From Wuchereria bancrofti (lineage: Eukaryota > Nematoda > Chromadorea > Rhabditida > Onchocercidae), in NCBI GenBank assembly GCA_005281725.1, contig SSBO01000009.1, forward strand, positions 10,783,362-10,847,361: a stretch of 64,000 bases of DNA, in the 5' to 3' direction. Made by a program: the position numbers and the translations under genes. A model generated the notes under the pieces. The model was not told the DNA's origin, did not search any database, and saw only the letters and a program-made list of their open reading frames with translations. Each line of letters opens with the position of its first letter. Positions within the stretch are counted from its first letter, which is position 1. Positions 1-64,000 of the stretch are shown here, one piece after another.

Positions 1-971
1 TAACGGAGATGTTAATACAGAAACAACACGAAGCATTATATCATGCAGGGGTAGCCCACACCTTAGCCGAAATTAGATGCAAATACTGGATCCCTAAGGG
101 TCGTATGGAGGTAAAGCGTATAATAAACAGGTGTCGAGGTTGCAAAAGATGGTTAGCGAAACCTTACAAACTGCCAGCGATGTCAACACTACCGGACACA
201 CGAGTGAAACGGACGAACGTCTTCTCCAATGTTGGGGTTGACTACTTGGGACCACTGTCAGTAAAAACAGCAATCGGAGTATTGAAAAAATGGGTCGCTT
301 TATTTACTTGTTTCACGACCAGGGCAGTACATTTAGAAGTAGCGGATCTAACAGCAGAAACATTTTTGCACATTTTACGAAGATTTATCTCTCGAAGAGG
401 ATATCCGGAAAGGATTTTGAGTGACAATGCGAATCAATTCCAATTGGTGTTCAAAACTTTAAAGGAGAAAGGTGACGAACTCATGAGATACATGGCAGAG
501 AAGAACATCGTCTGGGAAAACATCACACCGAGAGCACCATGGGAAGGAGGACTGTATGAACGACTTATTGGATTAACGAAAATGACTATGAGGAGAGCGA
601 TTGGAAGGAAGTTACTAGCAGAAAGGGAGTTTGTAACACTCCTCGCCGAAGTTGAAGGAATCCTAAATACTCGACCTTTAACATACGCTATTTTCGAAGA
701 CTGCATAGTAATACGACCTGTGGATTTCATACAACCTAAAGCCTCCTTAGCCTTACCTTCAATGAGAGACGAACACGACGACTACGTACCAGGAAAACTA
801 GATTCGAAACAAAAGCTCTTTCTTGCTTGTATTGGACTCTTTCTTGTATTGGACATACATGCTGAAAGTGCTGGATATCTTCTGAGAACTATGGAAAAGA
901 GAATACCTCACCAGCCTCAGAGAACGAACCCAGAGAGAGCATTCACATCCAAAATCGACGAAGGAGGATAA
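1..971 (+). pseudogene. BEL/Pao integrase fragment (partial, frameshifted)
   Basis: The reading frame is open from the window edge to 971, so the true start lies upstream; the first internal ATG is at 9. Counting from that Met there is an integrase zinc-binding module (H7, H12, C42, C45). A catalytic core follows with candidate acidic residues D78 (VDYLGP), D139 (LSDNANQF) and E184 (WEGGLYERL), in the order expected of a D,D,E integrase. After about residue 270 the frame departs from the homologous copy at 2080-2260. The cause is a short near-tandem duplication at about 828-860 (the string 'cttgtattgga' occurs twice), which shifts the frame into unrelated peptide and a stop. Inferred to be inactive. 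Confidence 0.85.
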
Positions 972-1316
972 ATCAAAAAAGGAGGAATTGTTTTGCTTGA
1001 TGAGCCCGATACACCTCGCGGACTCTGGAAACTAGCAAAGATAAGAGAACTGAAAAAAGGGAAAGATGGAGCTGTGCGAGCTGTAGTAATAGAGATGGCA
1101 AGCGGAAGACTCCTCACCAAACCCATAAATGTCTTATACCCTCTAGAAGTGGAAGAAACCTACTCGATGAGAGATCAACAACACGTCAATACGATTAACG
1201 AGGATGATACGAGAGATCGACAAAGTGTCAACACGCCAGAAGAACAAGGCGCGCGCTCGCGGTTGGGAGTGTCACTAAAGACGAGGAACAAAGGCGATAA
1301 ACTGATAAACGGATAA
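972..1316 (+). pseudogene. BEL/Pao integrase C-terminal DUF5641-like fragment
   Basis: This frame continues the integrase polyprotein after the frameshift upstream. It shows 'DEPDTPRGLWKLAKI', then 'GKDGAVRAVVIEMASG' and 'KPINVLYPLE', the order found in the DUF5641 region at the C-terminus of BEL/Pao integrases. The tail after 'YPLE' is rich in short repeats (MRDQQHVNT / TRDRQSVNT) and is not recognisable as a domain. A second copy of the same region lies at 2262-2460. Confidence 0.75.
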
Positions 1317-1695
1317 TCCTTTGGTACAAACGATGTAGTTGGAAAGCGAGGAGAAGCAGTAAATGAGAATCTCTTTGTCCATAAATTAACCTCGCTTATA
1401 CACATATTGTATAAGAGATGTGAAAATTAAATGCATGTAATAGACTATTGTAACAAAGAGATATCTATCCTTAAACAAATCTCCTTTCTTCTCAAATTCG
1501 CATTTATTATCTTTAGTCTCAATTAACTCCAACACCATCTCTTAATTACAATTAATCACTTTTTACAATTGTCCATTTATAGGGCGGTTGAGGTTTCAGT
1601 TCTATGATAATGTTTAGCACTTTTATAACTGTGTAGCATCCGTGCGATATGTATAATGCGTTATTATGATGTTGATTTGTTTTATGTTAAATAAA

Positions 1696-1717
1696 GGTTT
1701 AATTACCCAAGTTTGAG
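1696..1717 (+). repeat. Exact nematode SL1 spliced-leader sequence, copy 1
   Basis: The 22 bases beginning GGTTTAATTACCC and ending AAGTTTGAG match nematode SL1 exactly. They are followed by GT, as in an SL RNA gene, but the downstream bases (gtgcggaaaaac) are not those of an SL RNA intron and no Sm-site hairpin or 5S gene is nearby. AATAAA sits directly upstream (about 1690-1695). About 32 nt separate it from copy 2. Confidence 0.95.
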
Positions 1718-1749
1718 GTGCGGAAAAACAATCGACGAACAACAACGGG

Positions 1750-1771
1750 GGTTTAATTACCCAAGTTTGAG
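1750..1771 (+). repeat. Exact nematode SL1 spliced-leader sequence, copy 2
   Basis: A second exact 22-nt SL1. It is followed directly by GTAGCTTACGATAAAGC, which opens into the Gag zinc-knuckle frame, so the leader is fused to element coding sequence. SL1's own TAA closes that frame upstream, leaving LPKFE as the leader-encoded residues. Confidence 0.95.
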
Positions 1772-2503
1772 GTAGCTTACGATAAAGCATCAAATTCGAA
1801 ATTTCCCGACAAATGTTATCATTGCAAGGGACTGCATAAATCGGCCCTATGCAACAAACGCGAGAGTAATGACCAAATAAGCTGTTCCAGTAAAAAGGCA
1901 GAGGAACCTGTGTATGCAGTTAATGGTGTAAGTTGCCAAAAAGAGTCACGAAACAGGAAAGTCTTTCTGATGTGCCAAGAAATTGAAGTAGTCAATCCGA
2001 AAGTACCAGAGTTAAAAGCAAGGGCATTAATACTATTTGATACAGGGTCGCAGGTAACTTTCATCTCAATGTCTTCAATGAGAGACGACGACTACGTACC
2101 AGGAAAACTAGATTCGAAACAAAGGCTCTTGCAGTATTGGACGTCCACGTTGAAAGTGCTGGACATCTTCTGGGAACTATGGAAAAGAGAATACCTCACC
2201 AGCCTCAGAGAACGAATCCAGAGAGAGCATTCACATCCAAAATCGACGGAGGGTAAACCAAAAAAGGGAGGAATTGTTTTGCTTGATGAGCCCGATACGC
2301 CTCGGGGGCTCTGGAAACTAGCAAAGATAAGAGAACTCCAAAAACTAGCAAAAATAAGAGAACTCGAAAGATGGAGCTGTGCGAGCTGCAGTAATAGAGA
2401 TGGCAAGCGGAAGACTCCTCACCAGACCCATAAATGTCTTATAACCCCTCGAAGTGGAAGAAACCTACTCGACCAAAGATCAACAACACGTCAATACGAT
2501 TAA
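1772..2503 (+). pseudogene. Deleted BEL/Pao element: Gag zinc knuckle - protease start - DUF5641 fusion
   Basis: One open frame begins at the SL1 junction and runs to 2503. It carries a CCHC-type zinc knuckle near 1814-1855 (CYHCKGLHKSALC) and a retropepsin-like active-site start near 2034-2066 (LFDTGSQVTFIS). It then jumps into the integrase tail (YVPGKLDSKQ, then LWKREYLTSLRERI and PRGLWKLAKIREL). Most of the protease and all of reverse transcriptase, RNase H and the integrase core are missing, so this is an internal deletion. The tail has a tandem duplication of about 27-30 nt (KLAKIREL twice), after which the frame drifts. It is a non-autonomous relic that could still have been mobilised in trans. 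Confidence 0.75.
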
Positions 2504-2620
2504 GGAGGATGATACGAGAGATCGACAAAGTGTCAACACGATGAAGGAGGATGATCCGATTGCTAGACGAAAAAGGCGCGCGTTCGCGGTTGGGAGTGTC
2601 GCTAAAGACGAAGAACAAAA
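2074..2620 (+). repeat. Second copy of the integrase-tail segment (compare 762-1310)
   Basis: From 'caatgagagacgac' through the MRDQQ/TRDRQ-type tail this stretch repeats 762-1310 with point differences and small indels. The two copies lie in the same orientation about 1.3 kb apart, as expected of two inserted or recombined copies of one element. Confidence 0.75.
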
Positions 2621-3022
2621 GTGATAAAATTATAGTGATATGTACAAGGTTGTAAAATTAATAGTGTGTAGCTAACACTTTCTTTGTTTTAAATTAAATC
2701 TCCTTATACATTTACATTACTGTATTAACTGACTTTTAATCTTCTTTGTTAAATTAAATATCAATCCCTTGTATCGTAAATTAAATTCCTTCTACAATAT
2801 ACAATATTGTCTTAAACGACTTTTAATCTTCTTGTTCTCCAAATCATCCAGTAATCTCTCCCTACTTCCTTACTAAATCATCATTATAGTTTTTCTTTCT
2901 TATATGGTTGGGTCAAGGGTTCTAAAACGCTTTAGCTTTATCCTCTTATGTTATACTGTTAATTTATATAAAGAGTTGTATCTTCAAGTGATTTATATTA
3001 ATTTTTGTCTTTTAAAATTTGT

Positions 3023-3044
3023 GGTTTAATTACCCAAGTTTCAG
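3023..3044 (+). repeat. SL1 variant ending TTTCAG
   Basis: 21 of 22 bases match SL1; the change is G to C at position 20, giving TTTCAG instead of TTTGAG. It is followed by GTAATTAACAATAAAGC and a segment nearly identical to that after SL1 copy 2 (1772-1808), so the junction is shared by two element copies. Confidence 0.85.
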
Positions 3045-3084
3045 GTAATTAACAATAAAGCATCAAATTCAAAATTTCGCGACA

Positions 3085-3095
3085 CCAAGTTTGAG
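3085..3095 (+). repeat. Truncated SL1 (last 11 bases)
   Basis: CCAAGTTTGAG, the 3' half of SL1, follows 'tttcgcgaca' and precedes 'atgcggaaaaacaatcgacg'. That spacer also follows SL1 copy 1 at 1718, so this is the first half of a decayed SL1 doublet. Confidence 0.7.
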
Positions 3096-3126
3096 ATGCG
3101 GAAAAACAATCGACGATAACAATGGG

Positions 3127-3148
3127 GGTTTAAATACCCAAGTTTGAG
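3127..3148 (+). repeat. SL1 variant, second half of the second doublet
   Basis: 21 of 22 bases match SL1 (T to A at position 8). It lies after the same ~32-nt spacer as at 1718-1749. Downstream 3149-3430 is an ACGAC-rich, GC-richer stretch, perhaps element leader or LTR sequence, with no recognisable coding frame. Confidence 0.8.
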
Positions 3149-3430
3149 ATTAAACGACGTGAATTCGACGAAGAGAAATTCAACGGGTGGAGAAATACAA
3201 CTACAAGAACAATATTCTTGCAATAAACGACGACGTACAAGCAAAGAAACAACCAACGACAGTTACGACACTCAACGACAATTCAAGGATTAAGAAGAAA
3301 AGGGAAACAAACAGTCAGTTCGACCAGTTCTACTGACAGTATAACGCGAGTGACTACACTAAGCGTTGTAAGAATATAAATTAAAGTAGGAAACAATTAA
3401 ATAAACAGATAATCGTCCCTTAAAAAAAAG

Positions 3431-5433
3431 AGGGAAATTATATTTTTTCCTACAGTTCACTCTCAAAGAAAAGGTTGCTGATTTAATTTTCTTTGCTCAG
3501 CCCCATTTAAAAGCAAATTTAGTATTTCTTTCTTACTGCTCTGCTTCTTTGCGAAACAAAGTAGTTTTCCTTTTTTGATAGTTCAGATCGTTAACTTCTT
3601 TGCCTTCGATATTGGTAGATTCTCGAATTTATACATGTACTGTGGGAGTCTTCGTGAAATACTTTATTATTCAAACCTCAATAGTTATTAAGTTAAGAGA
3701 TAGTTAAGAGAGCTAGTGAAGAATAAGATTCGACAAGGATGTCTGTTGAAAAAAAACCGATATATAAAGATATTAGCAATATTGGCAAGTCAGTTCCGTG
3801 GGAAATTCTGATGAAAAATATAATTATCAAAGTTCATTGGTAGTTTTGATCTATCATTTTTATGTTTTCAGAGTTTTATATGCTACTTAATAAATGTTTT
3901 TAGAGTTTCATGTGCTACTTAATACGATGTTCAGGATGGCTATTTTCTGAAATTTCATGTCTAAAGGATTGGTTGATCATGATGATTGCTTTTAAATGTA
4001 TTATATAGAATAGAGATTATGCTTATTCTACTGCAGCAACTGTGATTACGAATTGCAGGATGAGAAATTTTTATTTCAAATATACAAGAATTTAAGTGTT
4101 ATATTTGTTATAGGAAACTTCTAACAGGATCCAAATTAGGTTAGGTGTCAGATGTATGGAAAATTGGACAGAAATCCTGGAAGCACATCTCCATAATCTA
4201 GAAAAATATGGATTTCTTATTAAGAAATGGTTTCTTTGCCAAAAAAAAAAAGAAAAAAATCTTATGAGTGAAGGAATTACTTGTAATAAACCGTTTAAAT
4301 AACTTCCTGGAAAGGTTCAGTTATTAAGAACGGCAAAGAGATATATCCTAATTCATCCACTGTATTCGATTCGATTAGCGTCATATTTACCGTTGGGCAT
4401 GCAAAATATACCGGTGCTTTGTAAGGGCGAGCATCCCAGAGAAATTCAAAAAAATTTGAGAAATAAGGTTAAGAAAGTCTAATTTGCAAATAGAAAATTG
4501 AAATATCGAAATAACTCCAAAAAAGAATGAGAGAAGTTTGAACTTGAACGCAATTCACGAAAAAAAAAATTAAAAAAGTAAAAATTCGAAAATAAAAGTT
4601 AAACATTAAAACAACAATGAAAATTTTCAGCAAACAAAAATAACGGATAAAGTAATATAAACGTAAAAAATAAACAGTAGTTGTGAAGGACTTAAAAAAC
4701 AAAAAAAAAAAAGTTATTAATAACAATTATATATCGGATCAATTAACTGATTCTTAGATGAGGTCCATATGTACTGTCAATATTAAATGGAACAAAAGTA
4801 GATGTTAGGAAGTGAAGTTTCGAGAAAGGAACCATGCCTAAATTATTCACAACATTACTTGAGTGAAAAATTAGTAAAATCTAACAATAAATTTCTAGTA
4901 AAAGTTAGCTGACCATAGAGGGTCAGTAAAGGGAACAAAATAAGAAATCAAAAAAAAAAAAAAAAAAAAAGAATGATTTCAAAGTGATTTGATCTAAAGC
5001 AAGCTATGTTCTATCTTCCAATAGCAAAATAAAAAAATTTCCTTTCATAAGCATTTTAATTTTACGCAGTCACTGCAAACGACAAATGACATGTACAAGT
5101 GTAAAACAGTTACAATCCCTTTGAAATCAATTGTTTCCACATATAAATCAAACAACAAAACTTTTCTTCGATTTTATTTCTCTCTATTTTTTGCTTTTTT
5201 AATTTTATTTCTTTGCTTTTTTTTGTTTTGCTGTCTTTTTTTAATTTTTCCGTTTTTTGTTTTCCGTATTTTTTTCTGCTTTTTTTGTTTTTTGGATTTT
5301 TTTATCCTTTTTTTTTAAATCTTTTTTTCATTTTTTCCCGTTTTTCTTTTTGCATTTTTTAACAATTTTTCCTATTTCTTTGTTTTCCGCATTTTTTCCT
5401 TTTTTCCATTTTTTTTGGTTTTATCGGCATTTT
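3431..5433. other. AT-rich intergenic DNA, no gene recognised
   Basis: No frame resembles a protein. There are A-runs at 4220-4260 and 4950-4971, and a T-rich tract at 5160-5440 that produces spurious phenylalanine-rich frames on the + strand. Confidence 0.6.
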
Positions 5434-6344
5434 TTATTTCTTGAATTTTATTAATCCGCTTGGACGTATTTCATTGGATACAGGATGGAGAACTGAATTA
5501 GGCAGCGACAGGTTGGCTGCGCGAGGAAGGCCGGTTAGCCTAAAACAAAAAAATTAGGATTATTTTGTTTCCTATGGTCATTCAATTAACTTTTAAATCT
5601 CACTTTTTCAATGGTACTAATTTCTTACCTAAAATGAAGGGGTGATGAGCATCCTCTTCTCTCCCCACAGGACCAAGTTTGCGGCGGTGCTTCACCTATT
5701 TTCCGCTGATTATGGCCACACATGCCATCGGGTACCAATCGAGGACATAAAGTTCCATCGCTGCCTTCTCTGTGGGGCCGTAAATCAGGATGGTAGCAAG
5801 AGGTGGTGGCCACAACGGACGCAAAAGCCTGGAATATGCATGATTAGTGAGTCTACTGGCTTTTAAATGAATCAAATGTGTAGCAACGTTTCTAAAAACT
5901 CACTGAAAATTCCATTTCAAAACACTTACCATCTTGCCTGTCTCGAGGCGTGAATACGTCACCCTTTCAGTTTCTAACTGCTTACCGCAAATACCTGAAA
6001 AATGAAATGATAAGAAAATATTGTTGCACAAATTATTGTTGGAATATCGAATAAATGATTTTGATATCATAAGATTTTATCAGGAAGAAATCAAAATATG
6101 TTCCTTCCATAAATTATAGGCACATAATCATTTCCAAAGTTATTAAAATTATAAATTACCGGTTTTATTGTTTCCCTCCCTTAAGCCACCGTGTATGGTT
6201 CTGCCTGCGACACTTTTAACAATCCCTTTCGCAGTAGCTTCGGATGATCTTTTAATTTATCCGGGTGAAGCCCTTCTACTGTTGCCGCAGCTAGTATCTC
6301 CTACGTAACTAGGAACCGGAATTCTGATCGTCTTCGTCGTTATT
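5434..6344 (-). CDS. Tentative multi-exon gene or pseudogene, unrecognised protein
   Basis: Four exon-like blocks chain on the minus strand with matching phases and good nematode splice signals: 6344-6160, 5994-5930, 5828-5629 and 5539-5434 (stop TAA 5436-5434). Acceptors read tttttcag, atattccag and ttgttttag; donors are gtaatt, gtaagtg and gtaagaa. The blocks are GC-richer than their surroundings. The product is cysteine-containing (GICGKQLETERVTYSR, then DGTLCPRLVPDGMCGH and TWSCGERRGC) and no family was recognised. The upstream-most block has one in-frame TAA at 6259-6257 with coherent peptide on both sides. The start was not found, so the gene is either broken or incompletely modelled. 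The opposite strand is also open through 5642-5866 but lacks a matching chain. Confidence 0.35.
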
Positions 6345-9300
6345 CTATAAAATTAGCAAATTTACCAAATATTCAAACACAAAACACGTGATGCAACTAT
6401 TATTTACATTTAATAAAAGAATTACACATTTCAATTTACCTACAGTATAATACTACCTACGCTAAACACTAAATATACTTTCTCCTATTCTAAGTCCGAC
6501 ATAAGAAGAAAATGATAAGAAAAAAAATGACGGAAATGAACATCCATGATAGTAATTTTCTGTATTCTCTCGCATTCATGAAGATATGCAAATATTTTGT
6601 GTGTGTGTGGAGACTGTTTAATCCTCTTCCTCTCCTGCTTTTTATGCTTTTCATAGCGAATATCATTTACACATCTCAATATGACATCCTCACATTATGT
6701 TTTTGTCACTCTGCTCAAACAGTTTTCTTAAGTGTTTCTTTCAATTGATGAAAATTTCTGTTGAATTTCCTGAAAATTAATAATCATACAAACGTTGCTT
6801 GCAAATTACCACTGCTGATTTTTGGATAATTCACTGAGATTTCTTCAGCAATTCTTCTCATATTCTATTCTTTATATTTTCCATCGTCGACTAAAATTTT
6901 TATGTCAACCATCGAAAAGTGTCGATCAATTTGCTTACAAAAAAGGCGTTATATTAACTATTTAAACAATGTATCCTTTTAATCAGTTATTATTCAATAT
7001 GAAAAGACCAATGCTTTTTGATTTTATTGGTGCGGAATTTTTTTCGATTTTTTGTTTTGTAATTTAGTCGTGATTGCTATTGAATATATATATTCCATTA
7101 TGGTGCATTAGTGATAGACGTAGCGGTCTCCAACAATGATTTCAAATTTGCTGTGTGGCGGTTTTCTTTTTCATTGGAATTTGATTTCATCAAATGTTGA
7201 TTTGTTTCTAATTTGTACGTAAGTTGAATTTTGACTCAAAACTTTCAAATATTTTCTTCCTTCAATATTGAAACATACATTTATGCTTTTAAAATTCATT
7301 CGCAATTAATTCTTGCCCTGGTTTTTGCTTTTATTTCCAATGTTTGTGTATTGCTATCCAAATTCAAATTTTTATTTTTATTTTTTGATTTCAAACGTTT
7401 CCGTCAGCAAATGAAATCAGTCTTACGGCGATTTGTTTTTCGTCCATACTGTTTTAAACTTTTCAGGTATCTATTGTAATAAATTGGCTGATGAAGGATT
7501 ACATTAAAGCATGTTCTCATCGCATAGTCATAGGTCCCTTATAATTTTAATACTTTAAGCTAGTAATTTCTATTGTGGTTGTAATAAGTTTCATTTTCAA
7601 ATACAAAATAATTAATCTTACGGTGAATGTCTTTTCAGATAAGAATCGGCAGTAATCCTGTAGTAACAATAAATATTTATTGCTTCCAGAAAATTTGGTT
7701 ATTTGTATTTTTGTTTCTTTTTCATTTCATATTTTTGATATAGATCAACTTATCTATTTATTGAAGGGACATGAATAAACAAACACCCTGCAAATTTGTT
7801 GAAATAAAAATTAATGTTTAGCACTCTTGTAATTCTATCTGGCAAAAAAAAAACTCGCATATTTTATTAACGTGATATAAGCTTGAGATAATGGGGCATT
7901 GCTTGAAAGGATTCATAAATAAATTTGTTGAATGAAGTTTAAAATGCTGAAATTTCTATCGTATGAAAAAGAAAAAAGAAATTAGAAGGTTATTGCAATT
8001 TTTTTCTCCGATAGTTGAATTTGATCAATATAGGAGTTTCTATTTGACTTACTTAAGATAAAATGGAGCAAAATCATTTCAATTAGTAAATCTTTAGCTG
8101 AATGTAATACTATTAACATTGATATGACTAAAAATCCATTCGTCTTCATCATATGTCATGTTAAAGTAGGTTTGATCAAAAAAAACTATACATGCGCCAT
8201 CTTATAAAAGTAGGTACAAAATTCTGATCAAAAAAAAAATGGAGAATAAAATTAATGAATATATGAAACATGGGAGAGGGAGGATAATTAATATTGTTTT
8301 TCCATCGATAAATATAATATTGCTTTCCCGATTGGAACGTGCATGATATAACAAGTCGTCATTGGTATTTAAAAAAAAAAAGGTAAAAATATCAAAACCG
8401 GAAGTTTTCGTCGGAAATGATAATCAATAAACAATTGTTGAAAAAAGAAGGTTAAAATGATAAGCAAAAAAATGCATCACATTTACACTTTATTTGCAAA
8501 TCTTTTAAATATTTTTCATATCTTCCTAAGGTTAACAAATCGGGTGATAAGTAAGCAATGAAAACATACTTTGAATAATTTATATGTTTAAAAAATTCGT
8601 GCACTTTATGGGTGACTAAAATTTGTACACAGGTTCAGGCATGAAAATCCTTTTTGATGAGCCTTCTTGAACTTGAAATTTAACATTTTTTAGCTAAACA
8701 AAATCAAATTTTCGTTGTAGTTTGAACAGGATGCAGCCTTGAAATCATACTCGAGTACGCACTAGTACGAAACTTCCTGTTATATCGTTCAAATCATACA
8801 TTTTGCCCCAAAATAGCAATAACGTCGCGTAATTAAAATTTAAAACAAATCTGATTGGATGGAAGAAATTCAAATTTTGATATTCTTGCAGAAGAACGAA
8901 GGAATAACAAAAGATAAATAATGTGAAAATATCAAAATTTATTTTAGCAATAAATTATGCTTTGAGAGAGAACGGCCAGGAAAGCTATTTATTTGTTAAT
9001 TGCGTATACGATGGAATAATAAATTCAAATGGAACATATTTAGCGAATAAACTAGCAAAAATCATTTATACTAAGTATTAAGTACGACATCGGATCCATC
9101 AGTTTGGATCAATCAATTTTGATATTTACTAACGGATTCGCCGTATAGTATAAATTGAACTAATAAAAAATATAAATCGAACTAATAGGGAATGAATAAT
9201 AACTGGATAAACTTATACTGTTACAATAAGAAATTAGCAAAAATGCTAGGAATTGAATGGTTTTATCTTGTAAGCTTCAGCTAAATCAGAAGGATATTTT

Positions 9301-12300
9301 TAATAAGTTAACTAACGTTTATTAAGAATATGCTACATTTGCATAGTTAAAAAGTTGAAATTTTTAAACTAAATGAAACATTTTTATGATTGGTATCAAT
9401 CCGCGCAGTGATATTCTTCACAATATAATTAACTATTTCGGTCAAAATTGATTCCCCTCATTCTTGTAATTGCACGATTCCATATTAACTTACCATTTTT
9501 CAGATTATTTTAAACATATCCATCATGTATCTATTGATCGATACATAATAAATATAAAACATTGCAACACCTCACTTTCTCCAAATTTTAAGGTAAAATT
9601 ACTATTAAAATCACATATAACTACATTTTTTAATATTTAGATTACAATTTTCCTTTTTTCATTGAGTTAATACATTAATTCCATATATTCAAATAAAAAC
9701 ACTCAATTTTTGAGAAATAAATGTGGTGGGACAGAAGTATTTTGGAACTTGAAGCAAAGAATAAAATTTGCTAAAGCAATAAACTAATATTTTAATCCGG
9801 TTCAAAATTTATAAACACATAGACATTAAAACACATTTTTTAAAAAAATAAGAACGAAAAACAGGAAAGATTATGAAAACATTATTTCATATTGTAAAAT
9901 ATGGTATTGATAGAGAAATTGTTATTGATGTCTTTTATTGATATACATTATAAACTATAACGAAAGATAACATTGATATTTGAATTAACGGTTCTTTTCG
10001 TCGTAAGCCAGAAAGGCTTTGTAGATTTCTCATTTGTCACATCTTCCGTGTAATTTATCATTCATGGAATTTTTCGGAAGTCTGATTTTATAAACAAATC
10101 TCATCTTAACGATGAAAATGTTTCTCATGCAAAATTTAAAATTTGCATAGTTAATGTTTGAATTCGATACAGCATCCGATAAGCTTTCATTATCAAAAAT
10201 AGCATCCAGAATTCTTTCAAGATTAAAGATTCATCAAAGAAATCAAAAGATTTTTTCGACGAAAACAATCTACAGATTTAAGAACAGCTATCCAAGAAAG
10301 AACTGCTCATCAAACACATCTCGCATTTTGTCTTGCAAGAAAACGAGCTTTTTATCTTGCATGCAGTAAGCTTCAGAAGAAATTTCTACCGATTTCCGAG
10401 ATGCAATTATCGTGTGATAATGAGATCCGGTAGAAGTTTACTTTGTTCCTAACAGTTCACAATAAATTTATGGAATTTAGCATAAAATGTTTGTTTATCC
10501 TCCGTGTCACCAGGTTTTGGATAGCCATCAAAACTAACAGAAGCATATAGATGTGATATTTGTTTTCAGGAAGTTCAAGAATAATGTAGGAAGATGACAA
10601 AGGACCTTACACGACATTGCTCAACAAATCAAAGTATTTGACATCGTGAGCAGAAAGAACTTATGGCAAATCTTATAACGATTAGGTTGTCACTTTCAAT
10701 TCCTCAAAACGATTACTCTGTTTCACGAACTCTATTAAAAGTTAAATACAGAAATTCATTCTCTGAGTTTTTCCCATAATTAACAGTTCTCGCACCAGCT
10801 TTTGCTCATAATATTCTTCAACATGATGTTCCAAAGAATTACGGCAGATTTTGATGAAGAAAACCGTACTGACGGGAATCTATCAAATTTCAGGTGATTG
10901 AAAGCACATATCAAAACTCTATGTCGAAAACTTCTCTTTGCCCTGGTTGTCACACGGAAACAGCCTTGCAGCACATAAATTCCTGTCTTACAGAAATTGC
11001 AGAACTTTTTGAACTTAATATTAATTTTTTGAACCGTTGTGTAAAGCACCGCTCTTCACCAGTATTATCCATTGTGACCTTCCCTTGTATCTTTTGCTAC
11101 ATTGGTCCTTTCAGTCTTAACGGATTTACAACAAATCTGGATAAATTCCTTCATAAATGTTCGTTCACGAAGCTAAGCGACACAGTATAACGCACAAATA
11201 TCACAAAAAAACACCAATACGCAAAATCTTTATCTTAAATAAGGCATCAACTAACAATTTTCATGAAAGTTTTGCTTTGTGATTGATCTTTGTTGCCACT
11301 GACGAATATTTGCATAAAGATTTTGTTGACTAATAATTATTAAAAAATATTTGAGTCGATCGCTAGATTGATCGATCATTAGACTGATCTTCTTCGAGAA
11401 ATTTTTGATAGGGATTTGATAAGGGTTATGAATTGAAGCATTGAGTTGAATCGAATCTAAGTGAGCTTTCTGCAGCAAAGGTGATAAGTGTAAGTGTTAT
11501 CAGCAAAGGTGATAAGTGTAAGTATTATCAGCAAATGATCTTAGTTTCATATATAGTAGTAATTGGTTTACAACAAAGTTTTTTTGAATTCTTTTGTGAA
11601 ACCAAGAGTGTTATAAAGAAAGCTAAAACATTTCAATCATTAAACATTATTTCGTGGATTTTATTTGTAAATTGTTTTATCACATATTCACGATATTTGA
11701 ACTGTAGGTTTTGCATATAAATTTGATGATTCATTCATTATATTGCACATTGAAATATTTGTTTTATATTCATTTTCTGTAATGAATGTCGAAAAGTCAG
11801 ATAAAACAGTTACTGTAGTACAAATTTTGTCATTATAAATTTACTTTGATTATTTCGAAATATTTATATTATTAAAGTACTTCGATTTTGGTGACAACAT
11901 ATCGCAGCTGCAAATGCTATTTTTCGATAGTTGTTGAAATAGGAATAAGGAAAGAGATTCATTTGCTCTGTCGTTGTTCTATCGTTGTTGTCTATGTTGC
12001 TGTCTTATCAATCATTAAAATGATTTTGACCTAAATATTGCAAATGCTATCGAACTAATGATCCGATTAATATGAGCAATGCAAGAACTACTGAAATCAT
12101 CCATATTCGTAGTTTCAAAAACCGATATCTTCTTACTAAGTTACGCTCAAATGCTGATGATATGACAATGTGAGAATTTTTGATATTGATAATTTCATCC
12201 AGTTAAATGAAGCATGGATTTTCTTCTTCTCATTGCTTCCTTTATTAATGGCTTGCGAAAAAGAGCTGATCTTGAAATAATTATCAGTGAAATTTCTAAC

Positions 12301-12899
12301 TAATGCATGTTGAGGCATGCATTAAGATTTACAAATTTTCAACTGTAGCATTCCTTACCAAATTAATTATTTAATCATCCGTGGAACAAATTCCATTCAA
12401 TGCAAATTGTTCTTTTTAAACTGGAGTGATTGAAATGTATGTAAAAGAAATTACTGATAAGGAAGTTTCCTTTTGACACATTGAAAAACATTGAAATATT
12501 TCAGTCAAGTAACAGAACACATTTCAATATCTAATTATTAGGTAAATGAAAAGCATTAGGTAAATGAAATGACTTTTTTGAAATGCTTTTTTTGACGGAT
12601 TTCGAATGATGTACTGAATAGAGTGCTTTGCCTTCAGCATGTTCTTTTTACATGTACTACAATTTTACTTTTCAAGCTTTATTCCATTTTTTATTTTTTT
12701 GATAAAAAAAAAACTATTCATTCACTCTATCATCCGATACTAATCATCATCCGATATTCGTTGATTCAGTTGGAGATTGTGAGTACTGTTGCATTCGAGG
12801 CTTCCATTAAAGCGCTTGTTAAACAAATCATTTGCGAATGCTTGCGAATTACAGTTTTTAGTAGGGAGTGTCAAACAGGTAAATTGCTTAATTTTTCAG
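6345..12899. other. Gene-poor intergenic region
   Basis: No confident gene. A 28-bp unit (agcaaaggtgataagtg...) occurs twice in tandem at about 11475-11531. Several 60-98 codon frames between 10.1 and 11.2 kb on both strands look more protein-like than the background but show no family signature and could not be chained into a splice model. One is the minus-strand frame at 10450-10560 reading ASVSFDGYPKPGDTEDK. They may be remains of an old gene or element. Confidence 0.5.
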
Positions 12900-12992
12900 G
12901 GTGTTGCCTTTTGTAATCGCAATTTTTCACATATTGCTCAATGAGAACTTACCAACAACAGAGTGCGACACTGCCCGCGATATGGATGGTTT
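12900..12992 (+). other. Candidate signal-peptide exon of the mlt-10-like gene
   Basis: After the acceptor 'aatttttcag' one frame reads VLPFVIAIFHILLNENLP, then TTECDTARDMDG, and reaches a GTAAGT donor at 12993. A hydrophobic stretch followed by polar residues is what a secreted MLT-10-like protein would need near its start. The phase fits joining to 13135 via a tttcaag acceptor, giving SIQYTRETMPGAQ. No ATG is visible in this frame, so a further upstream exon is required. Confidence 0.35.
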
Positions 12993-13159
12993 GTAAGTTG
13001 AAGTTCTCTTGAAATCTTCTTATCAACATAAGATTTGTGACATGTGTTCCGGTGACACATGTTATTATCACGATAGCTGTGTACCTACTTCATCCATTCA
13101 CCCATTAAGGCAGCATCGTTGGATCGGTTTCAAGTTCTATCCAATACACGCGAGAAACA

Positions 13160-16100
13160 ATGCCGGGTGCTCAATATTATGACGGTAAAAAGTTAAATAT
13201 TCCAATTTCAAAAGAGGCCGCAGTTGAACTCATTGAACGATGGATTCATCAGGGAATAAGCAGTATGATGGCTTGCATTGCCACTCAGCGGTCAGTTCGT
13301 TTTTGTCACCTTTACTCTCATGTGTGACATGAATTTAAATATAAATTTGCTTTTTGCAGATGGGTTTATCAGAAAATTTTTTGTGAACGGAAAAGAGTGA
13401 TAGAAGAAGTATAGAAAGAAATATAAAGTTTAAGATAAATAAGCATTAAATGTGTAAAATGAAACATTTCAGAGAAATGAAGACGATAAAAGAACTGAAA
13501 TTTTAATACTTCTACTTTTATTGACGGTTTCCGATTGGTGCACTACACGTTGCTGGCAATCTTCTCTTGCTTATAAAATAATTTTTCTTTTTTAAATAAA
13601 CGTTTTAGATCTAACATAGCGACACGACGGTCAGTTGTTGATTTCGGTGTCACATCCAAATATTACTTTCAGTTTAAAATTAACATTCTTTATCAGAAAA
13701 ATGTTTACTTCAGCCTAAGCAAGTTGAACGAATATGAACGGAATCGATTGCAAAAGTGTTCACAAGGTGCACAGGACATTTACGAACAGGCAAGATGTGT
13801 AGTCCGAGCCATTGATGCAAAGCCGAAACAGATGGATTCTACAAGAAGTATCGTTTCACGTCTTAGAACACACTTACGTCAACTATTAATGCAACTTTTC
13901 ACACTTTTGATGGAAGATATAATCACTTCAATACTTAAAACTTGTATTGGATGCATAATATAAGTTATTACTTAAATTGATGCTTAATTGGAGCAATTTA
14001 ATTAACATTCTTCTCTTCGTACAGTTTCCCATATGCAAAAGCTGCAAAAATTAATGGATGGAAAAAAGAAGATAGTCGGTGCTATTATCCAATCTGAATC
14101 ACATCAAATCGATTCCAATCGAAGCGAGGAAAAGGAACAGGTGGAATTCCGAACACGGCGAAGTGTAATCAATCGACACAGTTATAAGTTACATACTGAA
14201 TACGAACATTTGACACCCTTTGGCATTCTCGGCAAATACTTATCGAAGATGACAAGAGTTATTAAGAATAAGGACCCGAATTCATCGTTAGTTTTTCTTA
14301 AAACTTAACACTACGGAGAGTGAAATTGTTGTTGTGGCAAAAAAAAAAAAAAAAAAAAATATTATTTGGGAGAGGTTTGCTGATCTCAAGGGGATTTGTT
14401 TGATGTATACATAAATATTTGGAGTAATACAGGAGTATAATATTTCTTTTATTAACAGAAGCAACAGTAAAATAAAATTCACAAAGTCGAGGAGATCATT
14501 TTTTTGGTGCTACAATTGTTTTAGCCTAACATATAATGTATATTGTTGAATTGGAAGATAAATTCTTTATTAGGCTTCAAGGGTACTCACAGTCGTAATG
14601 TAAACAAAGAAAGGGAAAGGTAAATATCGAATGGGAAACAATATATAAAGGATTTACGATAAAAACATAAGATTGGAAACAAAGAATTTAAGCTATAAAC
14701 ATATTTACAGTATTGCATGCTTAAAACAAAGAGTTTATGAACGTTATTTGCGAAGGGTTCATCACCATATTTCCTACCCGCATTTTTTTAGTTTCATTTA
14801 TATTTTTTAATATGTTAGGGTTTCGCAACATTAAAATTTCGCGACAATTGTGCCAGATGAGACTGAAATGAATTAAGTAATCATTTTTAGTTCCATTTCA
14901 AAAAGAACAGTAATTTAGATGGAAGAAAACGATGTATGAAATCGAAAGTTTGAAACGACGAGAACAAGAAAAAAATGATTTTGCTGAGCAATTACAGAAA
15001 CGATTTTTATTGAATTTCAAAAATGCGGAACCAAAACTAACACCGGTGAGCATTTTTAAGCAAATTCTCGGATTGAATTCAGTAATTCTGGTAAATGGAT
15101 TGAGTCTCCTTGCTCGATTCATGTTCCAATGAATTAGTTACGATACAAAACGGAATGTTCAATCTCGAAATGTAAGACTCTCAATTTTATTTAGCAACGA
15201 ATTCTTTCAGAAAGAAAAACTCTTAGCGAAAGAATTACATATATCGAATGATCTGCAAGGTTTGGATAAAAACAATGTGAAAACAAAAAAGACTTTGGAA
15301 ATTGTTCGACTCTTTCAACGAGCAGTTAAACTTGCAATGGTTCTTAATGGTGCCAATGGTACTAAACTAGAAAATAAGACACTCAGATTTGGTTCACCTC
15401 GTCTGTTATCATTGGTACCTGACAATGTTAATGATCAGGTATGCTTACTAGACTTTGAATTATTCCGGATATTTTGAACTGTTCGCTTTTTGCACCGTTA
15501 ACCGTCTGAAGTTCATTCTTCTTAGCGATCTGCTGATTATTCACTTTGCTGATTTGGAGCAAAATAGAAAATTTTTCTTTCAGATTAGCATTTTATCTCC
15601 ATCGTTGTTGAGCATGCATGATAAAGGCAAAGGTTTAGAAGCACTAACCAGTATTCCGGAATTGTTGAAAGTTGCCGATAACAGGGATTACGAGGAATGG
15701 CTAAACTTTATTATAGAAGCATCCGGTACAAATGATGTAATACATAAATTGAAGGTCTTATTTATCAGAAGTCTTCAGTTAAACATTGTGATACCTCTTA
15801 TCAAGAGTCTTCAGTTAAGCATTCAGTTTGAGGTAATAATTTTCCGGAAAACATTCAGGAAAAAGATGAATTGGATTGGCTACCACCCGGTTATAAATCA
15901 ATGCCACGTGGAATAGACGGTCAACCGATGTTTTTTACAAAGGAAAATGTAACAGAAATTGATCCTGAATTGGCCAGGAAAGTGGAACTTTTCGAAAACT
16001 TGACACATTCACTTACGCTGAAACAGGTTGGATTGTTTTCTTCCTTTGGAAAAGATACAAAATTATTTTCAAATTACGTTCGTATTTAAAAACTATTATT

Positions 16101-16957
16101 TTTTGGTTTCGAGGTCATTACCGGCATGAGTTGCCGAAGAATGAAAATTATCAACATTTTTAATTCGACAAATTGTTTGACCACCTCAGTCAATAATATA
16201 AATACTACAGTTAATGGACTTCAATACAACCGGATTCTCGATGATGACCCCAAAGCAGCTGATGATGTTCTATGGCCCACAGTCACCTTTAAACGACAGC
16301 AAAGCGTTGGATTTCTTCTTGTCACTAAGTGAAGATGACATGCACCGTCACATCCTTAATGATATCCGTAATATGGCTAAGATGAATTCTTCCTTGAAAA
16401 TACGTCGAAAACGGCGGCAAAACATACTTATTCCATTATCTTTCAATAACAGTACTTTTTATCCAATTACAAAGCCATCCGTCTTATCACCTGTAATATT
16501 TTCACCAGTACTTTTTTCTCCCTCGATTTTTGGAGCTACTCTATTAAGTCCAAATGCATTCCTGCCCACTCTTCTCTCTCCAGCTCTCTTGAGTCCAGCT
16601 ATCCTGTCACCAAGTGCACTTTCTCCCATTATCCTATCACCGTTGGTAATCAGTTCTGGAATTCTAAGTCCTGGTGCCTTGGTACCGACTATTTTATCGC
16701 CCAGTGCATTATCACCAGGTATTTTATCACCATCTATACTTTCACCTGTTATTATGAGCCCATTTGTTCTAAACCCTTCCATCTTTTCATCATCGATACT
16801 TACCGCTCTAGTCGCGAGCCCATTTGCTTTGTCACCATCTTTTTTCTCGCCATCTTATGGCTCTGCACTAATCTTTTCACCATATGCATTCTCACCGCTC
16901 TTGAATTCAACCGGTAAAGCAGTCACTTTACTATTTTCACCCAGTGTAGGTAGTTGA
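13160..16957 (+). CDS. MLT-10-like moulting-cycle protein with C-terminal LSP repeats
   Basis: Secreted cuticle/moulting protein of the nematode-specific MLT-10 family ('Moulting cycle' domain). Exons: 13160-13290, 13714-13943, 14025-14286, 14919-15045, 15211-15438, 15584-15754, 15859-16026 and 16211-16957; all phases agree, giving about 687 residues from the ATG used here. A 21-nt in-frame microexon at 13609-13629 is possible, and an alternative acceptor at 13360 gives a short truncated frame. The N-terminal two-thirds has spaced cysteines and family-like strings (SSMMACIATQ, CSQGAQDIYEQARCVV, LTPFGILGKYLSKM, SWKKTMYEIESLKRREQ). The last exon has a basic KIRRKRRQN stretch, then about 21 copies of a roughly five-residue repeat centred on (L/F/A/M)SP, the hallmark of MLT-10 paralogues. 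The true start is probably upstream, because no signal peptide lies at 13160. Family call confident; the 5' end is not. Confidence 0.85.
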
Positions 16958-17774
16958 ATGTATTCCCAAATAACTTCAAATGTTTAATGCATTTGTCACT
17001 TTTTCGGTACAATTTTTTAAAATTAATTTAAAACAGAACCTCAACTCTTATATCTTTCATCGTTTTGTTTTGAAATATTATGTTTTCTTCATTAATTATT
17101 ACATGTATTCCTGTTGTTGATGTGATTTAGTTGCTGGAACGATAACCAATTACCTGACAAAGTCAGTATTTACTTTTCTTTTCTTTTCTGGTTCACAATG
17201 GATATGCAATTATTCAAAGTCACTGAGGTAAGAAGAAAGTTGAAATCAATCTTTGTGAAGAGAGAGCTCAAGATTCCTTGCTTTTGCACTTGAAATTTCT
17301 TCAAATTAAATGCAGAATTAGCTGCGAATCATCAATTCCACCAATCATTTAGCACTGCAGACTCCCAAAATTATAATTAAATTTTTTTCTGCTATTCCTT
17401 TTCACAAATATAAGGAAAATGGAGAGAGCTGGAAAGGAGAGATTATAATTAAAAATTTTACATTTGTCATTTGCACATAGTATTTTTATTTAATTTTGGC
17501 TAAACCAACGTCATTTCAATCAAATCGATGAAATTAAAAAAAATTATAAATAGAAATGAGGGAAATGTTCGGGACAATTCTCAAGATCAAATTACCAGCA
17601 TCATATCACCAATGTCATCGTATTTGTATGCAGCTATTCTATTTCATAAAATAAAATTTATGCATTTGGAAATTCGTTATCCAAAAGTTTAAAAATAGAA
17701 CTACGAGGTTCCCTTAATTTTAACTTGCAATGCAAATGTTTGTTGAATCCACATAATATTCCATTTAGTAAAAG

Positions 17775-18235
17775 ATATTACCATTAATCTAATTTCTATT
17801 TCATTTATGCAATTTGATTTTAGAAAGTTAATGAAATTTTTAAAAGTAGCATTATTTGATTATTTCAGTACTTGTAACTTACATTGAATTGCATCATTAA
17901 CTTTTTAAATGATGTATTCATCATCATTGCTGATAAAGGTTTATAATGTTAATTATGAAACCATATGCTAGTTAGATTTTTTCAACTTGTAAAATATTTA
18001 ATACAATCAATAAAAAATTTTTATTAAGCATTTTTCCATAATTTAATTTCTATTTCATCCATGCATATGATTTTAGGAAGTTAATGAAGTTCTTAAAAGT
18101 GATATCATTTGATAATTTTAGCAAGTTAACACTTCAAAGTAGCATCATTTGAGAATTTTAGAAGGTTAACTTTTAAAAGTAGCATCATTTGAGAATTTTA
18201 GAAAGTTAGTGAAGCTCTTACAAAGTAGCATTATT
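17775..18235 (+). repeat. Degenerate direct repeats
   Basis: A segment around 'atttctatttcat..atgca..ttttag(a/g)aagttaatga' occurs at about 17785-17870 and again at 18042-18125. The core 'agtagcatcatttgagaatt' then repeats at about 18135-18235. Confidence 0.6.
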
Positions 18236-21200
18236 TAAATTATTGCATTAATTAAGATGAAATGTAAAAAATAATGAAATGTATCGATATTTATGCTTAA
18301 ATCCTCAAAGGAGTTAAGTGTTGAACGGATATACTGAAAATGGGTTGGTTGATGGGTAAAGTGAGATAGCCCATGCGATCATCAATAAATCGCACATTAT
18401 TTATGTTTGCTCTGACATTAAGAGAATAGAGTAACCTTTGCTCATTACTTTAAATATGGCCAACTATGAAAGCCTAAAATGGGATTTGAGTTACAGGCCA
18501 ACATTTTTTCATTTATTTCATTCAAACTTTTTAAAGCATATTCATAGATGACATAAATGTTAGCTAAAATAAGCGATTTATTGACTGATAATCACAATGA
18601 TATGAGCAAGTAATGATAAGAGGAAGAAATCTGAGTCTTTTTTTTTTTTTTAATGAACAGATTAACTCGAAATTAAGATCATTTGAATATTATTAATGCT
18701 GATCATATGACAAATGTTTGAATTTAGTGTTAATTTTAATAGTCGTTATGCAAATAGTACTATAATAAAGCTGTTAAGAGATATGATAATGATATGATAT
18801 CTTTGCTTTCAGTTAATCCATAAATGTGGCAATTTCACAAAATAAAACTATTTTTCTTTGTCATCCTATGACATGAATCACGCTTAGAACTGATCAGAAA
18901 CAAGAAAAATCTTTTCTTTTTTTTGATTTTAATTTGAATATTTTGAAACAATCATTTCTGCAACTTTTTATATTAATTTTTAAAAATTTTGACCTTTTCA
19001 GTGTATTTTTTTTTTTGTTCCACTTTAGTTATTTAAGTTATTTCAAAATTTATCAAATATCATTTCTATAGTTTTTTTAGAGTGTTTTAGGAGTTTTCCT
19101 AATTAATTTAATTAGTTTCCGAAACCTAATTTTAATCGTTCAAAGATTTTTTTAATTCATTTAAAAAAATCATTCATTTTGAGATCGATGTCATTTTGTT
19201 AAAATTCAAATTAATATTTAACAGCTGGACGAAAGTACTATATATAAATTATTAGTTTACCACAAATGTTATTATTTATTGCTATTTGAGTAAATTAAAT
19301 CGAATAATTAAAAATTACCATACAGAAAACAAAACTTTGTACAATCATCATTTTATCATAAGAAATCTATTTGGGTTTAATTAACTAAAATAATTAAATT
19401 TTATTACTGAAAATTTTGATTTATCATTAAAAATTTCTCAAATTAATATCTAAGCAAACTGAATTGTTCAGTCATTCAGTGTGTTAATAAATAAATAAAT
19501 AAATAGATAAATAAATAAATAAATATATTGAACTGATTTCACGAAAGGCAAAAATCAAAAAATACGTCACAAAAAATAATATACAATACTTATAAATTTA
19601 TACGATGCTGCTAAACATTTTGTTCAAATTATTCGTTAAAATGCAATAAATGTAAAAAGCCTTGTCAACTTCTTATCAAATATTCAAAGCTCCTGTTTTA
19701 AATTTTGGAACAACAAGCAAAATTAAACCAAAGAACAGAAATAAGTTATTTTCTTCTTCATATTAACTTTTTGTTTTTCATCCATTTTAGCTTGCGGTAA
19801 TTTTACTTAAATTTAAATATGAATTCTCAATTTTTTGCAATTTGAAAATTTATTTCATTCACTTAATCTTTCAATCTTTTTTTGTCAATTTGCTTAATGA
19901 AAGTAATAAATAATTTAACAAAATTTTGCAAAAGCTAAATGTAATTCAAAAAAAAAAAACGATTGAACTATTTTGAACATATATGTTTATCTATTTTTTT
20001 AAATTGCATATCTGCATTTTTTGAATTATTGAATTATGGATATATTTAACATACGTGAAAATACATTTACATCATTTCATTTCTATCATTAAAATCAATT
20101 AAATCACTATTAGCAATTTCTATTAAAATTCATCGTTTCAAGTTTCAAGTTTGCTTCTTTCGATAGATTAAATTTCACTTTCTATTTAATCTAAAATAAT
20201 GTTCTGAAATGTTTATTTAGTTAGTACTAGTTGTAGCTTTTTTGAAATATTTCTATTTAATTGAATACTTCAATCAATTACTATTTTCATTTCATCAGTG
20301 ATTGTATAATGGATTTTCTTTTTTTTTTTTGCATTTATTTAAAATTATATATTAACATTCAGCTATCTTACTGATAACAGAACGGCTAAATCTTCTTGAT
20401 AATAAAATAATATTTCTGTGGTGAATTAATCATGTAAAACCAGTATGCCTGTTCTATTTATTCAAATTTCAAATTTTGAAAAGTATAGTATTAAATTGAC
20501 TCAGAATTTGTAATACTTTCTAAAATTTTTTTCAATTTTATATTTAAAAAAAGAAATCAATAATATAGCAATTATATATTTTTATTTTATTTATATTAAA
20601 AAATTGCATGCCTATTTATTTATTTATATTTTATAAATATGCGCTTTCATTTATTTGTGCAAATATTTTGAAATCTTAAAAATCACTTAGAGAAATGATT
20701 CAAATTAATGTAATTTGAAATTAATATTTCATATAATTTGAGTGAATTTTGAAATATTAGATATTCTTATAGCTATAAGAAAAAATTTTTCTTTTTCTTT
20801 AATATCCATACTCTAAGCTTTATTTCGTAATCTTTTCAAAAATATAAAAATTCATTATCAAATAAATTGAAATTTAATAAATGCAAATTTTCATACCATT
20901 TTAGATGAATTAAATAGTAATAAAAGTAATTCTTCACATACTTCGTAGGTAAAATAAAGTAAGCCATGCACCACTGAAGTATGTGTTTAGTAGTTTATTT
21001 AATATATATAAAAAAAAAAAAAAAAAAAAACGAAGTTAACATTGAGTAATCGTTTTGCTTACGAATATAAATGTCGTAGTGTAGAAGAGATCATTTTACA
21101 AATATATTAAAAATATCATTTCATTTCATTCATGTTAAAATACTACACTTTATTTTCTAGTTTCTAAGCAAACAATTACTAAAACTAGAACTTATAATAC

Positions 21201-24014
21201 TATATTTGATAATTAAAATCATGAAATTGATATATTTATTTACTTACAAAGATATCAAATATAAATGATACATAATAAATATACTTTCTAAAATCATTAT
21301 GTTAAAAAAAAAAATTCATTAGACAAAACGATGAAATTTTTTATTTTTCTTCTTTAAAAATTGAATTCATTAATTGCAATATATAAGCTTCATTATCAGT
21401 TATTTCATCGTACTCATTAATTGATTTTATGTGAGATTAGATGTTAAGTGATAAGAATGTACACATTGATATTAAATTCATCTTCTATACTTATCATTAT
21501 TTTTATGTTATCAATTTTTTATATGATAAGAATTTTGTTGTAGATATTTGACAAAAATAAACACTTATCATATCATTCAAATTGCACAAACTTTCTTATC
21601 ATTTTATGCTTATTTATCATTTTATAATTGCAAATTGTTAAAATCAATTGATTGTAAGTGCTCACTTATTTCATCTTTTAGCAGATTGATTCGTTTTATT
21701 CTCTCACTGATCTTTTTGTAATGGCATTTCACTTTTAACTTTAATATTTCAACAGCTAAAACTATTCTCTTAAGTTTAAGAATTACTTTTTCCTAAAGTT
21801 TCATCTCATTTTTCTCAGATTTTTAAAGACAAAAGCAAAATTACTTCTTTTATAATTTTCGTTTATCTCAAATGAGCATTTCTTCTATTAATTAATTTCT
21901 CATTAAATGATATATTAATAACTAGCATTTGTTTACGATTTTTACCTTACATTTGAACTATGAAATAAAGAATTATTAATTTATCCGCTTAATGTTACCT
22001 AATTTTCTCTTAATTAATGATTGTTTTGCATAATTAACTACTGAATATGACATGAAATGATATTGAAAAGTAACCAAAAATTTTTATTAAACTGATCGAT
22101 AAATTAATGAAATGATTATTGAATGATTAAATAGTAATATTTGTTGTTGTTTATATTTTATTCAATGAGAAAATAAAATTAACTTTTCTTTTCTTACATT
22201 ATTATCCATTATAATTTGCTTTTACTTATATATTTATTTAAGTTCTTTTTGAATTTACCTTTAATTAATTCTTTCTAGAATAGTCAATCTTTTCCGCTCA
22301 AAGCATATTTTTCATTTTTCAGATTTTAATATTTTCTGGGTGAGAACGATAATAAATAATTAATTTTTGGATGAAAATAATTTATTTAAGTTCTTCTTTT
22401 TGATAAGAACAAAGATAAAAACAAGTTAGAAATTTAAGTATTGAAAATTCAAATTGCAATAGTCATTGATTTTAATGTTGAAAGTCCTACTAATAGCATT
22501 TTAAATTTTTGGCTTAATTTATCAAATTCAAATGACAAGTGCAAATGTATACGACTAAACTTCAAATGAAGAATTGCAAGTGCATTGAATTTGCACTTAG
22601 TAATTTGATTAATTACTCATTTCTATCATAGTGAGTAAGTTAAAATCATTTCAAATAATACATTAATTTTTAATCGATTTTCTACCAATCAATTCAATCA
22701 TTCTTTTATGATTTAATTTATAAAAATTAATCATTGAAATAATAATTACTAATTTTTATAAAAGAAACATTTATGCTGAAATTATTTTTCTTGTTTTTAA
22801 TAATTGCAGCACTCTTTTTTTTTGTATTCTAATATTAGTAATGATTCATTAGTAAATTCATTATTTAATCAATGGTATGATAATAATTGATTGAAATTAA
22901 AAATTTTTGAAGAGAATGATTCTAATGACTCTAATTAAGTATTTCTATTGAAATAATGGATTGGATAATAATAATTATCGATCTATTATTGATATTATTT
23001 CCTTTTATTTATTAATTCCTTTTATTTATTAATCCTTTTATTTATTAATTCCTTTTATTTATTAATTAATGAAGTAAACTATGCAAAATCATTCATTCAT
23101 CTATCATAATATGTTAAAATATATAAAATTATACCAATTGTTTCAATAAACAATGTATTTCTTTTTTCAAAGTAAACTATGAAATGTCGGAAAATTTATT
23201 GAAATTGAAACTTTAAATTATAATATTTATTCCTCATACATTTTTCCTAATTAAATCGTTATAATTTTGAAATAATTTTTTTTTTTATTAGCTTCTTTAT
23301 TTTCAATCACCCATTGGTATATTAAAAATTTTGAAAAGTTAATTGAAACGTTAGGTTAGGTAAAGATGAATTAGTAATTCATTTTTTATTGGTAATTTTA
23401 AGATAGTGAAATTTAATGAGTAAGTTAGTATATCATAAGTAATTTATACTCTACTTAATTTCTATAACATCCAAGCTTATTATCAAAAATTAGATGATGC
23501 TTAGGAGTTAAATCTTGAAATAGCAATTTTTAATTTATTTAATTGCATATAACTATTTCAGAAAAATAAATTTAATTAAAATTTACTTTTTTTTTTATAA
23601 AATAGAATAAATCACTTAAAGAATTGTTATCATAAGTGATAACTGAACGAATTCAACATTTAATAATTAGAAGGAAAGAAATTGAAAGGAAATGAAAAAT
23701 TCTCTTTTCCTGGTAACAAACATTTTCTATGGGAATTTATGCATAAGAGAGATTATTTGCAGTTTTACTTAGATACAATTACTTCAAAAAATTTTTGCAA
23801 TAATTAAATATCTTTTCTATCGTTACAAATCAAAAAAAAAAAATTATTGCTTTAAATTTTGAATATGAAATGAAATATTTTGCAGTACCATAAACTATTT
23901 TTTAAAAATAATTTAAAAAACCTGCTAATAATAGCTGAGATACCAATCAATGAAATTTATTTTTTGTTTTTTTTTTTTTTTAAATCTAAAAAAAGACATA
24001 CTGATCCCATTAAT

Positions 24015-24385
24015 TTATCATTTCTGATTTTAACTGATCTCTCACTAAGTTATCATTTCTGATTTTAACTGATCTCTCACTAAGTTATCATTTCTGATTT
24101 TAACTGATCTCTCACTAAGTTATCATTTCTGATTTTAACTGATCTCTCACTAAGTTATCATTTCTGATTTTAACTGATCTCTCACTAAGTTATCATTTCT
24201 GATTTTAACTGATCTCTCACTAAGTTATCATTTCTGATTTTAACTGATCTCTCACTAAGTTATCATTTCTGATTTTAACTGATCTCTCACTAAGTTATCA
24301 TTTCTGATTTTAACTGATCTCTCACTAAGTTATCATTTCTGATTTTAACTGATCTCTCACTAAGTTAGCATTTCTAATTTTATCT
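24015..24385 (+). repeat. 35-bp minisatellite, ten near-identical copies
   Basis: The unit starts ttatcatttctgatttt and ends gatctctcactaag. Ten head-to-tail copies run 24015-24364 with almost no divergence, followed by a degenerate partial copy. A weaker echo of the unit and its 3' flank is seen at about 24905-25005. Each unit carries one TTATCA (reverse of TGATAA). Confidence 0.95.
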
Positions 24386-25521
24386 AAAAATGGAACTTTA
24401 CAATTCACATTCATAGATATTTTCTTTTTTTTTTTTTTTTCAATCCATTTTCCAGTTTTCTACAATTATTTTGTTACGACAAAAAAAAAAGAAAAAAACG
24501 AAAAAAGAATTTTACTTTTTTTTTGGTCACAGAAAAAATTTTTCTTGAAAGAGGAAATAATTTTTGCGACAATTAACTCTACTCTTATTGATCTGTTATT
24601 TTTGTTTTTCTCCATAGATGATTATTGGAAAATACCAAAGACAAATTTATTTATTTATTTTTTGTTTCCTTAACGACTAACAATAATTTATGGTATCAAT
24701 GGCTATATTTTTTATTGCCATTTATTACACTTTAATATTTTAAGCCGAAATTTTAATTTGCTAAAATTTGTAAGACTGAAAATTAAAAAAAAAAGTACCA
24801 CCAAAAATTGTTTTATACTATAATTCCCTATCACTCATATGATGTAAATTTTTAGTAATTATTTCAATTTTTATCAACAAAATTTTCTTTTCTCATTTAC
24901 ATTCCATTTCTGATTCTCATTGATCTCATTAAATTATTATTTTTGATTTTACTTGAAAATAGAAGTTTACATTTCACATTCACTGATATTTTCTTTTTTT
25001 CAATTTATGTTTTAGCTAAATTTCGTTTCATTTTTGTGCTATAATTTCAGCATGCATTCATCATTTGTTTTTTTTTAATAAAATATTTCAAATGAATTAT
25101 TCTAACTAATATTGGATTAATTTTTTTGTTTTCAAAAATTTGAACAAATTAGATAAAAATAAAAATTGATAGTTGTAGAAAATTTAAAAAAAAAGGCACA
25201 TTCATAGATAAAACATTTTATATGTTATATAGACATTTGATAATAATTAAATTAGTGAAAAAGACTTTTAAGAAAATTAATTAAATGAAGTGAAGTAGAA
25301 AAAAGCGTAGATGATAACATGAATGCAATTCAAATAAAATTTAAAAATTATAGTTAATAAATCAAATCAAATGTTGTTTTTGAAAATAAATCAAACATTA
25401 TTGTTTCATTTTCGTTTTTTTTTTTTCTTTCTGAACATTTCAATTTTATCTGTTTCATTTTTAATTATACATAATACATGCAATTCAATTTCACTATTAT
25501 CTTTCATTTCGTCAGATGTTT

Positions 25522-25563
<42 letters not shown>

Positions 25564-26866
25564 AATAAAATAAAAATACGAGAGCCAACCAAATGGATGA
25601 CAGGAAATAGGATAAGCTGAAGTGTGTGTGTGTGTGTTGTGTGACAAATAGATAAATTTATAGTTTAGAGGAAAAAAAGAAAAACTTTTTAGGAATTAAG
25701 AAAAAAAAGATAAGAAAGAGAAAAGAGGAATGAGAAGAAAAAGGAGAACAATTTCAGGTGGTACTTGAATTTAGCAAATTGACTTACTCGTACTAATAGC
25801 TCCATTTTCAATTGCTATTTGCAAAAAGACAAACCTAAATAAAATTCTATGTTAACATTATTTACAAATGCATTCCAATCCAATCGGAAATTTAACACTT
25901 TGCAAAAATTTTGCCTTTATATGAAATTTAAAACTATATCATTCATTGCTTGTTAAAATTTGATGAAATATAATGATACAAAATTAGTTATAAGTAAGTT
26001 CTTATTCTTGTTTTATTTGAAAGTTAAATTTAATTTTTATATCAATTATTTTTTCATTCCCCATATTAAATAAATGCACTAATTCTTTTATTGGTAAAAA
26101 TTTGCAATAATTAACAAGTATTTTAAAAATTTTTAAAAATAGACATAGCTTTTCAATGAATTATAATTTGTATATATATATATATTTAAAATAAATCATA
26201 TGACTTTAAAAATAAATCATATTATTTAATTCCTTCGCTATTACTGGCTAAATGCTAGCTTTGCTATGTTTGTCACCAACGATTGACAACGATTCTTTGT
26301 GTCTTTAATGCAATATAAATGTTTAACGTTAAACTGTTAACTAACATCTATATTAAATTTTCTTGTTACAAATAAATTTTTTTCGCCTTTTCTTCTTTTT
26401 TTTTTTTTTTATTCCGAATCCATTTTTCTTTTTTTTTTTTGTCATTCTAAAATTGCTTTTAACACATTCTTTAGAATCGGACAAATATATTTTTGCACCA
26501 ATAATATATGATAATTACACGCTTTATTGCTTATCAATATTTACTTTTAAAATTTGATAGCTTTATAATGCATAGGTAGCTTAATAATAGACTATTAGAC
26601 CATAAATCATTTAGCCATTAAAACATATATACTTATACTTATATATAAGTAATTATTTATTCATTTCTATGCTTCTTCTTTTTTTTTTGCTTCCTTTTTT
26701 CTCAAAATTTTATAAGTAACATAGAAGTGAAATGCCGCATACTTTTTAAATAATTAATTTGTCAAATGTGTTCTTTTTTTTTCCCAACTTAATAACAATT
26801 TTCATTTATTCTTAGTTGCGTCATTTGAAAAAAAAAAAGAAGTTTTTTCAATAATTTTAGTGATGT

Positions 26867-27469
26867 TTCATTCATTCATTCATTCATTCATTCATTCATT
26901 CATTCATTCATTCATTCATTCATTCATTCATTCATTCATTCATTCATTCATTCATTCATTCATTCATTCATTCATTCATTCATTCATTCATTCATTCATT
27001 CATTCATTCATTCATTCATTCATTCATTCATTCATTCATTCATTCATTCATTCATTCATTCATTCATTCATTCATTCATTCATTCATTCATTCATTCATT
27101 CATTCATTCATTTCATTCATTTTTTTTATTCATCATTCATTCATTCATTCATTCATTCATTCATTCATTCATTCATTCATTCATTCATTCATTCATTCAT
27201 TCATTCATTCATTCATTCATTCATTCATTCATTATCATTCATTCATTCATTCATTCATTCATTCATTCATTTCTTTCATTCATTCATTCATTCATTCATT
27301 CATTCATTCATTCATTCATTCATTCATTCATTCATTCATTCATTCATTCATTCATTCATTCATTCATTCATTCATTCATTCATTCATTCATTCATTCATT
27401 CATTCATTCATTCATTCATTCATTCATTCATTCATTCATTCATTCATTCATTCATTCATTCATTCATTC
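26867..27469 (+). repeat. (TTCA)n microsatellite, about 600 bp
   Basis: An almost pure TTCA tetranucleotide array interrupted only near 27112-27138, 27233 and 27271. It yields a meaningless 217-codon FIHS-repeat open frame, which should not be annotated as a gene. Confidence 0.98.
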
Positions 27470-27907
27470 TAACATGTCGTCATTCAATTTATACGAATTA
27501 TACTTTTTTATAAACTTATACTCTTATATTAAACAATCATTGTTTACTTGTTTACTCTTATCTTAACGTATCATTCATTGTTTACATGTAAGTGCAAAAA
27601 AAAAAAAAAATTGATGAAATAATCTCTTCACATTTGTATAGTCTTATTTAGCATTTATCATTTGAATTAAAATTCAAATTAAAAATATATGTTGTTTAAT
27701 TTATATGATTAACTCTCATTTAAATATATCGACTAATTGTCATACATCTTTAACTAATTGGTGACACTTTAATTTTTTTTTTTTGTGATTTATTGATTTG
27801 TTAATTTTATATTTGTTTTGCTTTATGAAACAGTTGCTGTGAGAGTTTCTTTTCTTTTACGTTTCTTTTCTTTTTTCAGTATTTCAAAATTGGTAATATT
27901 AATTGAA

Positions 27908-30900
27908 ATGCCAAAAACAATTCAAGCGTGGATTCGAAATTGTAATTCTGTTCTAAGCATGATAAAATGGTTTTATAATAATTTTATTTTTAATTATCAC
28001 ATACGAATAATATGGATTATTATTATATTTTCATCTTTAATTAATTTTGTACAAGCAAATTCCAATCATACAGAAACAGATACTATCAAAAATTGTGTTG
28101 ATGGTATGATAATACCAATTTGGTATGTTTTACTTCTTTTCTTTTACTGTAATTTTAAAATATTTATTAGTTTTGACAAGATGGCACAAAATTTAATTAT
28201 CTATTTATGGCAAAAAAAAAAAAGAAATAGGAGAAAAGAAAATGCAATTAGACATAAATTCTTAATTAATTAAACTCGTATGTAATGAAAATTTTAATAC
28301 ATACCTGTCAAATAAGTAATGTGAATTTCACGCAAAAATTTTGAACTATTATTTCAAGGCATTTTTCGTTTGCTATAATCTGAATAAATTAGTTGAAACA
28401 TTAATGCAAAGCAAATTATTTAAAAAAAAATCCATAAATGATACTTATAGTATTCTAAATTAAATAAAAATTTATTAAATCTAAGAAAAAAGTAAGAATT
28501 AATGATATCAAATGTGAAAGAAAATTTTTATTTAAAAAAAAATGAAATTTTTAAAACTTTTCTATCGATTTATTTAATATCGTAATTTTTGAAAGGAATA
28601 ATATTGTTTACATGCTAACACAATGACTGACTGTTTTAAACAGCTAAATTTTTAATTGAAAATTGAGGAATAAATTTATTTATAATTTCAATTATAAAAT
28701 TAATTATATTATATTAGGAAAAAAAAAGAAGAAAATATTATTGCAGGCGTCCATTTTTACATCTAAATATTGGCGATCGTATATTTCGTGGTATAATATT
28801 CTTTTTTATAATTGCCTATCTATTTCTAGGCGTATCTATTGTTGCTGATCGTTTTATGTCATCAATTGAAGTTATAACAAGGTAAATGATAAATTCAAAT
28901 TAATAATTTTGATTTATTACGAATTTAAAATGTTAATTTGAATTTAATCAATAAAAATTGTATGTAATTCTTTTGTAAAAAATATTGTTGAAAAATTTTT
29001 TTTTAATTCAAAAAAGTTTTTTTTTTTTTGCAAATAATAAAGGAAAATTTTTCCCATCTTTTCTCTCTCTCTCTTCTCTATTCTTTCTATTAAGTTTCTA
29101 ATGTTTATTTTGTTTTTTTTTATTTTTTTGAATTCTTTTCTAAAAGTTTGTTTATTGTTTTTTTTCTTGTTTTTTGCATTTAAAATTGAAATAATAAACA
29201 AATTATATTATATTTCTTTTAAGTATTATTAAAAACAAAAACAAAACAGAAAAAAAAAATTATTTAGCATGGAAAGAACAGTACAGGTAAAAAGACCAGG
29301 TTTGGAACCTTTGAAAGTAAAAGTAAGAATATGGAATGATACTGTTAGCAATTTAACATTAATGGCACTTGGTTAGTAATTTTCACTAAATTTATAATCA
29401 ATTTTTAGCTTTTTCTAAAATTAAATTTTTAAAATATATTATTATCTTATTATAAAATGATATATTTCTTTTTATAAAATTTTGATAATAGTTTTTAAAA
29501 TTATCAATTTATGATTGATAATTCATTTTGAAAAAACAGTTTGAATTCGAGTAAAAAAAAAACATTCTAATCTCTTAATTTTTTAGAGCTTATTTGACAG
29601 GTATGTATTAAAATTCTTTAATATTATTACTTAAAATATTCATATCACAATCCTGAATTAATTAATATTAATTAAACTAATTCTAGTTCTATTAAATTAA
29701 TTAATTCTAGTCAAATTAAAATTAATTCTAGTTTATTTACATAGTAATGAGGAAAGATAAAGAAGTAAACGCAAATACTTTAAATAATCATATTAGAGAT
29801 TCTTTAGAAAAGAAAAAAAAAGAAATTAGGTTGAAAATTCAGGTAAGAATGAGTAAAAAAGTTAAAGCTATTGTTTACTTAGATTGTTGATTGAAGTAAA
29901 AGAAGTGGTATATCTGAAATTTGTTTGCATTGTCATTGAAAATATAAAATAATTTTATCTATTCACACCAGAAAATTCTTATCTCACATATGATTAATGT
30001 TTCAGAGAAAGTTTAAAGTATAATAATAAAATTTAAAGTATAAAAAATTTCTTAAATAATTTGCAATCAAAAATAAAACTGAGAAGTATTAATGAATTAA
30101 TGATAGATGAGAAAGTTGAGGAATTAAACTTTTAAATTGTTTAATTTGTCACATTGTAAAATTTGTTAATCAAAATTATCAAGTTTTAAAATTTCAATCA
30201 CTTATGAATTCCAAAAATTTTTCCTGTTAATTTTTTTTGGTATCCGATAAAATTTTCATCAATCACAGTTATTTAATTATATAAAAATATTGATGAGACT
30301 AATAAAAACGATAATAAAACAGATCAAAAGTATCATTTTGAATTTCTAATATTATTTTTTAAAATGATAATGCAATCATTGCCTTCTTTTTTAGTTACAA
30401 TTTATACAAAGCTTTTTATTTCAGGCTCCTCTGCACCTGAAATTTTGCTATCAATCATCGAGGTAATTAATTAATTGGGAAAAAAAACTGAATTTGAATT
30501 TTATATGCTGAAGGGAAAATTAATTTATATAACAACAATTTATGCAGATTTTATTAACATTAATGTTAATCTTATAATTCTAACTGATTTACTTCTCCAG
30601 TGCAATTTTAATTTGAGGATTTAATTTCTTATGATAATTGCAATATGATACTTATCAAATTTTAAAATTTCAATCACCTGTGAATTCCATAATTTTGGGA
30701 AAGAATTAAGAGTCAAGTCTATCAGATTATTATTATTGTTATTATTATAATTATTATTATTATTATTGATATTAATATTAATAAATAATGCGACCGACTA
30801 AAATTTCACACTTTTATCAGCTCTAATTGTAAATAAAATTGTCACATTTCAATGTCACATCTTTATGCAAATTCTACTAATAGATTTAATTAGATTTATT

Positions 30901-33900
30901 CCTGAAATTTAAAAAAAAGTACTATTTTAGGTGATCGGAAAAGGTTTTAATGCAGGTGATTTGGGACCAAATACAATTGTTGGCTCAGCAGCATTTAATT
31001 TATTTATGATAATTGCAATATGCGTAATGGCTGTACCAAATGGTGAAATTCGACGTCAAAAACATTTAGACGTATTTTGCGTCACCGCAACTTGGTTCTT
31101 TCCTAATTCTTTGATAAATTTAAATTCATTGATTAAATTATGGAAAAAAAAGAAATTAAAAAGTAATTATAGTATGTTTCATTAAAATTTTTAAAATAAT
31201 AATTTATTTAGGTCATTATTTGCATATATTTGGATGTATTTAATTTTATCAGTATTTTCACCAGGTATTATTGAAATATGGGAAGGTTTATTAACATTTC
31301 TTTTTTTTCCAATTACAGTATTAACTGCATATATTGCTGATATTAAAATTATACAGGTTTGTCCTTACCTTCTTTTTTTTTTCTGCATTGATTTTAATTA
31401 AAATTAATTAATGATAATTTCATTTGAAATATTAAAAATTGTAAAAGTTTTAGAATTTAAATAAAACTAAGTGAATTTGAAATTTTATTTTATATTTTCA
31501 AAATGCAGAGGCGTTTTATGCCACATCGTTATCGTAGAACATCACATGGAATTGTTGCAACAGAAGGTGAAGAAATGGAAATTTTGGGAGAAAATGGTTA
31601 TCTTAAAGTTAGTTAAAAAAAAAAAAAAGATTTCTCTAAAAATTTTTGAGCTTATTTTTATTTTTTAAATTTTATCAAACCTATTATTTTATCACTAGGA
31701 GAAGTTAATTTTTGGAATTTCTTCTCATAACATCTACTTATGCTTTATTTGATAATGAATTTAAAGTAAAACTCTAAACTTTTCCAAATTTTTTCTTTTT
31801 TTTTTTTGAAAATTTCTAAAAAAATTTTTTAGGGTAATAAAATTGATCCAGCTGTAAAAGCATTCGAAGATAATCGAAAAACATTTATTGAAATTATGCG
31901 TGAAATTAGGAAGAAAAATCCACAAATTGATCCAAGCGAATTGCAAAAGCAGGCAGAATATGAAATGATCAATCGTGGTCCAAAATCAAGAGCTTTTTAT
32001 AGGTAAACAAATAGCATAAATATTTGTAAATAATAAAATAATTAATAAATAAAAAAGTATCAAATAGCAGCATAATATTAAAAATGACAAAAAATGAATA
32101 ATATTTAATGATAAATTTTTAATAAATTTAAATTAAAATCTAACTAGAATTTTATTTAAATTTAACTAAACAAAAAAAAAATTTGACAATGTCAACATAA
32201 TATTTTAAATTTTTTCATACGAATGAATTAATTATCATTTTTGATAATGAATTTATTAGAGTAATTTAGGGTGCAAGCAACTAGACGATTAATTGGTGGT
32301 GGACATGTGATAAGAAAGCAACTTGATAAAGATCATAAATGTGCCGTATGTTTTATTATTATTTTTTTTTTGAAAGAATAATTATCGTTCTTATTTAAAT
32401 TTTGAAAACTCTTTAAACTGCTTTTTCTTTTTTTTTTCTTTGAAGAACTCAAGTGTTAATTAGAAATTCATCAAACAGTAAGTAAACAAAAACTTTTTTA
32501 AAGCATAATAGGCATTAATTTTAAAATTTATTAATTTAAAAAAAAATTTTCAATTCTGAATTTAAAAAGATGAACTTTATTCATTAAAAAAAAAAAAAAA
32601 AACAATGATAAAATCATTGTAAAGAAGAAATAAGCAATGTCTAGCAATAATTATGCTAGTTTTTTCAGAACGATAAAATTTGTAATAAATTTGAAATATG
32701 ATGAAATAAATTAATTGTATATTTGCAAATAATTTTAATTGATAGCAATTCATAAATTATTAAATTTATTCAAATTATTTTAGCAAGTCATTTACGCTTG
32801 AAATGCTCTAAATTAAATAATAATTACATAAATTATCATAATAAAAAATTAATAAATGTTTAAATTTAAGATTGCTCAAGAACAAGAGAAACAATTTCGA
32901 GAAAATACCTGTAAAATATTCTTTGATCCAGCTCATTATACCGTACTTGAAAATGTCGGAACATTTGATATTGTAATTGGACGAGATGGTGGACCTAAAG
33001 GACTAACAATTATGGTTGATTATTACACAGAGGATGGTACTGCTAATGCTGGCGATGATTATATTCCAGTTAAAGGAACATTAATTTTTCATCCAGAAGA
33101 TAAAATACAAGTTAATAATTTTATAAGCATTTCATTTTATTAAAATTAAATTGTTAAAGTTTGACTAAATTATTTTGATAACATTTTATTAAAATGAAAT
33201 ATAAAATTAATTTTCATATTATTTTATTAAAATGAAATTGTTAAAGTTTGACTAAATTAAGCATAAAATTAATTTTCATATCATCTTGTTAAAATGAAAT
33301 TGTTAAAATTTGGCTAAATTAAGCATAAAATTAATTTTGGTATTATTTTATTAAAATGAAATTGTTAAAGTTTCACTAAATTTAAGCATAAAAAACCGAT
33401 TCTATTTACCGAAATGATAAATTTTATTGTAAGAATAATTCATTGAAATATAATAAAATTTTCAATTAAATTTTAACATTTAAATTGAATTTTTTTTTTC
33501 TTTCAAATCATAAAAAAAAAGATGAGAGAGAGAATTTTGCAGAAAGTAACGATAGAAATTGTGGATGATGATGTTTTTGAGGAAGATGAACACTTTTATT
33601 TGCACTTGAATAATTTAAGAGTATGTACCAAAGATGGTTTAATATTGGATCCAAAAAAACTTGGTGGTATACCATTAGCAACCTTGGAACTACCTTCGAC
33701 TGCTACCGTTATGATACTTGGTTTATTTCAATTTTCTTAAATTATTATATAAATACTTTTCTCTGTAACATTTACAAAAGAAAAAAAAATTCATTTATTT
33801 TTGATTGAAATTTAATATACAAATTGCAAAATGAATAATTACTATTATATTCCAAATTTATTTTGCTCCAAAAAAAAAAAAAATAAATCTCTTCTATTCA

Positions 33901-36900
33901 ATTTTGAAATTTCAAATTTTTTTCTGAAAAAATTTGGAAGGTATAATTCAAATTTCAAAATATTTTATGTTTTTTGAAGGAAAAAATTTTTTTTTAAAAA
34001 AAAAGTTGGAACTATAAACATAATTAAAATTTATAGATGATGATCATGCTGGTATATTTTCGTTTGAGCATGATCATTTCGAAATTATTGAAAATTGTGG
34101 TTATTTGTTACTTAAAATACAGCGCACGTCAGGATGTCGTGGTAAAATTGTCCTACCATATAGGTAAGTTTTTTTTTTAATTTTAAACTTATTTTTCCTT
34201 TTTAAAAAGAAAGATTTTTAGTAAGTTCTAAGGTTTATCATTGTGTGATAATTGAAATTTGATATCAAAAAATTGTTATTATCATTTGTTGTGTTAAAAA
34301 AAAAATTTTTTTTTTTTTGAAAGTAAATTTATTTATTACGAAATAGAACTTTTGTAATACTTTTAAAAAATTGGGCATAAAAATGTAGGAATGAAATCAA
34401 TTTAATCTTGTTTAAGATTGCAAAATAAACAAGAAATTTTAATTTCTCTAATCCTTTTGCAAACTTTAAGAAAGTTACAGAAAAAAGCAAAACATATTTT
34501 TAAATTTCATTTTTTTTTTTGCATACTTAAGAAGATTATGGAGAGAGAGAGAGAGAGGGAGAGAGAGGGAGAAAGAGAGAAAAAAAGCTTTAATGTCAAA
34601 TGTTAGGTGGGATAAAATATTTTTTTTTTTTTTGCACGAATAATTTCTCTATTGATTTTTCTCCATATGTTTGTTATTTTTTGTAAGCAGTAAAATAGCT
34701 TTTAAATAACTTTTAAAATAACTTTTGCTGCTTACAAAAAAAAGAAAAAAACGAAAAAGAAAATTAGACGAAAAATTAAATAAAATTCTGTATTAACAGA
34801 AATAATTAATTATTGGACTATAAAGAGTTGAAAAAGAAACTGAAGAACAGGTAGGATAAACCATAATTTTACTAATAACTTTAATTAATATTGAAATAAA
34901 TAGAAGATGATGATTCCAAATGATCTATCAATTTAAAGTATTTTTATTAAAATTCTTGAAGTATTACAAGTTATTTTATTTTTAAAAAAGAATNAATTAA
35001 ATAATAATTACATAAATTATCATAATAAAAAATTAATAAATGTTTAAATTTAAGATTGCTCAAGAACAAGAGAAACAATTTCGAGAAAATACCTGTAAAA
35101 TATTCTTTGATCCAGCTCATTATACCGTACTTGAAAATGTCGGAACATTTGATATTGTAATTGGACGAGATGGTGGACCTAAAGGACTAACAATTATGGT
35201 TGATTATTACACAGAGGATGGTACTGCTAATGCTGGCGATGATTATATTCCAGTTAAAGGAACATTAATTTTTCATCCAGAAGATAAAATACAAGTTAAT
35301 AATTTTATAAGCATTTCATTTTATTAAAATTAAATTGTTAAAGTTTGACTAAATTATTTTGATAACATTTTATTAAAATGAAATATAAAATTAATTTTCA
35401 TATTATTTTATTAAAATGAAATTGTTAAAGTTTGACTAAATTAAGCATAAAATTAATTTTCATATCATCTTGTTAAAATGAAATTGTTAAAATTTGGCTA
35501 AATTAAGCATAAAATTAATTTTGGTATTATTTTATTAAAATGAAATTGTTAAAGTTTCACTAAATTTAAGCATAAAAAACCGATTCTATTTACCGAAATG
35601 ATAAATTTTATTGTAAGAATAATTCATTGAAATATAATAAAATTTTCAATTAAATTTTAACATTTAAATTGAATTTTTTTTTTCTTTCAAATCATAAAAA
35701 AAAAGATGAGAGAGAGAATTTTGCAGAAAGTAACGATAGAAATTGTGGATGATGATGTTTTTGAGGAAGATGAACACTTTTATTTGCACTTGAATAATTT
35801 AAGAGTATGTACCAAAGATGGTTTAATATTGGATCCAAAAAAACTTGGTGGTATACCATTAGCAACCTTGGAACTACCTTCGACTGCTACCGTTATGATA
35901 CTTGGTTTATTTCAATTTTCTTAAATTATTATATAAATACTTTTCTCTGTAACATTTACAAAAGAAAAAAAAATTCATTTATTTTTGATTGAAATTTAAT
36001 ATACAAATTGCAAAATGAATAATTACTATTATATTCCAAATTTATTTTGCTCCAAAAAAAAAAAAAATAAATCTCTTCTATTCAATTTTGAAATTTCAAA
36101 TTTTTTTCTGAAAAAATTTGGAAGGTATAATTCAAATTTCAAAATATTTTATGTTTTTTGAAGGAAAAAATTTTTTTTTAAAAAAAAAGTTGGAACTATA
36201 AACATAATTAAAATTTATAGATGATGATCATGCTGGTATATTTTCGTTTGAGCATGATCATTTCGAAATTATTGAAAATTGTGGTTATTTGTTACTTAAA
36301 ATACAGCGCACGTCAGGATGTCGTGGTAAAATTGTCCTACCATATAGGTAAGTTTTTTTTTTAATTTTAAACTTATTTTTCCTTTTTAAAAAGAAAGATT
36401 TTTAGTAAGTTCTAAGGTTTATCATTGTGTGATAATTGAAATTTGATATCAAAAAATTGTTATTATCATTTGTTGTGTTAAAAAAAAAATTTTTTTTTTT
36501 TTGAAAGTAAATTTATTTATTACGAAATAGAACTTTTGTAATACTTTTAAAAAATTGGGCATAAAAATGTAGGAATGAAATCAATTTAATCTTGTTTAAG
36601 ATTGCAAAATAAACAAGAAATTTTAATTTCTCTAATCCTTTTGCAAACTTTAAGAAAGTTACAGAAAAAAGCAAAACATATTTTTAAATTTCATTTTTTT
36701 TTTTGCATACTTAAGAAGATTATGGAGAGAGAGAGAGAGAGGGAGAGAGAGGGAGAAAGAGAGAAAAAAAGCTTTAATGTCAAATGTTAGGTGGGATAAA
36801 ATATTTTTTTTTTTTTTGCACGAATAATTTCTCTATTGATTTTTCTCCATATGTTTGTTATTTTTTGTAAGCAGTAAAATAGCTTTTAAATAACTTTTAA

Positions 36901-39900
36901 AATAACTTTTGCTGCTTACAAAAAAAAGAAAAAAACGAAAAAGAAAATTAGACGAAAAATTAAATAAAATTCTGTATTAACAGAAATAATTAATTATTGG
37001 ACTATAAAGAGTTGAAAAAGAAACTGAAGAACAGGTAGGATAAACCATAATTTTACTAATAACTTTAATTAATATTGAAATAAATAGAAGATGATGATTC
37101 CAAATGATCTATCAATTTAAAGTATTTTTATTAAAATTCTTGAAGTATTACAAGTTATTTTATTTTTAAAAAAGAATTAAAGACAATTTGTTGTTTTATT
37201 TATTTTTCATTCCATAAATCTAATTCTTACAATTCATTGATTTCATTTTTAATTTCAATTTCTCATTATTCATTTACTTATTTACTTTATTTATTCTTTT
37301 ACTCAAAATAACTCATTTAATGTAAGAATTTCATAATTTTAGCTTTTATATACATTTTCATATTTGACTATATTTGAGTATAACTATATTTCATCTTTGT
37401 TTTGATGATTTTGGAAATTGGAATAAAATTTTGCTAAATTTTAATTTATTGATTGATTAAATGAATGATAATTTTTGCAGAGCAATTGATGGTACTGCAT
37501 TACGTGGGAAGCATTATGAGTTTGAAGAAGGTGAAGTTATTTTTGAAGATAATCAAACTGAGTAAGTTAACTTAATTTTTTCATTGAGTAAATTATCATT
37601 ACCAAATTAAATTACATTTTTTTATTCTCATCGTTATTTTTAAATAATTTAAATTCTAGTTAGTTAATTTCTTTTTTTCTTTAGAGCATTCATTGAGATT
37701 GGTATAACAAATACTGAGCAATATGAAAGGATGGATTATTTTTTTATCATACTTGATCAACCAATTTGGATCAAAAAGATGTCAGGTAATTTAAAAAAAA
37801 AAAAATTTAATCAGTAATTTAAGCATATGTTGTAATTAATTGCTGCTAATTTGATGAACAAATAAATTTATTATACCCTAATATACTGTTTATTTATTTC
37901 TTTTTTTTCTTGCATAAATTATCAAAACGACTGATAAGGTAAATAGTGTAATACTAACGGACATCCAAAAGATAAAAAGTATTTTGCCTTTTTGTTGATG
38001 ATAAAAGATACCCGAAAAATAAGTAATGGTAAATAGTAGCACAAAAAAAATTGATTAAATGATACAATGAAAAAAGTTTCATGTAAAATTGTTCAATTTA
38101 GATTTGAGAAAAATTCAAGAACGTTTTTTGAAGCGAATTGAACGAAAGAAAAATGATTCATTGAATAGCTTAAATAGAAAGAGTGAATCATTTGATTGTG
38201 ATGGTATGTTACATAAAATTTTATAGTTAAAAAATTTTTAACCATAAAATTTTATAATTTTACAATTGGAATAAAAGTTAAATTTGATTAAAAATAAATT
38301 CAACCCATTTTTTTCATATTTTTATTAAGAAAAAAGTGTGAAATTTAATCAAATCCTTTAGTGTTTAAACAAAAAAAAAAAAAAATGAGATAAATTGTTA
38401 CTTAATTATTAATATAGCATTATCAAATATGAATACAAATTGAGTCAAATGATCATTTGTCGAAATTAACAACGTTTAGTTTTTTTTTTTTTTTTTTTTC
38501 AAATATTAGCTGGCTATCAATAAATGGCCAAAATAATTTTATAAATTACTCAAATTATTTTGTCTAGCAAAATGTTTTAACATTTTTGTTTAAATTAGAA
38601 AAGTAAATTTGAAAAATTTCATAATTTTTTATGAATTCTTAATTTTCTTTAATAAAATTTATTAATGTAAAATTTCTTTCCAGATAAAAATTTGACGACA
38701 ACAACAACGCAAACAGTATCATCTGTTGGTTTTACTCATACTTCATCCTCGTCTCCAAATCTTTTTCATCTTTCCAATCTTTTCAAACGACGAATGAGTT
38801 CTTGGATGGCTAGCAATCGAGATGAAGGTCATTTTCTTTGACCATTGACCATTATTTTCTTTTGATAACTGCTTACCTGAATATTCTCTTATTCATTAGC
38901 ATAATTTTGTTTATCATTTGATTTATTAATATTACAGTTTGCTGAATATATTAAGCATAACTAATTAAAATTAAATGAATTAATTATGTTACATTGTTTC
39001 AATTTGTGTAATTTACAATTAATAGAAAAGATTTTAAAAAGGTGTATCTCGTCATTATTAAATTTACGATAAAAGTCTAAGGTAATCTAAGATTAAATAT
39101 AGAAAATTTGAACTAAACAATATTATTATCAAATATTAGAAGGAAAATTTTATTATAAATGGACAAGATTACAGTATTTTTTACGTATAACATAAAGTTT
39201 TCTCTTCTTCCTTTTTTATAAATTAATTAGATTTTAAATTATTTCCACTAATCTTCATTAAAAATTTTTTATTTTTCATTTTTCAGTGTTTATCGCTGTA
39301 TTGTAAGAGTAATTTAAACGTCTTACAAATGTCAGCAATTTTGGTATAGAAGGCAAATTTTATGATCATTAATTAAATTATCAACTAAAGATTATAAAAA
39401 ATCAACTAAAAATCATAAAAAGTTAATTTCAACTAATTAAATTTAAAACGATTGAAGTGACATGTATTAAAGAGGTAATAGTTTATGAGAAAAGTGATTA
39501 ATTTATATGAAAATTACTAATTTGGTTGAAAAAGTTTTTCAAAATAGAAACTTTCTAATGTTTCTAATGGAAACTAATTTCAAAATTTATACTTTTTCAT
39601 TCGAAAGAAAAAATGAATAATTCATTAAATGAAAATTTATGTTATAATTTTACCGTATGTTACCGTACTTCTTATTAGCTATCATTATCATATCTTTCCT
39701 TAGACATTTTCAGTTTGACAAATGAAAATCACATTTGAAAATTATTGATGAAAGATAGAAATTATAAAGAAACAAATTGATAGTAAGTTAACAATAAATC
39801 TTTCATCCATTCAAATGTCATTTTTTTTCACTCATCTCTTCAAAAATATATTAAATATGATAATCACTTTTTAAACCTTTCTTCTAATTAATTATCTCTG

Positions 39901-42607
39901 AAGTAGCATTTCATACTTTATTATTGCTTATTTTGCTTTAAAATACTTTGTTGACATTTCTAACAAATTGCAAAAAAAAAAAAAAAATCAGAGCTACTCA
40001 AATAAACTCAAATTTTCTCAAATGTAAAATTAAGCGCAAATTTTTTTCTGTTTACATTAATTGCTTTGAAGTAAATTATTCCTTTTTTTTCTTTTGAACA
40101 AATTATGCACTGTTGTTAATGCATATTTTTATTTGTAGATTTCGATGAAAGAGAAGAAAAGTTGACAAAAGAGGAACTTGAAATTGCTGAATTAGGAAAG
40201 CCACGTCTGGGAAAATTCAAACAATGTCAAATTACTATCAAAGAAAGCCGAGAATTTCGAGTTGATATTTTTTTTTTTAAATATTATTATAAATAAGAAT
40301 GTTTTGGTTAATAATTAATATAAATGACGTAAATAAGTGTTATATGAATAGTATAAAATTATTACAATTATTATTTGAATAAAATCGGATGAAAAAAAAA
40401 TGTATTTTTGAGCTGATATTTTTTTTTTAAATATTATTATAAAAATAGGAAAAATTTTTACAATTTGCCGATGTTTTTAACTGTTCATATAATCAAAAGA
40501 AGAGAAATATTATTATTAGGAAATTCTAATATATTAATTTTAATATTTCTAATTTATTCGAAAATTTCATATTCAAATTTATTCAGAATGTAATCGATCG
40601 TATGTTACGAAATGCTAATGCATCATTTATGCTTGGTACAACAAATTGGCGTGAACAATTTACCGATGCTTTAACTGTTCATGCTGGTATATAATTTAAT
40701 TATGATTAATAATTAAATATGATTAATAAAGCTGTATAATTAATATGAAATTAATAATTAACATGAGAAATAAAATTTTTATTGAAATTAATAATAATAG
40801 TTATTAATATGAAAAGTAAAATTTTTAATCGAAATAAATATATTAGTACTGAAAGAAATATTTGATTTAGTTTTTTATAGGTTTTGAGGATAATGAAAAT
40901 GTCAATGAGGAACAGATGAATAAAGAAGATGAAAAATTAAAACCACGATTTTTTGATTATTTCATGCATTTCTTATCATTACCATGGAAATTATTATTTG
41001 CAACAATACCACCAACAGGTAAAATATTCATCAACAGGTAAAATATTCATCAACAGGTAAAATATTCATCAACAGGTAACTCTTATTTTCTATTGTTTTT
41101 TTATCGCTATAATAAAATGAAAAATAGAAATGAATTTTAGATTATTGGGATGGTTGGGCATGTTTCATCGTATCAATTATTTTAATTGGTACGCTGACAG
41201 CTATTATCGGTGATTTAGCATCACAGTTTGGATGTTGGGTTGGTCTCAAAGATGCTGTCACAGCAATTTCATTTGTCGCACTTGGTACATCAATTCCAGG
41301 TAATATGCTTTTTTTTTAAAAAAAAAAGGTGAATTTATTTGACAAAGTTTTTGAGCATTTTACTAAATAGTAAAACCAGGTGACTGGAATAGTTGGAAGA
41401 GATTTTTGGAAGAGAAAAGTGAATGAAAGAAATTTTGAAATCTTATCATTTTTCTATGTGAAAATGATAAGAAATGTTTATCACATAATTTTCTGCTATA
41501 GTTTGCTTTTAAAAAATAAAAAAAATTAGCTAAGAGCAATGATAATTTAGAAATGAGTTATTTTGAGTTAACATTTCAAATAAAAACACTTTTTTTTTTC
41601 TTTTAAGATACATTTGCATCTAAAGTAGCAGCAATTCAAGATAAATATGCTGATTCATCAATTGGTAATGTTACTGGCTCAAATGGTGTTAATGTATTTT
41701 TAGGAATTGGTTTGTTAATTTTCTTATCACCTATGTTATAACTAATAATTTATCAATTTTACTTACTATAATAATAAGTATTATTTGTTAGAAATTTTAC
41801 AAATATTTGAAGAGAAAAAAAAAAGTTTTTTTTTTTTTTAAAATGTTTTATGATAATTTCTTTTTTTTTATTTTGTTTTTTTCAGGGATAGCATGGACAA
41901 TGGCAGCAGTTTATCATCGATGGCATGGTGACAATTTTTATGTTGAACCAGGAACACTTGCATTTTCAGTGACAATATATTGTATAGAGGCATTAATCTG
42001 TATTGCAGTGATTATCATAAGACGACGTCCTCCAATTGGAGGTGAACTAGGTGGACCTATGAAATATAAGGTTAAATTTTTTATTTGAATTATCAAAATT
42101 TGATAAATTATTTGAAGTTCTAAAAAGATAAAGATAAATCATTACATAATTACGATATGTAATTAAGTAAAAAAAGTTCAACTGATTAAAATTATGTGTA
42201 TCAAAAAATTTGAGCATTAGCTAATAAATTTGTTTTAATAAATAGCTATTAAAAAGCTAAGCTAATGTCTCACTTGAAATTTTCAATAATCCAATAAACT
42301 TATAATTAATTATCAAATTTTCTATGAGTACAAATATACTCGTTTAGAATATTACTACCTTAAGTAAAATATATACTACTTTTACTATATAGTGTTTTTA
42401 TTCCTGTGAAAAAGCATAAAAAAGTAAAGAACATAAAAAAAAAAGAAAATAAAATTTATCATCTGGAATTTTCCAAAAAAAAAAAAAGAAATTCCCAATA
42501 ATTTTTTATTTTTTCAGGTGCTAACATCAGGTTTATTTGTTACTCTTTGGCTTACTTACCTCGGTCTTTCTGCGCTCGAATCATATAATGTCATTTCTGG
42601 TTTTTAG
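27908..42607 (+). CDS. ncx: Na+/Ca2+ exchanger, SLC8/NCX type
   Basis: Plasma-membrane antiporter swapping Na+ for Ca2+. Exons: 27908-28122, 28747-28881, 29268-29371, 30425-30462, 30931-31094, 31212-31356, 31509-31607, 31833-32002, 32270-32345, 32871-33110, 33522-33720, 34037-34163, 37481-37561, 37685-37785, 38102-38203, 38684-38827, 40139-40260, 40587-40686, 40881-41018, 41141-41299, 41608-41709, 41886-42070 and 42518-42607. All phases agree; 1,011 residues. Order: signal-like hydrophobic segment, first membrane half with the alpha-1 repeat ([20 protein letters not shown]), XIP-like basic stretch ([10 protein letters not shown]), two Calx-beta domains ([37 protein letters not shown]), second membrane half with alpha-2 ([29 protein letters not shown]) and terminal helices. 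Exons 10-12 occur again at 35055-36347 in a duplicated block excluded here. An acceptor at 27879 precedes the ATG. Orthology to a particular C. elegans ncx gene is not decided. Confidence 0.93.
32811..34993 (+). repeat. Duplicated 2,183-bp block, copy 1 (NCX exons 10-12)
   Basis: Contains exchanger exons 32871-33110, 33522-33720 and 34037-34163. Every position compared equals copy 2 at an offset of 2,184. A single N at 34994 joins the copies. This is the copy used in the gene model; see findings for why it looks like an assembly artefact. Confidence 0.95.
33139..33396 (+). repeat. ~62-bp tandem repeats in exchanger intron 10
   Basis: About four degenerate units containing 'aaaatgaaattgttaaag' and 'aagcataaaattaatttt'. 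The same array recurs at 35323-35580 in copy 2 of the duplicated block. A tandem array beside the junction region may have helped mis-assembly. Confidence 0.8.
34995..37177 (+). repeat. Duplicated 2,183-bp block, copy 2
   Basis: Repeats copy 1 (exon copies at 35055-35294, 35706-35904 and 36221-36347). Only sequence after 37177 continues into exon 13 at 37481. Splicing exon 12 of copy 1 into exon 10 of copy 2 would join phase 2 to phase 0 and break the frame. Confidence 0.95.
40405..40493 (+). other. Decayed copy of exchanger exon 17/18 edges inside intron 17
   Basis: 40405-40445 resembles the end of exon 17 and the intron start ('gagctgatattttttttt' against 'cgagttgatattttttttt' at 40258). 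40460-40493 resembles the end of exon 18 ('gatgtttttaactgttcat' against 'gatgctttaactgttcat'). No intact frame remains. Confidence 0.45.
41019..41075 (+). repeat. Three 19-bp repeats carrying extra splice donors
   Basis: The unit gtaaaatattcatcaacag occurs three times directly after exchanger exon 19. Each copy recreates the AACAG|GTAA context, giving four potential donors (41018, 41037, 41056 and 41075). Only the first keeps the reading frame with the exon at 41141 without an in-frame TAA. Confidence 0.9.
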
Positions 42608-44088
42608 ATTAATTCAAGATCGCTTCATAGTTTTCATCTATATTTTTTAAAACTAACTGAAATTCTTACTATTTATTATTACTAGCTTTTTTTTCAATTT
42701 GTCATTTGTTGCAATTTTTCTCGATTATATTTTTTCAAAAATTAAACTTTTTCTCTTTTGTTCGATTCTCATTTGTTGTTTTTATCCATGTACTGAATCC
42801 AAGATCAATAATAATACTAATAATGAATTATAATAACAATAGTAATATTAACGATAAATAATAGTAATAATTAAGCAATAATCAGTGATAAAAGTGATAA
42901 TAAATAATGATAATAACAGTAGCAATAATAACAAAGATAATGATGATAATAGTAGTAATAAATAATGATAATAACAGTAGCAATAATGATAAAGATAATA
43001 GTGATAATTAATTTTCATTGTGTAATAATAACGATGTTAGTGACAATTATTCATTTTTATTCTAATGATACAATTAGAACAGTTGTAGGATATAGTGAAA
43101 CATTGTGATAGATAGTTGTCCTCCTTATTCTCTTATCACCTTATCATCTATCCCACTTGTAAAATTTCTTATAAACATAGAATAGGATTTCATTTGCTTG
43201 TCCAATTTGTCATCTTTTTTTTTTTTTTTTTGTAATTCTTTAAGATAATATTTTTTGAAAATGAAAAAAATTTTCTCTTTTTAATTTCAAAAATTTGTCA
43301 CATTTATGCTATCAATTTTTTTGTCACATTTGTATATGCTTGTGATAAAATGCAATATGCAAGTAAATTATATAAAATTATTAAAATGCACGCACATAGC
43401 AATTTTAAATGATTTATTCATACATTATTTGCTGATTGACACATTAGTAAATGTAAAATTGTATGTACAAAATAGCTTATATTTACATCACCAACGAATT
43501 GTAAATTATGATTGAAAAGAAAATTTAAGTATAAATTGAATTTCTTTTAATCTTTGTTAGATTTCAGAAATTTTATTGTAAATTTCAAAGTAAACAATCC
43601 TTACTATAAAATGAAATAAAATTAAATTCCTTGCTTATTTAACAGTAATGCTTGTAAACTATTACTTATAACTTTCATGAGTAACTCAGAGTATATTCTA
43701 TATTAGAGGAATATTTCAAGAAATGCAATAATTACAGAAGAAAAATATTGTAGTACAAAAATAATTTAAAGTAATTAATGGAAATCAGTGATGTAATTAT
43801 AGCTGTAATTACAGTTTATGATAAATTTAAATTTTACTATAATTACAATCAATGAGCATTCTTCTGTTTATATCCTTGTTTGAACTGAAATAAGAATTTA
43901 TTGGCAATAAATGAATAAAGTAAAAATGAGCAGAGATAAAATTATGTTAAAATTAAAAAAGAAATTGTTTGAAATTTTTACGGAATAATATTTTGGTAAA
44001 TCAAACAAACAAATTACAAGTAATTCATTATTTAATTAAATGGAATTTACAGCTGTTACTGATGTACCATATCGTATAACTGATTTTC
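42608..44088. other. Exchanger 3' region and convergent intergenic DNA
   Basis: The exchanger and the next minus-strand gene converge here. 42805-43015 is rich in AATAAT/GATAATA microsatellite-like sequence, with a partial direct repeat (about 42903-42940 and 42960-43000). No coding frame is credible. Confidence 0.6.
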
Positions 44089-46421
44089 TCAATTCTCTCT
44101 TAATCCGGTTAACTTGAATTGATCTCTTTTATCTTTTCTTTTTCTTTTTAGAAAAAAAAAAAAAAAACTATTTGTTGATATGTAAAGTTGAATTACAGGA
44201 TGAAGATCAGTTCGAAATATGATAAATCCAGCTAAAGTACTATAATTAACATTTTGAAGACGTTCAGCAGCATCACGAATCACTCCGCAAGGCAATCGAA
44301 CCATTAATTTCTGAAAAAAATTTCATAATAATTAAATTAAATTGCATTCCTAAAATGATTTCAAGTTTGTTCAGCACAAGAAACAATTATCACTGTTATC
44401 AGAAAAGCATTACTGCTATGTAAACTGATAACTATATAAGTATTATTATTATTATTGCTATATTCTAATGTAATTTGATTAAATTAATTGATCAAATATA
44501 TTCATTAAAATGATTAGTTCTTAATTCAATTAATTGAATTGATTATATGTGTTAATTAAAATGAATAATTTTTAGCATACAAATGATAAATTTTCTAGAA
44601 TGGAAGAGATAATTAGAAAAGAATATGAGAATAATACAATATATTTATAATAATTATAATTATAGGAATTAATTACTAAACATTAATCAATGATATTTAC
44701 CACTTGAAAATATCAAAAACACTAAAATATATTAGTGAATGTAAAATATTAATGGAAATATTTAAATATGAAATATTGACTATTTAAATTGATCAAAAGT
44801 ATTTTAATCCAAAAGTGTACCATATCAGGAAAATATATTAAATAAATAAATATTTACGGTATTTTATCAATAATTCTTGAAAGCAATTCAAATTAAAAGT
44901 TTGCGAAAAAAAAGAGAAAAAGAAAAAAATAATTTTTAGATCATTTCCAGCTTAGAATACTTTTCAATTTAAAAGACTAAGGTCAACAGGCCACTGCAAA
45001 AAAAAAAAACAAGCTTTTTAGTATTAATTATGTAAAATAAAACAACACTAACATCAGGCAATTGTTTCAATTGATTATAAACATAATCATCAGAGGATGT
45101 TAAAATGCCTTTATCAGTGCTTTTATCAGTATTGTTTAATTGTTTTGGGCTTGACTGAATGGATGGCTCATTATGCTGCAATTAAAATTATCATCATCCA
45201 TTTACCATAAATTTTAAATTCCTTTTTGATAAATTAGAATAAGAATATTTGCATTTCATTGTTCAATAAATGATAAACAAAAAGAATGAAATGAAATAAT
45301 TTGAATAAATAGAAATAAAAGAATTTAAAAAAATTTTTTGGCAAAAAAAAATTTATTATCACTACTTTGAAAATATTAATGTAAGATTGTTAACATGAAA
45401 TTTTGTCTAAGGACATTTCATTTAGATATGAGTGAATCGTCAATAGATCTAATGTTTAATTGATTGTTACATAATTATAATTTAATTTATTACTTAATTA
45501 TAGCCTGTTACATAATTATAATTTAATTTATTACCTAATTATAACTTGTTACATAATTGTAATTTAATTTATTACTTAACTATAACTTGTTACATAATTG
45601 TAATTTAATTTGTTGTTTAATTATAATTTGTTACATAATTGTGCTACAGTTATAGTAATTCTAAAATACTAAATAGCTGTATGATTTTTTGTGGTAATTT
45701 CATAACAAAATAGCTTTGAAAATATGAAAGAAGAAAAACTGATGAAATGTGAAATTTAAACTATTAACTTTACTATTAGTAACCATCGCATTGTTCCGTT
45801 TTGATTTCAATGATTTAATAACACTTTTGACGTGAACGCTTGTACACTTACGGATTGGTCGTCTGCAAAAAAAAAACAAAAACAAAAAAAAAACAAAAAA
45901 AGAACAAAAATGAAAAACGTTTGAATATTTAAATGTTTTTCATACTCTCATTTAAATGTTTTAATAGTCTGACAATTTTAACCTTCCAATTTCATAAATA
46001 AAAATTTCAAAAAAAAAGAAAAAAGAAGCAAATTGTGTGTGATAACATTTACTTATGCTTTTTGCTAATTGTTTGCAAGGTGGCTCGTATCGCTTCACGT
46101 GCAGCTAAAAGAAAAAAATATTTTGAAAAATTTTCGAAAAGATAAAAAACCAGTATTGCACATAAAAATTACCACATTAAATGTGTGCTTTGTTCATTTT
46201 ATCAATTATCATTGAAATAATGCTATATCAGTAATTTGTATTCTTTGATGACAGTATTCAATTTAAATTACAATCAAATTTTATCGAACTTTTTTTTTTA
46301 ATTTAATTACTGATTTAAATAGTTGAAATGTTAATTCATCTTGACATTAATAAAATTTTGCTTAAAAGAAAAAGAAAAATGAGAAAAAGTTACCTTCTGC
46401 AGCCTTTCGTTTACTTCGCAT
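44089..46421 (-). CDS. Unrecognised small basic protein, six exons
   Basis: Exons on the minus strand: 46421-46394, 46104-46053, 45862-45769, 45175-45053, 44310-44197 and 44112-44089. Phases agree at every junction, with acceptors such as ttcttttag, tttttgcag, aattgcag and attttttcag. The start is MRSKRKAAE; the product is about 144 residues. The N-terminal half is lysine/arginine-rich (RATLQTISKKHK, HVKSVIKSLKSKRNN), the middle polar (SPKQLNNTDKSTDKG) and the C-terminus more hydrophobic (LMVRLPCGVIRDAAERLQ). The last intron is uncertain, because the frame is also open through it. A nuclear role would fit the charge, but no family was recognised. Convergent with the exchanger gene. Confidence 0.5.
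45466..45645 (+). repeat. ~41-bp tandem repeat in an intron
   Basis: Four to five degenerate head-to-tail copies of a unit starting gttacataattataattt, between the third and fourth exons of the minus-strand small gene. Confidence 0.85.
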
Positions 46422-47318
46422 TGTTATATTTCTTTGCTAAATTAATTTTTTCTAAAGTTCAAAGTTATTATAAATTAAAATATGTTCCCTTTTAATAGGG
46501 AATGTGGTAATAAATTAATTAATCAACATTCTGAGTTGATTTTTTGTTTATTTAAAAAAAAAAGAAAAAACAGAATTATGAGAGATTAAGAAGGTAACTA
46601 GGAAGACTTCACAATCCATATATGAAACTAAGTTTTATTGGAACTTCATAAAAAAAAAACAAACCAAACAAAACATTGAATAAATCAGAAGAAAAAAAAA
46701 AGTATACATCGGCGCAAAATTGTAGATTAAATATTAGCGCCAATTAGTTATATTGATTACAAAAATGCTGGTAGAATGTAGTAATATAATCTTATTTCTT
46801 TAATTTTATTCAAATTATTTATTAACGATTAATCCGAAGTACTTCTGATGAAAGAATTTAACAATTTAGAAATTTTTTTTTTCTTCACTGAAATATTAAA
46901 ATACCGATGATAAATAAAGCAGAAGAAAAGGCACCTAATTTTACTTTTTATAAATTTGAATATTTCAATAAAGAATTTGTGTTATAATTTCAAGATGAAC
47001 TGTTGTCGTTGTTCAGGAAGCGCACCGATTGTTGTTTTAAAATGGAATGAAATCATAATGAAATATAAATGATTTTATATTGCTAAAAAGAAAGTCGCAT
47101 TCAAAAAATTTTCAATTTATCAATGAAATCATTCTATTATCACTATCTTTTATTGCTAATGTCTCATATTTTAGTACTATATTTTCATCATGCACAAAAA
47201 AAAAAATTGACTTAAATTTAAAAATAGATTTAAAAGTATTTGCATCTGCTATGGCTTTAATCGCATTGTATAATTAACAAGAATTTTGCATATTTAATTT
47301 TTTTTTTTTTGAAAAAAA

Positions 47319-47578
47319 TGTAAGTAACCAAAAAATAATTTAAACTAATATAGCTAAAAAGCAAAAAAATTAAAAGTGACACTTTAAAATAATTAATTTT
47401 AATTCGAACATATTCTATTAATTACAATTTACAAAATAATTTTTTTTAAAAAAATGTAAGTAATCAAAAAATAATTTAAACTAATACAGCTAAAAAGCGA
47501 AGAAATTAAAAGTAACATTTTAAATTAATCAATTTTAATTCGAACGTATTCTATTAATTTCAATTTACAAAGTAATTT
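47319..47578 (+). repeat. ~130-bp tandem duplication
   Basis: 47319-47444 and 47453-47578 align almost end to end ('ataatttaaactaata(t/c)agc', 'ttttaattcgaac(a/g)tatt') with scattered substitutions. Confidence 0.85.
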
Positions 47579-48650
47579 ATAATTTGTAGAAATAAAATAT
47601 GAATGATAATGCCATGATAAGAAATGATCTTAACAATGTTGAAATTCATAGCAAGGAGAATGAAAATGGGATAATTTGTAAATAGGAATTCTGTAAATTA
47701 ATTAACGAATTTATAGATAATAAGAATTTAAATGATAATAAAATAACGATGAAGTAATTAATAACAGTAATGGTTTTAAATATAAATGAAAAAATAAGTG
47801 AATGTTAATATAAATGAATTAAATATAAATGAATCAAAAAGATTTAAATTTTGATTTTAAAAATTAAAGTTGATAAAGTAATGAAAATCTAACAAATAAC
47901 TGCATTATTAATCTTATAATAAATTTTAAATTTGAATCAAGTAAATTTATAAATATCGTTGTGACTTTAATATGGATAATTTTTGATAAAAATTTACAAT
48001 TTCAAATAATTTTATTGACAAATATTGAAATTTGAGAAGTAATCTAGAAATTTCTAAATTACTTTGCTTTGAAATATTCTTATATAAACAAATATGATTT
48101 CTAAAAGAATTAAATTAAAGGTGAATTGTTTTGTAAATTATTTCCACGGCAATGATGGAAGATAAAGGGATGATAAAAAGTGATAAAATTATTTTTAGAG
48201 ACAACTTCAAATATTCAATATTCCATTAAAGTGGAAAACTATAATTTTAATTATCTAAGATACTGCATCTGATTCTGAATATTGGTTGACTCTTTAATGT
48301 TAGAATGTTTCTACTCTGATAACGCAATTACTTTTATCAAAAAAAAAATTATAAATTGTTAAATAGCAGCAATGAAAAGTTATCAAAGTTAATTTCTACT
48401 CTGATAACGCACGCATAAGAGGAACTCTGCTAATATCAAAATTTTTAACTTAGACTCTCCCACACAATAAAAGTTCGTACCATTATTGTAAGTACTAGGC
48501 TTTATTATTTTAAACTATGAATGATATAAATTAGCCAAGAAATTATGATATGAATTAGCCATGAAAAATTCAATGAATTTTCAGATTTTCCTAGTTATAA
48601 ATGGTTAATGGAAGGGAAAGATGGACAACTTATCTTTTGCTTTGTTAAAA

Positions 48651-49088
48651 AAGTGATAATTTAGTGATGCCAAATGATTAGAAGTGATAATTCAGTGATA
48701 CCAAATGATTAGAAGTGATAATTTAGTGATGCCAAATGATTAGAAGTGATAATTTAGTGATACCAAATGATTAGAAGTGATAATTTAGTGATGTCAAATG
48801 ATTAGAAGTGATAATTTAGTGATGCCAAATGATTAGAAGTGATAACTTAGTGATGTCAAATGATTAGAAGTGATAATTTAGTGATGTCAAATGATTAGAA
48901 GTGATAATTTAGTGATGCCAAATGATTAGAAGTGATAATTTAGTGATACCAAATGATTAGAAGTGATAATTTAGTGATGTCAAATGATTAGAAGTGATAA
49001 TTTAGTGATGCCAAATGATTAGAAGTGATAACTTAGTGATGTCAAATGATTAGAAGTGATAATTTAGTGATGTCAAATGATTAGAAGA
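48651..49088 (+). repeat. 31-bp minisatellite, about 14 copies
   Basis: The unit starts aagtgataatttagtgat and ends caaatgattag. Copies differ mainly at two positions (gcc/acc/gtc, and attt/actt). Each contains TGATAA. No unique spacers separate units, so it is not a CRISPR-like array. Confidence 0.97.
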
Positions 49089-50242
49089 TGATTAGAGTTT
49101 TATGACTTGTGAGAATTTGTCTGACGACAGTGCTCTATTTGCTTCCAAAAAGTTTTTCTTCTAATTTTCAACGTTAGCAAATGTCTTCCTCGCATCCGTT
49201 AGATTTATATACTTTGCTTATTTCAATTTTCCGCAAATGTGCTATTTTGATGAAATCTTTTTTAGTCCAACAATTTAAAAATTATGCTTTTTAGAAAGCA
49301 CTAACAACTGCAATAATCCTTTAGAAAGGATTGTTATAATTTAATAGGATTACTGCAACAGTTAAATTTTGTCGAAAGTTTTTGATACTATTGAAAATGG
49401 CAATTTTCTCAAAAAAAAAAAAAAAAAAAAATTGCGCATAATTTTACAACATGGAAAGAGTGTTCGTAACTGCATAATTTTACATAAAATAAACCTATAA
49501 AAAATTATGTTAAAACAAGCTTACAGTTAAGAGAAGGTACTTATTTTTAAATGTTCGATGCAGTAACCATCAAAATAATTAATTTACAAGTGATGAGAAG
49601 ATAAATTAATAAGTCATAGGACATTGGTAGGGCTAATTATTTAGTTCATGAGCTATTTAGCTCAACAGATAATGACCTAGACGTGCTACCTCTTTTTTTC
49701 ATTCATGTTTATTTACATGAAACATCTCTCCTTACAGCTTTCATTTAGAATTACTGCACTTTCCGCCTATTTAATACTTAATGCATTCAAAGACAGCATA
49801 TGTTCATATTTGTTATCAACCTTAATTTCATACGGAGTAAAGTTTTTGAATTTATTTTTCCACAAAAATTCCACGTCTCGACGTCTTGACTGCTGTTTAA
49901 AGAGTTAAAAAGCACATCTGATTTAGTATGCGTTTCACATCCCAGTCTTTGTGTCGAAAAGTTTAAGCATTGTTTTATTAGTAAAAAAATTCAAAGGAAG
50001 CAAATCAACAACAATTAAAACAGTGATAATTAAAGGGACAGACATATTTTAAATATGAATTTCAAGAACCGACTTGTCATTGTTATCAAGTCAACAAAAC
50101 CAATCAAAAATTAATAAGAAGAAACAATGAAACTGATTGCTGTAAACATAAAATCTGACTGCTATTCGCTTTCTTTTGTTTAACAAAACTTTTCTTAAAG
50201 TAATTTCAACGATATTCCAAACAACATCTTGAAGAAGATACT

Positions 50243-53200
50243 TTACATATCTGGTAACTGACCAGCACCTGCCGAACGAGGATTCTTGATCGTTTGATCA
50301 ATACTTAAAACAAGACATGCTGCTTCGGTTGCTGCTGTCAGTGCATTCTGAAAATGATGTTTAGCGATTGGTAAATACTTTGTAGACGAAAAATAAATCA
50401 AATCTAAGCACTGTCTAATAAAATCTAAGAAATGTATGGAAATGATAATCTAAAATTTGTCTTTTCATATTTTTATTTTGCTTACTTAAAACTAACTGTA
50501 TCTTTCATCCAACTTAAATCTAAGATATATGCCTGTTGTACTCAATTACTGTTTCCAATTACTATTGCACTCAATTACTGTTTGAAACTAAATTTCATGG
50601 TGAAAATCCAAAACAAACTAGTTTCACAACAGCTGGTTCCCAAATACACGCTTTCATATTGTCACTGACATCTTCCGCATAAATATCAACTCCCGCCCAT
50701 TTATCTCCCTTCGCATGTCGATGTCGCAATCGATTCAGTATGTCCGTGGCATCTATGCCTGCATTGTAGCATAGCTGTTTTGGAATTACCTAAAATATAT
50801 AAAGATATGTTTTTTCTTTTTTCAAAAAAAAAAATCTACATGTTTGTTTATGACTAGCGCTGAATAATTAATTAAACATAAACAGCACCATGTATACAAA
50901 AAAATTTCTACATGAATCATATCATGTAGAAATGGAAACGGCAAGCATTTCAGATTCTATAATGTACCATCACATGGGAAAACAACAAAGTGGACGAAAA
51001 CTTTCTAATTTCGAAATTTTGTTCTTTCATTATCTCATAAAAAACTCCCGTAAAAGAAAAAAAAAACGATACCTCTAAAGTTTTGGCGAATGCTTGCCAA
51101 AAGAATTGCTCTTTACCAGCGATAGTTTTAGAAATATCCCTAATATGCCGTGAAAGCTCCATTTCAATAGCACCACCACCTGAAGTTGAGTAAGCAGTGC
51201 AATTTATCATAACAACTTTACAAGCACATTTACTTGATTATAATTAAGCAAAGTTTGTAATTAAACAAAAACGAGTATACTGTAACACTCAATACATTCT
51301 ATCACTCCGGAACGAAAATTAAAAATTTGAGCAGTAAAACATAAGAATTTCTTTAAGATGCCCGGAAATCGTAAAATAACTGAGGTGCAGAGATTATTAA
51401 GCAGGCAAAAGTATAGAAATGCCAATGAATAAGACAATTCATGTAATTTTCGCTGGCATCAACTTGTCTAAACCACATAAAATTATGCAGAATAAAGCAA
51501 AACAAACCTGCAACAATTGTATCATTTTTTTTAGCACGTCGTACAATCATGATTGCATCATGCAAAGAACGTTCCGTTTCTGCGATGAATTGCTCTGCAC
51601 TACCGCGCAAAATCACGGTACAAGCGTTAGCCTTTTTACAGTCCAGGAAAAAGTTATATCTGAAGTAAAAGAAATTAAGCAATAGAGAAAGCTAGGAATA
51701 TGAGATCATTCAACTGGAATATGAGATCATTTCTAAATTCAACAAACGCATAGCAAAGATAAAAATGAAAACAATACCGTTCGCTTCCTACTTGCTGTTC
51801 GTAAAATTCACCGCAGTTTCCAAGAAGTTCCTTGCTAATCTGACTTACGGTTGTGAGAATAGTACCACCACAAGCAGCAATTAGTCTATCCATATCAGCC
51901 TGTTCCACACGTCCCGCACAGAACATATCTCTATATAAACATGTTTTGGAAGTTAGAATGAAAAGGAATAAATAAATGTAAGTTCGCTTATTTCAAACCT
52001 ACATTATTCCTCTATCACAAAGATACAATTATACGAGGGAACAGTTTCTGCAAATACAAATAATTTAAGAAAGATCCTGAAATATACTTTTAAGCTTAAC
52101 GATAAGACTTACCTGTCAGCAAACCATTGTGTTGCCACATCTCCAATTGGCAGTTTCGAAAGTACTACTTTCGCACCAGATTCATGAATTTTTTTCAACT
52201 TGTCATACAAAATTGTCCACTCAGCATCAACAATCTGAAAACCATGAGAAAATTTAAACTAGCATTAGTATCATAATATAAACCAATAATTAAAGCTTGT
52301 ATGATGGAATTTTAAATAGAATCAGTAAAACTAATAGTTCTGTTTACGGAAACAAATACTTTTTGATATTCTTCCACACTCTGAATTCTCATTTCTGCGT
52401 TGTCTTTTTCAGCTTTCAATTCCAGTTCAATGTTAAGCAAGGCAACGGAAGGATTTTTGTAATGTTTTGGTTGCATTTCAAAGCCTGCATAACTGAATGC
52501 CTTCTTGAATGCAATGCCTTTAACAAGTTGAGAATCCTGAAAAATGTTAATGTGCCAAATTACTGCAGAAATTCATAAAACCATGACAAGCAATTCTTCA
52601 TGAAAATACGTACCGAAAGAGATCCACCGCTAACTTTCTTAATCCCTATCATATTTGATGATAAATTTTCATCCAAGTACGCGACAGCATCGACAGCCAT
52701 TTCAGCAAAGAATCCCCGTTCTTGACTTATCTTCAATTTTAATAAAATAATGTAAGTAGTCCAAAAAAAAAAATTGATTTCAAATTTTCATCGAGAAGCT
52801 GAGGCGATAGCAGCCGTGTGAGACAGAATGCAGAGATCATTCTAATCTTCCAATGAATCAAAAACATTAAGACAAACGTCGAGTTGATCAAATCAGTAGT
52901 CTCAGAATATTAGAGTGTTTACAGTGCCTGTCAAATCAATTGGTGCAGTTTAAATAGAAATTTCGTTTGTCTCCTCTAATCTGAGTGTGATCGCATGTGA
53001 CAAAACATAAACATTTGATAAAATAAAACTGCACCAATATGAGCTGGAAAAAATCCTAGCGATCAATTAATTTGTTTCGTCACTTAGCTTGTTCGAGCTC
53101 GTAAGGTTCTTATTAATCAAGAATGTTTGGAAATTTCAACTATTTAAAGAAAAAGGCAAAATCACCGCAAATTCTGAATAGCATAAAACGCACCAATTTA

Positions 53201-54221
53201 CTACTAAGACAAGTAGTGGCACATCGAGTTAGCATTTCACGCATATTAGCATCGCCACTGATTTTTTCAGCCAGTTGCTTAAGTTGACTGACTGCCTTAA
53301 ATTACAAAGTATTTAAAAAAGCTTTTTTTTTCCTACCCTATACTTCTTTTGCTAATTTTATAGTGCAATCAAACAATACTACGTTATTTCAAAATACCCG
53401 AAATGTCATTATATTAACAATCGACTGAAAGTCTACCAACTCGCAGCTAATTCCGTAAAAGATAAAGTTGCTAAAATTCTGCCGCTTTATAACCATATGT
53501 ATATGCATTTAATAATCCATTTTGTTGTTTCGGTATGGTGACGCAACAGTTAAAAACAAGCAAACCTCTTCACAAGCCTTTGAATAGGATCGAATTATTA
53601 GCTGTGGGCTCACACCATCTTCAATGAAAGGTTTTGAACGTTTCAAAAGCTCTGCCGCTAGTATTACAACTGAAAACTACGAAATAATTAAAAGTTAACA
53701 TTTGAGTGATACGGCTATACAAGAAAGATCTTGGTAATTAGATTCCATTTACGACAGTTCATTTACCTGAAGTCGTGCCATCGCCAACTTCAGCATCCTG
53801 ACTTTTCGCTATATCAACCATAACTTGAGCTGCGGGAAAAACAACATCCAGTAATTTCAGGATGGTTGCCCCATCGTTTGAGACCGTTGTTTTACCTAAA
53901 GGACATTTATTTGAGGATGTAAAAAAGTGCAAACCTTCAGCTAGCAGAGTAAAAGCATACTTTCGACTAAATTTCACAATATTGATTAATCATCAGCTAA
54001 ACAATCAAAACCTGATTACATTTATGAAAATGTTGATAAAATTCGGTGCAGTATAGAATACCTTTAGAATCGATAATCAGTTTATCCATGCCACGAGGTC
54101 CTAGAGTGGTACGAATACTATCAGCGATCACATTGCATGCACTAATATTACTAATTATCTGCTGTTTACCAAACTTTGCTTCTGTTCCTTCTTTCAACAA
54201 AATTATTGGTCCGCTCATCAT
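50243..54221 (-). CDS. cct-7: T-complex protein 1 subunit eta (CCT-7)
   Basis: Subunit of the cytosolic TRiC/CCT chaperonin that folds actin, tubulin and other proteins using ATP. Twelve exons, all in phase: 54221-54062, 53895-53767, 53669-53566, 53295-53194, 52730-52614, 52536-52360, 52234-52113, 51930-51778, 51659-51508, 51179-51073, 50789-50619 and 50347-50243; about 532 residues, close to the usual ~540. ATP-site motifs are present ([33 protein letters not shown]). Eta-type strings include [50 protein letters not shown] and [20 protein letters not shown]. The C-terminus ends [13 protein letters not shown] and lacks the glycine-rich tail of vertebrate CCT7. An upstream acceptor at 54259 leaves a 37-nt 5' UTR. 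Confidence 0.97.
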
Positions 54222-54261
54222 GGCTTGATAGGAAGCAAAAGTTTCTTCAACTGAAAACCTG
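54222..54261 (-). promoter_or_regulatory. cct-7 5' UTR and probable SL trans-splice acceptor
   Basis: Minus-strand 'atttatgttacag' abuts a 37-nt leader before the ATG at 54221. No upstream coding exon in a matching frame was found, so trans-splicing of SL1 or a 5' UTR intron is likely. Confidence 0.55.
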
Positions 54262-56070
54262 TAACATAAATACAACATTACAAACATTACTCCTCTTTTC
54301 TACTTTCTTGAACCACAATAGGAACCAGATTAAAGTGGACGTTAAGAGACGGCATCGGTATTTAATGGACGACAATGAAATATTACTTCCTTGCAAATCC
54401 TAGTAAAAGACATATTAGTGCTATGCAGTTCTAGCAATCAGCATAAAATGCAGAAATGAAATATTTATTGCTCTGCATAAAGCATCACATAACTTAACGG
54501 TCAACAAATGCCAATGCTACTGATTAGCTGAGATATCAGTTTGTAAAGGTCCCAAACCCATGAAAAGATGTACATCAATCTTCTTTGTATCAATTCAAAA
54601 TATTGGTAACCTTTGAAATACTTAATACTTCATCAAGACCACTTTTCATTTTACAATCTCCTTAACATAAATTCTCCACGCTACGGTCCCATGCCTCCTA
54701 TATTATATATGACATATTCTATGCTCAAATAAAAGAATTACAGCTTCGTTATAATTACACCATCACATTATTTCATATTTAATCTGTAGACCAATAGTAA
54801 CCGTCGAAATCCTGAAGAAAATCATCTAACCAATGGATGGTACACTCAGCATTGCATGCTTAACTTTCAAGTTCTACATATTTGCATTAACAGAATGAAA
54901 TATTATTGGAACAGTTCACAACTGTTCGAGTTTCTGCACAACATGATTAGATACTTTATTAATACTAATCAGAACAAACTATATTTAAATATAAAAATTT
55001 AAATTCAACTTAACTGTTAAAGAAGAGAACTTAAACTCTCTTTTTCAACCCAAGGAAAAAGTTTTAAAAGCAAAATGTTTCGTTTTTAATGCAAAACACA
55101 TTTAGCACACAGTGATATACAAAGTATACGCGCATGAGCAGACTATGTATTTCTGTGCACAATGAGAAGGAAGGACTGAAAAATGATAAGTGCAAGTGAA
55201 ACAAAGTGACATATGCTAAATGAATGTTGTTGGCAAGGAATGATGAATTCGGAACTGTAAAGCAGAATGAAGAATTGCAAAGATACACAAAAAAAAATTA
55301 AAAAAAAACAAATCAAGTTTTGTGAAGTTGAAAAAAAAATCATTCAAATTAAATGTGGATCGACTGCAGATCAAGCTTATAACTTAATGATGACTAATCA
55401 CAAAAAAACACTAACGTTTTGTTCAGCTAAGTTCTTTTTTAAACAAAAGAAAAGGTTCATTTGATTTCTCAAGTATCTCTACTCTCTTATTTTCTAAAAA
55501 TATACTCCCATTTCCCTTTCTATTCTCTTAATTTCACCCAACAAATGAGTGAACCTACAGAGTCCTACAGAATAAGGCAATCTATTAAAACAGATTGCTT
55601 CAATTACAATCCGAAAACACAGTTTATATAATGGAAAGTACGGATGATAGTTGCACTTCCAATAACTTTAGGCAACTAATGAATCCCTTACAGTGTCTTC
55701 GCCAGTAATTCAGTTCTTTCACTTATAGCTGTTTTGAAAGATTCTTTCAGTCATTTCTGGATTCTCAATGCGAATAATATAAAATTCTATTTTAAAAGCT
55801 AAAAAAGGATGGAAGACCTCCGTATAAGTGGCCATAATTACAAAGCACTAGAATCTAATAGGTCTAGCGTGTTATCAAACAGTACAGTTAATTTTTCTCC
55901 AGACTCTAGACAAGAGAATTTAATGACCCTTGACTCAAGGAGCAATCATAAAACTAATTCCATTTTCATTAACGGTAAACCAAATAAATATCAACGTAAA
56001 ACAATGAGGCTAATATTCATTTCGATCACGTACATAATTTCAATCGGTAATTGTAGCGATCAAAAAACCA
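54262..56070. other. Intergenic DNA between unc-60A and cct-7
   Basis: No exons were recognised. I looked specifically for UNC-60B-type ADF/cofilin exons on the minus strand and saw none. The 112-codon + frame at 55809-56147 overlaps the last unc-60A exon antisense and is a shadow. Confidence 0.55.
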
Positions 56071-57202
56071 TTAATTGTCGCGGTATTTTTCACTCAGCTT
56101 GGACAAAAGCTCCTTGTGAGCAATTTCGGAATCATCTGAGACCTTAAAATAATAGTTCATAACATGTAACTTAAACATAAATCACATCAGAATAAAGATG
56201 AAGGAGCGACAAAATTTTATATAAGGGAGCGAAGAAAAAAAGAAAGACTTCAGGCATCAAGGCTTCCTGGAATTCATTGTTTAACTCTCCATATTATTAA
56301 CGGTTAAGAACGAATAAAAAAACCACGAGAAAATTACTTACTTGAAATTGCAGAATTTTAGCAGTTCCTAACGACGATTTGATTGCAGAAGCGGATGAAG
56401 CGTAAACCATTTTCTTCTTGATTGGTGCACCATCGGGACATAACTACAAATGTAATAAATTTCAGAAAGCTTATTTTTTTTTATACTTTGGGATGATATG
56501 GAAAAAATTGAATGATTCGTAGAATTTTAATTTACAATTTCAGATTTAACAGTCCAGGAACGGCTCTTCCAATGTATAAATATGAAGAATTTTTTATGAC
56601 TAAATTGCAAACAACCTGAATGAAGACAATTTTGTCCATTTTAGAAGTACCAGCGCCAGGTCGATTGCACGAAAATTTGAAATCGAAAACAGCATAACGA
56701 CAATCTTTGAAACCATTCGTCCGTTCTCTTAAATCTTGTACGAACGCTTCATATGCTGTTTTCGAATTCTCATCATGATCATCATCTGTTACACCAAGCT
56801 ACAAATTAATTTAATTGCATATACATATTTATAATGTAATAAACGCTTAAACTATTAGGTTATATAGTATGTTTACATTATGCTCATAAGAAAGAAAGTT
56901 TAGCCTCATCTTATTAGAGACTAGAATTAACGTGATGCCGATAACAATACAACACTGACCGAATCATCTAATTCCTCTTTCTTGACCGCAACTATTTTTA
57001 AAACTTGTATATATTCCTCATCTAAAATTAGCCAATTTTAAAATACAGCAAAACTAACTTCATCGGGTGAAACAGCTGCCTCTACTACAACTTCTTTATC
57101 CTCAATTTTGTAAATGATATAGCGCAGTTTATGATGCTTTCCTTCCGAAAGTTGCTGAAATACAGTTTGACATTCTGAATTGACCAATACACCTGAGGAC
57201 AT
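56071..57202 (-). CDS. unc-60: ADF/cofilin, UNC-60A type
   Basis: Actin-depolymerising factor that binds and severs actin filaments. Four exons: 57202-57059, 56798-56616, 56443-56342 and 56142-56071, all joined in phase 0; 166 residues, close to the 165 of C. elegans UNC-60A. It begins MSSGVLVNSECQTVFQQLSE and continues with RYIIYKIEDKEVVVEAAV, CRYAVFDFKFSCNRPGAGTS, KMDKIVFIQLCPDGAPIKKK and MVYASSASAIKSSLG, ending HKELLSKLSEKYRDN. The long actin-binding helix (KMVYASSASAIK) and the G/F-actin site KMDK are intact. The closest match by eye is UNC-60A rather than UNC-60B. It is divergent from UVSSA. Confidence 0.96.
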
Positions 57203-57219
57203 TATATGTGTGTGCACCT
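57203..57219 (-). promoter_or_regulatory. unc-60A 5' UTR and splice acceptor
   Basis: Minus-strand 'ctggtttttcag' lies 15 nt upstream of the ATG, a typical nematode trans-splice or 5' UTR acceptor. In C. elegans the unc-60 ATG sits alone in a shared first exon; here ATG is contiguous with A-type coding sequence. Confidence 0.6.
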
Positions 57220-58766
57220 GAAAAACCAGATAACATCACATAATACTTCACAATCCTAGAAATTTCGAACACACAACAGACGCACCCTATTAGCAAATAA
57301 TTTTCACCCTTATTTAAAAACCCAAATTAATGACTAGAGTGCGGCCCATTACTATGCAAAAACAATATCCCTCCAATTGTCTTGCTTACGCTAAAAAGAT
57401 CGATGTTAAGTTTGACTTTTTGTCAGCAAATAGTTGGGTTATAATGTCAGAGAGAATTTGTGGGCAGGAAGTTTCATCAGTGATAATCAGAATTATCATC
57501 CATGATCTGATCTATTTGGCTAGTAGGATTGTAGTACAAGTAGTAGTATATGAATTGTTTATCTGACAGTGTAGTAGCAAATTATAAGATTTTAACAGAT
57601 ATGTCATGCTATAACTTTTACTGCTACTAATTCCATAAAGCGTTAGGTTGATTTTCATAGAAAGGCAAAATTCATAATGAAATTTTTGGTTAAATTATGT
57701 TTGAAATTATTTCCTGTTTCAAAGTGAAAAAAAAGTATTTTCTGTTTCAAAGATTTTATCTGAAAATATTTTGTAAACCTAAGAATTAAAAAATTAAAGT
57801 TAAAACAGTTATTTAGAAATAACTGGGAAAATTGCTTTAAAAAAAATTAAAAAAACTATTATTAGAAAGATTCTGAGTAAAAATTAAAAAGTTCAAAAAG
57901 TAATTACAACCACATGTTTTCTAGTAAGCAAGATAGAGGCATGAATAATCAGTCCAGAGTGGTTTTTTTTTTCTTCATTGCAACGATGAAATGAATTATT
58001 CATTGTTATTCTGAAACTAAAAAATGTTTGCAGTTGAAAAGTCTGACTTCTTTCAATTGATTTTTATTTTCTTTAATCATTTATTAGTATTATCAATGGA
58101 CATTATCCAGAATTGGATGATCAAATCCGGAATGCTTCTTCTTCAAATCCGGAATACTTAATTATGCATTGAATTATATAACGTTTTCATTAACTTTATC
58201 AATTTTATCATCACGCAACCTTATTTCTTTTTTTCTTCCTCCTTCATAAGGATGAATAGTCTATGAATAGTCAATGCATTTGTCCCACTTATTTCTGTGA
58301 AATATTCCACTCAGATTTCTGTGAAATATTCCGACTTCCGGTTAAATTTTTTTTTTTTTGCTATACTAGTAGTATAGTATATTTATGCAAATTTCGCTTA
58401 ATTTGCTCTGTGATTTTTTTATTTCCTTCATGAGCGTATGATAAAAAAGAAGCAAACTGTTGTGATACCGAAAGATGTATATTTTATTCCATTAAGCATA
58501 AAGATATAAACTATGCGATTCACACCTTTCATCTAAATTCCGTAGGCTAAAATGGAACTGGAAATTGGAATTTCTTCTCCTGAAAAAAATATTTGAAACA
58601 TAGTGACGTCATTTACGTCAAAATTTTTTCGTGTCACGCATGTTTTGAATGTTAAAAGTTTCTATAGAGTTTTTATCATTTGCTTGGCTTATTTGGATAT
58701 TGGATGGGATGGTTTAATTTTGTAAACGTGCTACCGACTTTGTGTTTAAAAGAAAAATTTCACTGA
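57220..58766. other. Divergent intergenic region between unc-60A and UVSSA
   Basis: No coding exon recognised. It must hold the promoters of both divergent genes unless unc-60A has an upstream exon. A 78-codon + frame at 57330-57566 shows no signature. Confidence 0.5.
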
Positions 58767-61700
58767 ATGCAAGACGGACGATCTTCTCAACTAATAGCTT
58801 CCAGAAGGATTCTTTCTAATTTAATTAAACAGGTAAAATTATTTTCAGGAATACTGAAATGTAATTTTTCAAAGGATTTGCAATATGAGCAGTGGAAATT
58901 ACTATGGTCATTAATTTTCAAAGTCCTGAATAATAGATATATAAAATAAAATGATTAATTGAAGAAGTGGTGCTTTTGTTAAGGTACACCACTGCCCATA
59001 CTATTTTGATCTTCATTCATTTTTTGAAATATTAATAAACTATTCAACAATTATTTACATTATCAGTTATCACTTACAACGATTATCAGCTTAGTGAAAT
59101 ATGACATGAAGTGTAGGCATTCAGAATTTTTATTTGACATTGTTTTTCACAACTGCTGAATTTAGTATCTTCTTAATACTTCATGATTTCAGTTCGACTT
59201 CAATAGACGAGTACTGAATGAAGCTAAACTCAAAGAATTGAAACAGATTTTGAAGAGTAATCCGGATATCATTGAGCCTATCTTTACTGATTTTTTGAAA
59301 TATTTCCGACAAAATGATTGTGAATATCGTTTGGCTGTTTTACAATTGTGTGCAGAACTTTTTCAACGTTCTCATGTTTTCCGTATTCAGTTGACCAGTC
59401 ATATGCAGGTATGTGTCGAGGAAGTTTGGAGTTAAGGGAGGACAGTAGCGAAATTATCGTGATATCTATTTAAACCTTTTAAAATTTTTTCATATTTAAA
59501 CTTCCAAATTGCACAGGATTATTATTAAAAAGAGTGGTTTTGTTTTGGCTTGCCTGTAATGCATGATTTTCTTTTGATATACTCATTTTTAATAGATTTC
59601 AATAATTTGCATTAACTTTTCAGGAAGTTCTGTTGTATACAGCAGAAACAGATCCTCTCCATTATCCTCTTCCACCTCCCAAGGAAGCTGCCAAAATCCT
59701 TAAATTAGAAACTTTGAAGCTTGTCAAACTTTGGCATGAGAAATATGCAGAAGCGTACTCGAAATTGGATTTTGCTGTCAATTTCTTGCGCTCTTCAAAA
59801 TCTTTAGATTTTGAACACGCTAGTGCTGAGCTTCAGGTTATTTTCTCTTATTTCTTAAAAAATTAAGATGTTTATCAGTTGTTAAATACGCATGGTAATT
59901 ATCGTGAGCTGTTCAGTTATTTTTGATATCGTATTGTAAATATTGGTTTCAACACTTCTTATACTAGCGTAATATTGCAGTGCGAAAAAAGCTTTTATTT
60001 CCTTACTACCAAACTAAAAAATGGATTTGTATTGTACCTTCAAATCATACATTTATTTTTTTCATTCAAAAATAGCTGTTATAATTTTAAATCTTTCTAA
60101 TTTTTTGTAAATTAAAATTTTTTACACAGGTTGTTTTCAGATTGAACGGCAACGCGCTGAAGAAAGAGATCGGAAAAAAGATGAGCAGAGTAAGCGAGTG
60201 ATCGAGAAAGTTGAAAAAGAGTTTAAAGAACGATTGGAGGAAATTTCACGTTGTATCAATGAGACACGACATGCACTTGAGCTCCTAGTGCCACGATTTG
60301 ATATTGATGACGATACACATGATAAGAAGCATCTCAATTATGAGAATGAGGTTACAGTTGGTTTTCTGTAAAAATATTTTGGAATTTAATTGATGAAATT
60401 ATTGCATGTTATTCTCTTTATCTATTTAGACATATATTAGCCTTCCGTTAATGATTGATGTAACATTGGTATTTCACGCCAAATTTTTTTATGCTTTGAT
60501 TTCATTCATGTTAACCTAAGAGATTTTAGATGATTCATGGATATAGTGTACTCGAACCAGTGGCTGTCACTGTTGCGCTGAATGCACCAATTGTGAATGT
60601 GAATGCAGAAAATAAAATAATCATAAACGCTTTGATGGACTGTATGACAATGTTGCAATTTTATAAGAAAATCATTTGCCGCTGGCTTATCAAGCTTGGC
60701 AAGTACGGTGGAAACAATGGGCAGAAACTGTGCAAGGAAATTGTTCATTTAAAAAACAAGATTACAGTTGAATTGAGGAAGTCAGCATTTTTTTCTTGAA
60801 TTTTTTATTTGAAATTTAATAGAATTTTTTTTAATTTATTAAAGAATTTTGTGAAGATAGAACAAAACGAAATTTAATAGAATTTTAGGTGTGATGAATT
60901 GCATTTGCAAAGCAGACAGAAGTCGGATGAAGACGATTCGGAGACTGACGATCTTGAAGATGTGCCAGAAAAAGAAGGTGATTTGTTTACTTTTCACTTT
61001 TTAATTCTTTTTTATTTTATATGGTAAACTCTAAAAGTTTTACCATTTTGGTTAATAACTGGATATTTGTCAGGTTTGGAGTTGGAATGCAAACCACTGC
61101 AAGAATTGCCAGAATACATTTTAAGAAAAACAATGGAAAACATAGAAGACAATTCAGCTGGTCCTAGCAAAATTTCTGGAGTGCAGAAATTACTAAATTT
61201 CTCGCCAGGTAGAATTGTAATTACTTTTATGGTTTCTATTACTCTTATGGTTTTGTAGAAAAATTCAAAAGTTTTGAGTTTCCAGATCACAAAAAGAGTG
61301 GAGAGTATGGAAATAAAGTACCAGTATTGTCATATGGACTTGATCTGAAATACTGGGGTGAAAATGACATTAAACCCGCTGAAATACCACGAAACAATGC
61401 CGACTGTCATCGATTCTGGCGTCCTTCAGATGAAAGGTTAGCTAACTATTGACGTTTTAAACTTTGCTTACGTTAATCATTTTCAATTATATGATCACTT
61501 CTATCTTTAAATTGCAGTTGTTCAACAAATCTGGATATCTCAGAAGCATATCACGCACGAGTTATAACATTTGTTGGTCTACAACTAATGAGTAGTCGGC
61601 AATGCCGTGTTCCGCTTAATGATGGAACACTATGTCCTCGTATGGACCATAAACGCTGTCCACTACATGGGAAGATCATTGATCGTGATGAGATGGGATT

Positions 61701-62555
61701 TCCAGTGAACGAAATCATTCAGTATATAATTTTAAAAATGAGATTTGAAATAAAAGAAACAAGTTTCAATTGAGTTTTAAACTTTTAATTAAGAGGAATT
61801 ACACATTCCAGAAATCAAATGCTATGGCTAGCCTTTCTCGTTTGCAGGAAATCTTACAACCCAGAACATGATGCTAAGGAGGAGGAAGAATATATTAAAG
61901 ATGTCGAAGCTGCGACTGGAGCTAATTTGAGGGGAAATGTAAAGCGAAGGAAGAGGAAACGACAAGAAGATACCGAAGGAAACGCACCTGTTGCCGTAAG
62001 AAACAGACTTAGTGTAAGGAGTTGCTAATTTCGATATTTCCCTCTCAGAGGTCTGGGGAGCATTTTGTAGGTGGAAATTGTTTATGAGGACGTTCTTGAC
62101 AATCCTGTTATAATGCAAGGTTGGAATGTCATTAATGACCTCTTGGGTATTAGGAACTTTATAAATAAGATTGTTTGATGGTTGACCAGATGTATCTATG
62201 GCATCTTTCGGAAAGCGGACTAGGCACAAGAATGTATCACAATCACTATTAAAAATAATCATGCTACTTTGGAGTCATTGCTGAATTAAAAAATTAGATT
62301 TTATTAGTCTTTTTTTTTTTAATTTATGGAAATATGGAATTTGTTGGTCGTAAATTTTATGTAAGGAATTCCTTTGCAGATGTTATATTCATATCTCAAG
62401 TCGGAATTTACTTAATCATGTACTTTCGTTTCTAGGCTAAACTATTTAATCGAAGTACAATGAAACGGGTTTATGAAACATTAGAATCTCTTCGAAAGGC
62501 AAGAGCAGCAAAGAATTTCGAGCATCAGTTCAATTATGCTTTAACGAAAAGTTGA
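58767..62555 (+). CDS. UVSSA: UV-stimulated scaffold protein A (UVSSA) orthologue
   Basis: Transcription-coupled nucleotide-excision-repair factor that links stalled RNA polymerase II and CSA/CSB to TFIIH. Exons: 58767-58832, 59193-59408, 59624-59836, 60141-60350, 60530-60780, 60889-60977, 61074-61208, 61286-61436, 61518-61721, 61848-62013 and 62436-62555; all phases agree; about 606 residues. Features in order: N-terminal VHS-like helical region (LKELKQILKSNPDI, LQLCAELFQRSHVFR), PLPPPKEAAKIL, a coiled region, an acidic stretch with DLEDVPEKEG, VPVLSYGLDLKYWG, HRFWRPSDE, and a C-terminal zinc-binding motif with four ligands (C..C..C..H in DGTLCPRMDHKRCPLHGK). It ends KDVEAATG and FEHQFNYALTKS, matching the family C-terminus. 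The frame stays open for 68 codons after the TGA. Confidence 0.95.
62083..62262 (-). other. Antisense open frame in UVSSA intron 10
   Basis: The minus strand from ATG at 62262 encodes about 60 residues of unusually protein-like composition for an intron (DCDTFLCLVRFPKDAIDTSG, LHYNRIVKNVLINNFH). The frame then continues, probably meaninglessly, antisense to UVSSA exon 10, stopping at 61828. No family recognised. Could be an inserted gene fragment or chance. Confidence 0.3.
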
Positions 62556-62762
62556 TCAGTAAAAAATTTACAGATTTATGCATTACAGTTATTTAATTTT
62601 ACTGTTTTGTTAGCATTGTTGACAGTTGTTCAGCATATTGAGTATTTGAAGATAGTGCAAGTTTTGTCTTTATTTCATAAAATTTATGAATTTGGTAGTG
62701 AAGTTAATGGTGATCCTATGACACAAGGAATTATTATTGCCCAGTGGGCTTTAGAAATGTGA
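62556..62762 (+). other. In-frame open extension downstream of the UVSSA stop
   Basis: After TGA at 62553-62555 the same frame runs 68 sense codons to the next TGA at 62760-62762, ending GDPMTQGIIIAQWALEM. Whether it is 3' UTR, a readthrough tail or an alternative last exon is undecided. Confidence 0.6.
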
Positions 62763-63254
62763 TGTTCTTTTCAGGTATTTATCAAAGATTAGATTAAACG
62801 ATCTCACAAAAGGTGTGTTTGAAGCGCTTGTTATTACATCAGTTCAATACTTTATGTATTAATCATATTTTTGATGTTAATATGATTAAGAAAAATAAGG
62901 GATTAGCTAATGGTAGCAATAATGATGCATGCTGGTTGTTATGGAATTTGAGTGTAAATTTAATAATGTTTAATGAGGTTATTTTGTTATCTTTTTTCTT
63001 GATAACTGTTCAATTTCTTCTTTTTCGTGATAACATTCAATTATGCACATTTTTTGTTATTTTTTATAGTGCCTTATTATTTCTTTGATAATGAAAATTC
63101 CAAGTCTCACTTTAAAAAGGAGAAAAAAAAGTTCTGAACATTGATGTACTGTCATAAATTATACTCAAGCTTTCGTTTTTTTTTTTTTTATTGCTAAAGT
63201 TTGTGTGATAAGAAGCAGTAATTTTTACATACAATTCAGTTCTTAGTTGCACTG

Positions 63255-63455
63255 CTACAGTGTAGCAATCGAAGAGTGATGATTGAAGCATGATAGCAAT
63301 CGAAATTGTGGTGAAGGATTTTTAGATTCAGTGGGTTTGTCAAAGGAGTGCTTGAATTTATTACAAACAACATATTTATTAGTGCGGCTGTTGCTTTTCT
63401 TATCGAGTAATTTCTTATAGACAAGATTTTTCATTTCACCAAAACTCTTACTCAT
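63255..63455 (-). CDS. Possible small ORF, head-to-head with PHPT1
   Basis: A 66-codon frame starting MSKSFGEMKNLVYKKLLDKK on the minus strand, lysine- and serine-rich, with its ATG 36 bp from the PHPT1 ATG. Composition looks protein-like, but there is no known domain and no splice support; it may be chance. The rest of 62763-63491 shows no gene. Confidence 0.25.
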   Translation of the reverse strand: MSKSFGEMKNLVYKKLLDKKSNSRTNKYVVCNKFKHSFDKPTESKNPSPQFRLLSCFNHHSSIATL

Positions 63456-63491
63456 TTTCGGCGTATAAAACTATTTTCAAGTTCAACAACT

Positions 63492-63941
63492 ATGCCACTA
63501 GTCGATGTACCTGGCGCTAAGATCGATCCTGATGGTGTTTTCAAATATATATTAATAAAGGTAGATTTTTAATCCAAGAATGAGTTATTTCCAAATATGA
63601 CCATAACTAAGTCACATAGTTATTTGAAGTTAATGTGCTGACAAAAAGAGACAAAGAAGAGAAAAATTATTTAGTAATTTAGTAAATTCCACTTTTAACA
63701 GTTAGAATGTCGAGGTAATGACTATAATATGATGCAATTCATACCGTTACAGGTAATAGAAAAAGCTACGAAGAAAGAAAAACTAATCGTACGTGGATAT
63801 GCTCGTTGCGCTTATCATGGCGATGTGTTAGGCGAAACAGAAAAGGAACTTGGGACAGATTACGAATTGTTATGTTTAGGTGGAGGTAGGATCAAGCATG
63901 AATCGAAAGATCACAGCATATTAGTATATGGTTATTCACAG
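63492..63941 (+). CDS. 14-kDa phosphohistidine phosphatase (PHPT1/janus), partial
   Basis: Removes phosphate from histidine side chains in proteins. Two exons are inside the window: 63492-63560 (MPLVDVPGAKIDPDGVFKYI) and 63753-63941, joined in phase 0. The second holds EKLIVRGYARCAYHGDVLGE, in which the His of YHGD aligns with the catalytic His of the family, and then CLGGGRIKHESKDHSILVYG. A donor GTTATC follows YGYSQ at 63941, so the C-terminal exon (the KYPDYEVTW-type end in homologues) lies beyond the window. The acceptor 'attttcaag' at 63481 gives a 10-nt 5' UTR. Confidence 0.92.
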
Positions 63942-64000
63942 GTTATCAAATTTTATTGCAATTTAGTATCATCTAAATAGTAACATATATTAATAATAAT

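Follow-up and report, generated by a model that had tools for sequence, protein, structure and literature searches.

In the genome of Wuchereria bancrofti, the 22-nt spliced leader SL1 is an encoded part of the long terminal repeats (LTRs) of BEL/Pao retrotransposons. It lies inside both LTRs of two full-length elements, target-site duplications surround a number of LTRs that contain it, unrelated U5 sequences follow it behind closely similar U3s and a mutated SL1 has been inherited by separate insertions. Judged from genomic sequence, the likely explanation is that SL1 was captured from trans-spliced element RNA, has been inherited as part of the LTR and now acts as a joint at which strand transfer exchanges LTR modules.

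SL1 Copies and BEL/Pao Remnants in the Window

The window, i.e., the whole 64-kb stretch of DNA analyzed, contains two exact copies of SL1 (GGTTTAATTACCCAAGTTTGAG, 22 nt) on the forward strand, at 1696-1717 and 1750-1771, separated by a 32-nt spacer of class D5 (1718-1749), in line with the doublet and spacer of about 32 nt described in the original prediction. The second module claimed there at 3085-3148 is likewise present on the same strand and consists of the last 11 nt of an SL1 (3085-3095), a close second copy of the spacer (3096-3126) and an SL1 with one mismatch (3127-3148). A further forward-strand copy, absent from that prediction, lies at 3023-3044, carries one mismatch and ends in TTTCAG. 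With up to three mismatches allowed, the expected number of chance matches is 0.00 and none was obtained in 100 shuffles of the window, which rules out a chance origin. Scanning the window with Rfam returned no family at gathering score: RF00198, which covers the sequence and fold of the SL RNA beyond the leader, was unmatched and no 5S rRNA match was available to link to these SL1 copies. Hence neither an SL RNA gene nor a 5S gene was found in the window and, as had been claimed, the copies do not represent an SL RNA gene or a 5S-SL unit.

These SL1 copies belong to two BEL/Pao LTRs, LTR-A and LTR-B, all parts of which are on the forward strand. Element A is represented by the 3' part of a BEL/Pao pol gene, an integrase ORF at 9-971 with PF17921 over the cut-off and PF00665 below it, and by its 3' LTR, LTR-A (1270-1811, TGTCAC...CCCGACA), which is preceded by a GGGAG tract. 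Within LTR-A, U3 (1270-1695, upstream class Ua) ends with an AATAAA poly(A) signal (1690-1695) that abuts the first SL1 copy; this copy thus directly follows U3 and, by comparison with the full-length elements L010 and L011 described below, occupies the R position. After the second SL1 copy comes a 40-nt U5 of class D4 (1772-1811) that ends in CCCGACA. Element B, apparently internally deleted, retains a short DUF5641 ORF (PF18701, 1910-2503) and LTR-B (2597-3084, TGTCGCTAAAG...CGCGACA), in which the TTTCAG-ending SL1 is followed by a 40-nt class D4 U5. The two ORFs bear out the assignment to a BEL/Pao element; the window copies hold integrase and DUF5641 parts only, Pao peptidase and reverse transcriptase domains being seen in the related L010. 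No 5' LTR of element A was found in the ~8.6 kb upstream of LTR-A. The boundaries of LTR-A and LTR-B were read from the sequence; around L019, a relative of LTR-A that carries the same doublet, there is a perfect 5-bp duplication, CGTGG. Of note, the end of LTR-B directly abuts the last 11 nt of another SL1 (3084-3095), as if the element of LTR-B had been inserted within the SL1 of another LTR.

SL1 at the Joint of U3 and U5

The anatomy of complete copies was read from two elements. L010 is a full-length BEL/Pao element with PF05380, PF00078, PF05585, PF17921 and PF18701 over the cut-off and PF00665 below it; its LTRs are 100% identical over 435 aligned bp, with SL1 345 nt into the LTR followed by ~66 nt of U5, and no matching target-site duplication was seen around it. 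The LTRs of L011 (398 bp, 99.5% identity) have the duplication GTTAC outside, with SL1 365 nt into the LTR and only 11 nt, GTTTCACGACA, behind it. SL1 thus lies between U3 and U5, i.e., in the R position, and at the same place in both LTRs of the two elements examined (2/2). At the U3 edge, the boundary is the first G of SL1.

Searching for LTR starts and ends, with the best-matching of several candidate LTR ends taken for each copy, a perfect 5-bp target-site duplication was obtained in 13 of 36 cases, which correspond to 12 different LTRs because L019 was counted twice; for L049 and L106, the LTR start was matched only weakly, with 6 edits in at most 24 letters. Among the other 23 cases, 10 have the LTR preceded by a GGGAG tract or followed by TGGGG and are sides of full-length elements, where no duplication is expected. 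The duplicated units carry U5s of class D3 (66-67 nt), the 11-nt U5, class D2 (185-189 nt), the doublet and, weakly, class D8 (44 nt). As duplications surround U3-SL1-U5 units with several kinds of U5, these combinations integrated as units. The doublet LTR recurs with 10 different 3' flanks, and the genome position lists contain nine pairs of exact SL1 copies spaced 54 nt apart; the claim that the SL1-spacer-SL1 module is inherited is supported. Other arrangements exist: the leaders of L024, L025 and L092 have two SL1 copies ~120 nt apart behind upstream class Uc, and in L024 and L092 a third, partial SL1 (CCAAGTTTGAG) follows the first.

Genome-Wide Distribution of SL1

The 86.5-Mb assembly contains 243 exact copies of SL1 (118 + 125), among which 24 are followed by GTA, 83 by GTG, 94 by GTT and 28 by A, C or T. 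The SL1 RNA family was found at nine places, seven of them over the cut-off, a lower bound with 50 candidates scored. In the true SL RNA genes L027 and L028 (123 bits), the leader is followed by GTAATTGAATG and a 5S match adjoins both, the one at L027 being cut by the end of the stretch. If GTA after the leader is general to SL RNA genes, at most 24 exact SL1 copies lie in such genes and at least 219 elsewhere. Confinement of SL1 outside SL RNA genes to the window locus is rejected by the 243 exact genomic copies, of which no more than 24 are followed by GTA. The 24 copies of GTA type and at least seven SL1 RNA places stand against 196 gene-assigned SL1 copies in Brugia malayi (PMC7181701). 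In the present assembly, the SL-5S array has possibly been collapsed.

How regularly these LTRs carry SL1 was assessed from both sides of the joint. A 108-nt U3 probe devoid of SL1, and thereby unbiased toward it, gave 40 matches of at least 93 nt, the best 40 of 154 first-look candidates having been scored, and one short match. In all 38 matches judged among these 40, SL1 came directly next (32 exact, six with one mismatch), one incomplete match and one at an assembly gap having been left out and two pairs being local duplicates. With a 70-nt probe from the D2 U5, for which 40 of 81 candidates were scored, 40/40 were identical to the probe and an exact SL1 adjoined in 33 of these 40. Among the other seven, SL1 has a single substitution in one, two substitutions in two and a one-base deletion in two; one has TTTGAG added to SL1 and one (L118) has no clear SL1. 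In L118, the sequence before the D2 U5 has no recognizable SL1 and ends in TTAGAG. The same holds for a D2 U5 on the reverse strand of the window (3490-3676), where the preceding sequence ends in ATTGAG. In these two cases (the one in the window ending at 3676), SL1 may have diverged, the joint may have been truncated or the ancestor may have been unspliced.

Near-complete Pao-peptidase loci were also considered, namely the strongest 34 of 116 matches (at least 142 of 162 positions), together with 229 of the 243 exact SL1 places. An exact SL1 on the same strand lies within 8.5 kb of 17/34 of these loci, while the other 17 have none nearby, and at six of the 34 an SL1 lies on the opposite strand. 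Among loci on large contigs, SL1 is near 13 of 26, as compared with a mean of 0.6 and a maximum of 6 in 2000 random draws. In one BEL/Pao copy, L138, the LTRs lack SL1 on the element's own strand even when five edits are allowed; its LTRs are 97% alike, it has the duplication CCCTC (read by eye) and AATAAAGG stands at the apparent counterpart of the SL1 place. With such an SL1-less copy in the same genome, SL1 looks like an acquired part of the LTR.

Probable Exchange of U5 Modules at SL1

The flanks of SL1 were sorted by signature classes, as an earlier clustering had merged unrelated AT-rich U3s. The sample comprised 137 distinct SL1 copies (up to two mismatches), mostly from the lists of exact SL1 and with GTA copies, the possible SL RNA genes, largely excluded on purpose, so that its proportions are not genome-wide estimates. 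Both sides could be classed in 126 of the 137 copies; two are SL RNA genes and nine were unclassed on at least one side. Class Ua precedes SL1 in 68 of the 137 and is followed by D1 (25), D3 (20), the 11-nt U5 (11), the doublet spacer (7), D4 (3) and others (2). The Ua U3s compared are closely similar (3.4% of cells off the majority), yet the U5s behind them are unrelated. Conversely, D4 was found behind four upstream kinds (Ua, the spacer and two more) and the spacer D5 behind both Ua and Uc. The original prediction had also proposed template switching onto host mRNAs through SL1 homology; judged by flank classes, none of the 135 sampled junctions outside SL RNA genes looks like this, and no case of host-mRNA capture via SL1 was recognized among the sampled flanks.

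On a U3 tree built from 61 of 76 Ua/Ua2 copies (identical, short, N-rich and unclassed ones dropped), whose bootstrap had not settled, the six U5 labels need 9 changes, the least possible being 5 and the mean after shuffling 33.7. This strong clustering of U5 classes indicates that exchange is only occasional. The 11-nt U5 needs four changes on this tree, at least two of them forced by well-supported branches. U5s appear, from these comparisons, to be inherited with their U3s and to be replaced now and then, with the break at SL1. When SL1 was folded together with its U5, no signal was obtained (z 0.50).

Inheritance of the Encoded Leader

Within class Ua, SL1 departs from the majority in 6/660 cells (0.9%) and U3 in 109/3240 (3.4%), a comparison made over 30 distinct sequences, with eight identical ones dropped and incomplete or gap places excluded, in which the cells of related copies are not independent. 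Singleton changes per cell amount to 0.0030 in SL1 and 0.0068 in U3, which is not a significant difference (Fisher p 0.41). Given this result and the non-independence of the cells, the figures do not demonstrate a constraint on SL1. The solo LTRs L132 and L133 have the same two substitutions in SL1, unrelated flanks and duplications of their own, GCGTG and ATGGC (by eye). Because a mutated SL1 is common to two separate insertions, SL1 is not renewed in every cycle; in this lineage, at least, the encoded SL1 was passed on with no fresh trans-spliced one. Elsewhere, at a single place (6125-6152 of L013, the same place as L123), six additional letters, TTTGAG, separate SL1 from U5; a 6-bp slippage would account for them, as would the splicing of a new SL1 to the AG within an older copy.

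Origin and Possible Role of the LTR-Encoded SL1

LTR elements require an RNA whose two ends share one sequence. In standard LTR replication, synthesis of minus-strand strong-stop DNA runs through U5 to the RNA 5' end, and the product is then transferred to the 3' end via R. A large proportion of nematode mRNAs receive a spliced leader, and trans-splicing usually threatens retroelements by removing their 5' end. In the explanation that we favor, the RNA of a BEL/Pao element would have been trans-spliced to the host SL1 and then reverse transcribed, and LTR synthesis would have joined the 5' end of this RNA (SL1 then U5) to the U3 templated by the 3' end. Since SL1 forms the 5' end of any RNA to which it has been trans-spliced, it would land between U3 and U5 from its first G onward, which matches the observed boundary. 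Of the capture into the terminal repeat that had been claimed, the location of SL1 within the LTR stands and fits reverse transcription, while the capture step itself is what we infer from it. SL1 would thereafter have been inherited as a part of the LTR. As AATAAA touches SL1 in class Ua, the RNA 3' end probably falls within SL1 or directly behind it, and SL1 would then be the repeated sequence. Several families have the same 22 nt at the place of template change, and SL1 would thereby act as an R-like joint that they have in common. Strong-stop DNA copied from one element RNA could then land on the 3' end of another and create new U3-SL1-U5 combinations, with SL1 doublets as an occasional by-product; the doublet may be read as a transfer to the run of Gs with which the spacer ends (...ACGGG followed by GGTTTAATT). 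In a wider proposal, SL1 would function as the R region for a group of nematode LTR elements, with first-strand transfer across families and with trans-splicing, instead of transcription, supplying the 5' copy at least at times; this is possible but less likely than not.

Other explanations have to be weighed against capture followed by inheritance and exchange. SL1 might be supplied anew in each cycle, host trans-splicing giving the 5' copy of R and the terminal redundancy being partly left to the SL RNA. The same 22 nt, mostly exact in a sampling led by exact copies, indeed occur across LTR classes with different U3s and U5s and start with the first G on the U3 edge, and the extra TTTGAG at L013/L123 looks as if a leader had been newly spliced into an old SL1, a 6-bp slippage fitting equally well. 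However, L132 and L133 inherited the same mutated SL1 and singleton changes in class Ua are not significantly fewer in SL1 than in U3, and we regard continual re-supply as improbable. These same singleton counts, which reveal no significant excess conservation of SL1 within the class, are what a passive passenger would give, i.e., an SL1 captured once or a few times and having no role in strand transfer, U5s changing through recombination or indels. The clustering of U5 classes on the U3 tree and the resemblance of class D1 to D5 with an internal deletion (a reading of the sequences) also agree with it. Against it, in several classes and on either side, SL1 is where shared sequence gives way to unrelated sequence, and the 11-nt U5 occurs in two U3 clades separated by well-supported branches, making a passenger unlikely.

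Finally, SL1-bearing LTRs already present in the genome might have given rise to the combinations, whether by recombination, by gene conversion or by nested insertion; the window resembles a nest of broken elements and SL1 copies are close together in places. Such an origin after integration is very improbable given the perfect 5-bp duplications that bound U3-SL1-U5 units with different U5s and a doublet LTR found with 10 different 3' flanks.

Should a host leader be able to become a terminal repeat, trans-splicing would turn from a threat into a resource and different element families would gain a common recombination point. If SL1 acts as R, every SL1-bearing RNA in the cell would share a ready-made terminal redundancy, and first-strand transfer between families would reshuffle U3 and U5 modules. 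In practical terms, an exact SL1 in filarial DNA or RNA reads is alone no proof of trans-splicing or of an SL RNA gene.

Relation to Known Systems

NeSL-1 type non-LTR elements of nematodes, likewise associated with SL1, insert into SL1 genes, in contrast to the present case of an intron-free SL1 within a BEL/Pao LTR. The original prediction had allowed for an earlier description in other nematodes, and SL1 beside PAO elements is indeed published for B. malayi: 316 SL1 signatures were reported there, 196 assigned to SL1 RNA genes and 120 outside them (Foster et al., 2020, PMC7181701). Sixty of these 120 lie within 1 kb of PAO elements, occasionally with two SL1 on one strand around an element, and the authors inferred that expressed PAO RNAs had received spliced leaders and carried them along on integration (PMC7181701). 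The same-strand proximity to half of the Pao loci (17/34 within 8.5 kb) is similar here. The differences from that account, as far as its accessible portion goes, are the position of SL1 inside the LTR at the U3/U5 joint with doublets and U5 exchange, the duplications around U3-SL1-U5 units, the inheritance of a mutated SL1 and the proposed role as R (PMC7181701). What is new here is therefore the LTR anatomy and the exchange of U5s, SL1 beside PAO being already known (PMC7181701).

Two other systems are related. RNA of Cer1, an LTR retrotransposon of the Gypsy/Ty3 type in C. elegans, is trans-spliced to SL1 at an internal acceptor; its 2.4-kb spliced mRNA exists with and without SL1 and its 8-kb RNA is apparently not trans-spliced (PMC3315495). 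Unlike the BEL/Pao LTRs described here, an LTR-encoded SL1 is not mentioned for Cer1 in the accessible portion of that work (PMC3315495). In dinoflagellate retrogenes, relict spliced leaders became a lasting part of the DNA when trans-spliced RNA was reverse transcribed (PMC12014239). As described there in the parts available, these are copies of host genes with the leader as a 5' relict and not as part of a terminal repeat as here (PMC12014239). Other descriptions of SL1 in LTRs were not found in a search conducted mainly at the level of titles and abstracts, most subscription journals and bioRxiv preprints being outside its scope.

Beyond the elements, the window also contains a host gene of the moulting-cycle family (PF04870) at 15455-16957, and its 3' piece (16214-16957) matches a protein cluster named after Wuchereria bancrofti with 100% identity over 99% of its length.
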